Under the pieces are notes generated by a model. The model had not been told where the DNA came from and made no database searches. It saw only the letters and a list, made by a program, of their open reading frames with translations. Below are positions 1 to 43,423 of a stretch of DNA of 43,423 bases, in pieces. The position numbers and the translations under genes were made by a program. The stretch spans positions 1 to 43,423 of the forward strand of contig JARGPH010000043.1 of assembly GCA_029213065.1 (NCBI GenBank), given 5' to 3'. How positions within the stretch are numbered: position 1 is the first letter of the stretch; every line of letters begins with the position of its first letter. Source of the stretch: Verrucomicrobiales bacterium (lineage in GTDB: Bacteria; Verrucomicrobiota; Verrucomicrobiia; Verrucomicrobiales; DEV007).

Positions 1-1744
1 TATCCACGTCGGTGTCGTTGCTCAGCACGTTCCCGCTGATCGACGCGTCTTCGGCGCCACTTCCACTGTCGGCCACCGCCACAGGCGCGTCGTTCACGGG
101 ATTCACGGTAACACTTACTGAGGCCGTATCGCTTGCTCCGTTCCCATCTTCCACAATATAGGTGATCGTGTCAGTTCCGTTAAAATTGGTGTCAGGCGTG
201 TAATTCAGAGTTCCGTCCGAGTTCACAGTAACCGTTCCATGATCAGCTGTCGGGACGCCCTGGATTGAAAGCGTATCGCCATCCACATCGGTGTCATTCT
301 TGAGGACATCGAGGCTGTAGATCCTCGCGTCTTCATCTGTCATCGCGACGTCATTCACCCCCACAGGTGCATCATTCACGGGATTAACCGTAACCGTAAG
401 GGTTGAGGTATCACTTCCCCCATTCCCGTCACTCACGATATACGTGATCACATCGGTCCCCGTGAAATCCGGATCGGGCGTGTAGTCAATCGTTCCATCA
501 AGGTTCACAACAACGGTTCCATTTTCAGCGGTAGGAGTCCCACTCAATGAGAGAGTATCCCCATCGACGTCGGTATCGTTTCCGATTAGATCAATGTCAG
601 TCAGTGACGAATCCTCATTAACTGACGCGACATCAGGATTGGCGACCGGGAGGTCATTCACAGCATCCACAACCACTGAGACTGTAGCCGTGCTGGTAGC
701 ACCGTGCGGATCTGTGATTGTATACGTGATAGTATCAACCCCGTTAAAGTCCGCGTTGGGAATGTAATTGAGCGATCCATTGGGATTCACACCCACGACC
801 CCATTCGATGCCGTTGGAGTTCCGACAATAGAAAGAGTATCACCATCAGCATCTGTATCATTTCCCAGAACAGGGATATTGTAGATCGGCTGATCTTCCG
901 CGCCTCTCGCGAAATCATTTTCTGCAACAGGACCATCATTCTCGCCGAGAATCGTAACTGATACGGTGCTGGATGCGACGTTGCCACCCTGATCGATGAT
1001 TGAGTAGGAGAACGTATCCACCGCTTCCTCACCCACAGCGAGTGAATTGAAGTCCTCACCCGGAGTATAGGTGACAGTGCCATCGGCATTCAGCAATACT
1101 TTACCGCCACCTGGAAGATTCACAGTGTCACCTGTAGCAACCGGCACGCCCTGAATCGCATAAATTCTCAGGGTTCCTCCTTCAGGATCTGAATCGTTCG
1201 CGAGAAGGTCGATTACAGTTGGAGCATTTTCCGTAGTGGTGGCCTGATCCCCTGTCGCTCCGCCACTTCCCGCTGAATCCTGTGTAGCAGATGGTGAAAT
1301 GTCCTCCGGAACCGGACTCATGAAGTCAGTGGATGCTCCCTCCACGGCTGAGAAGATCCCAAGAGTTCCTGAGCGGGGATCGAGAAAGTCCAACCCTCTC
1401 GTGTTGGAAAAACGCATCAAACTGAATTCCCCTTCACTTGGAAGATTACCCACCTGACTGTTGAACTCGTATGTATCAAAAGAATCGACCGATGGCTTAA
1501 TTCCAATGGTAACCGGATCCAGATCTCCATCCTCGTTATAGAAATCCTCAAGTGTCACTGACAAACCATCTTCGAAGGTAACTAAAAGATCCTCTTCGTC
1601 CGCCTTTAAATCCACATCCACAGGTTCTCCATTTTGATCGACCAGAATAATCTCATCACCGGGCTTGGCAGGAATCACTTTATCCGGTGTCGCCGGGTAG
1701 CGCACTTTGGTTCCGTTCGGTTTAATGACTAGGACGTAATTCAT
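1..1744 (-). CDS. Giant cadherin-like/tandem-95 repeat adhesin, N-terminal part (C-terminus outside window)
   Basis: Reading from ATG at 1744 on the minus strand, the frame stays open to the window edge (at least 581 codons). The start MNYVLVIKPNG has no classical signal peptide. Residues about 1-75 (DLLVTFEDG...LEDFYNEDG) resemble the N-terminal module of BapA/LapA-type adhesins. After a low-complexity linker come Ig/cadherin-like repeats with ND.DVDGDTLS, NGTV.VN.DGT..Y.P and VTVNPVNDAPV signatures; the VND junctions lie at 935-943 (as END), 653-661, 371-379 and 89-97, exactly 282 bp (94 residues) apart. Such proteins are exported by type I secretion and mediate surface attachment or biofilm formation; the calcium-binding and secretion-signal region would lie outside the window. 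The TolC-like gene directly upstream fits. Family assignment is firm; ligand unknown. Confidence 0.88.
   Translation of the reverse strand, partial: MNYVLVIKPNGTKVRYPATPDKVIPAKPGDEIILVDQNGEPVDVDLKADEEDLLVTFEDGLSVTLEDFYNEDGDLDPVTIGIKPSVDSFDTYEFNSQVGNLPSEGEFSLMRFSNTRGLDFLDPRSGTLGIFSAVEGASTDFMSPVPEDISPSATQDSAGSGGATGDQATTTENAPTVIDLLANDSDPEGGTLRIYAIQGVPVATGDTVNLPGGGKVLLNADGTVTYTPGEDFNSLAVGEEAVDTFSYSIIDQGGNVASSTVSVTILGENDGPVAENDFARGAEDQPIYNIPVLGNDTDADGDTLSIVGTPTASNGVVGVNPNGSLNYIPNADFNGVDTITYTITDPHGATSTATVSVVVDAVNDLPVANPDVASVNEDSSLTDIDLIGNDTDVDGDTLSLSGTPTAENGTVVVNLDGTIDYTPDPDFTGTDVITYIVSDGNGGSDTSTLTVTVNPVNDAPVGVNDVAMTDEDARIYSLDVLKNDTDVDGDTLSIQGVPTADHGTVTVNSDGTLNYTPDTNFNGTDTITYIVEDGNGASDTASVSVTVNPVNDAPVAVADSGSGAEDASISGNVLSNDTDVD
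89..943 (-). repeat. In-frame tandem repeats of 282 bp (94 aa) inside the adhesin gene
   Basis: The junction codons for V/E-N-D recur at 941, 659, 377 and 95, a constant 282-bp period over three full units; a fourth unit continues off the window. The units are diverged at DNA level but keep NDTD.DGDTLS and the Y.PD.DFNG.D.ITY core. This is a protein-domain repeat, not a CRISPR or satellite. Confidence 0.85.
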
Positions 1745-2217
1745 AGGAATTTATGGGTTCAATGGAATTCAACAAACAGGTTCACATACAATAAATGCCA
1801 TAATTACTATAAACTCAAGAAAAATGTTTCGGAAGGGTTAATTAATATACTGATTTCTTAATTATAAAAAAAATCGCTTGAAATCTGGGCCAGACCAAAA
1901 CCATTGAAGTCCGGTTTGCGATGATCGCCCGAAGTGCCGGATCTCGAAGAATTCTCCGGTCAATGAAGAGCCCCGAAGAAGGGCGTTAGTAAGACAACTC
2001 GACCACGCGACTACCTACTCAAGTGACTCGACCTGAGTCTATAATGGCCCGGAAGGCTTCCAATACGAGCTGCGCTCAAGCGGGCTGAAATTCGCAACCC
2101 GCCCTGGTTCCCGGAAAGTAGACAAAACTCTAACCCGGGAAGAATTGGCAATCTGCCACCGGGAAAGAACGGGAAGCGAAAAACTCAAGCATTCCCAATC
2201 AACATTGTTCGATGTCT
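1745..2217. other. Intergenic region between tolC-like gene and adhesin
   Basis: No convincing gene on either strand over 473 bp. The adhesin-proximal part (about 1790-1880) is AT-rich and probably carries the adhesin promoter: on the minus strand TATAGT lies at 1806-1811 within a 13-nt word (1800-1812) that also occurs upstream of the tolC-like gene. Nearer the tolC-like stop there is only a short TTCCCGG/CCGGGAA inverted repeat (about 2108-2143) without a T-run, so no clear terminator. Confidence 0.4.
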
Positions 2218-3774
2218 CTACTTAAAGATTGGCAGCGTCGACGAAGCCGGTTCACTGCGATTGAAGAGACCAAAGAATTTGCCTTTTGGCCGTGCGTTTG
2301 CAACAGGGACGATAGGAAGCTGCTCCCGCTCAACGTAATATTTATTGTGCAGATCTTCGTGGTCGGCCGCCGGTCCGTCTGTATCGAAGCGGCCTTTCAT
2401 CAAATCGGTTTGAGTGACCGGAACGCGATTATCGGGATCCACGTTAAACGGAACCTGATCAACGGGAGTGGCGATGTAATTCTCTTTCCCTCCAAAGCAC
2501 TTTTCATATCCCTCTTTTCCGAGAACAAACATCGTCGCTCTTCCCTGAATGCCGGCAATACGATAAGAATTTGTCTCCTGATCAAAACGAGCATCCAGTA
2601 GCTGTGAACTGGCATTGTAAAATTCAGATTGAACATCGAGAATATTCAAGAGTTCCTGGCGTCCGACACGGAACTGCTCGCTGTAGTCATCGACCACACT
2701 GGACAGTTCCGTTGAGTATTTTGTCAGGGCGTCGATCGAGCTGAATGAACCCTCTCTCTCATTCCAGGCATTCTCTAACTGATATTCACGCTCGAGCTCT
2801 GCCGCCCGTAGCAGTTCCTCAAACTTACCCACCTGATAGTGTTCACGCTTCTTCTGCGCCTCGTTGTATCCACCTTTGAAAAGCTCCCAGCTTCCGGTGA
2901 TGAGAGCTCTAGACTCGTTATCCTGCCCACTGACTCCAATGCTGTCTTCGCCTCGAGTCACTCCTGCATCAAAGTAGATTTTGGGAGCGTTAATGCCGTT
3001 CGTCGCTTTCGCCCGATGCTGCGCCGCTTCAAGAGCTTCGGCGGCAGCGAGGTAGTTAAAATTGTTCGAAATATCTATATCAGAAATAGAGTTGCCGATT
3101 TTGGGAAGTCCGGGGTTGGTGATCTCACCGGGGAGATTACCTGTAAGACGACGAAAGCGAGCTTCAGCAGAGCGCTTGGACAGTTTCTGGGTTGCCAGAG
3201 AATTCGTCGCCAACCCGAGACGGCCGTGAACAAGGGCGACATCAGCACGACTCCCCCCTGCATTAGCCCTCTCCTGCAACATGTCCCGCATGCGGCGGTG
3301 ATTTTCAACATTCTGCTCAGCAAGCGCGATCTGACGATCAGCGCGAATCAGCTCCATGTAAACTTCAGCGAGATCGACGACTCGCATTTCAATCTGTGAT
3401 TTCTCAAGATATTGCTGGGAAAGGAATGCATTCCGGGAAGCCTTCGCCTGATTGTGGGTCGTGCCGCCATCATACAGCAACTGACGAACCGATACCCCCA
3501 GCTGCCGTGACAGCAGAGTGTCGCCGGAACGCACGAGACCATCAGTGGTCCGATCTCTTTGCGAATACCCGGAGGAACCATCCATTCCCACTTGAGGCAT
3601 CAGACCGGAACGGGCAATCTTTTGATCTTCTTTGCTGCTCAGGGTGTCATATTCAACCGCATTCAGCTCAGGCTCGAACTCCATCATTCGAATCACCGCT
3701 TCACGTAAGGTTTGGCCCCGCATTTGCGAAACGGAAAACATCCAAAAGCAGATGATCAATGTGAAGACTTTCAT
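2218..3774 (-). CDS. TolC-family outer-membrane efflux/secretion protein
   Basis: 518 residues starting MKVFTLIICFWMF, a signal peptide probably cut after about residue 20 (MRGQ). Two halves of long amphipathic helices follow, and near residues 360-405 the stretch VGRQELLNILDVQSEFYNA with RIAGIQGR downstream is typical of type I secretion TolC/AggA-like proteins. These form trimeric outer-membrane channels that work with an ABC transporter and a membrane-fusion protein, neither of which is visible here. About 110 residues after the last helix, ending in a basic KGKFFGLFNRSEP, are longer than in E. coli TolC. Its position upstream of the adhesin in the same direction suggests it exports that adhesin (LapE-like role). 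The family is clear, the partner is inferred. Confidence 0.9.
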   Translation of the reverse strand: MKVFTLIICFWMFSVSQMRGQTLREAVIRMMEFEPELNAVEYDTLSSKEDQKIARSGLMPQVGMDGSSGYSQRDRTTDGLVRSGDTLLSRQLGVSVRQLLYDGGTTHNQAKASRNAFLSQQYLEKSQIEMRVVDLAEVYMELIRADRQIALAEQNVENHRRMRDMLQERANAGGSRADVALVHGRLGLATNSLATQKLSKRSAEARFRRLTGNLPGEITNPGLPKIGNSISDIDISNNFNYLAAAEALEAAQHRAKATNGINAPKIYFDAGVTRGEDSIGVSGQDNESRALITGSWELFKGGYNEAQKKREHYQVGKFEELLRAAELEREYQLENAWNEREGSFSSIDALTKYSTELSSVVDDYSEQFRVGRQELLNILDVQSEFYNASSQLLDARFDQETNSYRIAGIQGRATMFVLGKEGYEKCFGGKENYIATPVDQVPFNVDPDNRVPVTQTDLMKGRFDTDGPAADHEDLHNKYYVEREQLPIVPVANARPKGKFFGLFNRSEPASSTLPIFK

Positions 3775-3838
3775 GTGCGGTAGAAAAACAAGGGTTTTTC
3801 GATCTGAATCCAGAACAATTACAGATCTATTAATAATT

Positions 3839-3866
3839 ACTATAATTTACACAAAATAAAAGTCAA
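3839..3866 (-). promoter_or_regulatory. Predicted sigma70 promoter of the tolC-like gene
   Basis: On the minus strand TTGACT (3861-3866) and TATAGT (3839-3844) are separated by 16 nt, about 65 nt before the ATG at 3774. The -10 region is embedded in the word shared with the adhesin upstream region (3833-3845 and 1800-1812). Match quality is good; transcription is not shown. Confidence 0.5.
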
Positions 3867-3972
3867 CGTCATTATTATGGAAATTATGAAAAATACGTCA
3901 GAAATCACAACTCGAATGCCCGTATTTTAGGTGATTGCAGCATTCTCTTCGAACCGGTATGAGTATCAGCCT

Positions 3973-5850
3973 ATGAAATCTATCGCACTGCTGATGCTCT
4001 TTTCCATCATCTCGCTGCTTCCCTCGCGAGCCCATTCAGCCCCCAACATCCTATGGCTTTCCTGCGAAGACATCAGCGCCCACCTCGGCTGCTACGGCGA
4101 TCCCTACGCTAAAACTCCCAATCTCGACGCCCTCGCGGCGGAGGGCACGCGATTCACCAATGTCTACACCAGCGCGGGAGTCTGCGCCCCCTGCCGGTCA
4201 GGTATCATTACAGGGATGTATCAGAACTCCATCGGGACGCACCACATGCGTTGCGACGCGACACTTCCCGATTGGCTGAAGCCTTTTCCTCTTTATCTCC
4301 GCGAAGCGGGCTACTACTGCACAAACAACAGTAAAACTGATTATCAATTTTCGAGGCCTAAAGGAGGAGAAATCTGGGATAAGAGCTCGAACAAAGCGCA
4401 TTGGAATAACCGGAAAGCCGATCAACCCTTCTTCGCTGTCTTTAATTTCACCGGCTGCCACGAAAGCGGTATCGAAAGCGAGAGTAAATATAAGAGCGTC
4501 ACAAAGAATCTGACAGCGGATCAGCGACAGGATCCCGGCGCCTTCGAAAACATCCCCCCCTACTACCCTGACACGCCCGTCGTCCGGGAAGACTGGAAAC
4601 GGAATTATGAGCTCATCACCGCGATGGACGCCTGGGCCGGAGAACGGATTCAGGAAGTGAAAGACGCCGGAGAGTGGGAGAACACCATCGTGATCTACTG
4701 GTCTGACCACGGCGTGGGCCTCCCCCGCGCGAAACGCTGGCTATACGAATCCGGCACTCATGTTCCCTACATCGCCCACGTTCCGGAAAAATTTCAGAAC
4801 CTCGTCGACTTCGAACCGGGAACCGTGGATGACCGGCTCATCAACTCTGTCGATTTCGGTCCGACCGTGCTCGACCTCGCGGGCCTCCCCATTCCCGACT
4901 ACATGCACGGACGGTCCCACGCCAAAAACGAGAAGCCGAGGGAGTTCGTCTACGGAGCCCGCGACCGCATGGACGAGCGCTACGACATCATCCGGGCAGT
5001 GAGAGACAAACGCTTCCGCTACATCCGGAACTTTGAGCCTCTCAAGCCATACTATCAGTATATGAACACTCCGGAAAAAGGAGCCACGATGAGAGAGATC
5101 CGGAGGGCGGAAGAAGCAGGAACCGTGTCAGGAGTCGTTGCTCAATTTTCAGCGAATTCAAAACCGGTCCACGAACTCTACGATCTCGAAAACGATCCCC
5201 ACGAAATCAACAACCTCGCCGACTCTCCCGAACATGCCGCAAAACTGGCCGAAATGATTGAAGCCCTCACCGCCTGGCAACTCGAGATCGGCGATCTCGG
5301 GCTCATGCCTGAATCGGAGATCACTGAGCGGGTTAAAGACGCCGGCTCGACCTACGACATCCTCCACGGAGAAGAGGATCAAACCGATCTCATCGTCACT
5401 CTCACCGGTATGGCCACAAAAGCCTCCTCCCCTGAAGCCATCCCCGATCTCATTGCCGGGCTGGACCACAAGGACGCAGCGGTCCGCTACTGGGGTGCGA
5501 CCGGTCTCGGCAATCTCTCAGCAGAGGCAAAAGACGAAACCGGAATTGAGGAACAACTTGAAGAAACACTCGCCGACTCCTCACCCGCCGTGAGAATCGC
5601 CGGTGCGCGCGCCCTTTGCCGAATGGGCGATACCCAAAGCGGACTTCCCGTTCTCGCTAAGGAACTTTCCGGAGACAACGAATGGGCCCGACTCGAAGCA
5701 GCGATCGTTCTCGACGAGCTCGACGAGGCGGCCCGTCCCGAACTCGAATCCCTGCAAGCCGCGCTCAAGGATCAACCTAACAAATACATCGTTCGAGTCG
5801 CCAACAAAGCGGTTAACGATCTCCTTGGAACGGAGAACAAAGTCCCCTAA
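3973..5850 (+). CDS. Secreted sulfatase with C-terminal HEAT-like repeats
   Basis: The start ATG at 3973 gives a signal peptide (MKSIALLMLFSIISLLPSRA); the frame is open from a GTG at 3931, but that adds nothing family-like. NILWLSCEDIS and TPNLDALAAEGTRF are the sulfatase fold start, and C71-A-P-C-R is the C-x-P-x-R motif whose Cys is converted to formylglycine. YWSDHGVGLPRAKRWLYESG supplies later metal/substrate residues. Roughly residues 470-620 form HEAT-like helical repeats (AVRYWGATGLG, AVRIAGARALCRMG, WARLEAAIVLDEL). It probably hydrolyses sulfate esters on glycans in the periplasm or outside; the substrate cannot be told. It is paralogous to the sulfatase at 14458-17034, which has the same HEAT tail. 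Activation needs a formylglycine-generating enzyme, not in this window. Confidence 0.92.
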   Translation: MKSIALLMLFSIISLLPSRAHSAPNILWLSCEDISAHLGCYGDPYAKTPNLDALAAEGTRFTNVYTSAGVCAPCRSGIITGMYQNSIGTHHMRCDATLPDWLKPFPLYLREAGYYCTNNSKTDYQFSRPKGGEIWDKSSNKAHWNNRKADQPFFAVFNFTGCHESGIESESKYKSVTKNLTADQRQDPGAFENIPPYYPDTPVVREDWKRNYELITAMDAWAGERIQEVKDAGEWENTIVIYWSDHGVGLPRAKRWLYESGTHVPYIAHVPEKFQNLVDFEPGTVDDRLINSVDFGPTVLDLAGLPIPDYMHGRSHAKNEKPREFVYGARDRMDERYDIIRAVRDKRFRYIRNFEPLKPYYQYMNTPEKGATMREIRRAEEAGTVSGVVAQFSANSKPVHELYDLENDPHEINNLADSPEHAAKLAEMIEALTAWQLEIGDLGLMPESEITERVKDAGSTYDILHGEEDQTDLIVTLTGMATKASSPEAIPDLIAGLDHKDAAVRYWGATGLGNLSAEAKDETGIEEQLEETLADSSPAVRIAGARALCRMGDTQSGLPVLAKELSGDNEWARLEAAIVLDELDEAARPELESLQAALKDQPNKYIVRVANKAVNDLLGTENKVP

Positions 5851-5871
5851 GCTCAGGCTTCCGCCCTTCCC

Positions 5872-7242
5872 ATGAACGCCGACTTCTCATTCGATGCCGC
5901 CCTCCTCGCGGGCGGACGCTCGACCCGGTTCGGCGCAGACAAGGCATTTCTCGACTGGGAGGGAATCCCGCTATACGCCTACCAGCTCAGAAAACTCGCG
6001 TCCCTCGCTCCCGCGAAAATCTGGCTTTCCACGAATCCGGATCAGGCCTTTCCCGCGATCCTCGAAGGCGTCGAAAGAATCAACGACGAAACGCCCGACC
6101 TCGGACCGCTCGGTGGACTCATCCGAATTTTCGAGGCGAGCGACGCGGACTTCGTTCTCGTTCTCGCCGTCGACCTGCCCCTCCTCAGTGCTGCCTTTCT
6201 CAGTGAACTCATCACCGCAGGCCGGGGCACCGTCCCGAAACAAGACGGTTACTGGGAACCGCTTGCCGGATTATACCCCCGACGCGAGATGCTCGAAATC
6301 CTCATCAAGGCGCGGGAACAGGATAAGAGAAAACTCCAACACCTTCTCAACGAGGCCGAATCCCTGAATCTGATCGAGGCTCTCAAAGTCGACGCTGATC
6401 GGAGCGAACTCTTTTCCAATCTCAATACCCCTGAGTCATTCGAAGAGATGGCACGAGGTGCCTTCGACGAGGCCGCTCCGATTCGCCGCTACCGGATCGA
6501 ATCTGGATGGAAAGAACTCAACGACGTCGTCGCCCGCGAAGACCCTCTCGAAGTTCGCATCAATGGAAAAAGCATCGCCGTAATGATGAGAACCCCGGGA
6601 CATGACGACGAGCTCGCCACCGGTTTTCTCATCACCGAGAGCGTCATCAGGAGCGCCGATGAAATCAGCGAAATCGCCCACTGCCCCGACGTCGATCCCG
6701 AAGGCATCGGCAACACCCTCGACGTGCGGCTCAAGCACGATCCTGACTTCGATGCACTGACCCGACACGTTTTCACCTCGAGCAGCTGCGGCGTCTGCGG
6801 GAAAGCGACAATCGAATCCGTCTTCCAGAATTTTCCTCCTGTGGAAACAACCCTGAAGCCGGATGAGAAACTGATTCTCTCTCTGCCCGGAAAGCTGCGT
6901 GAAGCGCAGGCCACCTTCGATCGCACCGGAGGTCTCCACGCTTCCGCCCTCTTCGACACTGAGGGCAATCTCCTCCTCACCCGCGAGGACGTCGGTCGCC
7001 ACAACGCACTCGACAAAGTGATCGGCCGCGCCTTTCTCGACGGGCTCGATACGAGCAATCTGATCTTACTGGTGAGCGGAAGGATCTCCTTTGAGCTCAT
7101 GCAAAAGGCACTCGCGGCCCGTATCGGAGTCGTCGCCGGCATCTCCGCTCCCAGCAGTCTCGCCGTGAACCTCGCCAAAGAAAGCGGACAAACTCTCGTC
7201 GGCTTTCTTAGAGAACGCGGCTTCAATCTCTACAGTAGCTGA
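5872..7242 (+). CDS. MobA-like nucleotidyltransferase fused to FdhD sulfurtransferase
   Basis: 456 residues, 21 nt after the sulfatase stop. Residues 8-190 are a MobA-type domain: LLAGGRSTRFGADK (11-24) is the nucleotide-binding loop, followed by ETPDLGPLGGL and VDLPLL. MobA links GMP or CMP to molybdopterin to make the bis-MGD cofactor. Residues about 205-456 are FdhD: LATGFLITE, the redox/sulfur-carrying C306-G-V-C309-G-K motif, GGLHASALFD, EDVGRHNALDKVIG and VSGRISFELM. FdhD passes sulfur from IscS to the Mo-bisPGD cofactor of formate dehydrogenase. Fusion of the nucleotide-attachment and sulfuration steps is unusual and suggests channelled cofactor maturation. No formate dehydrogenase is in the window. 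Domain identities are firm; coupling is inferred. Confidence 0.93.
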   Translation: MNADFSFDAALLAGGRSTRFGADKAFLDWEGIPLYAYQLRKLASLAPAKIWLSTNPDQAFPAILEGVERINDETPDLGPLGGLIRIFEASDADFVLVLAVDLPLLSAAFLSELITAGRGTVPKQDGYWEPLAGLYPRREMLEILIKAREQDKRKLQHLLNEAESLNLIEALKVDADRSELFSNLNTPESFEEMARGAFDEAAPIRRYRIESGWKELNDVVAREDPLEVRINGKSIAVMMRTPGHDDELATGFLITESVIRSADEISEIAHCPDVDPEGIGNTLDVRLKHDPDFDALTRHVFTSSSCGVCGKATIESVFQNFPPVETTLKPDEKLILSLPGKLREAQATFDRTGGLHASALFDTEGNLLLTREDVGRHNALDKVIGRAFLDGLDTSNLILLVSGRISFELMQKALAARIGVVAGISAPSSLAVNLAKESGQTLVGFLRERGFNLYSS

Positions 7243-7260
7243 GAACTTAGGACATAAATT

Positions 7261-7339
7261 GTGGAACGGACATCCCTGTCCGTCAGCAAAGTCTCCGCCA
7301 GTTGAATTAAAACTCTACGGACAGGGATGTCCGTGCCAC
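7261..7339. repeat. REP-type palindromic unit, copy 1 (upstream of RAYT)
   Basis: 79-bp imperfect palindrome beginning GTGGAACGGACATCCC and ending GGGATGTCCGTGCCAC. Each arm is itself a mini-hairpin (GGACATCCCTGTCC at 7268-7281 and GGACAGGGATGTCC at 7319-7332), so two REPs face each other. It is almost identical to 8108-8186 on the other side of the transposase, and similarity continues about 16 bp beyond. Confidence 0.88.
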
Positions 7340-7368
7340 CAGAGACGCCCATTCCATATTAAACTCAG

Positions 7369-8079
7369 ATGCACCTCAACCACAGCACTGCCGAGGCCAT
7401 AGAAATTCAAATCCCTGAATCATTCCGTGGATTCGACAAACACGCCGAGATCCACACCTACCACCGATACCTTCCACACTGGCGACAAAAAGGAGCGACC
7501 TATTTTGTCACCTTTCGTCAAGCGGACTCAATTCCCAAAGAAGTTTTGATTCAGATGAAAAACGAAGCTGACCTATGGAAAGAACGGCTTTCCATAGAAG
7601 CCCCGATCCAGCCCGAATTGAGAAGAGAATACGATGACTTCTTAACTCGCAGAGGACAAAGACTCGACGACGCACTCGATGCATGCCACGGGAGCTGCCA
7701 ACTGCATTCCACCGCCTCCCGAAAAATCGTCGCCGACGCCCTCCTTTGTTTCAACGAAGTGCGCTACGAAATCTACGCTGCCGTCGTCATGCCAAATCAT
7801 TGCCATGTCTTGGTGAGACCATTCGAAGATCATCCCCTGGAAAACATCCTGCAAGGCTGGAAAGGGTACACCGCTCAAAAAATTAACGAAGAGATCAATC
7901 GAAGCGGTAATTTTTGGCAGGAGGAAAGCCACGACCGCATCGTGAGAAACACAGCCCACTTTCAGAACGCAGCTCGCTACGTTCTGAAAAATCCGGCAAA
8001 AGCAAATTTGTCAGTTTCGAACTATTGGGCATACTGCAATAGGCAGAAATGGGGATCTCCCATCACTTCGATCTCGTAA
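7369..8079 (+). CDS. REP-associated tyrosine transposase (RAYT), Y1/HUH family
   Basis: 236 residues. YHRYLPHWRQKGATYFVTFR at about 32-51 and VVMPNHCHVLV (HUH-type His-x-His) near residues 140-150 define the Y1 transposase fold; AARYVLKNPAKA near the C-terminus supplies the likely nucleophilic Tyr. RAYTs are single-copy, domesticated IS200/IS605 relatives that bind and cleave REP hairpins in single strands and are thought to spread them. Here the gene lies between two near-identical 79-bp REP palindromes, the arrangement expected of a REPtron. The frame looks intact and the motifs are complete, so the protein may be active. Confidence 0.92.
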   Translation: MHLNHSTAEAIEIQIPESFRGFDKHAEIHTYHRYLPHWRQKGATYFVTFRQADSIPKEVLIQMKNEADLWKERLSIEAPIQPELRREYDDFLTRRGQRLDDALDACHGSCQLHSTASRKIVADALLCFNEVRYEIYAAVVMPNHCHVLVRPFEDHPLENILQGWKGYTAQKINEEINRSGNFWQEESHDRIVRNTAHFQNAARYVLKNPAKANLSVSNYWAYCNRQKWGSPITSIS

Positions 8080-8107
8080 GAATCGAAACGTAAAACAGCC
8101 CCCCCCA

Positions 8108-8186
8108 GTGGCACGGACATCCCTGTCCGTCAGCAGAGACTCAGCCAGTTGAATTAAAACTCTACGGACAGGGATGTCCGTGCCAC
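8108..8186. repeat. REP-type palindromic unit, copy 2 (downstream of RAYT)
   Basis: 79-bp palindrome, same length and orientation as copy 1 at 7261-7339, differing at only a handful of positions in the spacer (CAGCAGAGACTCAGCC versus CAGCAAAGTCTCCGCC). It lies 28 bp after the RAYT stop codon and may also fold as a terminator-like hairpin between convergent genes. Confidence 0.88.
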
Positions 8187-8237
8187 AAGAGAAGCCCACT
8201 CCACAACGCACTTCCCTGCCAAGAGAAATCAGCGATC

Positions 8238-8945
8238 TCACTCCTCAAGATTCGTCTTCTCCGCGAGCGCCTTCTTCGCCAGCTTCGTGACAAACACCGT
8301 TACCAACACGGTCGCAATCAAACCCACGATCATTAAGATGATCTTTCCGGTGCTCGTTTCATCCGCTTCCGCTGCCAATTTTCCCAACGATCCGAAATAC
8401 ACATACATGACCGTTCCCGGTGCCATCCCCACAAACGAAGCGAGCGCAAAATGGATCCACTTCACACTGGTGAGACTGTAGGCGTAATTCAAAAGCGTGA
8501 AGGGAAAAACGGGAGACATCCGCGTGAGCCCGACAATTTTCCAGCCCTCGTTCCCGACCGCTTCATCAATCGCGCTGAATTTTTCGTTCTCGGAAACACG
8601 TTTCTCGACCGCGCTTCGCGCAAAATAACGCCCGATTAAAAACGCAAGATTTGCCCCGATATTCGAACCGATTATCGCCCAGAGACTTCCCCATCCAAGC
8701 CCGAACAAAAACCCCGCCAAAGGAGTCAGGGCCGCCCCCGGCAGGAGCAACAAGGTCGCGAGGACGTAGAAAACAATATAAACGACCGGCCCCCAGTAGC
8801 CGAGGCCGGCAATCCAGTCGGACAAGGCATTTACCCAGTCTTTGACCGGAAGAAAAAACGATCCCGCAAACACCACGAGAACGACGAATCCGACCAGGTA
8901 GAGATTTCGATTCGATTTCGGAGCAGATTCTTCAGTCATAATCAT
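8238..8945 (-). CDS. TVP38/TMEM64 (VTT/SNARE-associated) family membrane protein
   Basis: 235 residues with about five or six hydrophobic segments. The core FYVLATLLLLPGAALTPLAG followed by FLFGLGWGS and IGSNIGANLAFLIGRYFAR is the VTT-domain signature, and RMSPVFPFTLLNYAYSLT is its second conserved half. DedA/VTT proteins are inner-membrane proteins proposed to move lipids or ions; the substrate of this branch is unsettled. A second ATG two codons downstream (8939) is also possible. It follows the DUF547 gene by 26 nt on the same strand; DUF547 and TVP38 genes often neighbour each other, suggesting a joint but unknown role. Confidence 0.88.
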   Translation of the reverse strand: MIMTEESAPKSNRNLYLVGFVVLVVFAGSFFLPVKDWVNALSDWIAGLGYWGPVVYIVFYVLATLLLLPGAALTPLAGFLFGLGWGSLWAIIGSNIGANLAFLIGRYFARSAVEKRVSENEKFSAIDEAVGNEGWKIVGLTRMSPVFPFTLLNYAYSLTSVKWIHFALASFVGMAPGTVMYVYFGSLGKLAAEADETSTGKIILMIVGLIATVLVTVFVTKLAKKALAEKTNLEE

Positions 8946-8971
8946 TTGGTAAAGTCACCCGACCGGCGAGA

Positions 8972-9691
8972 TCACTGCTCGTTCAGACTCCAATCGTACT
9001 CGGTCCATTCGATTGATTTACCGGAAGTCGGTCCGTCGATAAAGGGATCGACATAACCACTCACCGATTGATCGCCTTTTTCGAAATCATCCCCATACCA
9101 TTTGAAGATAGGCGACAAATAAAGGGTATCCCCGTCGAGCCGGTTCTTAGCGGTCTGGTTGAGAAACACCTTTGCCTGATTCTCCAGCTGGGACTCCAAC
9201 TTCGCTGCGGTGAAGGCTTCGTTTCGCAAGGGAGGACAGCCCATCGCGGCACAAACCAACGCAAAATGAATTCGCGGTTCCGCGTAGTTGGGGCGAATCA
9301 CTTTGTGCTCGAGATGGTTCAGAGATACCTCTTCCCCGAGGAGAGCCACGTTCTTTTTATCCCACGGAGTCGATATAAGCCCACCCAGCTTCTTGATCGA
9401 AGCGACCGGATGATTGTCGACGATGTATTGCAGCGTCTCCGCATTGTAAACATTGATGAGAAAAGCGAGTCGTTCCGCTGCCCCCCAGGAATCGAAGGTC
9501 GACTTCGAGACAGCGGCAGTCGACTTCAAATAGGCATCCAGTCCTGACCGGTTCGACCTCAATCCCGCATAATCGACCATCCCCGAATCATTCACATAGC
9601 GTTTCAAAACGGAATCGAACCCGGAGTGGTCAAACGCCTGAAGGAGCGAAGTCGGCAGAAAGAAAGCGAATAGAATTAGAAGTGTCTTCAT
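8972..9691 (-). CDS. Secreted DUF547 domain protein
   Basis: 239 residues with signal peptide MKTLLILFAFFLPTSLLQAF. The body shows DUF547 landmarks: FLINVYNAETLQYIVDN (about 77-93), SLNHLEHKVIR, RIHFALVCAAMGCPPLRNEAF and LYLSPIFKWYGDDF. Conserved His and Cys residues (H-F-A-L-V-C-A-A-M-G-C-P) have led to suggestions of a transglutaminase/papain-like fold, but no activity is established for the family. It is probably co-transcribed with the VTT membrane protein downstream. Confidence 0.88.
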   Translation of the reverse strand: MKTLLILFAFFLPTSLLQAFDHSGFDSVLKRYVNDSGMVDYAGLRSNRSGLDAYLKSTAAVSKSTFDSWGAAERLAFLINVYNAETLQYIVDNHPVASIKKLGGLISTPWDKKNVALLGEEVSLNHLEHKVIRPNYAEPRIHFALVCAAMGCPPLRNEAFTAAKLESQLENQAKVFLNQTAKNRLDGDTLYLSPIFKWYGDDFEKGDQSVSGYVDPFIDGPTSGKSIEWTEYDWSLNEQ

Positions 9692-9768
9692 GGAAGGGAT
9701 ACGTGAGTCATCGCCTTTAAGAGACAGATTCCTCTCGAAAACCTTACAACGTCCCCTCCTCGCGGTGC

Positions 9769-10287
9769 TCAGCTCCCCGCGCTTTCGCTGGCAATCGCAG
9801 CGACGATTATCGCACCGTAGACCAATACGAAGATCAAAAAGAACACCATCCCGATGTAGCCGGTAATCATCCCGCCCAGCGCGAGCCCGCCATTGCTGGA
9901 AGGTCCTGTCTCAAGCCTCGCCCGCTTACGCCCGATGTGTCCGCAGATGATACCCGCCAAACTCAAAAACGGAATGCAGGTGAAAATCCCGAGAATGCCG
10001 AATACGAGAGCACAGATCGATACGGCATCTGCGGCAGGCTTCTGACCAGCTCCACCGGGAATGGCAGTGATCGCCTGTTTGGCCTGACTGCTCGTCATCG
10101 CAGGAGGCATCACCGGGCCACCCTCAAATTTATCCGGGAGCGCCTCGCCTGCAGGAATCCAATCCGGCAGGCTCTCGTTCCACACCAGCGTCGTCGAAGT
10201 GACGACACCGGTTTCGATCAGGTTCCTCAGATCAGCTTCCTCAACGGAGTGTTGTTGATTATCGCTGTCCGCGTAGAACCATTGCAT
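9769..10287 (-). CDS. GYF_2-DUF4190 membrane protein
   Basis: 172 residues. Residues 1-60 (MQWFYADSDNQQHSV...VWNESLPDWIPAGE) are a GYF_2-like domain, which binds proline-rich peptides in other proteins. A Pro/Ala-rich linker leads to two membrane segments (about 88-115 and 140-165) of DUF4190 type with SICALVFGILGIF and GGLALGGMITGYIGM. Such proteins are common in Verrucomicrobiota and Planctomycetota and have no defined function. It lies 19 nt after the sugar-kinase gene and may share its transcript. Confidence 0.8.
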   Translation of the reverse strand: MQWFYADSDNQQHSVEEADLRNLIETGVVTSTTLVWNESLPDWIPAGEALPDKFEGGPVMPPAMTSSQAKQAITAIPGGAGQKPAADAVSICALVFGILGIFTCIPFLSLAGIICGHIGRKRARLETGPSSNGGLALGGMITGYIGMVFFLIFVLVYGAIIVAAIASESAGS

Positions 10288-10306
10288 CGTGATCTCTTAT
10301 CAAAGA

Positions 10307-11221
10307 TCACGCAAAAGTGCAATACTCACGAAACTTCGTGAGACGCTCGTCAAAAGCCTCGTGAGTCAGGCTGTCGAGCGCGTGGGTGCTGAAACTCTCA
10401 CAGGTGAAGCTCGCCAGAATCGTTCCGCGTGCGATCGCACTGGTGAGATCAGCAAAATCAAACTCGGTCTTTCCAAGCGTCGCGAGATAGCCTGCGAAAC
10501 CACCGATGAAGGAATCGCCTGCACCGGTTGGGTCAAAGACATCGTCGAGAGGAAAGGCAGGGCAGGTGAAGAAACCCTCTTCGCCGAAAAGCATCGCACC
10601 ATGCTCACCTTTTTTAACGATGACATACTTCGGTCCCATTTCACGAAGCTGCTTTCCGGCCGCCACGATATTGGAAGTGTCCATCATCAACTTGGCTTCG
10701 CTGTCATTGAGAACGAGCAGGTCGATCCGCTTCAGAAGGCTCTCGAGTTCGTCGCGTGAAATCTGAATCCAGAGATCCATCGTGTCGGCAATCGTGAAAG
10801 ACGCTTTGTCGCCGACCTGATCGATCACCGCGTGCTGATTGAGCGGATGCGCGTTCGCGAGAAGATTAATCGCAACCGATTCCTTCTGAGAATCCGCCAC
10901 CGCGGGCTGCCATGACTCAAGCACGTTGAGAGCAACCTCGAGCGTTTCGCGGTCGTTCATGTCCTCCATATACTCTCCGCTCCAGCGAAACGTCTCACCC
11001 TCGGAAACTTCGATCCCCTCGAGGTTGATATTTTTGCTCTTCAACAGATCAAGGTGCACCTCCGGGAAATCGTGTCCGACAACACCGACGATACCGGCCG
11101 GACCGTAAAAGCTCGCTGCGATCGCCGCGTAAGAAGCGGAACCGCCGAGAAGATTCTCCTCAGAAGCCTTCTGAGTTTTGACATTATCGATCGCGATGGA
11201 TCCGGAAACAAGAACGCTCAT
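10307..11221 (-). CDS. PfkB/ribokinase-family carbohydrate kinase
   Basis: 304 residues. GSIAIDNV at the start, GGSASYAAIAASFYGPAGIVG with VGHDFP (N-terminal sugar-binding part), and DDVFDPTGAGDSFIGGFAGYL (PfkB signature 2 with the anion hole GAGD and catalytic Asp, about residues 226-246). The enzyme phosphorylates a hydroxymethyl group of a sugar or nucleoside with ATP in the cytoplasm. The substrate is not evident; members of this sequence type are often annotated as PfkB-domain or adenosine kinase-like. It lies 35 nt after thiE on the same strand, although it is not of the ThiD/ThiM type. Confidence 0.9.
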   Translation of the reverse strand: MSVLVSGSIAIDNVKTQKASEENLLGGSASYAAIAASFYGPAGIVGVVGHDFPEVHLDLLKSKNINLEGIEVSEGETFRWSGEYMEDMNDRETLEVALNVLESWQPAVADSQKESVAINLLANAHPLNQHAVIDQVGDKASFTIADTMDLWIQISRDELESLLKRIDLLVLNDSEAKLMMDTSNIVAAGKQLREMGPKYVIVKKGEHGAMLFGEEGFFTCPAFPLDDVFDPTGAGDSFIGGFAGYLATLGKTEFDFADLTSAIARGTILASFTCESFSTHALDSLTHEAFDERLTKFREYCTFA

Positions 11222-11256
11222 TTGAAAAGAAATTAGATAATAGAGTAGTGAAGTAG

Positions 11257-11901
11257 TTAAGGAGCCTCTGAGAGAAGCGCTTTGGCTTCGCGGACATAAG
11301 CAGCGATTGATGGTGCTTGCAAGATACCTGAGACAATTACTGCGCGTTTCGCTCCTGCAGCGATGACCTCATGCAGGTTCTCTTTCTTGATTCCCCCGAT
11401 GCAGAAAATCGGCAAATCCGGATGTGCCGCGTGAACCGCCTGAATCTCCTTCGTCCCGATCGGGATATAGGTCGGCTTGGTCGGGGTTGAAAAAAGCGGA
11501 CCGAATCCGATGCAATCGGTTCGCGGATCCGCCGCCGCCATCGCCGCCTGCTCGACGCTGTGTGAAGATCGGCCCACCAGCATCTCGTCACCGACGATGG
11601 CACGCACCTCATCCATCGGGGCATCATCCTGCCCGACATGAACCCCGTCCGATCCAATCGCCGCAGCGACTTTGGAAAAATCATTGATCACAAAAGGCAC
11701 CCCGCCATCCCGGCAAAGCGGAAGGAGCGTCCGTCCCCAGGCCTCGATGTCCGATTCTGAATGCCCCTTGGCACGAAGCTGAATCACATCGACCCCGCCC
11801 TCAATCATCTCACGCGTCACCGAAACAAGCGTATCCGGTTTCGCATAGCCGAGATCGACAATGCCGTAGAGTTTTGCATCAAAAAGAGTGGAGCGAGCCA
11901 T
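11257..11901 (-). CDS. thiE: Thiamine-phosphate synthase
   Basis: 214 residues, a TIM barrel of normal ThiE length. Landmarks: YGIVDLGYAKPDTL, GGVDVIQLRAKG (residues 35-46), FVINDFSKVAAAIGSDGVHVGQDD (pyrophosphate and Mg binding), VGRSSHSVEQA, DCIGFGPLFSTPTKP and FCIGGIKKENLHEVIAAGA. It condenses HMP-pyrophosphate with thiazole phosphate to make thiamine phosphate. No other thiamine gene and no TPP riboswitch is visible nearby, so the pathway must be scattered. Confidence 0.93.
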   Translation of the reverse strand: MARSTLFDAKLYGIVDLGYAKPDTLVSVTREMIEGGVDVIQLRAKGHSESDIEAWGRTLLPLCRDGGVPFVINDFSKVAAAIGSDGVHVGQDDAPMDEVRAIVGDEMLVGRSSHSVEQAAMAAADPRTDCIGFGPLFSTPTKPTYIPIGTKEIQAVHAAHPDLPIFCIGGIKKENLHEVIAAGAKRAVIVSGILQAPSIAAYVREAKALLSEAP

Positions 11902-11960
11902 GAGGTGAGACTCAACAGGGTTAGGTCACCGAGTCAACCCTCTTGGCTCCCCCCCGAAAA

Positions 11961-12068
11961 TCTTTTTCTTTTTCTTTATCCTTATCTTTTTCTCCTCTCG
12001 CCCACCGACGACATCCGACGGGTGGGCTCTGAATTAGATTATGAAAAAGAGTCAGAAAAAGAAAAAGA
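11961..12068. repeat. T/C-A/G-rich long palindrome, copy A
   Basis: Outer arms TCTTTTTCTTTTTCT (11961-11975) and AGAAAAAGAAAAAGA (12054-12068) are exact inverse complements; the inner stem is GCCCACC (12000-12006) with GGTGGGC (12021-12027). It sits between the esterase stop and the thiE start and is closely related to copy B at 12982-13114, and more distantly to copies C and D next to parE/parC. Confidence 0.85.
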
Positions 12069-12124
12069 CTGGATGAAGCGGATCGGCTGCGCGGAGAAAT
12101 GCCCACGCAATTCCTCTACTCCAA

Positions 12125-12913
12125 TCACTTCGCCTCCAACAAGACCGACATCGCTTCGGCCATCCGTTTACCAAGTGTGATACAACCGTCGGGCCTCACG
12201 TGAACATCGGTCTCCGATTGAAAAGGCAAACCATCGAGATTCACCACCGTAATGTTCGGATCAGAAGCTGCGACCGCATCAATGGCACGGTTGATACCTC
12301 GACTCCCTTCACCGAGATCGCGAATATGACCGGCGACGATGGGAAGCTCTTTTCCCAAATCCATACGGAAGCGCCAGAATAGATTCTCCAGATTCTTCTG
12401 ATGTTCGGCCGATTCGCGCTTGATATCCGATTCACCCTGATGCCAGAAAAGGCCATCCACCTTCCACTCAATCCCCTCCGCTTCGAGCTGAAGCCGAACA
12501 TCAGCGAGGTAGCGGGTAAAAGAACCGTAGAGCCCCGCATCATTCACTTCGCCCTTTGCGGGATCATCCCCGGGAAACCAGTTCACGACGTCGCCGAGAC
12601 TCGTTCCGCACACGCAGTATTGAATGAAAACGATATCCTCACCCGCCTGCTCACGCAAAGCACCCGCGAGCCCGGCCCCGGAAGTGGAGGGATGCAATTT
12701 TTCAATCACCGTAAGAGTGGCCTTGTCAGGACGGCTCGAACACCCCATTCCAAAATACCGGATCGAAGCAGAAGCCTCCCCGGGAATTCCCGCAATACTG
12801 CTGAGCCGCCACCCGTTCGACTGACCTGCAACAATGTAGATCTCCGCCGCCGTAGAAAGAGACGCCGACAGGGCAATGAGAGCGAAAAGGAAGGATTTGA
12901 AAAAAGTCTTCAT
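12125..12913 (-). CDS. Secreted sialate O-acetylesterase-like (SASA/DUF303) carbohydrate esterase
   Basis: Start taken at ATG 12913, giving signal peptide MKTFFKSFLFALIALSASLS (262 residues); the frame is open to 12979 but that adds no signal. IYIVAGQSNGW near the mature N-terminus carries the nucleophilic Ser of the GQSN block, and DGLFWHQGESD supplies the conserved W-x-Q-G-E-S block; DVHVRPDG near the end carries the catalytic Asp/His pair. The family removes acetyl groups from sialic acids or other glycans. The gene is framed by palindromes A and B, and is downstream of a PQQ-propeller and a sulfatase gene on the same strand, consistent with polysaccharide breakdown. Confidence 0.87.
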   Translation of the reverse strand: MKTFFKSFLFALIALSASLSTAAEIYIVAGQSNGWRLSSIAGIPGEASASIRYFGMGCSSRPDKATLTVIEKLHPSTSGAGLAGALREQAGEDIVFIQYCVCGTSLGDVVNWFPGDDPAKGEVNDAGLYGSFTRYLADVRLQLEAEGIEWKVDGLFWHQGESDIKRESAEHQKNLENLFWRFRMDLGKELPIVAGHIRDLGEGSRGINRAIDAVAASDPNITVVNLDGLPFQSETDVHVRPDGCITLGKRMAEAMSVLLEAK

Positions 12914-12981
12914 GCCATGATTAAGAGAGTTGCCCCCCAAAATAGCAATGCAGGAAATGTCCTGAAAACGCTCTGCCAACC

Positions 12982-13114
12982 TCTTTTTCTTTTTCTTTAT
13001 CCTTATCTTAATCTCCTCAGAGCCCCTGTCTGTTCTCTCCCCTCGCCCACCGACGACGTCCGACCGGTGGGCACTGATTTAGATTATGAAAAAGAGCAGG
13101 AAAAAGAAAAAGAC
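12982..13114. repeat. T/C-A/G-rich long palindrome, copy B
   Basis: Left arm TCTTTTTCTTTTTCT (12982-12996), right arm ending GAAAAAGAAAAAGA (13100-13113), inner stem GCCCACC (13045-13051) with GGTGGGC (13066-13072). Compared with copy A it carries about 22 extra bp before the inner stem. The right arm touches the TAG stop (13115-13117) of the PQQ-propeller gene without any spacer. Confidence 0.85.
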
Positions 13115-14380
13115 CTACTCCTCCACGCGATACAGATGCGTTTTCGTCCGCAGAATCAGCGCGTCTCCGCTCACCGCGGGTGATGCCATGAAACCTCCTT
13201 CGAGATGATTTTCGGCGACGACTTCGAATTCTTTGGCAGTCTTCACGATCGTGCAAAGCCCCTCCTCATCGAACATATAGACGAGACCGTTTGCGGCGAG
13301 GAGCGATGACGAATACTCACCTCCAGCACGCTCGGCCCAGATGATATCCCCGGTTGCAGCGTCCACGCAGCTTGCGACACCCCCGTTCGCCATGAAGATC
13401 ATCCCGTTCGCGAGAACCGGTGAGGCCCGCTTCTGAGTGCGTTTGAAAATCTTCCAGGCAACGTGGGATTCGGAAATATCACCGCGCGCTTCGGGATCGA
13501 GCTTCACTGCCCAGAGCTCGGCTTTCCCGAGTCCCGTGTTGATGTAGACCATGTTGTTCTCTTTGCTGTAAATCGTCCGCGATGAGGGCGAATGGGTCGG
13601 GTAATGCACATTCCAGATTTCCTCACCGGTCGCGAGATCATACGCCCAGGCGGCCTTCGCCCCGTTACTGATCATTTGCACGACATCACCGACTTCGACA
13701 AAGATCGGCGTGCTGTAGGCTTTTCTCATGTCGCCGCTGTTGGCGGGGATGCCGTCTTTATCATCGTCGAAATTCGTTGAGCGGTCCCGACGCCACAGCG
13801 TTTCACCGGTGATCTTGTCAAGCGCGACGAAGTATTGCTGATCGGCGCCTTCAAGAGTCAGGACGAGTTTATTCTCCCACTGGGCAATCGAAGAGGCGGA
13901 ACCGCGCCAATGACTGACCCGTAAATCGCGCCTGTCCCAGACCGTTTCAAACGTCTTCGTATCAAGGCATATCGTTCCGTAACTGCCAAAGTGAAAGTAG
14001 GCGCGCCCCTCTTCGACAAACCCGCTCGGCGAAGCATAAGTGTTCATCGGATTCGAGAGCGGCTCGGGGTTGTCATTTGTGATGAAGACCCGGTCCAAAA
14101 GCGTTTCGCCTGACTTTTCATCGAGGCAGAGAATCGACATTTCCCGTCCGTTCTCCGTCGCGGTGGTGAGCCAGATCTTTCCTTCAGAAATCAGCGGTGT
14201 GGACCAACCGAGACCGTGAATGGGTTTCTTCCAGGTCACGTTTTTTTCCTCGCTCCATTCAGTGGGAAGGGTCGCATCGACCGTTCCATCACGATTCGGC
14301 CCGCGGAACTCGGGCCATTCTGCCGCAGCGGCAGGTAGAATCTGAACTAATGCCAGAATAGAAAAAACAAGGTGTCGCAT
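13115..14380 (-). CDS. Secreted PQQ-like beta-propeller protein
   Basis: Start taken at ATG 14380 (MRHLVFSILALVQILPAAAA, signal peptide); an ATG two codons earlier (14386) is equally possible and the frame is open to 14524. The mature start EWPEFRGPNRDG is typical of the exported WD40/PQQ-like propellers abundant in Planctomycetota and Verrucomicrobiota. Repeated blades are visible: GKIWLTTATENG, GETLWRRDRS, GEEIWNVHYP, AATGDIIWAERAGGEYSSS. It has no recognisable dehydrogenase catalytic motif, so it may be structural or binding rather than an enzyme. It starts 77 nt after the sulfatase stop and could share its transcript. Confidence 0.86.
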   Translation of the reverse strand: MRHLVFSILALVQILPAAAAEWPEFRGPNRDGTVDATLPTEWSEEKNVTWKKPIHGLGWSTPLISEGKIWLTTATENGREMSILCLDEKSGETLLDRVFITNDNPEPLSNPMNTYASPSGFVEEGRAYFHFGSYGTICLDTKTFETVWDRRDLRVSHWRGSASSIAQWENKLVLTLEGADQQYFVALDKITGETLWRRDRSTNFDDDKDGIPANSGDMRKAYSTPIFVEVGDVVQMISNGAKAAWAYDLATGEEIWNVHYPTHSPSSRTIYSKENNMVYINTGLGKAELWAVKLDPEARGDISESHVAWKIFKRTQKRASPVLANGMIFMANGGVASCVDAATGDIIWAERAGGEYSSSLLAANGLVYMFDEEGLCTIVKTAKEFEVVAENHLEGGFMASPAVSGDALILRTKTHLYRVEE

Positions 14381-14457
14381 AGTCATAAACTGGCGAAAGG
14401 ATCGCCCCCGGTCAACCGCACAAAGCCGCCAGAAACCTCCTCTATACTTTCTACTCG

Positions 14458-17034
14458 CTACTCCTGCCCCTTCTTCTCCGGAGGATCGGCCATGAAACCG
14501 CCGCCTTTCGGGCTGAAATCCCACGGCTCCGTCGGGATCCCCATCGCATCGAGAAACGCGCCGGCAGAGAAGGCGAGGAAGAAATTCTCATCTCCGGGGG
14601 CATTGCGGGTCCGAAGGTAGAGCGACTCCATCACCGGCATGAGCGATTGCGCCTTGGCCCCGAGAAGCTCAATGGCGCGACAGGCACGAAGTCCGGTCCA
14701 CCAGTCCTGATGATTCAGCTCTCTCGCCAGCACTTCGAGCGCTTCGCCACGATGCTCCGGGGACCGGTCCGCCATCCACGAGGCCATCTCGATCCGTACG
14801 ACAGGCGAAATATCGTCCATTCGATCGTAGAGATCATCGAGCAATTTCTGATCGTCAGGAAATGCGTAGCGCAATCCAATGACACCCCAGAAACGAATCG
14901 CGTCATCTCCGTCATCGATCAGCTCGAGCAATTCTTCTCGGGTCCCCCGCCCCACGAGGTCAGCGGCCTCCCAGATTGCCTCAAGATTAGGTCGGTGGTT
15001 CGATCCACCCGCGTTGATCTCGTAGATCGTCATCTCCTCCTCGATGATGTAATCGGTCATGATGCTTTCCGGGAGAATACCGACATCGCGAAGCTCGATC
15101 CGCTTTTTCGCAAACTCATCACGGTGAGCCTCCAGTGCTGCTTTCTGATCGGCGGTCATTTCGCTATCAAGGAGATTGGCAACGTTATAGGGATCTGAAC
15201 CGACCTCGTAAAACTCCTCAGGGGGACGGGTCGCCCCGACAAACGCCGCCTGGGCGACGCTCAGCTTGCCTTCGTTCTCTTTTACGTAGCGACGAATTTC
15301 CCCGCGAATATCTCCCAGGTCCGAGAAGACACTCGGCTGCATCCACGAGAGATGCGGAAGGTAATTCCGAATGTAGAGATAGTCTTTGCTCCGCAGCGAG
15401 CGGGAACAATCGAAGACTTCATCAACACGATCCCGAAAGCCGTAGACATACTCTTTTTCCTCCTCCACCGCAGCAGCGCCGAGAAAAGCCTCGCCCTGCA
15501 TGTGCTTTGGAATTTCCTGTCCTAACAATGAAAGAAGGGTCGGTGGAAAATCAACAAAGGTGACGAGCCGGTCAATCGTTCCACCGTTCGCGGCCGGAGC
15601 GAGATGCTTATACTTCTCCGGAAAGCGAATCATGAGGGGAACCTTCATCCCCGAGTCATGGAGGAGGCGCTTGTGCCGCGGCATTCCCGAGCCGTGATCC
15701 GAATAGAAAAAGACGATCGTGTTCTCAGCGAGCCCGTCCTCTTCGAGCTGCGACAAGATCTGACCGACCTGATGATCCATCGCTGTAACGCAATCGTAAA
15801 ACCGGGCCTGCTCGCGACGAATCAGTTCCGTGTCAGGGTAATACGGTGGCACCGGGGCCTTTTTCGGATCGTGCACCTCAGGGGCGGAAAGGCTCGACTG
15901 CACGTGATCCTTGAAAGCGGCATAGGGCCAGACCATCGTTCGCGACTGGTGAGAGACCATTTGATTGAAAACAGAGAAGAACGGCTGCCCCTTCTCCCGC
16001 GCTTCGTTCCGCCAGTAAGCGGTCTCGCTGCTTTCATCCCATGACTCATCTATAAGACGGGTCGCGTCATTGGTGTTGTAGTCGGTTTTGACATTGTTAG
16101 TCGTGTAATAACCCGACTCGCGGAGATACGACGGAAAGCCCTGAATCGACAGCGGGATCGGATAGGCGGAACGCATTTGACTCGTTCCGAGACTGGAAGC
16201 CCAGACTCCGGTGATCAGCGTCGAGCGGGAAGGCGAACAAACCGGAGCGGCCGCAAATGCATTGGTGTAGCGAACGCTCTCTTTGGCAAAGGCATCGAGA
16301 TTCGGCGTCGTCGCGTACTCGTCGCCGTAGGCACCGAGGGTGGGACTCATGTCTTCGGCGGTAATCCAGACGACGTTGGGACGTTCCCCGACTTCAGGAG
16401 ACGGAGAAGGCAGTTCACGCGCCCGAATATTGCGGAAGCGAATTGTGCCGCCCTTTCCGTGATGCTGAATCGCAAAGTAACCTTCGAGAGACTGGGAATC
16501 CTCGACCGAGGCGATTGGTTTCCCGTTCAGGAAAGTGGTGATGGTTGGCCCTTCACAAACGACGCGGTAGGTATTCCAGTCGCCGTCTTTGATGAGCCCC
16601 TCGATCGACGCCTCATGCGCTTTCTCCTCTCCCTTCTTCGGATAAAGCCACCCTCCCAGGCCGATTCCGAAAACACCGGCGTTGCTGCCCGGAGAAGGTG
16701 CTTCGATCTCGCACTGATAGCCTTTGGGCTTTCCGGTTTCGCCAACGCAGCGAAAAGCGAGACCGCTGTTCAGCTTCATTTCCGCAGCATCCGCCGGGAG
16801 CATGACCTCGAGCGAGACGTCGAAATTCGCCATCTTGAGGTCCGTTGTCACCCAGACATTATTCGTCGCGAGCAGGTGAATTTCACCGTCTTTGGCCTCC
16901 AGTGTCTCGACCTCACCGCGCGCGGTCCAACCGCTGAGCGATTTCCCATCGAAAAGGGCAATCTCTTCCGCTCCGAAAACCGGCGGGGCAGAGGCGACAA
17001 GAATGGAAAAGAGAGCGCAAAAGACAAATTTCAT
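14458..17034 (-). CDS. DUF1080-sulfatase-HEAT three-domain secreted protein
   Basis: Start ATG 17034 with GGCGG upstream and signal peptide MKFVFCALFSILVASAPPVFG; 858 residues. Residues 22-207 are a DUF1080 (3-keto-disaccharide hydrolase/LamG-like) domain: IALFDGKSLSGWTARG, GLAFRC, NTYRVVCEGPTITTFLNG, IQHHGKGGTIRFRNIRA. Residues 218-660 are a sulfatase with C266-S-P-S-R as the formylglycine site and FFYSDHGSGMPRHKRLLHDSG. Residues about 700-830 are HEAT-like repeats. The lectin-like or glycoside-cleaving DUF1080 joined to a sulfatase suggests combined binding or processing of a sulfated glycan. Paralogous to 3973-5850. Confidence 0.9.
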   Translation of the reverse strand: MKFVFCALFSILVASAPPVFGAEEIALFDGKSLSGWTARGEVETLEAKDGEIHLLATNNVWVTTDLKMANFDVSLEVMLPADAAEMKLNSGLAFRCVGETGKPKGYQCEIEAPSPGSNAGVFGIGLGGWLYPKKGEEKAHEASIEGLIKDGDWNTYRVVCEGPTITTFLNGKPIASVEDSQSLEGYFAIQHHGKGGTIRFRNIRARELPSPSPEVGERPNVVWITAEDMSPTLGAYGDEYATTPNLDAFAKESVRYTNAFAAAPVCSPSRSTLITGVWASSLGTSQMRSAYPIPLSIQGFPSYLRESGYYTTNNVKTDYNTNDATRLIDESWDESSETAYWRNEAREKGQPFFSVFNQMVSHQSRTMVWPYAAFKDHVQSSLSAPEVHDPKKAPVPPYYPDTELIRREQARFYDCVTAMDHQVGQILSQLEEDGLAENTIVFFYSDHGSGMPRHKRLLHDSGMKVPLMIRFPEKYKHLAPAANGGTIDRLVTFVDFPPTLLSLLGQEIPKHMQGEAFLGAAAVEEEKEYVYGFRDRVDEVFDCSRSLRSKDYLYIRNYLPHLSWMQPSVFSDLGDIRGEIRRYVKENEGKLSVAQAAFVGATRPPEEFYEVGSDPYNVANLLDSEMTADQKAALEAHRDEFAKKRIELRDVGILPESIMTDYIIEEEMTIYEINAGGSNHRPNLEAIWEAADLVGRGTREELLELIDDGDDAIRFWGVIGLRYAFPDDQKLLDDLYDRMDDISPVVRIEMASWMADRSPEHRGEALEVLARELNHQDWWTGLRACRAIELLGAKAQSLMPVMESLYLRTRNAPGDENFFLAFSAGAFLDAMGIPTEPWDFSPKGGGFMADPPEKKGQE

Positions 17035-17123
17035 ATCGCCGCCAAAATAGCGGATCGCCCGCAGAATCAAAGATCAAAGAGCGCCGGAAACAGGGCAGCC
17101 AATGCGCAAAAATCCTGAAGTCC

Positions 17124-17771
17124 TCACTTCTTCGGCTTCTCCTCGAGCACAAAGCGCATGTCGAACTTTCCACCCGTGTATGCCTTACAGCACACATAAC
17201 AGGCGACGATGCGCTTAAACTTCCGAACACGTTCCACCACCGTGCCGCAATGGATGCAGGCGTAGGCGTAGTTCCGCTTCATCCTGCGAGGTTTAAAATC
17301 GAGCGAATGACAGCGATCTTCACCGGGAATTCCAAGATCGGCGCAGGCCTGCTTCCACTCATAGCCATGAGGCTGAATTCGTTTTCCCAGATTCCGGTTG
17401 AAGGCAACGAGGTGGGCCAACTCGTGCAGGAAGGTTCCCTCGATCTCTTTTCCACTTTCTGCTCCGGGGAGGGTCTGCAGCTTGGGATTCATCTCGATCC
17501 GGCTGTTTTGATAGAAAGCCCGGCCCGCAGCCGTTCGCATACGCCGATTCCAGACCACGACGACCTGCTTCGAAAGCTTCTTCAACCCGAGGCGCAGAGC
17601 GTGCGCGACGGCCCGTTCCGTGAGCTCATCATCGCGCCCGACTTTGACCTTCACATAGCCTTCCGGAACTGATGCACGATTCTTCGGAGCCTCAGCCGGG
17701 GAATCGTCAGGATGGTCCGGTTTTTCGTCACCGAATTCATTGTCTCCAAACAATTCCAACTGAGCAGCCAT
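17124..17771 (-). CDS. SprT-like zinc metallopeptidase-domain protein
   Basis: 215 residues. An acidic N-terminus (1-30) precedes a SprT-like domain with the zinc-metallopeptidase motif H116-E-L-A-H120 and a probable third ligand in the PHGYEWK stretch (H135). A zinc ribbon follows: C172-I-H-C175 and C191-Y-V-C194. The layout (HExxH domain plus zinc ribbon) is that of SprT/Spartan-like proteins; the eukaryotic Spartan protease digests DNA-protein crosslinks, while the bacterial role is unproven. It lies 8 nt after the serine acetyltransferase stop, so both are probably co-transcribed. Confidence 0.88.
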   Translation of the reverse strand: MAAQLELFGDNEFGDEKPDHPDDSPAEAPKNRASVPEGYVKVKVGRDDELTERAVAHALRLGLKKLSKQVVVVWNRRMRTAAGRAFYQNSRIEMNPKLQTLPGAESGKEIEGTFLHELAHLVAFNRNLGKRIQPHGYEWKQACADLGIPGEDRCHSLDFKPRRMKRNYAYACIHCGTVVERVRKFKRIVACYVCCKAYTGGKFDMRFVLEEKPKK

Positions 17772-17779
17772 GCTTCAGT

Positions 17780-18715
17780 CTAGTCCTCCACGTCGCCGGA
17801 GGCAACCACCTCTCCCGTCACCTTGTTAAAAATGCTCAGCTCCTCCCCCACTGTCGTGACAAAAGAATCCGCTGGAATACTCTCGCGGAGGAACACATTG
17901 GCCCCGATCGTGGAACTTTTCCCGATCACCGTTTTCCCGCCGAGAACTGTCGCATGAGGATAAACAACAACGTGATCCTCCACATTCGGATGACGTTTCG
18001 TTCCTTTGACGATGCGTCCGTTTTCATCTTTGGGAAAATTACGCGCCCCGAGAGTGACCCCGTGATAGAGCTTCACAAAGTTTCCAATCACACAGGTTTC
18101 TCCAATAACCACACCGGTTCCGTGATCGATGAAAAAGTGCGATCCGATTTTTGCTCCGGGGTGAATATCGATCCCCGTGAGGCTGTGGGCATACTCCGTC
18201 ATGATCCGGGGAATCAACGGAACATTCAATTCATACAGGCAATGCGCGCATCGCTGAATCGCGATCGCCTCGATGCACGGATAGGCGAGGATGATCTCGT
18301 CAAAATTTTTCGCCGCAGGATCGCCTTCATAAGCCGCCTCAACATCGGTGTGAAGCAACTGACGAATCTCAGGAAGGTCGCTCAGAAACTGGCAGACCAG
18401 CTGATGCGCCTGCTTCGTGAGGCCATCGTGATGCTCGCCCTTTTCTTCATCTCGAAGCCGGAGCGACTTTGCTATTTCCACTTCAAACGTTTCAATAATC
18501 GTCGCAATGCGCTCACCGGTGATCATTTCCAGCTCATCAGCGGGAATCGGATCCTCGTCATGATATCCGGGAAAAAGCACCTGAAGAAGCTGCTCACAGG
18601 TGCCGATGATCGTCCTTTTAGAAGGAAGATTTCCGCTTTCGAAGTGATTGATATCTCCCACTTCGTGATACGAGGTCACGAGTGAATCGACAATATTTCG
18701 GTGAGTGCAATCCAT
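17780..18715 (-). CDS. Serine O-acetyltransferase (CysE/EpsC type)
   Basis: Start ATG 18715 (MDCTHRNIVD); the frame is open to 18757 from an upstream ATG without support. 311 residues. The N-terminal helical half holds AYPCIEAIAIQRCAHCLY; the C-terminal left-handed beta-helix holds GIDIHPGAKIGSHFFIDHGTGVVIGETCVIGN and YHGVTLGA, the hexapeptide repeats and catalytic His/Asp region of SAT. It acetylates L-serine with acetyl-CoA for cysteine synthesis. The long N-terminal domain places it with the longer EpsC/SrpH form rather than E. coli CysE. Divergent from the arsenosugar operon. Confidence 0.9.
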   Translation of the reverse strand: MDCTHRNIVDSLVTSYHEVGDINHFESGNLPSKRTIIGTCEQLLQVLFPGYHDEDPIPADELEMITGERIATIIETFEVEIAKSLRLRDEEKGEHHDGLTKQAHQLVCQFLSDLPEIRQLLHTDVEAAYEGDPAAKNFDEIILAYPCIEAIAIQRCAHCLYELNVPLIPRIMTEYAHSLTGIDIHPGAKIGSHFFIDHGTGVVIGETCVIGNFVKLYHGVTLGARNFPKDENGRIVKGTKRHPNVEDHVVVYPHATVLGGKTVIGKSSTIGANVFLRESIPADSFVTTVGEELSIFNKVTGEVVASGDVED

Positions 18716-18861
18716 GATTTGGTCTCTACTAGTTACCTGACGTCTATTCAAAGGCAATCCTTACCGGGAGAATATCTGCAAATAATCTCGCCATTTTCGA
18801 CCATTTTGTCACATTCCGCCGTAAGCTTCTCAACGAGCGGCGCGTCGGATCCCTCATTTTC

Positions 18862-19848
18862 ATGGTTATTTCAGAAGTTAAAAACGATTTTGATGAAGCT
18901 CTATTCGAGGCTTCTGCTCCGCTCTCCCGCTCGAAAGCCGAGATTCTTCAGCTCAATATTGGAAAACTTTGCAATCTGACCTGCGTGCACTGTCATGTGA
19001 ACGCCGGCCCGAAGCGAAAAGAGATCATGACGGGCGAAACCGTCGACCAAATCCTCGATTGGTTTGAGAAAACGGATATTCCGACACTGGACCTTACCGG
19101 GGGAACCCCGGAGATGATTCCCGACTTCAAACGTCTCGTCACCACGGTCCGCAATTTTGACCAGCCCCGTCGAGTCATGGACCGGCTCAATGCCACCATC
19201 ATCAGCGAACCGGGATTCGAGTGGGTTCCTGAATTCCTCGCGGAGAACAAGGTCGAGATCATCGCGAGCATGCCATGCTACGAGCCGGACAACGTCAACT
19301 CTCAACGGGGTGATGGTGTTTTTGACCGCAGCATCGAAGCGTTTCAAAAGCTCAACGAACTCGGATACGGCCGCGATCCCGAGCTGGTCATCAATTTTGT
19401 CTACAACCCCAACGGGGCCTTTCTTCCCCCCGAACAAACCGGACTCGAAGCCGACTACAAACGGGAGATGAAAGAGCATTTCGACATCGATTTCAATTCT
19501 CTCTACTGCATTGCCAACATGGCGATCGCACGTTTTGCGAGCTACCTGAAACGAAACGGGGAGTTCGAGGAATACTCAAACCTGCTCCGACAGAGCTTCA
19601 ATCCCGGCACGGTCGAGAGCCTGATGTGTCGCAACACCATCAACGTGAGCTGGGAAGGCGATGTCTACGATTGCGACTTCAACCAGATGATGAAGCTCCC
19701 CCTCTCCAATCAGGAGAGCGATGAAAAGCTCATGAAAGTCTGGGATATCGAACTCGACGCTTTCAAAGCGCTCCCGATTCGCACCGGCAACCACTGTTTC
19801 GGATGCACCGCAGGCAGCGGTAGCTCGTGCGGCGGTTCACTTTCCTGA
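18862..19848 (+). CDS. arsS: Arsenosugar-biosynthesis radical SAM protein ArsS-like
   Basis: 328 residues. C37-N-L-T-C41-V-H-C44 is the radical SAM CxxxCxxC cluster motif, followed by HVNAGPKRKE and LTGGTPEM. The C-terminal third (VYNPNGAFLPPEQTGLEADYK, SLMCRNTINVSWEGDVYDCDFNQMM, NHCFGCTAGSGSSCGG) is the DUF3641 region typical of ArsS, rich in Cys for extra clusters or arsenic. ArsS attaches the adenosyl group of SAM to dimethylarsenite in arsenosugar synthesis. The next gene encodes the matching methyltransferase, 36 nt away, which supports the assignment. Confidence 0.92.
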   Translation: MVISEVKNDFDEALFEASAPLSRSKAEILQLNIGKLCNLTCVHCHVNAGPKRKEIMTGETVDQILDWFEKTDIPTLDLTGGTPEMIPDFKRLVTTVRNFDQPRRVMDRLNATIISEPGFEWVPEFLAENKVEIIASMPCYEPDNVNSQRGDGVFDRSIEAFQKLNELGYGRDPELVINFVYNPNGAFLPPEQTGLEADYKREMKEHFDIDFNSLYCIANMAIARFASYLKRNGEFEEYSNLLRQSFNPGTVESLMCRNTINVSWEGDVYDCDFNQMMKLPLSNQESDEKLMKVWDIELDAFKALPIRTGNHCFGCTAGSGSSCGGSLS

Positions 19849-19884
19849 TCCCTCTTCCAAGAAACCCAATTCCCCCCCGAATTT

Positions 19885-21045
19885 ATGAAAACCGAAACTG
19901 TTGTAAAAGACCGCTACGCCGAAGGTGCCAACTCACGTCAGGAAGCGCTCTGCTGCCCCGTGGAATACGACGCGCAGTATCTCAAAATCATCCCGACCGA
20001 AGTGATCGAGCGTGACTATGGTTGCGGCGACCCAAGCCAGTATGTCAAAGAGGGCGAAACGGTTCTCGACCTCGGAAGCGGCACCGGAAAAATCTGTTTT
20101 ATCGCGAGTCAGGTCGTCGGACCAAGCGGCAAAGTGATCGGCGTCGACATGACCGATGACATGCTTGAAGTCGCCCGCCGCAACGCCCCTGTCGTAGCGG
20201 AGAGGGCCGGACATGACAATGTCGAGTTCAGGAAAGGTCGCATTCAGGATCTTGCCCTCGACCTCGAAGCCCTCGAAGAACGTCTTAAAGAAAACCCCGT
20301 GAGCGATGCAAACGGCTTCCTCGAGATGGAAGAGCTCGCCGACGAGCTCCGCATCAAGCAGCCACTGGTCGAAAGCGATTCCGTTGATGTCGTCGTTTCC
20401 AACTGCGTTTTAAACCTCGTTTCCAAAGCAAACCGGCGTCAAATGTTCGAGGAAATCCACCGGGTTCTCAAACGTGGCGGCCGCGCTGTCATCTCCGACA
20501 TCGTCTGCGACGAGGAAGTCCCTCAGCATCTACAGGACGACGCCGAACTCTGGAGCGGCTGCATCTCCGGAGCCTTCCTCGAAGATGAATTTCTCCAGGC
20601 CTTCGAAGACGCGGGCTTTTATGGCGTTCGAATTCTTAAGTTCGACAAAGAGCCCTGGCAAACCGTCAAAGGGATCGAGTTTCGCAGCATGACCATCGAA
20701 GCCTTCAAGGGCAAAGAGGGTGTTTGCCTCGAGCGCAATCAGGCCGTGATTTACAAAGGCCCTTTCAAGAAAGTTCTCGATGATGACGGTCACGCCATGG
20801 AGCGCGGGAAACGCTACGCGGTCTGCGACAAAATCTTCAACATCTATCAAACCGGAGCCTACGAGGGAATGTTCGAATTCGTCGAGCCACAGGAAAACAT
20901 CCCGCTTGAGGAAGCCGAACTGTTTGATTGCTCCCAAACGCTCATTCGCGATCCCCGCCAGACCAAAGGTGCCAGCTACGATGCCACGACCGAAGCAAGC
21001 GATTGCTGCTCACCAAGTGATTCATCAGGAGCGAGCTGCTGCTGA
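19885..21045 (+). CDS. arsM: ArsM-like arsenite SAM methyltransferase
   Basis: 386 residues. VLDLGSGTGKI (60-70) is the SAM-binding motif I, GVDMTDDML motif II, SNCVLNLV holds the conserved NC near motif IV. Cysteines C23-C24, C47 and the C-terminal pairs (DCCSPSDSSGASCC) can bind As(III). An insertion at about 125-160 distinguishes it from small ArsM proteins and fits the version found next to ArsS. It would methylate arsenite to mono- and dimethylarsenicals used by ArsS. No arsR or arsenite pump is adjacent, so this looks like a biosynthetic rather than a simple resistance operon. Confidence 0.9.
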   Translation: MKTETVVKDRYAEGANSRQEALCCPVEYDAQYLKIIPTEVIERDYGCGDPSQYVKEGETVLDLGSGTGKICFIASQVVGPSGKVIGVDMTDDMLEVARRNAPVVAERAGHDNVEFRKGRIQDLALDLEALEERLKENPVSDANGFLEMEELADELRIKQPLVESDSVDVVVSNCVLNLVSKANRRQMFEEIHRVLKRGGRAVISDIVCDEEVPQHLQDDAELWSGCISGAFLEDEFLQAFEDAGFYGVRILKFDKEPWQTVKGIEFRSMTIEAFKGKEGVCLERNQAVIYKGPFKKVLDDDGHAMERGKRYAVCDKIFNIYQTGAYEGMFEFVEPQENIPLEEAELFDCSQTLIRDPRQTKGASYDATTEASDCCSPSDSSGASCC

Positions 21046-21050
21046 GGCTC

Positions 21051-21078
21051 TGTAGAAATCCTCACGGATTCCTCTACA
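21051..21078. terminator. Hairpin between convergent arsM and LURP-like genes
   Basis: TGTAG/CTACA outer and AATCC/GGATT inner stems close on a TCAC loop. No T-run follows on either strand, so it would be a weak or factor-dependent bidirectional terminator. Confidence 0.35.
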
Positions 21079-21081
21079 TCG

Positions 21082-21669
21082 TTAACCGCGACGACGCTCT
21101 AACAAAGTCATCATCAAGGTCGACAACATGATGCGAAGCTGATCGCCATCGTCAATCGGGCTGAGCTGTTCGAGAACAAAGCGCCCTTCCCAGAAGGCGG
21201 GCTGCTTGCTGATACGGACGATCGCGGCCCCGTCGGAAATACGGCTGATGAGATAGCTGGGATTAAAGAAGTAACCGGTGAACATTCCCAACAACGGGAT
21301 CTCACCGAGGACGCTGTCCATCACTTTGACCCAGGCGCTCTCCTCGTGAATTTCATATTCCGGCGTCTCGTGGTCGAGGATTTCATAGTGCGCCTTGAAG
21401 ATTGAACGCATCCCCTTGCGTCTCACCGCGCCGAAACCACCGCCATTGTTGTCGATAAAATTATACTGCGCCGAAAAATCGATGATTCGATCCGCTTTGA
21501 TCTCGCAGAGCTTCTCCGTTCTCGTGCTGTCCGTAAAGATCTCAACCGCCTCCTTAAACTTGAAGAGTTTTTGCTTCACGTAGCAAACCGTCTCTCCCGA
21601 AGAATTGGTAACCGTTAACTGGGGCGAAAGAGCGACGATTTTAAAAGTGAGCGTAAGCGGGTAATCCAT
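21082..21669 (-). CDS. LURP-one/tubby-like fold protein
   Basis: Start set at ATG 21669 (MDYPLTLTFKIVAL), 195 residues; the frame is open to 21726 but that upstream part is not family-like. The beta-rich pattern SPQLTVTNSSGETVCYVKQKLFKFKEAVEIFTD and IDFSAQYNFIDN resembles LURP-one-related/tubby C-terminal-like proteins, with KVMDSVLGEIPLLGMFTGYFFNP as a hydrophobic segment. Function unknown; members may bind phosphoinositides or nucleic acids in eukaryotes. Convergent with arsM. Confidence 0.68.
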   Translation of the reverse strand: MDYPLTLTFKIVALSPQLTVTNSSGETVCYVKQKLFKFKEAVEIFTDSTRTEKLCEIKADRIIDFSAQYNFIDNNGGGFGAVRRKGMRSIFKAHYEILDHETPEYEIHEESAWVKVMDSVLGEIPLLGMFTGYFFNPSYLISRISDGAAIVRISKQPAFWEGRFVLEQLSPIDDGDQLRIMLSTLMMTLLERRRG

Positions 21670-21847
21670 GTGGAGGAGAGAACCACATCCCTTCCGTTTA
21701 TGCGATGGAAAAGATGAGGCGATCACGTCACAGCCCGGGTGCTCCCTGCCGAAAGTGAAGCTGAAGGCAAAAGCGAAAGGACAGGGATCCCCCCCACTAA
21801 TTGGAGGATTTTTAAAACAAGACCTTTCGGGCGGTGTTTCTATTCAC

Positions 21848-23185
21848 ATGAGAATCTCCGTCATTTCCACTCTCACATTGTTAGCAACGAGTCTTCTACC
21901 CGCCCAAGGACCGGGATCAAAGGATTCCTCTCCTCTCCCCCTTCAGGGAAAAAGACTCCCCGAGGTATCGGCTTTCAATGAAGCGGGAGAGAAGATCCAG
22001 TTACAGGAATTACTGAAAGGACGCCACGCCGTGATCGTCTTCGGGTGTCTAACATGACCACCTTTTATTCGTAACGTCCCCGGTCTGGAGGCGGTCAATC
22101 AGGATTACAGCAACAGGGAAGTCGCTTTCTTCTACGTCTACAAAGCACTCGCTCACCCTGAAAAGGACGGCTACGTGCAGCCGGTCACCATCGCCGAGCG
22201 ACTCGCGCATATCAGCGCCGCAAAGCAAAAGCTGGGCACCCGGATCCCCTGGCTTGCCGATACGATGGAAAATGATCTCAAGCACGCTTTCGGCGATCGA
22301 AACAACTCGGAGTTCGTTATTTCCCCCGAAGGTAAGGTGCTCATTGCACGAGCGTGGAGTGATCCCGAGGCCCTCCGGTCCGATCTCGAGAAACTGGTCG
22401 GGAAGGCCGAGACCCTGACGAAAGTCTCAGATTTGGATCGTCCCGAAGCGATCGTGGATTCAGCCCATACCAAAGTCGCCACCGGAATCGTTCCGCGGCT
22501 TGAACGCCCCGCCGGATCGGAAGCGCTCGTCGTGAAAGCCCTCCCATCAGCGAAAGACCTGCCGCTCTATCTCAAACTCCGGGCGGAAGCCCCAAAATCA
22601 CTGGGCCGCGACGGCGGCGGAACGATGCATCTCAGTTTCAGCCTCGATCCCATTCACCGCACCCACTGGAACAACCTCGCTCCCGCGATGCGCTACTCCG
22701 TTTCATCATCCGGCGATACGACGGTGACACCGTCTTCCGGCGAGGCAGCGAAAGTGACCGCTGCCGACGCAGACCGCGATCCCCGTGATTTTCTCGTTGA
22801 AGTCGATCTCGGGGAATCAAGAGACCCGCTCCGTATCTCGGTATCTTTTTTCGCCTGCGACGACGATGATAAATGGTGCAACGCGATCACTCAGGAATTC
22901 GAAATCAGCTGGGAAGTCGATCGTGACGCCGGAAGAATCCAGAACCGATCGAAGGGTGGCAAAGGAAAAGGCGGCAGCGGACGAGGCATGAAAGGGAATG
23001 CCACCCGACGCATGCCGGACCCCGACCAACTCATGCAGCGAATCGATCGCAACGGAGACGGGCTGATCCAGAAAGACGAAGCACGCGGTCCCATTTCCGA
23101 ACGCTTCGCGGAAATGGACGCCGACGACAGCGGAACTCTTTCCCATGAGGAGCTAATCGCATGGTTCGAAAAGCGCGGGCGATAG
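21848..23185 (+). CDS. Predicted exported deiodinase-like selenoprotein with DsbD-alpha-like region and EF-hands (TGA read as Sec)
   Basis: One 445-residue frame from ATG 21848 with a single in-frame TGA at 22055-22057. Signal peptide MRISVISTLTLLATSLLPAQ. Residues 30-185 form a thioredoxin-like domain: HAVIVFGCLT-U70-PPF matches the deiodinase active site (F-G-x-x-T-U-P-P-F), followed by Y97-V-Y, A102-H-P-E-K-D-G and D138-T-M, landmarks shared with deiodinases. C67 and U70 make a C-x-x-U pair. Residues about 225-358 resemble the DsbD-alpha Ig-like domain, with a Cys pair C337/C344. Residues 400-411 and 424-435 are two EF-hand loops. Automatic annotation would give a 69-residue fragment and a separate ORF from about 22175. 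Role probably thiol/selenol redox or dehalogenation in the periplasm; substrate unknown. Alternatives: nonsense mutation or sequencing error. Confidence 0.85.
22075..22093 (+). promoter_or_regulatory. Predicted bacterial SECIS hairpin downstream of the TGA codon
   Basis: CGTCCCC (22075-22081) pairs with GGAGGCG (22087-22093) around a GGTCT loop (22082-22086), with one C.A mismatch and one G.T pair. The loop begins 24 nt after the TGA. A GG-containing apical loop such as GGUCU in E. coli fdhF is the SelB-binding feature. It lies inside the coding sequence, as bacterial SECIS elements do. Confidence 0.7.
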
Positions 23186-23239
23186 AGGCCGGGGACTTAG
23201 GATTGCGCTTCGGCTCTCGACAGGGCAACCTTCCAGAAG

Positions 23240-24127
23240 ATGCACCGTTCTCTTGTTGTCACGATTCTCGCTCTCTCTTACTTCGGACTCACTCTTTCTG
23301 CCGGGGATCTCGCGCTTCCCTCAATGAGCAATGGGGAGCCCGCCGCTGCGAAACGGGTCCGTGTCATCTCTCCGGAATACAGAGGCAGCGAGGTCTATCA
23401 CTCGCTCTACCTTCCCGCTGACTGGTCTGCCGCCAAAGTCGAAGGGGGCGAAACCTGGCCGGTAATAGTCGAATACACAGGCAACTACTTCCCGGCCGCC
23501 GGCTCAACCGGCGAAGTGAAAGACGCCGCGCTCGGCTTTGGGATCAGTCGCGGAAAATTCATCTGGGTCGTGCTTCCTTTTATCGAACCGGACCGCAGCA
23601 AGAATGCCATCACCTGGTGGGGAGATAAAACCCTGACAATCAACTATGCGAAAGACAACGTCCCGCAGATCTGCGAGCAATACGGTGGCGATCCCGACAA
23701 AGTCTTGCTCTGTGGCTTTTCACGCGGAGCGATTGCAGTGAACTACATTGGTCTGCACAACGATGAGATTGCAAAATTGTGGTGCGGCTTTATCACCCAC
23801 GACCACTACGACGGGGTAAAGAGATGGAAAGGAACCGAATGGGGCACCCCGCTCGAAGCGTATCAGTCAGCGGCGACGAAACGACTCGCCCGCATCCGGG
23901 AGAGGCCGGTTCTCGTCTGCGAGAACGGAAACACCGCCGCCACGGAGGCCTTTCTCGAAGGAGGCGTAGCCCTCGATCACTTCACCTTTCTGTCCATCAA
24001 GACGGAAGATATCCTCGGCGAATTCCCCAATCAATGGGCGATCCATCCGCACAACGATCGCTGGCTTCTCAAAGCAAGCGACAAAGCAAATGCGGTCGCG
24101 CGGTGGCTTGACGAGATCACAGAGTGA
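23240..24127 (+). CDS. Secreted alpha/beta hydrolase
   Basis: 295 residues, signal peptide MHRSLVVTILALSYFGLTLSAG. VLLCGFSRGAIAVNYIG (nucleophile S161 in G-F-S-R-G) marks the nucleophile elbow; W-P-V-I-V-E-Y-T-G-N-Y is the strand before the oxyanion region, and HPHNDRW near the end may hold the catalytic His. Resembles esterase/PHB-depolymerase-like proteins acting outside the cytoplasm. It starts 54 nt after the selenoprotein on the same strand and may be co-transcribed; no functional link is apparent. Confidence 0.83.
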   Translation: MHRSLVVTILALSYFGLTLSAGDLALPSMSNGEPAAAKRVRVISPEYRGSEVYHSLYLPADWSAAKVEGGETWPVIVEYTGNYFPAAGSTGEVKDAALGFGISRGKFIWVVLPFIEPDRSKNAITWWGDKTLTINYAKDNVPQICEQYGGDPDKVLLCGFSRGAIAVNYIGLHNDEIAKLWCGFITHDHYDGVKRWKGTEWGTPLEAYQSAATKRLARIRERPVLVCENGNTAATEAFLEGGVALDHFTFLSIKTEDILGEFPNQWAIHPHNDRWLLKASDKANAVARWLDEITE

Positions 24128-24138
24128 TCGCTCTCAGA

Positions 24139-24807
24139 TCACACAAATTCCTTCTTCAGGACATCGATCTCTTTTTTGATCAAGCCACCGACGCGGTGCT
24201 TTGCGAGATAGACCTGGGAAGGACTCACGCCAAGCTCCTCTTTCACTCTTTTGACATCCCAATCCTTGATCACATAGGCGTGAAAAATCTGAAACTGCTT
24301 CGGTGAAACCAGTTTCTTAACCCGCTCGATTGCGACTTCGGAGAGATTGGTCCGCCATTCGTTTTCCCACATCTGCTCGAGAACATCTTCACCGTCCTCA
24401 CCCGCGAGACGCTCAATTGTCGCGGTGTTTCGCATATCGCCGTCTCCACCCGGCGTGCCTCCCGATTGATTCATCGCCGCCGGATTCCGCTGCTTTTTCC
24501 GAAACTGATCCGCAATGCGCCAACGCGTGATATTCATGAGCCAGGTCTTGAACGAACCCTTCGCAGGATCGTATTTCTGTCCCTTTTTCCACTGTTTCGC
24601 CACCGAAAGCACCGTTTCCTGAACGACGTCAAAGGCTTCGTCGTGACTGAGGCCGGATTTCGTGGAAACACTGAAAATGAGACGCCAGTAGGTTTGATAA
24701 AACTCATCCCAGGTCCGCTGGTCCTCCCAGTCGGCGAGCCGCTCGATCAGGCTCATACGGGTTGCTGCAAACTGTTGTTTCACGTCGGGTTTTTCCATCA
24801 CGATCAT
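24139..24807 (-). CDS. ECF-type RNA polymerase sigma factor
   Basis: 222 residues. TWDEFYQTYWRLIFSVSTKSGLSHDEAFDVVQETVLSVAKQ is region 2 (core binding and -10 recognition), KGSFKTWLMNITRWRIADQFRKKQR completes it, and VSPKQFQIFHAYVIKDWDVKRVKEELGVSPSQVYLAKHRV is region 4 (-35 recognition). A roughly 45-residue Gly/Asn-rich linker separates them. No anti-sigma gene is adjacent, resembling the many orphan ECF factors of Planctomycetota and Verrucomicrobiota. Its regulon is unknown. Confidence 0.88.
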   Translation of the reverse strand: MIVMEKPDVKQQFAATRMSLIERLADWEDQRTWDEFYQTYWRLIFSVSTKSGLSHDEAFDVVQETVLSVAKQWKKGQKYDPAKGSFKTWLMNITRWRIADQFRKKQRNPAAMNQSGGTPGGDGDMRNTATIERLAGEDGEDVLEQMWENEWRTNLSEVAIERVKKLVSPKQFQIFHAYVIKDWDVKRVKEELGVSPSQVYLAKHRVGGLIKKEIDVLKKEFV

Positions 24808-24882
24808 AGTCTAAGGGAATTGGGGGAAATTGATAAATGCTTTTCGCTTCCCCATTCTACGGAGCCCTCCTAGACTTCTTTC

Positions 24883-26130
24883 ATGATTCGTATTGGAATA
24901 GTTGGATGTGGCCGGATTTTAGCCGCGCACCTCGAGGGATATCGTCTTCTCAAAGAGGCCGGAGTCGAAGGATTTGAGATCACCGCGCTCTGTTCCCGGA
25001 AGGAAGAAGACGCTCAATCCTACGTAAAACGGGGATCGGGGCCGCCCCAGCGCACTCCCGTTTCCAAAATCAAGGGCGATCCCCTTGCGGTCGGCGACGA
25101 GTATCTCTCCGATTTCCAACCCGACACGAAGGTTGAAGTTTTTACCGATTATCGGGAAATGATCACTTCGGGAAAAATCAACGCGGTCAATGATTTCACG
25201 GTCCATAGCCTTCACCATCAGATCGCTTCGATCACCTTCGCCAACGGTCTCGATTTACTGACCCAGAAGCCGCTCGCGGTCTCCATCGCCGGTGCCCGTG
25301 AAATGTGCGAACAGGCCGATTTCTCCGGCCTCACCTTCGGGGTCTTCGAGAATCTGCGGTTTGCCGCCGGAGTGAGACATCAGCACTGGGCCTTCTCCAA
25401 AGACGGTCCCGCCGGTGAGTTGCAAATGGCGGTGATGGGAAACATCGGAACCTGGTGGGCCCCCGATCTCGTCGTTGCTGAGACGCCGTGGCGCCATGAG
25501 CTCTCCCAGGGAGGGGGAATGGCCCTCGATCTCGGCCCCCATTTCTTCGACATGATCCGCTACATCGGAGGCAAAGAGGTCACCTCGGTGATGGCTCAAA
25601 CTCAAATCGCTGAACCGATCCGCTACTTCCTCCGCGACGGCGAACGCGTTCTCCCGGTCGAGTGCGATGCCGACGATACCTTCTACGCGCACTTTGAACT
25701 CGAAGGCGGAGCCGCCGGAACGATGTTCGGTAGCTGGGCCGGTCACGGAACCAACACCGTCGTCGGCGAAGGCCCTGTCTTTTACGGAAGCTTGGGGCGA
25801 GTCACCGGCGACAAGATCCAACTCGACGGGGAAAAACCGCAATCGCTCAGCACACTCTACCAGGCCAACGCCCCCGCGGAGATGCAGAAGCGCCACTTCC
25901 CTCTCGGGCTCACGAACGACTTTGCTCTCTCCCAACTCGACTGGCTCCGCGCTATCGAATCAGGCACCCAACCCGAGTGCTGCGGCCGCGAAGGTCTCCG
26001 CGATCTTGCCTGCGCCTATGCCGTCGTCGAATCAAACAAAGCCGGCCGAAAAGTCACCGTCGAGGAAGTTGAAACCAATCAACTGAGAGACTATCAAACC
26101 CCCATCGACGAACGCTTTAATCTTTTATAA
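24883..26130 (+). CDS. Gfo/Idh/MocA-family oxidoreductase
   Basis: 415 residues. MIRIGIVGCGRILAAHLEGY is the Rossmann nucleotide-binding start. The usual E-K-P motif appears as T-Q-K-P-L-A, keeping the catalytic Lys but with Gln for Glu. GGGMALDLGPHFFDMIRYIGG holds the D..xH pair of the catalytic region. The family oxidises or epimerises sugars and inositols with NAD(P). The insert at about 43-70 (RGSGPPQRTPVSKIKGDPLAVGDEYL) is longer than usual. Followed by a second family member on the same strand. Confidence 0.88.
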   Translation: MIRIGIVGCGRILAAHLEGYRLLKEAGVEGFEITALCSRKEEDAQSYVKRGSGPPQRTPVSKIKGDPLAVGDEYLSDFQPDTKVEVFTDYREMITSGKINAVNDFTVHSLHHQIASITFANGLDLLTQKPLAVSIAGAREMCEQADFSGLTFGVFENLRFAAGVRHQHWAFSKDGPAGELQMAVMGNIGTWWAPDLVVAETPWRHELSQGGGMALDLGPHFFDMIRYIGGKEVTSVMAQTQIAEPIRYFLRDGERVLPVECDADDTFYAHFELEGGAAGTMFGSWAGHGTNTVVGEGPVFYGSLGRVTGDKIQLDGEKPQSLSTLYQANAPAEMQKRHFPLGLTNDFALSQLDWLRAIESGTQPECCGREGLRDLACAYAVVESNKAGRKVTVEEVETNQLRDYQTPIDERFNLL

Positions 26131-26283
26131 TTTGGCAAGAGACTTCCCTGCCCTTCGCCACAGCCCACCCGAACCTTTTACTTTTTACCTTTAACCTTTT
26201 ACGCGCGCAGCGCCGCCCCCCCCCGGGCACGCAGGGGCAGCCGCGGTGTCCCTCACGATGCCGGCGGGGGCGACCTCGAGGAG
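26131..26283. other. Low-complexity junction between two Gfo/Idh genes
   Basis: A pyrimidine-rich stretch (26173-26200, CTTTTTACCTTTAACC-like) is followed by a nine-C run (26216-26224) and a GC-rich stretch. It replaces the expected ribosome-binding site and first 25-30 codons of the second Gfo/Idh gene. Confidence 0.5.
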
Positions 26284-27222
26284 GTGCAACGAACCGGACA
26301 GGCCGAGCTCGTTGCAGCCGCTGACGAAGACCCGCAACTCCTCGCGCAGTATTCCGAAAAGTTCCCCGGGAAGACCTACCAATCCTACGAGGAGCTCCTC
26401 GCGAACGAAGCGCTCGACGCGGTCTACATTTTCGCGAGCAACCAACTCAGCGAAGACCTCACCGTCGCCGCCTCTGAGAAGGGCCTGCACTGCCTCGTCG
26501 AAAAGCCCATGGCCGCGACGCTTGCCGGAGCGACCCGGATGAAAGCTGCCGCCGACAAGACAGGTGTCAGGCTCATGATCAACTGGCCTTTCGCGTGGTG
26601 GCCGCAACTCCGACACGGCATCGCAATGGCGCAGGCCGGAGAGCTCGGGCAACTCTGGCAGGTGAAATACCGCGCCGCCCATCAGGGCCCCGTCGAACTG
26701 GGTTGTTCACCGCAGTTCTGTGAATGGCTCTACGACGCCGAACTCAACGGAGCCGGAGCTCTTATGGACTACTGCTGCTACGGAGCGGTCCTTGCTGATG
26801 TTTTGCTAGGACGCCCCAACCGCGTTGACGGCATCAAAATCAACACAGGACTCAAGCCCGACCTTGAACTGGAGGACAATGCGATCCTCGTCCTCAGCTA
26901 CGATCATGCCCTCGCGACGACCGAAGCGAGCTGGACACAGATTGATAAACTCACTTCCTACAGCACGACTCTCTACGGCAGCGCCGGAACCTTGCTCATC
27001 GCTCCTGATCACGGCGGCACGATCCAGCTCGCCAACGCAGAGCATGCCGACGGCATTCAGCTCGAGATTCCCGAGCAGCCCGCTCACCTCGAAAACGCGA
27101 GCACCCATTTCCTCGCCGCGATCAACGATCCCCACCTCACGATCCACCCCCTCTGCGACGCCGAACACGGCTACGGATCCCAGTGGATTCTGGAGGAGGG
27201 AATCCGCTCCGCGCAAACCTGA
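26284..27222 (+). CDS. Gfo/Idh/MocA-family oxidoreductase, N-terminus missing or out of frame
   Basis: The supported part begins at a GTG (26284) with QRTGQAELVAAADED, which corresponds to the second strand of the Rossmann fold; the usual first strand with G-x-G-x-x-G is absent. The rest is normal: LHCLVEKPMAATLAGA with the catalytic E-K-P, GELGQLWQVKYR, LNGAGALMDYCCYGAVLADVLLG and the C-terminal beta-sheet domain to 312 residues. The frame stays open upstream through the GC-rich junction but reads as Arg/Pro/Gly-rich sequence. It may be a decayed gene, a gene with an indel in the nine-C run, or one with an atypical start. Without the dinucleotide loop it should not bind NAD normally. Confidence 0.7.
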   Translation: MQRTGQAELVAAADEDPQLLAQYSEKFPGKTYQSYEELLANEALDAVYIFASNQLSEDLTVAASEKGLHCLVEKPMAATLAGATRMKAAADKTGVRLMINWPFAWWPQLRHGIAMAQAGELGQLWQVKYRAAHQGPVELGCSPQFCEWLYDAELNGAGALMDYCCYGAVLADVLLGRPNRVDGIKINTGLKPDLELEDNAILVLSYDHALATTEASWTQIDKLTSYSTTLYGSAGTLLIAPDHGGTIQLANAEHADGIQLEIPEQPAHLENASTHFLAAINDPHLTIHPLCDAEHGYGSQWILEEGIRSAQT

Positions 27223-27322
27223 GTCCGCGGGACTCGGCTACAGCGCTCCCGCGTATCCTTGTAGGCGATGGCCTCGACTTCGCTCTCTGACTGCCCGGAC
27301 ACCCATAACAACCTTCCAACCT

Positions 27323-28147
27323 TCAATCCGCGTTCAACAACTCCAGCAATTCGTTCCGGATCTCGGGGACCATTCCGTTGTGTCCGGCACCGGGGACGGG
27401 GTGAACTTTGATGCGTGCTCCCGACTCGTCCATCTCGGCGAGCGCTTCGCTCATCGCGATTGGAATGAGCGTATCCCGATCACCATGGAAGATCGTGATA
27501 CGCACCGTCGCCTCTCGATCGAGCAACTCGTTAACCGAACGCTCGTTGTCGTAATGGTGACTGAGCAAGGCTGCGAGGAATCCTCCGAACTGCTTTTTCG
27601 CCATCGCTTTCATCGTCGTGAAAGGCGAGATCGCAATGACCTCACGCATGCCATAGCGATTCGCGGTATCGAGGGCCACCGCCGACCCCAGAGAATGCCC
27701 GAAGGCACTTGATCGACTCGCAATCGCCTCCTCCGAAATTCCCCACTGCTCAGCGAGCACAGCAAACGCTCCATCAACCGATTCGCGAATTCGTTCAGGA
27801 TTCGCGCGCCCCGCATTGATCCCATACCCCGGATAGTCAAAGAGCACATAGGCATGATTCTTTTCCGGATCGACCGCGCGAAGCAATTCAACCCAGTTCA
27901 GGGCAACGGAAGCATTGCCGTTGAAGAACCACCACACTTTATCGGGCGGACCGGACCGCGCCCGCTTCATCACATAGACGAACTGCTTTCGACCGCTCGA
28001 AAGATAGGAATACCGCTCCACTTTTTCGAATGCCTCCGCCTTCGAATAGTAGCGCTGCGGATGATAAATGAGCTGCCCCTGAAAAATATAAATTGTCAGC
28101 ACCGCGAGCAACACAATCACGAGGACGACAATGAGAAACACTTTCAT
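27323..28147 (-). CDS. Membrane-anchored alpha/beta hydrolase
   Basis: 274 residues. One N-terminal membrane helix (MKVFLIVVLVIVLLAVLTIYIF) anchors it. FFNGNAS is the oxyanion region, FDYPGYGINAG the lid-proximal strand, SSAFGHSLGSAVALD holds nucleophile S152, HGDRDTLIP the acid and GAGHNGM the His of the triad. It resembles the BEM46/FrsA-like serine hydrolases; substrate unknown. It lies 3 nt after the methyltransferase stop and is the last gene of a minus-strand trio with 28151-28795 and 28788-29825. Confidence 0.87.
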   Translation of the reverse strand: MKVFLIVVLVIVLLAVLTIYIFQGQLIYHPQRYYSKAEAFEKVERYSYLSSGRKQFVYVMKRARSGPPDKVWWFFNGNASVALNWVELLRAVDPEKNHAYVLFDYPGYGINAGRANPERIRESVDGAFAVLAEQWGISEEAIASRSSAFGHSLGSAVALDTANRYGMREVIAISPFTTMKAMAKKQFGGFLAALLSHHYDNERSVNELLDREATVRITIFHGDRDTLIPIAMSEALAEMDESGARIKVHPVPGAGHNGMVPEIRNELLELLNAD

Positions 28148-28150
28148 GCC

Positions 28151-28795
28151 TCAATCTTTACGACGAAAAACCGCGACGTGCCGGTCGACCGATTTGCCCG
28201 GTGTCATGAGCTCACGGGTCTCCTCATTGAACTCGGTTTTGATCAACTCCCCTCCGAGACGTTGAATCGCTTTGAGTGCGAGGGCGTGCTCTTTGTCGAA
28301 GTAACTCGTGATAATGAGACGGCCATCATCGCCCACTTTACCCAGGGCCTGATCGAAAATCTCCTCCCAGGTCTTGTCGGCATTCCAGTAGTTTTGATGC
28401 CGCAAAAAGACGAGGTCGAAATCATCCCCCATCTCCCCGTGAGCATCGAGTTTACTGGCGTCACCGGTCAGAAAATCGAATTCCTTTTCAACACCGGTTT
28501 CCTCGAGAATCTTACGCCCGCCGAAACGGCGTTGCGCATCCGCGATCTCCCGAGCGCGCATGTCCATTCCGGTGAGCTTGATCTTTTTCTCACCGCCGCC
28601 TTTGAGCTCGGCCACAAAATCGGTCAGAGCCTCGGCCTCGTTACAGGCCCCGCAGGCGAGATCGAGAATGCGGGCCTCGTCACGATTCTGAAGTCGACGG
28701 CGCACCGCATCGGCATCGCCCTTCGTCACCGAATGCAACATTCGGCGAAGACGGGCCATGTCCTCGTCCAGCTCCTCTTTGATTTGCTTACTCAC
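28151..28795 (-). CDS. Class I SAM-dependent methyltransferase
   Basis: ARILDLACGACNEAEAL is SAM motif I, followed by LTGMDMRAREI and DFDLVFLRHQNYW (motif IV region) and LIITSYF. The start is uncertain: GTG 28795 (VSKQIKEELDEDM) overlaps the upstream stop by 8 nt, which suggests translational coupling; ATG 28759 has GAGG-like sequence before it; ATG 28837 lies inside the upstream gene. The frame opens as far as 29068, but that part reads as a shadow of the DUF3500 gene. Substrate unknown; it belongs to the operon with DUF3500 and the hydrolase. Confidence 0.82.
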   Translation of the reverse strand: MSKQIKEELDEDMARLRRMLHSVTKGDADAVRRRLQNRDEARILDLACGACNEAEALTDFVAELKGGGEKKIKLTGMDMRAREIADAQRRFGGRKILEETGVEKEFDFLTGDASKLDAHGEMGDDFDLVFLRHQNYWNADKTWEEIFDQALGKVGDDGRLIITSYFDKEHALALKAIQRLGGELIKTEFNEETRELMTPGKSVDRHVAVFRRKD

Positions 28796-29825
28796 CCTTT
28801 TTTTGATGGTGCTCTTTGTAATGCTCCGCAAGAACATTCCGTCCGAAATCACCGTCGAAGTCGCGCCACGCCGCGTGGACGTGGTTCGCGTTGTTCTGAG
28901 TGTTCGCATACTCAAGAATGAAAGTCGGCCCCTGAACGCGATAGTAATGAGGCTCGCCCATTTTAATGCCACCGGCCCAGCCGAAGACGATATTTTCCAT
29001 CCCCGCCGCTTTGATTTTTGCGAGATCCTGATCCGCGACATCAGGACGAAGTCGGTGCACATAAACATCGATGAGCTGATCGAGAAGCTTCACCTGCGCT
29101 TCATTCAACTCGCCGTAGCCGATTCCCCCGTCACCGAGCGACTCGACCTTCGATTTCCCCTCCGTGAGAATTTCCCGGGGAGCCTCATCCATCACCATCG
29201 CTTTTTTTCGCTGGTCCTCATCGAGTGCGGTGACGAGAGCTCGGGCGACATCCTCTTCGTCAGCGAGAACGCGAAGCCCTTTGCGCTGCCCCTCGGGCAC
29301 TTTGCCCGGATTTGATGCGAAAAAGATCGGCGTTCCGGAAACAACCTTGCCATCGACGATTGTGAAATTGATCGAGAGGTGATGACCTTCCACTCCCCAG
29401 CCCCAGGAATCAGACCCGGGCTCGCCGTAGATGGAAACATAATACATCAGGGTATCCCGCTTTGGTGCTTGCTCCATTTCCCAGAGAACCTGTTCGAGGC
29501 TCATGATCTGGAGAGCGGTCGAAAATCCGTGATGGCTCAAGCCGGAACTGAGGAGAGCGTAGGCAAGATGACGCTGGTCGCCCCGCATTTCTTTGAGTGG
29601 CAGCCCCTCCCTCACACCTTCGCCTTCGAAAGGACGCGGAATGAAATACCAGTCCTCCCGCTCAGGCCCGTCCAGTTTGTAGGTCGCCTTCGCTTTCTGC
29701 TCGTCATCAAGATTCTGGAGAAAGCTCTTTGCCGCAGTTGCCATATCCCCGGCAGCATCGTGCGCGGAGGAGGGAGAGACCGACAAAGCCAGTAAGGCGG
29801 ACACTAAAATGAAAAGTTGCTTCAT
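28788..29825 (-). CDS. Secreted DUF3500 protein
   Basis: Start set at ATG 29825 (MKQLFILVSALLALSVSPSSA, signal peptide); 345 residues. LDDEQKAKATYKLDGPEREDWYFIPRPFEGEG and GWGVEGHHLSINFTIVDG, TPIFFASNPG, VRVQ-like HYYRVQGPTFILEYANTQNNANHVHAAWRDFDGDFG are typical of DUF3500 proteins, which end in a W-R-D-F-x-x-D-F-G block. Function unestablished; they are secreted and usually accompany heme- or copper-rich clusters, not seen here. First gene of a three-gene minus-strand unit. Confidence 0.85.
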   Translation of the reverse strand: MKQLFILVSALLALSVSPSSAHDAAGDMATAAKSFLQNLDDEQKAKATYKLDGPEREDWYFIPRPFEGEGVREGLPLKEMRGDQRHLAYALLSSGLSHHGFSTALQIMSLEQVLWEMEQAPKRDTLMYYVSIYGEPGSDSWGWGVEGHHLSINFTIVDGKVVSGTPIFFASNPGKVPEGQRKGLRVLADEEDVARALVTALDEDQRKKAMVMDEAPREILTEGKSKVESLGDGGIGYGELNEAQVKLLDQLIDVYVHRLRPDVADQDLAKIKAAGMENIVFGWAGGIKMGEPHYYRVQGPTFILEYANTQNNANHVHAAWRDFDGDFGRNVLAEHYKEHHQKKGE

Positions 29826-29944
29826 AAGCGCGTAGTTAGCCAATGAATCCCCCCGAGGGCAAGAGCGGAATCAGGGTGAGTTGGCATTGCGATAGATCGA
29901 TTCGAACAAGGCCTCTACGCTCTATAGCGACTTCGTTCTACCGG

Positions 29945-30149
29945 GATGCTGAAAGCATCAACCTCAACAGGCCCGGATTTCAATCCGGGTTTCTCAGATG
30001 TAGGGGTAGAAGCGCCCTGAAAGGACGCGCGAAAACGCCTGACCGTTAATACCCCCTCCCTCGAGCCCCCCTTCAGGGCGCTATCACTGTATATTGTCTT
30101 TCACCCCGGATTGAAATCTGGGGCTTCTAACGTTGATGCCTTCAGCATC
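29945..30149. repeat. Imperfect inverted repeat made of three mini-hairpin modules
   Basis: Left side: GATGCTGAAAGCATC (29945-29959), CCCGGATTTCAATCCGGG (29972-29989) and GCGCCCTGAAAGGACGC (30012-30028). Right side in reverse order: CCCCCTTCAGGGCGC (30067-30081), CCCCGGATTGAAATCTGGGG (30104-30123), GATGCCTTCAGCATC (30135-30149). Each small hairpin closes on a loop with the core TGAAA (TTTCA on the other strand). No gene was seen in this 29826-30262 interval. It looks like a REP/BIME-type dispersed element; no second copy is in the window. Confidence 0.72.
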
Positions 30150-30262
30150 TTTTCAAAAACGAGGCGATGTCAGGGACCGGGGAAGAAACATGATTCGATC
30201 CGCTTTGTAACCCTTTTCGGATCATCTTCGTCTTTAAAAGAGGGCGAAGAGTTTTGCCGATA

Positions 30263-30862
30263 ATGTTTTATTACGATACAAACCGGACAAGCTATCAGGT
30301 GGATACCGCGATTCCAGAGTCCGAATGGGTCAAACGCGCCAAAAACGGCGACGAAGATGCCTTCGTGCACCTCGCAAAACAATACCACACCAAAATCTGG
30401 AACACCGCCTCCCGCTACGCCCGCTCGAGGCCTGAGCTCGAGGACCTCACTCAGGATCTGCTTTTAAAAATTTGGAAGGGCCTCCCCACCTACCGCGCCA
30501 AGGCCCCTTTCGAGCACTGGGTCATGACTCTGACGGTGCGCGGTTGCTATGATTTTCTAAGAAAGAACCGCAAACGCCGCGAATCCGAACAACTCCTCGA
30601 TCCGACCGCTCATTTTCAAGCGGTCGACGCCTCAACGGCTCAAATCCATGCTCAGGCCGAGGCCTCGGAAATCGTGGCCCTGCTTCTCGATCAACTCGAA
30701 GCCAAAGACCGCACCATCATCACCTTGCTCGACCTCGAGGAAAGAAGCATCCGTGAAGCAGCGGAACTCACCGGCTGGAGCGAATCAAACGTCAAAGTCC
30801 GGGCGCATCGCGCACGGAAAAAACTGAAACTCATCTACGAAGAACTCAAACCTGAATTATGA
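30263..30862 (+). CDS. ECF-type RNA polymerase sigma factor, first gene of an envelope-type operon
   Basis: Start set at ATG 30263 (MFYYDTNRTSY); a TTG at 30254 is in frame. 199 residues. AKNGDEDAFVHLAKQYHTKIWNTA with LEDLTQDLLLKIWKGLPTYRAKAPFEHWVMTLTVRGCYDFLRKNRKRR is region 2, and LEAKDRTIITLLDLEERSIREAAELTGWSESNVKVRAHRARKKL is region 4. Its stop overlaps the start of the next small membrane protein (ATGA), and a CpxP/Spy-like protein follows, the layout of an ECF sigma with membrane anti-sigma and periplasmic sensor. Confidence 0.9.
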   Translation: MFYYDTNRTSYQVDTAIPESEWVKRAKNGDEDAFVHLAKQYHTKIWNTASRYARSRPELEDLTQDLLLKIWKGLPTYRAKAPFEHWVMTLTVRGCYDFLRKNRKRRESEQLLDPTAHFQAVDASTAQIHAQAEASEIVALLLDQLEAKDRTIITLLDLEERSIREAAELTGWSESNVKVRAHRARKKLKLIYEELKPEL

Positions 30863-31149
30863 GCGAGATCACCGATCCACTTTCCGATCTTTTTAAAAGA
30901 GCAAAGGAAACCCTGCCTTTTGGAGAAGCGAATGATTTCGGGCTGGAGACGCGCCTTCGCGCCTCGTTGTCCGATCAGGAATCCATCTTCGACTGGGTAT
31001 ACATTTTCTCGCTGCGCTTTTCAGCCACCTCCATACCGGCTCTCATTACAGTCGCGGTTTTCTACGCCTGGCAGCAGCAGTGGGCGTTTCCGGAAGGGGC
31101 CAGCGATCTCGTCTTTCACTGGGCTGAATTTCTCCCTCTTGGCATTTAA
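30859..31149 (+). CDS. Small single-pass membrane protein, possible anti-sigma factor
   Basis: 96 residues, start ATG overlapping the sigma stop by 4 nt. An N-terminal hydrophilic half (MSEITDPLSDLFKRAKETL...RASLSDQESIFDW) precedes one membrane helix (about 56-70, TSIPALITVAVFYAW) and a short tail. No zinc motif (HxxxCxxC) is present. Position and coupling suggest an anti-sigma factor; no family was recognised. Confidence 0.7.
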   Translation: MSEITDPLSDLFKRAKETLPFGEANDFGLETRLRASLSDQESIFDWVYIFSLRFSATSIPALITVAVFYAWQQQWAFPEGASDLVFHWAEFLPLGI

Positions 31150-31169
31150 ATCACCGTCTCTTTTTCCGA

Positions 31170-31571
31170 ATGGGTAAGAAAACAAAATTTAAAGCAGGCT
31201 GCGGCGTCGCTGCCGTTTTCGGGGCGGGATTCCTCTGCGGTGCCATCGCCCTCTTCATCATCATCGTCAAAATCATCCCGCTCAGCGAAGGCTGGAAGGA
31301 CGAAGAATCGAAGGAGTTCGTGATCAACCACCTCGCCAATCGATTGAACCTGACGGAAAAGCAGGTTGAGGACGTCACCCCCATCGTTCGCCGCGTTCTC
31401 GACGAACGCTATGCCCATCGCAAAGTCTACATCGAGGCCGACATTGAACTCACGAGGCTTGCTTTTGAAGAGATGAAACCGCTCCTCGACGATGAGCAGC
31501 AGACGCGCGCTGAAAAGATGTTTGCGGAATGGAAAAAGGGGAAGAAGCGCTTTCTTCTCCCCCTTGAATAA
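31170..31571 (+). CDS. Membrane-anchored CpxP/Spy-like periplasmic protein
   Basis: 133 residues. A membrane helix at about 9-33 (GCGVAAVFGAGFLCGAIALFIIIV) is followed by a helical periplasmic part: NRLNLTEKQVEDVTPIVRRVLDERY and EMKPLLDDEQQTRAEKMFAEWKK, the L-T-x-x-Q and L-x-x-E-Q hairpin pattern of Spy/CpxP/ZraP-like and heavy-metal resistance (CnrX-type) proteins. The third gene of the sigma operon; as in CnrYXH it could be the sensor, but metal ligands are not obvious. Confidence 0.72.
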   Translation: MGKKTKFKAGCGVAAVFGAGFLCGAIALFIIIVKIIPLSEGWKDEESKEFVINHLANRLNLTEKQVEDVTPIVRRVLDERYAHRKVYIEADIELTRLAFEEMKPLLDDEQQTRAEKMFAEWKKGKKRFLLPLE

Positions 31572-31588
31572 GATTCAGCGTATAGCCT

Positions 31589-32065
31589 TTACTCCGCACC
31601 GGCAGCTTTCGGCTTGTTGAGAACGTCGTCTTTGGTGGAGGCAACGACAGCCATGATCTCTCCGATCAATTTGTCGTCAACTTTGAGCTCCTTCAGAGAC
31701 GCCGCAAGGTGCCCGGCGATGGCGCCGAAATGCTCCTCGGTAAGATCGAGATCGCGGTGAGCACGACGCATATCGCGGCCTTCCCACGCGACCGGGCCTC
31801 CGAGGGCCGCGCCGATAAACTCCTTCTGCTTCCGAATCTGTGCGTTCATATTGATATCTTCGAAAAGATAATTCACACGGTCGTCAGCGAGAACCTTTGT
31901 GTAGAAAAGATCAACCGTTGCATCAATCGCCGCCTGTCCACCGACACGCGCAAAAATGCTTTCAGGGTCTGCCTTTTTCACTTCCTCCGCAGAGGCAGCA
32001 AGAGGATTAAGAAGAGCAGCAAAAGAAGCTGTCAGGAGAGTCACGGCAAGAATAGTTTTGAACAT
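31589..32065 (-). CDS. Exported group 1 truncated haemoglobin
   Basis: 158 residues with signal peptide MFKTILAVTLLTASFAALLNPLAASA. IFARVGGQAAIDATVDLFYTKVLADDRVNYLFED is the start of the 2-on-2 globin fold, KQKEFIGAALGGP the central helix, and MRRAHRDLDLTEEHF carries the proximal heme His. Truncated globins bind O2, NO or act in NO/H2S chemistry. Export to the periplasm is not the usual location and suggests NO detoxification or heme delivery at the envelope. Convergent with the CpxP-like gene; a cytochrome c gene lies upstream on the same strand. Confidence 0.9.
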   Translation of the reverse strand: MFKTILAVTLLTASFAALLNPLAASAEEVKKADPESIFARVGGQAAIDATVDLFYTKVLADDRVNYLFEDINMNAQIRKQKEFIGAALGGPVAWEGRDMRRAHRDLDLTEEHFGAIAGHLAASLKELKVDDKLIGEIMAVVASTKDDVLNKPKAAGAE

Positions 32066-32196
32066 AACAATTGGATATAGGATTGAATTTTAAGATGTAA
32101 TTTAAATACACCTTTAAGTCAACCGCGCTATTCCGGAATCCGAGATCCACCACCGGCACAGTCACCTGCCTCTACCCGGGCTTTATTTCCGGGCAC

Positions 32197-32224
32197 AAAA
32201 AAAGCGGGGGCAAAAGCCTCCCGC
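32197..32224 (-). terminator. Rho-independent terminator of the cytochrome c gene
   Basis: On the minus strand GCGGGAGGC-TTTT-GCCCCCGC is followed by seven T's (the A-run at 32197-32203). It lies about 70 nt after the cytochrome c stop. A second hairpin GGAAGCG/CGCTTCC (32231-32247) sits between. Confidence 0.8.
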
Positions 32225-32295
32225 CATGTAGGAAGCGCGACGCTTCCCTTTGACTTTCTGTGCAACGACAGGTTTGAAACCCGCGCTACCTGCAA

Positions 32296-33003
32296 TCACT
32301 TATGAGCGTCGACGATTGCCTGCAATTCGCCTCGCTTCACGCCCGCAGGGGCATTCACCTCAGCAAACTTGGCACGAGCTGCCGCAGCCTGCTCGGCAGT
32401 AACGGCGGGAGCACTGTTGCCCCAGCTGTTTCGAACATAAGTCAAAACCGCAGCCAGTTTCTCATCATCGAGTCCCGCACCGAGAGGGGCCATCATCCCC
32501 ATGTAATCCATGTTCTCTTTCGCGATGCCCTTAAGAACCACGAGAAGCGGGATATCAGGGTCGCCGAGAAGCGTTTCAGAACCGTGAAAACTCGGAGCCA
32601 TGAGAGCCGGGCCGGCTTTGAGACCGGCACCATCGGGACCGTGACAGGCCGCGCACATTGCGTAGGAAGCCTGTCCCATTGCCATCACTGCTGGATCAAT
32701 CGCAGCCGCTTTCGCCTCAGGTGCAGCGGCAGGAGCCTCCGCAGCAGCTTCTTTCGCAGCAGGAGCTGCGGCATCCGTTTTGGCAACCTCAGCAGGAGCG
32801 GCCGCCTCAGCAGCAGGAGCAGCAACCGGAGCGGCGGCAGCAACCACTTCTTCCGGCTTAACCGGCTCCTCGCGGACACCTTTTACAAAAGCAGCCCCTA
32901 CGATTCCCAACATGACAATCAATGCCAGTGGAACCAGGACAAGAAATACGTTTCCGAGGATGGAAACAAAGGGACTGTTCGATTCGTGTGATTCGTCGCT
33001 CAT
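32296..33003 (-). CDS. Membrane-anchored c-type cytochrome with Ala/Glu-rich linker
   Basis: Start ATG 33003 (MSDESHESNSP); 235 residues, the frame is open to 33039. One membrane helix (ILGNVFLVLVPLALIVMLG), then an Ala/Pro/Glu linker of about 60 residues, then a cytochrome c domain with C-A-A-C-H heme site, PDGAGLKAGPALMAPSF and M-x-x-M-A-P-L-G as axial Met region (YMGMMAPLG). Such cytochromes shuttle electrons to terminal oxidases in the periplasm. A C-terminal extension of about 40 residues has no known domain. Single-gene unit with its own terminator. Confidence 0.88.
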   Translation of the reverse strand: MSDESHESNSPFVSILGNVFLVLVPLALIVMLGIVGAAFVKGVREEPVKPEEVVAAAAPVAAPAAEAAAPAEVAKTDAAAPAAKEAAAEAPAAAPEAKAAAIDPAVMAMGQASYAMCAACHGPDGAGLKAGPALMAPSFHGSETLLGDPDIPLLVVLKGIAKENMDYMGMMAPLGAGLDDEKLAAVLTYVRNSWGNSAPAVTAEQAAAARAKFAEVNAPAGVKRGELQAIVDAHK

Positions 33004-33106
33004 AGCTGGGGAAAAAAGCCTTTTTTCGGCGGAAGTCAACGCGAATAGCGTATCCGTCCTCGTCTATTCATACGCAGGATTCAGTCAGAAGGGTTCAAAA
33101 ATCCCC

Positions 33107-33119
33107 TCCTGCGGCAGGA
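33107..33119 (-). terminator. Weak hairpin downstream of the third sulfatase
   Basis: On the minus strand TCCTG-CCG-CAGGA, 10 bp after the stop region, followed within 5 nt by a short T-run (A's at 33097-33101). Short stem, so a weak candidate. Confidence 0.35.
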
Positions 33120-33128
33120 TGCCCCGAT

Positions 33129-34670
33129 TCAAGGGAGAGAAGGACGCGCCTCAACTCCTTCAGAATCGTGCGGATACTGAGCTTCGTGCGCTTCGAGCGA
33201 GGCTATCAATCCCTTCATCATTCGGGTCAGCTCAGCGGGATGAGATTCCGCGAGATTCTTCGACTCGTAGGGATCGTCAGCGAGATTGAAAAGCTGATAG
33301 TGGCCGCCTTCAAACTGAATGAATCCACCGGTCGTGGGAATTTCGGGGAGGGTGTGATAAATCACCTTCCAGTCACCATCTCTCCACGTCGTGAAGTAAT
33401 TGCTGCGATGAACTCCGTGGGGATAGTGCATTAAAAACTGTTCATCGCGCGAATCGTCCGCCTCGCCGGTGATAAGAGTCTGCAGCAACTCACCATCGAC
33501 GGGATGGCCTTCGGGAGCCTTCGCTCCCGCCACCTGCAGAACCGTCGGAAAAAGATCTGTCACATTGGCGACCTGGTCCTGAATCGTCCCCTTCGGAATC
33601 ACCATTTGCCGCTGCAGCGGATTTTCAGGATCGGGCTTTGCCCAGGCCGCGATGAACGGCAACCGCATTCCACCTTCATAATGCGCTCCCTTTTTACCGC
33701 GAAGCGGAGCCGCGCAGGCAACTTCGTGCTGATCACCGAGAGGCGCATCGCTGCCGTTGTCACCGAGAAAGAAAATCAGGGTGTTTTCCGCGATTCCAAG
33801 ATCCTCGAAATGATCGAGCATGTCTCCGAGCGATTTGTCCATCCCCTCGACCAGCGTTGCAAAAGCCTGTGCATTTACCGGCTTCCCCGAATCCTTGTAA
33901 TGCTCTGCAAAACGCGGATCGGATTCAAAAGGGGCGTGCACCGCATAGTGAGAGAAATAGAGATAGAACGGTTCCTCAGCCTTCACTGTTTCCGAAACCC
34001 GCTTTTTCGCCTCCAGCGTCAGCGCTTCGGTGAGAAAGGTCTCTGTGCTGTGATAGGCGTCGAGGTGCGGCACCGAATGATGAGACCGTTTTGTGAGCGC
34101 CCCGTAACCCTTTTCCCCGTAGTAACTCCCCGGGGCACCGAACGAGGCACCGGCGACGTTGACGTCAAAGCCCAGATTCAACGGCTCCTCCCCTTCGTGG
34201 TCATTCGGCCCGAAGTGCCCCTTCCCCACATGAATCGTACGATACCCAGCTCCTTTGAGAATACCCGGGAGGGTAATGTCCCCTTTTCCGAGCCCCGCCC
34301 AGTCCCAGTCTGCGGGCCCGTTGTCACCGGCATTGTCCTTCCGTGGATTGATCCAGTTCGTTGCATGATGTCGCGCAGCGTTCTGACCGGTCATAATCGA
34401 GATGCGAGTCGGAGAACAGACGCTCATGGCATAGAACTGATTGAAACGGATCCCCTGCGCCGCGAGTCGCTCCATTGAGGGCGTTCGATAGAAATGATTC
34501 AGGGGGTGCTTCTGAGGATTCCCATTGTCATCGGTGAGGAAAGGGACCGACGTATCCATCACCCCCATATCATCAACGAGAAATACAACGATGTTCGGTT
34601 TCTCCGCACCGTTGAGGCCGGTAAAAAGTGACAGCGTCACGGCGATCAGCAGAGGCAAAAATTTCTTCAT
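33129..34670 (-). CDS. Secreted arylsulfatase A-like sulfatase
   Basis: 513 residues with signal peptide MKKFLPLLIAVTLSLFTGLNG. NIVVFLVDDMGVMD (metal-binding Asp pair), YAMSVC85-S-P-T-R with the formylglycine Cys, HVGKGHFGP, FFLGDNGSDAP and GKKGAHYEGGMRLPFIAAW follow the AslA/arylsulfatase pattern. It differs from the two HEAT-sulfatases in this window: no HEAT tail, and a C-terminal NLADDPYESKNLAESHPAELTRM typical of family members acting on carbohydrate sulfates. Monocistronic, divergent from the redoxin gene. Confidence 0.93.
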   Translation of the reverse strand: MKKFLPLLIAVTLSLFTGLNGAEKPNIVVFLVDDMGVMDTSVPFLTDDNGNPQKHPLNHFYRTPSMERLAAQGIRFNQFYAMSVCSPTRISIMTGQNAARHHATNWINPRKDNAGDNGPADWDWAGLGKGDITLPGILKGAGYRTIHVGKGHFGPNDHEGEEPLNLGFDVNVAGASFGAPGSYYGEKGYGALTKRSHHSVPHLDAYHSTETFLTEALTLEAKKRVSETVKAEEPFYLYFSHYAVHAPFESDPRFAEHYKDSGKPVNAQAFATLVEGMDKSLGDMLDHFEDLGIAENTLIFFLGDNGSDAPLGDQHEVACAAPLRGKKGAHYEGGMRLPFIAAWAKPDPENPLQRQMVIPKGTIQDQVANVTDLFPTVLQVAGAKAPEGHPVDGELLQTLITGEADDSRDEQFLMHYPHGVHRSNYFTTWRDGDWKVIYHTLPEIPTTGGFIQFEGGHYQLFNLADDPYESKNLAESHPAELTRMMKGLIASLEAHEAQYPHDSEGVEARPSLP

Positions 34671-34803
34671 TATCCTCCCATCGTATCGCCTTCACTTTCA
34701 AATTCCAACGCAGCATGAGAACGGATTCAAGTGAGGGACTGGCCCGGAACCGGTAGATTTTTACTTCCCGAATTTGCCCACTGATGCAACGGTAACGAAT
34801 CTT

Positions 34804-35550
34804 ATGAAAGCGCTCGCCTACTTTTTAATCATCCCCGCTGCGATGATTCTCGATTTCATTCTCGCGACGAATTTCGGCTTTTATCAACGCTACCCCGTTC
34901 TCCCCTTTCTCCTCATCCTGACAGGTCTCTTCTTTCTGATCCGGCTGCTCTTCAAGAAATTCACCATCCTCCGACTTTTTCTCGCACTGGCAGGGCTGAC
35001 ATTATCCGGCTTCTACGGCTGGTGGGTTGTCAGCTACTCGACCTATCCGGGCATCGAGAACACCGTCGCGATCGGCACGCAGGCAGATGTGATGTCGATC
35101 GAACTGAATGATTCAGCCGGCGAGACGCGAACCCTCAGCGAAATCCAGGGAGATTCCGCAGCGATCATGCTCACCTTCTATCGCGGTTACTGGTGTCCCT
35201 ACTGCATTTCGGAATTGGCTCACATTCAAACCAACAAAGCGCTCTTCGATGAGGCGAATGTCGCTCTCGCTGCCGTCACCATTGACGAAGGTGAAGCCCT
35301 CAAACTGGCAAAAACGAAAGCGTCCGCCGAGTTTCCGATTTTGTCCGATAACGAGGGCAAACTCATTGATGCCTTCGGACTCCGCCACAAAGGCGGCAAT
35401 GCCATCGACGGATCAGACATCAGCCGCCCCGCGATCATCGTGCTCAACCGCGAAGGAAAATTGATTTACTCAGAGTACACCGATAATTATCGCGTGCGCC
35501 CTTCCCCCAAGAAGCTCGCTGCGAAGATTACGGAACTGCTCAAGCAGTAG
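34804..35550 (+). CDS. Membrane-anchored AhpC/TSA-type redoxin
   Basis: Start ATG 34804 (a TTG at 34774 is in frame); 248 residues. Three N-terminal membrane helices (about 3-22, 32-50, 57-78), then a thioredoxin-fold domain: FYRGYWC131-P-Y-C134-ISEL is the C-x-x-C active site, VTIDEGEALKLAKTKASAEFPILSD the peroxiredoxin-like middle, RPAIIVLNREGKLIYSEYTDNYRVRPSP the end. The FYRGYWCPYC context is that of a peroxiredoxin-like subfamily. It would reduce disulfides or peroxides on the outer face of the membrane. It is followed 13 nt later by a GNAT gene. Confidence 0.82.
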   Translation: MKALAYFLIIPAAMILDFILATNFGFYQRYPVLPFLLILTGLFFLIRLLFKKFTILRLFLALAGLTLSGFYGWWVVSYSTYPGIENTVAIGTQADVMSIELNDSAGETRTLSEIQGDSAAIMLTFYRGYWCPYCISELAHIQTNKALFDEANVALAAVTIDEGEALKLAKTKASAEFPILSDNEGKLIDAFGLRHKGGNAIDGSDISRPAIIVLNREGKLIYSEYTDNYRVRPSPKKLAAKITELLKQ

Positions 35551-35563
35551 AAACTCGCCCGAA

Positions 35564-36076
35564 ATGACGGAATCCGACGCCCCGGGATTGAACCGTGTGC
35601 TCCCCTCTGAGGCAGAGGCGCTCGAAGCGATGGCCCGCGCAATCTGGCCGGCAGTTTACTCGGGAATCATTTCCGCCGACCAAATCGAGTACATGCTCAA
35701 CTGGATGTATGCACCCTATACAATACGCTCTGAAATAGAAGAGAAAGGCGTTTCCTGGTATTGGATTGAATCAGCGAATCAACGCGTCGGTTTCGCCGCC
35801 GGCGGTCCGCTCACGGAGGATGGTGATTATCCGCTGCACAAAATCTATCTTCTCCCCGAGGTTCAGGGAACCGGGCTCGGCAGCCTGACCATGAACGCGC
35901 TTTCCGCCCGTGTTAAAGCGCTGGGAGGAAAACGCATCCACCTGCGGGTGAATCGCGAGAACAAAGTCGCTTTAAAATTTTACAAAAGAAACGGATTCGA
36001 GCTCACCGCAATGGACCGGGCCGACATCGGCAGCGGCTTCGTCATGGATGACTGCCTCCTCGCTAAAAATCTCTGA
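35564..36076 (+). CDS. GNAT-family N-acetyltransferase
   Basis: 170 residues. YLLPEVQGTGLGSLTMNAL (about 104-122) is the acetyl-CoA pyrophosphate loop (Q/R-x-x-G-x-G), followed by IHLRVNRENKVALKFYKRNGFELT, the N-x-x-A-x-x-F-Y-x-x-x-G-F block. It acetylates an amine in the cytoplasm; substrate unknown. Closely spaced after the redoxin gene, so probably one transcript. Confidence 0.85.
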   Translation: MTESDAPGLNRVLPSEAEALEAMARAIWPAVYSGIISADQIEYMLNWMYAPYTIRSEIEEKGVSWYWIESANQRVGFAAGGPLTEDGDYPLHKIYLLPEVQGTGLGSLTMNALSARVKALGGKRIHLRVNRENKVALKFYKRNGFELTAMDRADIGSGFVMDDCLLAKNL

Positions 36077-36099
36077 GCCCCCGGATTCGCAGACTCGCG

Positions 36100-36675
36100 C
36101 TACTTTTTCTCAGCCGCGAGCTTTTTGCCCTCGTCGATATAATAATTCAAGGCATCGAGCATCTTTTTCGCCGGGTTCACCGCGAAACGGAACTGATCGA
36201 TCACGTCCCCCCGCGTGCGGTGAAGGACAACCGGAGCGTCTGTGCTCCCGTCGACAAACACCTTCCAGGTTTCATAAGAAGGATTTTCAACAACGTCCCC
36301 GACTTCGGTTCGGTCCTGAGTCTCCGCGCTTTCGATCGCCTTCGTCAAATGAACCCGCAGCGCTTCCGCCTGCTCGAGGGTAAGAAACATGGATGCCCCG
36401 CCCGGCTTTTCCATTTCAGCAGGCACGAAGGGAACAATCAGGGAAACCCACACGAGCACGCCGGAGTTCTCATCTGACTTTGCCTGAAGGTAAGTGTATC
36501 CGACGATATCGTAGCCATCCTGACGAAACGGCGAAGGATCCCCGATTCGGGTGCTCCCGTTTGCAATCGTTTCCGTAATCGACGGATCAAAAGTGTCATC
36601 GTCAGGATTCCAGTCAGCAAAACAGTGACTGGAAAAGAGAAGGCAAATCGAGAGGAGTGCAGAAGAAAGTTTCAT
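36100..36675 (-). CDS. Exported protein of unknown function
   Basis: Start set at ATG 36675 (MKLSSALLSICLLFSSHCFAD, signal peptide with possible lipobox-free cut); 191 residues. The upstream frame to 36885 has no support. No family was recognised. Sequence shows a beta-rich middle (YDIVGYTYLQAKSDENSGVLVWVSLIVPF) and a helical end (NPAKKMLDALNYYIDEGKKL). Convergent with the GNAT gene, 23 nt apart. Confidence 0.6.
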   Translation of the reverse strand: MKLSSALLSICLLFSSHCFADWNPDDDTFDPSITETIANGSTRIGDPSPFRQDGYDIVGYTYLQAKSDENSGVLVWVSLIVPFVPAEMEKPGGASMFLTLEQAEALRVHLTKAIESAETQDRTEVGDVVENPSYETWKVFVDGSTDAPVVLHRTRGDVIDQFRFAVNPAKKMLDALNYYIDEGKKLAAEKK

Positions 36676-36797
36676 GCGGTCATTGTAGCTCATCCGGAAC
36701 ATAAATTTCAAGTGAGCGGTATTCATTCCATCGCCCTTAAAAAAGCAGGAAAAGCCGCCCTTATTGCAGGGAGGAATTTTCCCTAGCCACAGCGACA

Positions 36798-38549
36798 TTG
36801 AAACGCAACAATGGAGAGGTGTCGAAATCAGGGGAAAAGGAATGGCTTTTAGAGTTGCGGATCGAGTTGGATCCCGCAGCCGCAAAACTGTGCGAACTGG
36901 CTCAGTCGATCTCGAAATGCGAGTTTGATTCCTCTCCGGAATCGGTTGCGGCGATCAAAGCGGACATCAAAAAGCTCGTGGCCGAATCGAAGCTTTTCCA
37001 CGATGACCTCGCAAGCTGGTTCTGCACGGAAGAGGAGATCGATCCGGAGACGTTTCGCACCAGAATGCGAAAGTCGCGCCACGATGCGAGGAACCGCCTC
37101 AACCACCTCTTCGGTGCCGTCCAGCTCATCGAAATGTCGTGCACCGACGCCGTCCTCTCCGGGATGATTCTCGACATGGTGGCCCAGCTCGAAGTTTGCC
37201 TCTCCCTCGTCGACCGAACTCAGGAGGAACCTATCCCCGGAAAATTTGCCCCGATCGGGAGCTCCGCCTACGAAGTGGTCATCAGTGACGAAGCGATCGG
37301 CAGTAAAATTCTCGTCGCGGATGACGATCCGGAAAACCGATCCATTCTCGAGCGCCTTCTCAGCCCCTGCGGATTCGAGATGGAATTCGCAGTCAACGGA
37401 AAACAAGCTGTCGAGATGATGGGCACGACCTCCTTTGATGCCGTTCTCCTCGATATCCAGATGCCGGAAATGGATGGCTTCGAAGTACTCGCCGCTTTGC
37501 GCGAGTCCGGCCAACTTCGCCAAACCCCTGTCATCGTCGTGACCGGACTCCAGGAGGAACAGGACGCGGTTCGCTGTATCGAAATCGGAGCGGAGGATTT
37601 TCTCTCACGACCGATTCGCCCCGCCCTCCTCATGGCGAGACTCAATGCAAGCCTCGAGAAAAAACGCCTCCGGGAAAAAGTCTTCGAGCAACACTTCACA
37701 CCTGAACTGGCGAGAGAGCTCGCGAGGAATCCCGACCCGATGAAGATGCAGGCACGACAGGCGGAAGTCTCCGTCATGTTTTGCGACATCCGTCGTTTCT
37801 CCGCGATCAGCGAACGCCTCGGGCCATCTCAAACCGTGGACTGGCTCAGCGGGGTCATGGGGGAATTTTCCACGATTGTGATCAACCACGGCGGAGTGCT
37901 CGTCGACTACACCGGCGACGAACTCCTCGCGATGTGGGGAGCCCCTAACGAACAACCCAATCATGCCGAACTCGCCTGCAAAGCGTCGTTGGAAATTCTC
38001 GCAAGCCTCCCCGCTATCAATGATAAATGGCGACCGATCGTCGATGCCGAAACCGAAGTCGGAATCGGCGTCAACACCGGCGAAGCACTCGTCGGCAATA
38101 TCGGCACTCACCGGAAATTTAAATACGGCCCGCTCGGCACAACCGTGAACCTCGCGAGCCGCGTCCAGGGTGCCACCAAGTTTCTGAGAACCTCGCTTCT
38201 CACAACGGGAAGAACCGCATCCAAATTGCCGAAAGATCTTCGCGGGCGTCGCCTCTGTCAGGTTCGCGTTCAAAACATCAACGCACCGGTAAACCTCTAC
38301 GAACTCCAGATCGAAGCCTCGACCGAAGCTGACCGCAATCTTGCCGCCCAGTATGAGCTCGCACTCGACAAATTCGAAGAGGGAAATTTCCGCCGCGCCT
38401 CAGCTCTTCTCGGAGACTTTCTTCTTTCCGTCCCTCACGATGGCCCCGGATTGCAACTCATGTCCCGCGTCGTCAATGCGATGCTCAATGATGAAAGTTC
38501 CGGCGGCGTGAATCCCTTCTCGCCGATCTGGACACTGCCGGGAAAATAG
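36798..38549 (+). CDS. Response regulator fused to class III adenylate cyclase
   Basis: 583 residues from TTG 36798; a GTG at 36819 (VSKSGEKEW) is an equal candidate, and no ATG is near. Residues 90-140 (SRHDARNRLNHLFGAVQLIE) resemble a dimerisation/histidine helix pair. Residues 169-290 are a receiver domain: D175-D176-D177, phospho-acceptor D219 in LLDIQMPEMDG, T249; the usual Lys before Pro is Arg (SRP-IRP). Residues 322-500 are the cyclase: VMFCD330IRRFSAISE and DYTGDELLAMWG hold the metal Asps, and FKYGPLGTTVNLASR has the adenine Lys with Thr where Asp is usual, the class IIIb pattern. Product likely cAMP, controlled by a phosphorelay. No kinase is adjacent. Confidence 0.88.
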   Translation: MKRNNGEVSKSGEKEWLLELRIELDPAAAKLCELAQSISKCEFDSSPESVAAIKADIKKLVAESKLFHDDLASWFCTEEEIDPETFRTRMRKSRHDARNRLNHLFGAVQLIEMSCTDAVLSGMILDMVAQLEVCLSLVDRTQEEPIPGKFAPIGSSAYEVVISDEAIGSKILVADDDPENRSILERLLSPCGFEMEFAVNGKQAVEMMGTTSFDAVLLDIQMPEMDGFEVLAALRESGQLRQTPVIVVTGLQEEQDAVRCIEIGAEDFLSRPIRPALLMARLNASLEKKRLREKVFEQHFTPELARELARNPDPMKMQARQAEVSVMFCDIRRFSAISERLGPSQTVDWLSGVMGEFSTIVINHGGVLVDYTGDELLAMWGAPNEQPNHAELACKASLEILASLPAINDKWRPIVDAETEVGIGVNTGEALVGNIGTHRKFKYGPLGTTVNLASRVQGATKFLRTSLLTTGRTASKLPKDLRGRRLCQVRVQNINAPVNLYELQIEASTEADRNLAAQYELALDKFEEGNFRRASALLGDFLLSVPHDGPGLQLMSRVVNAMLNDESSGGVNPFSPIWTLPGK

Positions 38550-38621
38550 GGTTCTCCCCGCCCCCCCCAAACAGCGCAAAACCGACTCCTGCGGTGATTT
38601 AGGAAATGAGCGATTCAATAG

Positions 38622-38650
38622 TTGAATTTGTTTAACTTATCCTAAATACT
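38622..38650 (+). promoter_or_regulatory. Possible sigma70 promoter of parE
   Basis: TTGAAT (38622-38627) and AATACT (38645-38650) are 17 nt apart, 25 nt before the ATG at 38675. The -10 matches only 4 of 6 positions, so this is tentative. Confidence 0.3.
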
Positions 38651-38674
38651 GTAACTTCACCATCCTTCAAAATT

Positions 38675-40561
<1,887 letters not shown>

Positions 40562-40572
40562 CAACCGAAAAC

Positions 40573-40662
40573 CTTTTTCTTTTTCTTTTTCTTAATCCTA
40601 ATCTTAATCCCATCAGTGCCACCGCCATCAGATTAAGAGCAAGATTAGGAAAAAGAAAAAGA
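40573..40662. repeat. T/C-A/G-rich long palindrome, copy C (upstream of four-helix gene)
   Basis: Starts 11 nt after the parE stop. Left arm with CTTTTTC repeats, TAATCCTAATC and CTTAATC (40603-40609); right arm GATTAAG (40631-40637) ... GATTAGGAAAAAGAAAAA. About 55 nt of the left arm and loop are identical to copy D (41127-41210) except one base; loop holds a CCATCA...CCATCA direct repeat. Confidence 0.85.
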
Positions 40663-40694
40663 CCCGGAATCGAACATCAATTTTCACTATCGCA

Positions 40695-41120
40695 ATGACC
40701 TCCACTTTCGATCACGAGAAACTGACCGTATATCAGCGCGCGATCGATTTTGCAAAATGGGTTCCTGCTCCCCTTGCAAAGATTCCGAAGTCCGCGGCCC
40801 TGTGGAGTCAACTCGATCGCGCGGCCACTTCAATTCCTCTCAATATCGCAGAGGGGAACGGGAAATGGACCGCTAAAGATCGATCCCGATTCTTTGACAT
40901 CGCGAAAGGGAGCGCCCTCGAATGCGGAGCCATTCTCGATGTCGGCGTAGCACGGGCCTACATTACCCCCGATGATTCCGTAGAGGGAAAATCCATCCTT
41001 TTAGAAATAGTTCGAATGCTGGTTGGACTGATCAAGTCCAACACTCCGGAACGCGATATCGCAAAGGGCTCGCTGACAATAGGCGAACCACTGCCCCCCG
41101 AATCAAATACCACTTACTAA
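40695..41120 (+). CDS. Four-helix bundle protein (S23/IVP family)
   Basis: 141 residues. LTVYQRAIDFAKWV at the start, SQLDRAATSIPLNIAEGNGKWTAKDRSRFFDIAKGSALECGAILD in the middle (the IPLNIAEGxG and ARGSxxE-like core), and EGKSILLEIVRMLVGLIKS at the end are the four-helix-bundle family first found in intervening sequences of 23S rRNA genes and related to the DGR accessory protein Avd. Family members are small, basic and form pentamers; their nucleic-acid role is suspected, not proven. It lies outside any rRNA gene here, between parE and parC, with near-identical palindromes on both sides. Confidence 0.9.
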   Translation: MTSTFDHEKLTVYQRAIDFAKWVPAPLAKIPKSAALWSQLDRAATSIPLNIAEGNGKWTAKDRSRFFDIAKGSALECGAILDVGVARAYITPDDSVEGKSILLEIVRMLVGLIKSNTPERDIAKGSLTIGEPLPPESNTTY

Positions 41121-41126
41121 CTCCCC

Positions 41127-41210
41127 CTTTTTCTTTTTCTTAATCCTAATCTTAATCCCATCAGTACCACCGCCATCAGATTAAGAGTCAGACAGTGAAA
41201 AAGAGCTGAA
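41127..41210. repeat. T/C-A/G-rich long palindrome, copy D (downstream of four-helix gene)
   Basis: Starts 6 nt after the four-helix-bundle stop codon. CTTAATC (41151-41157) pairs with GATTAAG (41179-41185); the outer right arm is more decayed (GTGAAAAAGAGCTGAAAA) than in copy C. Same orientation as copy C. Confidence 0.82.
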
Positions 41211-41224
41211 AATCAGAGATTCTC

Positions 41225-43423
41225 ATGGAAGACAATTCTTCACCAATTCAAGGCATGTATTCAGAATGGTTTCTGGATTACGCCAGCTACGTCATTCTCG
41301 AACGCGCCGTTCCGCATATCAACGATGGACTGAAACCGGTGCAGCGACGCATCCTTCACTCTCTCAAAGAGAAGGACGACGGCCGCTTCAACAAGGTCGC
41401 CAACATCATCGGTCATACCATGCAGTATCACCCGCACGGTGATCAGTCGATCGGCGATGCCCTCGTCAATATGGGGCAAAAGGAAATCGTCGTCGAAACG
41501 CAGGGAAACTGGGGAAACATCCTCACGGGAGACTCCGCTGCCGCCGCCCGATACATCGAAACACGCCTTTCAAAATTCTCCAACGAAACGCTCTTCAACG
41601 CCAAGACCACCACCTGGGCAGCGAGCTACGACGGACGAAACAAAGAGCCAGTTACCCTCCCTTCCAAATTTCCTCTCGTTCTCGCCCACGGTGCGGAAGG
41701 CATTGCGGTGGGACTTGCCTGCAAGATCCTCCCTCACAATTTCAATGAACTTATCGATGCCTGCATCGCCGTTCTCAGAAAGCAGCCGTTCGAACTCTTC
41801 CCGGATTTTCCTCAGGGAGGTATTGCCGACGCAACGGACTACAACGATGGACTCCGCGGCGGAAGGGTTCGGGTCCGAGCTCGCATCGAACGGGTCAAAG
41901 CACGACAACTGGTGATTCGGGAAGTCCCCTTCGGCACCACCGCAACGAGCCTTTGCGATTCAATCCTCAAAGCAACTGATCAGGGAAAAGTTCGTGTTTC
42001 CAAAATCGAAGACTGCACTGCGGAGAATGTGGAAATCCACGTCTTCCTCCCGGCCGGAACGGACACCGATCAGACCCTGCAGGCACTGTATGCATTCACC
42101 GATTGCGAAGTCAGCGTTTCTCCCAACTCCTGCGTCATTCAGGACAACAAGCCGAAGTTTCTCGGTGTCTCGGACATCCTCAGACACAATGCGAGACAGA
42201 CTCGTGACCTGATCAAACAGGAGCTCGAGATCAAACTCGGAGAGCTTCAGGAGAAATGGCATTTCTCAAGTCTCGAAAAAATCTTCATCGAAAAACGCAT
42301 CTACCGTCGCATCGAAGAATGCGAAACCTGGGAAGCGGTCATTGAAGAAATCTGGATCGGGCTGAAGCCGTATCTCAAGATGTTCCACCGGAAAGTCACC
42401 GAGGAAGACATCGTTCGCCTCACCGAGATCAAGATCAAACGCATCTCAAAATTCGATTCGTTCAAAGCTGACGAACTTCTCCGTGGACTCGAAGACCAGA
42501 TCAAAGAGACAGAGAAGAACATCAAGAATTTGACGCGCTTCACGATCAAATGGTTTGAAAGCATCAAAGAACGCTATGGAAAAGATCGCCAACGCAAAAC
42601 CGAACTGACCACTTTCGGTCGCGTTGATGCGAAGCAGGTTGTCGTCGCCAATGACACACTCTACGTCAGTCGCAAAGAGGGATTCGCCGGCTACGGAATG
42701 AAACGGGATGAAGCCGTCATGAAATGTTCACGCATGGATGACGTTATCGCTTTCTCGCGGGATGGAACAATGCGCGTTGTCAAAGTCGCCGAAAAAGTGT
42801 TCATTGGTAAAGACAATTTACATGTAGCTGTTTTCAACCGTGAAGAACCCAAATACTACAACATGATCTACCGCGATGGACGCGGCGGTCGAGCCATGGT
42901 AAAACGATTCCAGGTTGCAGGTGTAACCCGGGAAAAACTTTACGACCTCACCGGCGGCAAAGCGGGAACGAGAGTTCTCTGGTTCAGCGAACATGACACC
43001 GAAGAAGACTCCAATCTCATTGTCCGCGTGCATCTCAAATCAGATCTCAAACTACGCAATTTTCAAATCGACTTCCGCTTCGCCGATATCGCGATCAAAG
43101 GGCGTGCTGCAAAAGGAAACATCCTGACAAAGAACCCTGTCGACAGGGTTTCCCGAATCGCGAAATCCGAGCAGGAAGAAATCGAAGAAGCCGCTGGCAT
43201 AGATAGTGCAATAGATCCTCCAAAAAAGCTTGAGCCGCCCCAGAAGGCAGCGTCCGAGACAACCAAAAAAAAAATGAGTAAAACAGCCGTCAAGAAAAAG
43301 GCAGCTTCTAAAAAGAAGACTGCAGCCAAAGGTGCAACTGCCAAAAAGGCAGCTAAAAAGAAAGCCGTAGCGAAAAAAGCGCCGGCCAAAAAAGCAGTGA
43401 AGAAGAAAGCTCCTGCTAAGAAA
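41225..43423 (+). CDS. parC: Type IIA topoisomerase subunit A (ParC-like) with histone-H1-like tail, C-terminus outside window
   Basis: Frame open from ATG 41225 to the window edge (733 codons seen). N-terminal MYSEWFLDYASYVILERAVPHINDGLKPVQRRILHSL and HPHGDQSIGDALV are the GyrA/ParC winged-helix core; Y110 in AAARYIETRLS is the DNA-cleaving Tyr; LPSKFPLVLAHGAEGIAVGLACKILPHN follows. The GyrA-box for DNA wrapping (QRRGGRG) is not seen, which favours ParC. After about residue 645 a tail begins with EEIEEAAGIDS..PP, then Lys/Ala/Pro-rich repeats (KKKAASKKK, KKAVAKKAPAKKAVKKK) like histone H1, expected to bind DNA non-specifically. A run of ten A's (43265-43274) precedes an in-frame ATG (43274) at the start of the basic tail. 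Confidence 0.9.
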   Translation, partial: MEDNSSPIQGMYSEWFLDYASYVILERAVPHINDGLKPVQRRILHSLKEKDDGRFNKVANIIGHTMQYHPHGDQSIGDALVNMGQKEIVVETQGNWGNILTGDSAAAARYIETRLSKFSNETLFNAKTTTWAASYDGRNKEPVTLPSKFPLVLAHGAEGIAVGLACKILPHNFNELIDACIAVLRKQPFELFPDFPQGGIADATDYNDGLRGGRVRVRARIERVKARQLVIREVPFGTTATSLCDSILKATDQGKVRVSKIEDCTAENVEIHVFLPAGTDTDQTLQALYAFTDCEVSVSPNSCVIQDNKPKFLGVSDILRHNARQTRDLIKQELEIKLGELQEKWHFSSLEKIFIEKRIYRRIEECETWEAVIEEIWIGLKPYLKMFHRKVTEEDIVRLTEIKIKRISKFDSFKADELLRGLEDQIKETEKNIKNLTRFTIKWFESIKERYGKDRQRKTELTTFGRVDAKQVVVANDTLYVSRKEGFAGYGMKRDEAVMKCSRMDDVIAFSRDGTMRVVKVAEKVFIGKDNLHVAVFNREEPKYYNMIYRDGRGGRAMVKRFQVAGVTREKLYDLTGGKAGTRVLWFSEHDTEEDSNLIVRVHLKSDLKLRNFQIDFRFADIAIKGRAAKGNILTKNPVDRVSRIAKSEQEEIEEAAGIDSAIDPPKKLEPPQKAASETTKKKMSKTAVKKKAASKKKTAAKGATAKKAAKKKAVAKKAPAKKAVKKKAPAKK

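Follow-up and report, generated by a model that had tools for sequence, protein, structure and literature searches.

The window analysed here, a stretch of 43,423 nt that corresponds to contig C65 of the 5.9-Mb, 96% complete genome of a Verrucomicrobiales bacterium, carries on its forward strand a reading frame that runs from an ATG at 21848 to a TAG at 23183-23185 and contains a sole in-frame stop, the TGA at 22055-22057 (codon 70). When this single TGA is read through, the frame specifies a protein of 445 residues, whose features, in window coordinates, are as follows.

21848..23185 (+): selenoprotein gene with one TGA read through, recognised by its homologues
21848..21907 (+): residues 1-20, read by eye as a probable signal peptide with LPA-Q at its end
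21929..22405 (+): deiodinase/peroxiredoxin-like thioredoxin-fold domain, residues 28-186, from PF00837 and the DIO3/DIO2 matches
22046..22048 (+): Cys67, three residues ahead of the predicted selenocysteine (CxxU), from conservation
22055..22057 (+): TGA predicted to specify selenocysteine 70, from conservation among homologues
22076..22092 (+): probable bacterial SECIS apical stem-loop, GUCCCC-GGUCU-GGAGGC, with the loop at 22082-22086, 24 nt past the TGA
22439..22939 (+): beta-sandwich second domain (residues 198-364) with a weak resemblance to the DsbD N-terminal domain (model pLDDT 89.6)
22856..22858 (+): Cys337 of the domain-2 Cys pair, from the alignment
22877..22879 (+): Cys344 of the domain-2 Cys pair, from the alignment
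23045..23080 (+): EF-hand calcium-binding loop 1, residues 400-411, from the sequence pattern and a Pfam scan
23117..23152 (+): EF-hand calcium-binding loop 2, residues 424-435 (Pfam EF-hand_1, 31.9 bits)

A preliminary description of this DNA had proposed that a deiodinase-like selenoprotein is hidden at the locus. Translation confirmed the extent of the one-stop frame and the placement of the predicted selenocysteine (U) at residue 70, together with the two deiodinase motifs on which that proposal drew: the site around the TGA reads F65-G-C67-L-T-U70-P-P-F73, and it is followed by A102-H-P-E-K-D-G108, in which His103 lies 33 residues past U70. The description also had the TGA separating the signal peptide from the thioredoxin fold. 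The signal peptide does precede the TGA, but in the structural model the first thioredoxin strands (residues ~33-66) precede it as well. Read with the standard code, the frame is interrupted, and a 336-residue open reading frame begins at a GTG at 22175; a standard gene caller that takes TGA for a stop would probably divide the gene and give it a wrong name. Just upstream, within window positions 18862-21045 on the same strand, are an arsenosugar radical SAM gene, ArsS (TIGR04167, 424.6 bits, over the cut-off), and after it an ArsM-like methyltransferase gene whose best match, NF040538, scores 346.7 bits, under its cut-off of 500.

Homologues of the read-through protein were recovered from several sets of genomes. 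Eight were found in named genomes, from Verrucomicrobiales or Verrucomicrobia metagenome-assembled genomes (MAGs; six), a Planctomycetaceae MAG and an Arenicellaceae MAG, and all eight carry a TGA at the codon in question. Within the window's own family, 19 of 74 genomes contain a match, comprising 17 with the Sec form (the own genome included), one with a Cys form (G400) and one with a frameshifted Cys copy (G438); the TGA is present in each of the 16 further Sec-form genomes, and hence in 17 of 17 when the own genome is counted. Five of the eight homologues are the same records as family genomes (L020, L021, L022, L026 and L027 duplicate L048-L052) and were counted once. After this merging of duplicates the window and its relatives amount to 20 distinct Sec-clade sequences from three phyla, and every one of them has its TGA at this codon. 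Within the phylum and the class the gene is rare: matches were found in 13 of 387 genomes of an even sample of the phylum (E 1e-10) and in 4 of 384 of an even sample of the class (E 1e-20), and in each sample the own genome alone has a TGA at the site. A scan of viral contigs detected no relative, and a scan of plasmids returned one distant match, annotated as deiodinase-like, that is 31% identical over 32% of the query.

The preliminary description had proposed searching for homologues with Cys or Sec at the U position. Relatives do carry Sec or Cys there; in a clade farther removed the residue is Asp, and in it the two active-site positions have changed jointly. A tree was built from 35 sequences, of which 20 are Sec, 7 Cys and 8 Asp forms; in it the Sec forms group together with support of 99/96 and the Asp forms with support of 100/99. 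The active site begins GCLT in all 20 Sec and 7 Cys forms and GDLT in all 8 Asp forms; the Cys forms, one of which is encoded in the own genome (L041), read GCLTCPEF or GCLTCPEY. The Asp forms (L033-L037 and L042-L044) read GDLTD at the active site, that is, DxxD, and they are without the domain-2 Cys pair. The joint change of Cys67 and Sec70 in these proteins fits a CxxU pair that acts as a unit. The G438 copy (L065/L067), in which a Cys codon occupies the Sec site (GCLTCPPF) ahead of a SECIS-like stem sequence and a frameshift, represents either an assembly error or a recent replacement of Sec by Cys, and was left out of the Sec and Cys sets. The constraint, tree and Cys-pair sets likewise exclude L038-L040 and L045, which match only in part or only over the EF-hands, as well as the Cys form L086 and the distant L087. 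The Cys form present in a different family of the phylum (L029-L031) ends a long open frame of ~890 residues, with EF-hand loops at its end.

These sequences bear on whether the TGA is a genuine stop, in which case the locus would be a pseudogene, a pair of separate genes or the product of a sequencing error. Such a reading draws on the break in the frame under the standard code and on the 336-residue frame that begins downstream. It is contradicted by the identical TGA in 20 of 20 distinct sequences, by protein conservation that continues across the TGA, and by a peak of synonymous constraint that occurs shortly past the TGA in Sec forms only (see below). Pseudogene, sequencing error and split genes are each rejected in view of the conserved TGA and the constraint peak, and we regard a genuine stop as very improbable.

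The components required for selenocysteine decoding, whose presence in the genome the preliminary description had proposed to check, were all located on one contig of the own genome (C52): selA (501 bits), selB (291.8 bits), selD (379.9 bits) and selC, the tRNA-Sec gene, which scores 60.6 bits against a gathering score of 47 and to which ARAGORN assigns the anticodon TCA. By its sequence, the SelD encoded there (L018:1450-2538, C52) is itself a selenoprotein, with a TGA read through in CAGUASK. A search for selA in the same 74 family genomes produced 50 matches at E up to 0.001, 47 of them over the cut-off; one match (G432, E 5e-4) was left out, giving the count of 49 used here. On this count, selA is present in 17 of 17 Sec-form genomes versus 32 of 57 genomes without the Sec form (Fisher p 0.0003), a p-value that overstates the evidence, as does the one that follows, since the test counts kin genomes as independent. 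Fifteen of the Sec-form matches are over the cut-off and two are fragments (G421, which starts from base 2 of its contig, and G451, in which the C-terminal part only is present), and with the comparison restricted to matches over the cut-off the proportion is 15 of 17 and the p-value 0.013.

An alternative in which the TGA is read as an ordinary amino acid, with no involvement of selenium, would account for the open frame, and the open frame alone speaks for it. It is countered by the complete sel machinery in the genome, by the SECIS-like element, and by the Cys codon that the nearest TGA-less relatives have at this position, and we consider it hardly credible. Decoding of the TGA at codon 70 as selenocysteine is, on these comparisons of sequences, close to certain computationally. 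The hidden selenoprotein originally proposed is upheld by the TGA conserved in 20 of 20 sequences, by the full set of sel components and by codon constraint specific to the Sec forms.

This constraint was measured as the fraction of same-residue pairs that use the same codon. For codons 77-86 of the 20 Sec forms, the value is 0.69, versus 0.38-0.40 in the four other regions measured, and the ten-codon windows starting at codons 76-78 are the highest of those scanned; among the first nine sequences, the corresponding values are 0.80 at codons 77-86 and 0.37-0.38 in the regions measured. No peak is observed in the 7 Cys forms, which give 0.46 at codons 77-86 and 0.48-0.53 in other regions, plus 0.67 at codons 71-76 (few pairs), or in the 8 Asp forms, which give 0.46 at codons 77-86 and 0.41-0.49 elsewhere. 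The frozen stretch of codons coincides with the stem-loop GUCCCC-GGUCU-GGAGGC (22076-22092), whose loop is the GGTCT at 22082-22086, 24 nt past the TGA. Published rules for bacterial SECIS elements specify a loop of 3-9 nt with a G within the first two positions, an upper stem of 4-16 bp, a distance of 16-37 nt from the UGA and a minimum free energy of at most -7.5 kcal/mol (PMC13188914). The GGUCU loop and the 24-nt spacing fit these rules, and the stem has five pairs with an internal C-A mismatch.

When the hairpin is forced, its energy of -7.7 kcal/mol just passes the limit of -7.5, but the free minimum, at -14.2 kcal/mol, is a different structure, and when left to fold freely the window segment does not prefer the hairpin and has an unremarkable energy (z -0.73). 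With the hairpin forced, 5 of the 20 aligned sequences (L025, L052, L055, L057 and L058) miss the energy limit, L025 by the most. Across the alignment, 88.3% of pair cells are standard and one pair exhibits a compensatory change; a C-A mismatch lies inside the stem in 13 of the 20 sequences, and covariation is weak, with 60 of 500 shuffles reaching the score. A pattern consisting of a stem plus an [AG]GU[ACU]U loop follows 2 of the 1700 TGA triplets in the window, that of the gene itself included; this pattern was written after the alignment and so does not constitute an independent test. An Rfam scan of the window at gathering thresholds yielded no match. Of the GGTCT-loop hairpin that the preliminary description had placed at the right distance, the loop and the spacing stand, but free folding of the window RNA prefers another structure. 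We consider the stem-loop to be a probable bacterial SECIS, an assignment that is based on the codon constraint specific to Sec forms and not on folding energy.

The first domain of the read-through protein has the thioredoxin fold, and its assignment as deiodinase-like agrees with the initial reading: PF00837 scores 29.7 bits, over the Pfam cut-off of 27, and the best matches among solved structures by sequence are DIO3 and DIO2 (phmmer, E 1.2e-4 and 2.6e-4; profile search, E 1.5e-6 and 8.2e-5, followed by ResA at 0.0034). The PF00837 model matches 9 of 9 members at E up to 0.1; a six-frame search of the own genome with the same model listed two other proteins and not the selenoprotein gene. 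The full-length structural model has a pLDDT of 81, with low confidence at residues 1-28. DIO2 has the highest Z for this domain (19.7, rmsd 2.8, 157 aligned) and DIO3 the next (18.9, rmsd 2.9, 158 aligned), with SdbA (18.8, rmsd 1.8, 140 aligned) in a tie with both and ResA not far behind at 17.6, whereas the Foldseek ranking places DipZ and ResA first, DIO3 26th and DIO2 30th.

For Dio2, a proton relay has been proposed that comprises Ser127, Thr129, Tyr157, Glu160, His162 and His182 (PMC11592359). The protein retains the F-G-x-x-T-U-P-P-F and AHP motifs of the DIO enzymes, along with Tyr98 and the AHP His103, but Cys67 and Leu101, both invariant in 9 of 9 members, replace the relay Ser127 and Glu160, rendering true deiodination less likely. 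The first domain is therefore probably not a thyroid-hormone deiodinase, as judged from its residues, and "deiodinase" here names the fold family. A related alternative holds that the protein is a true reductive dehalogenase that strips iodine or bromine off aromatic substrates, algal organohalogens or iodotyrosines for example, with the Sec attacking the halogen by the DIO mechanism. The standing of DIO3 and DIO2 as best solved relatives by sequence, and by Z in a tie with SdbA, favours this view, as do the retained motif, Tyr98 and His103. The two invariant relay replacements weigh against it, as do three other bacterial deiodinase-like proteins (L046, L047 and L087) that keep the acid two residues before the His, and no dehalogenation gene was found among the 10 neighbouring proteins scanned. 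We judge a dehalogenase to be unlikely.

The same domain also exceeds the cut-offs of the Redoxin (28.5 bits) and AhpC-TSA (26.6 bits) models, and many peroxiredoxins appear in the structural list, both of which would suit a peroxiredoxin-like Sec peroxidase in which hydroperoxides are reduced at Sec70 and Cys67 regenerates the enzyme together with the Cys pair of domain 2. The peroxiredoxin entries, however, reach Z values of at most 16.9, compared with 19.7 for DIO2, 18.9 for DIO3 and 18.8 for the disulfide reductase SdbA, and a shared fold does not decide the chemistry. A peroxidase of this kind is conceivable, and we rate it as somewhat doubtful.

Although the deiodinase and selenoprotein reading of the preliminary description was borne out, that description missed two EF-hands and, ahead of them, a second domain in which a Cys pair is conserved. 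Modelled alone, the second domain (residues 198-364) forms a beta sandwich with a pLDDT of 89.6. A Foldseek search returned nothing below E 0.001, with adaptin ears and DsbD N-terminal domains among the first entries, and a profile search against solved structures returned nothing at E up to 1. The best Z, 8.3, belongs to a BBSome subunit, which is another beta sandwich, and DsbD-alpha (1vrs_C) scores 6.3. Naming the domain by structure alone was rejected, as the DsbD-alpha, adaptin-ear and other sandwich entries are indistinguishable.

DsbD_N (PF11412) matches 4 of 10 domain-2 sequences scanned in one register and below threshold (E 0.0034-0.2), the best score being 17.8 bits (L061, E 0.0034) against a cut-off of 25 that none of the sequences scanned reaches, and unrelated families appear in the same scan at E 0.02-0.25. 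Among full-length proteins, 1 of 9 matches DsbD_N (E 0.098), and the window's protein is not matched at E up to 0.1. Two of the own genome's proteins carry PF11412 and align weakly in the same register, with DPTWHTYWKN (L085) and APEYHTYWRG (L084) opposite DPIHRTHWNN, and the hhalign probabilities of domain 2 are 8.5% for L085 and 4.1% for L084. By modelling, domain 2 appears to resemble the DsbD N-terminal domain weakly. It may share with that domain (PF11412; 1jpe, 1vrs) the combination of a beta sandwich and a Cys pair at the last two strands; unlike it, domain 2 is attached to a deiodinase-like domain and falls below the Pfam cut-off. All 20 Sec forms and all 7 Cys forms have both Cys337 and Cys344, and all 8 Asp forms are without the pair. 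Near the C terminus, the EF-hand model PF00036 scores 31.9 bits against a cut-off of 25.4, and a sequence pattern recognises EF-hand loops in 17 of the 20 Sec forms, 3 of the 7 Cys forms and 6 of the 8 Asp forms.

Selenocysteine decoding, the fold family, the conserved Cys pair and the EF-hand loops are supported by computation. The explanation that we favour, and hold to be reasonably probable as a whole, is a secreted Sec oxidoreductase with Sec decoding, a built-in thiol relay and calcium-binding EF-hands. The SelA/SelB/SelC/SelD pathway would decode the gene, inserting selenocysteine at the TGA under the direction of the GGUCU-loop stem-loop 24 nt downstream, and the product would probably be exported to the periplasm or beyond. 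Sec70 would be the attacking residue in a Cys67-x-x-Sec70 active site in which Cys67 resolves, and turnover would leave an oxidised Sec, probably as a Sec70-Cys67 selenenylsulfide. The N-terminal domain of DsbD engages in disulfide exchange with partners that resemble thioredoxin; by a comparable thiol relay, Cys337 and Cys344 of the DsbD-N-like domain would reduce the oxidised Sec. The EF-hands would take up calcium and so help to stabilise or anchor the protein, and the candidate substrates are peroxides, oxidised thiols and organohalogens, in preference to thyroid hormone. The occurrence of Cys337 and Cys344 only alongside a Sec or Cys active site suggests that domain 2 serves the Sec domain; the Asp forms make up one clade, so that the joint loss counts as one event and the support for the relay is moderate. 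We put forward more tentatively, and with less than even confidence, the specific proposal of a self-contained, calcium-stabilised extracytoplasmic selenoenzyme, in which the Sec domain would reduce the substrate and the fused DsbD-N-like domain would reduce the Sec domain in the same chain.

The gene neighbourhood is not conserved and offers no conserved neighbour that names a substrate: none of the 11 genes around the window's gene has a match at E 1e-6 within eight homologous loci. Sulfatase genes lie within ~3 kb in 6 of 20 loci (from three query proteins, some loci having short flanks), and the own genome contains 144 sulfatase (PF00884) matches at E 1e-10. Such abundance is consistent with a degrader of sulfated compounds, and because of it we give the sulfatase neighbours no weight.

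Iodothyronine deiodinases DIO2 and DIO3 carry a membrane anchor. With the mammalian enzymes (PDB 9h48, 4tr3), the protein described here shares the thioredoxin fold, the F-G-x-x-T-U-P-P-F motif and the AHP motif; it differs from them in having Cys67 and Leu101 in place of the relay Ser and Glu, a probable signal peptide and extra domains. A deiodinase-like domain is also common to the NCBIfam model NF038285, "deiodinase family protein", on which our protein scores 62.8 bits against a cut-off of 250. Two other proteins of the own genome, L046 and L047, likewise fall below 250 on this model (151.2 and 143.9 bits); they are shorter (284 and 260 residues), read WGCD at the site and have no in-frame stop.

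The protein belongs to an already described kind, since deiodinase-like selenoproteins were published in 2005 and a fusion of one to an EF-hand domain in 2021. The 2005 report, on Sargasso Sea bacteria, described deiodinase-like proteins with Sec and with Cys and suggested a redox role (PMC1088965), and bacterial deiodinase-like selenoproteins were also reported from the GOS metagenome (PMC2398784). As far as the text of these two reports goes, the proteins resemble ours in being Sec or Cys members of PF00837 with a bacterial SECIS, for which a non-thyroid redox role was proposed. The motif of the type deiodinase-like protein is given as UxxC in two reviews (PMC9312934, PMC13188914); compared by description only, the present protein differs in its CxxU arrangement with Phe at U+3 and in its second domain with a Cys pair. 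A close published architecture is a deiodinase-like selenoprotein fused to an EF-hand domain, for which additional conserved Cys residues were noted (PMC9402790, Figure 2B), and the same report presents a separate peroxiredoxin-like selenoprotein fused to a PF11412 domain. That fusion has the same deiodinase-like and EF-hand pairing, and the text of the report, figures and supplements aside, does not describe the middle domain. More generally, we found no description of the second domain and its Cys pair in the literature searched, again with figures and supplements aside.

The 2005 report left the function of bacterial deiodinase-like selenoproteins a guess (PMC1088965), and the later reviews, in the parts of their text consulted, name none. 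The family described here offers a testable answer, in that the domain-2 Cys pair is missing in just those relatives that are without a Sec or Cys active site. If the proposed relay is true, these proteins would represent a deiodinase-fold enzyme with its own built-in reductant, which could explain deiodinase-like chemistry outside the bacterial cytoplasm.
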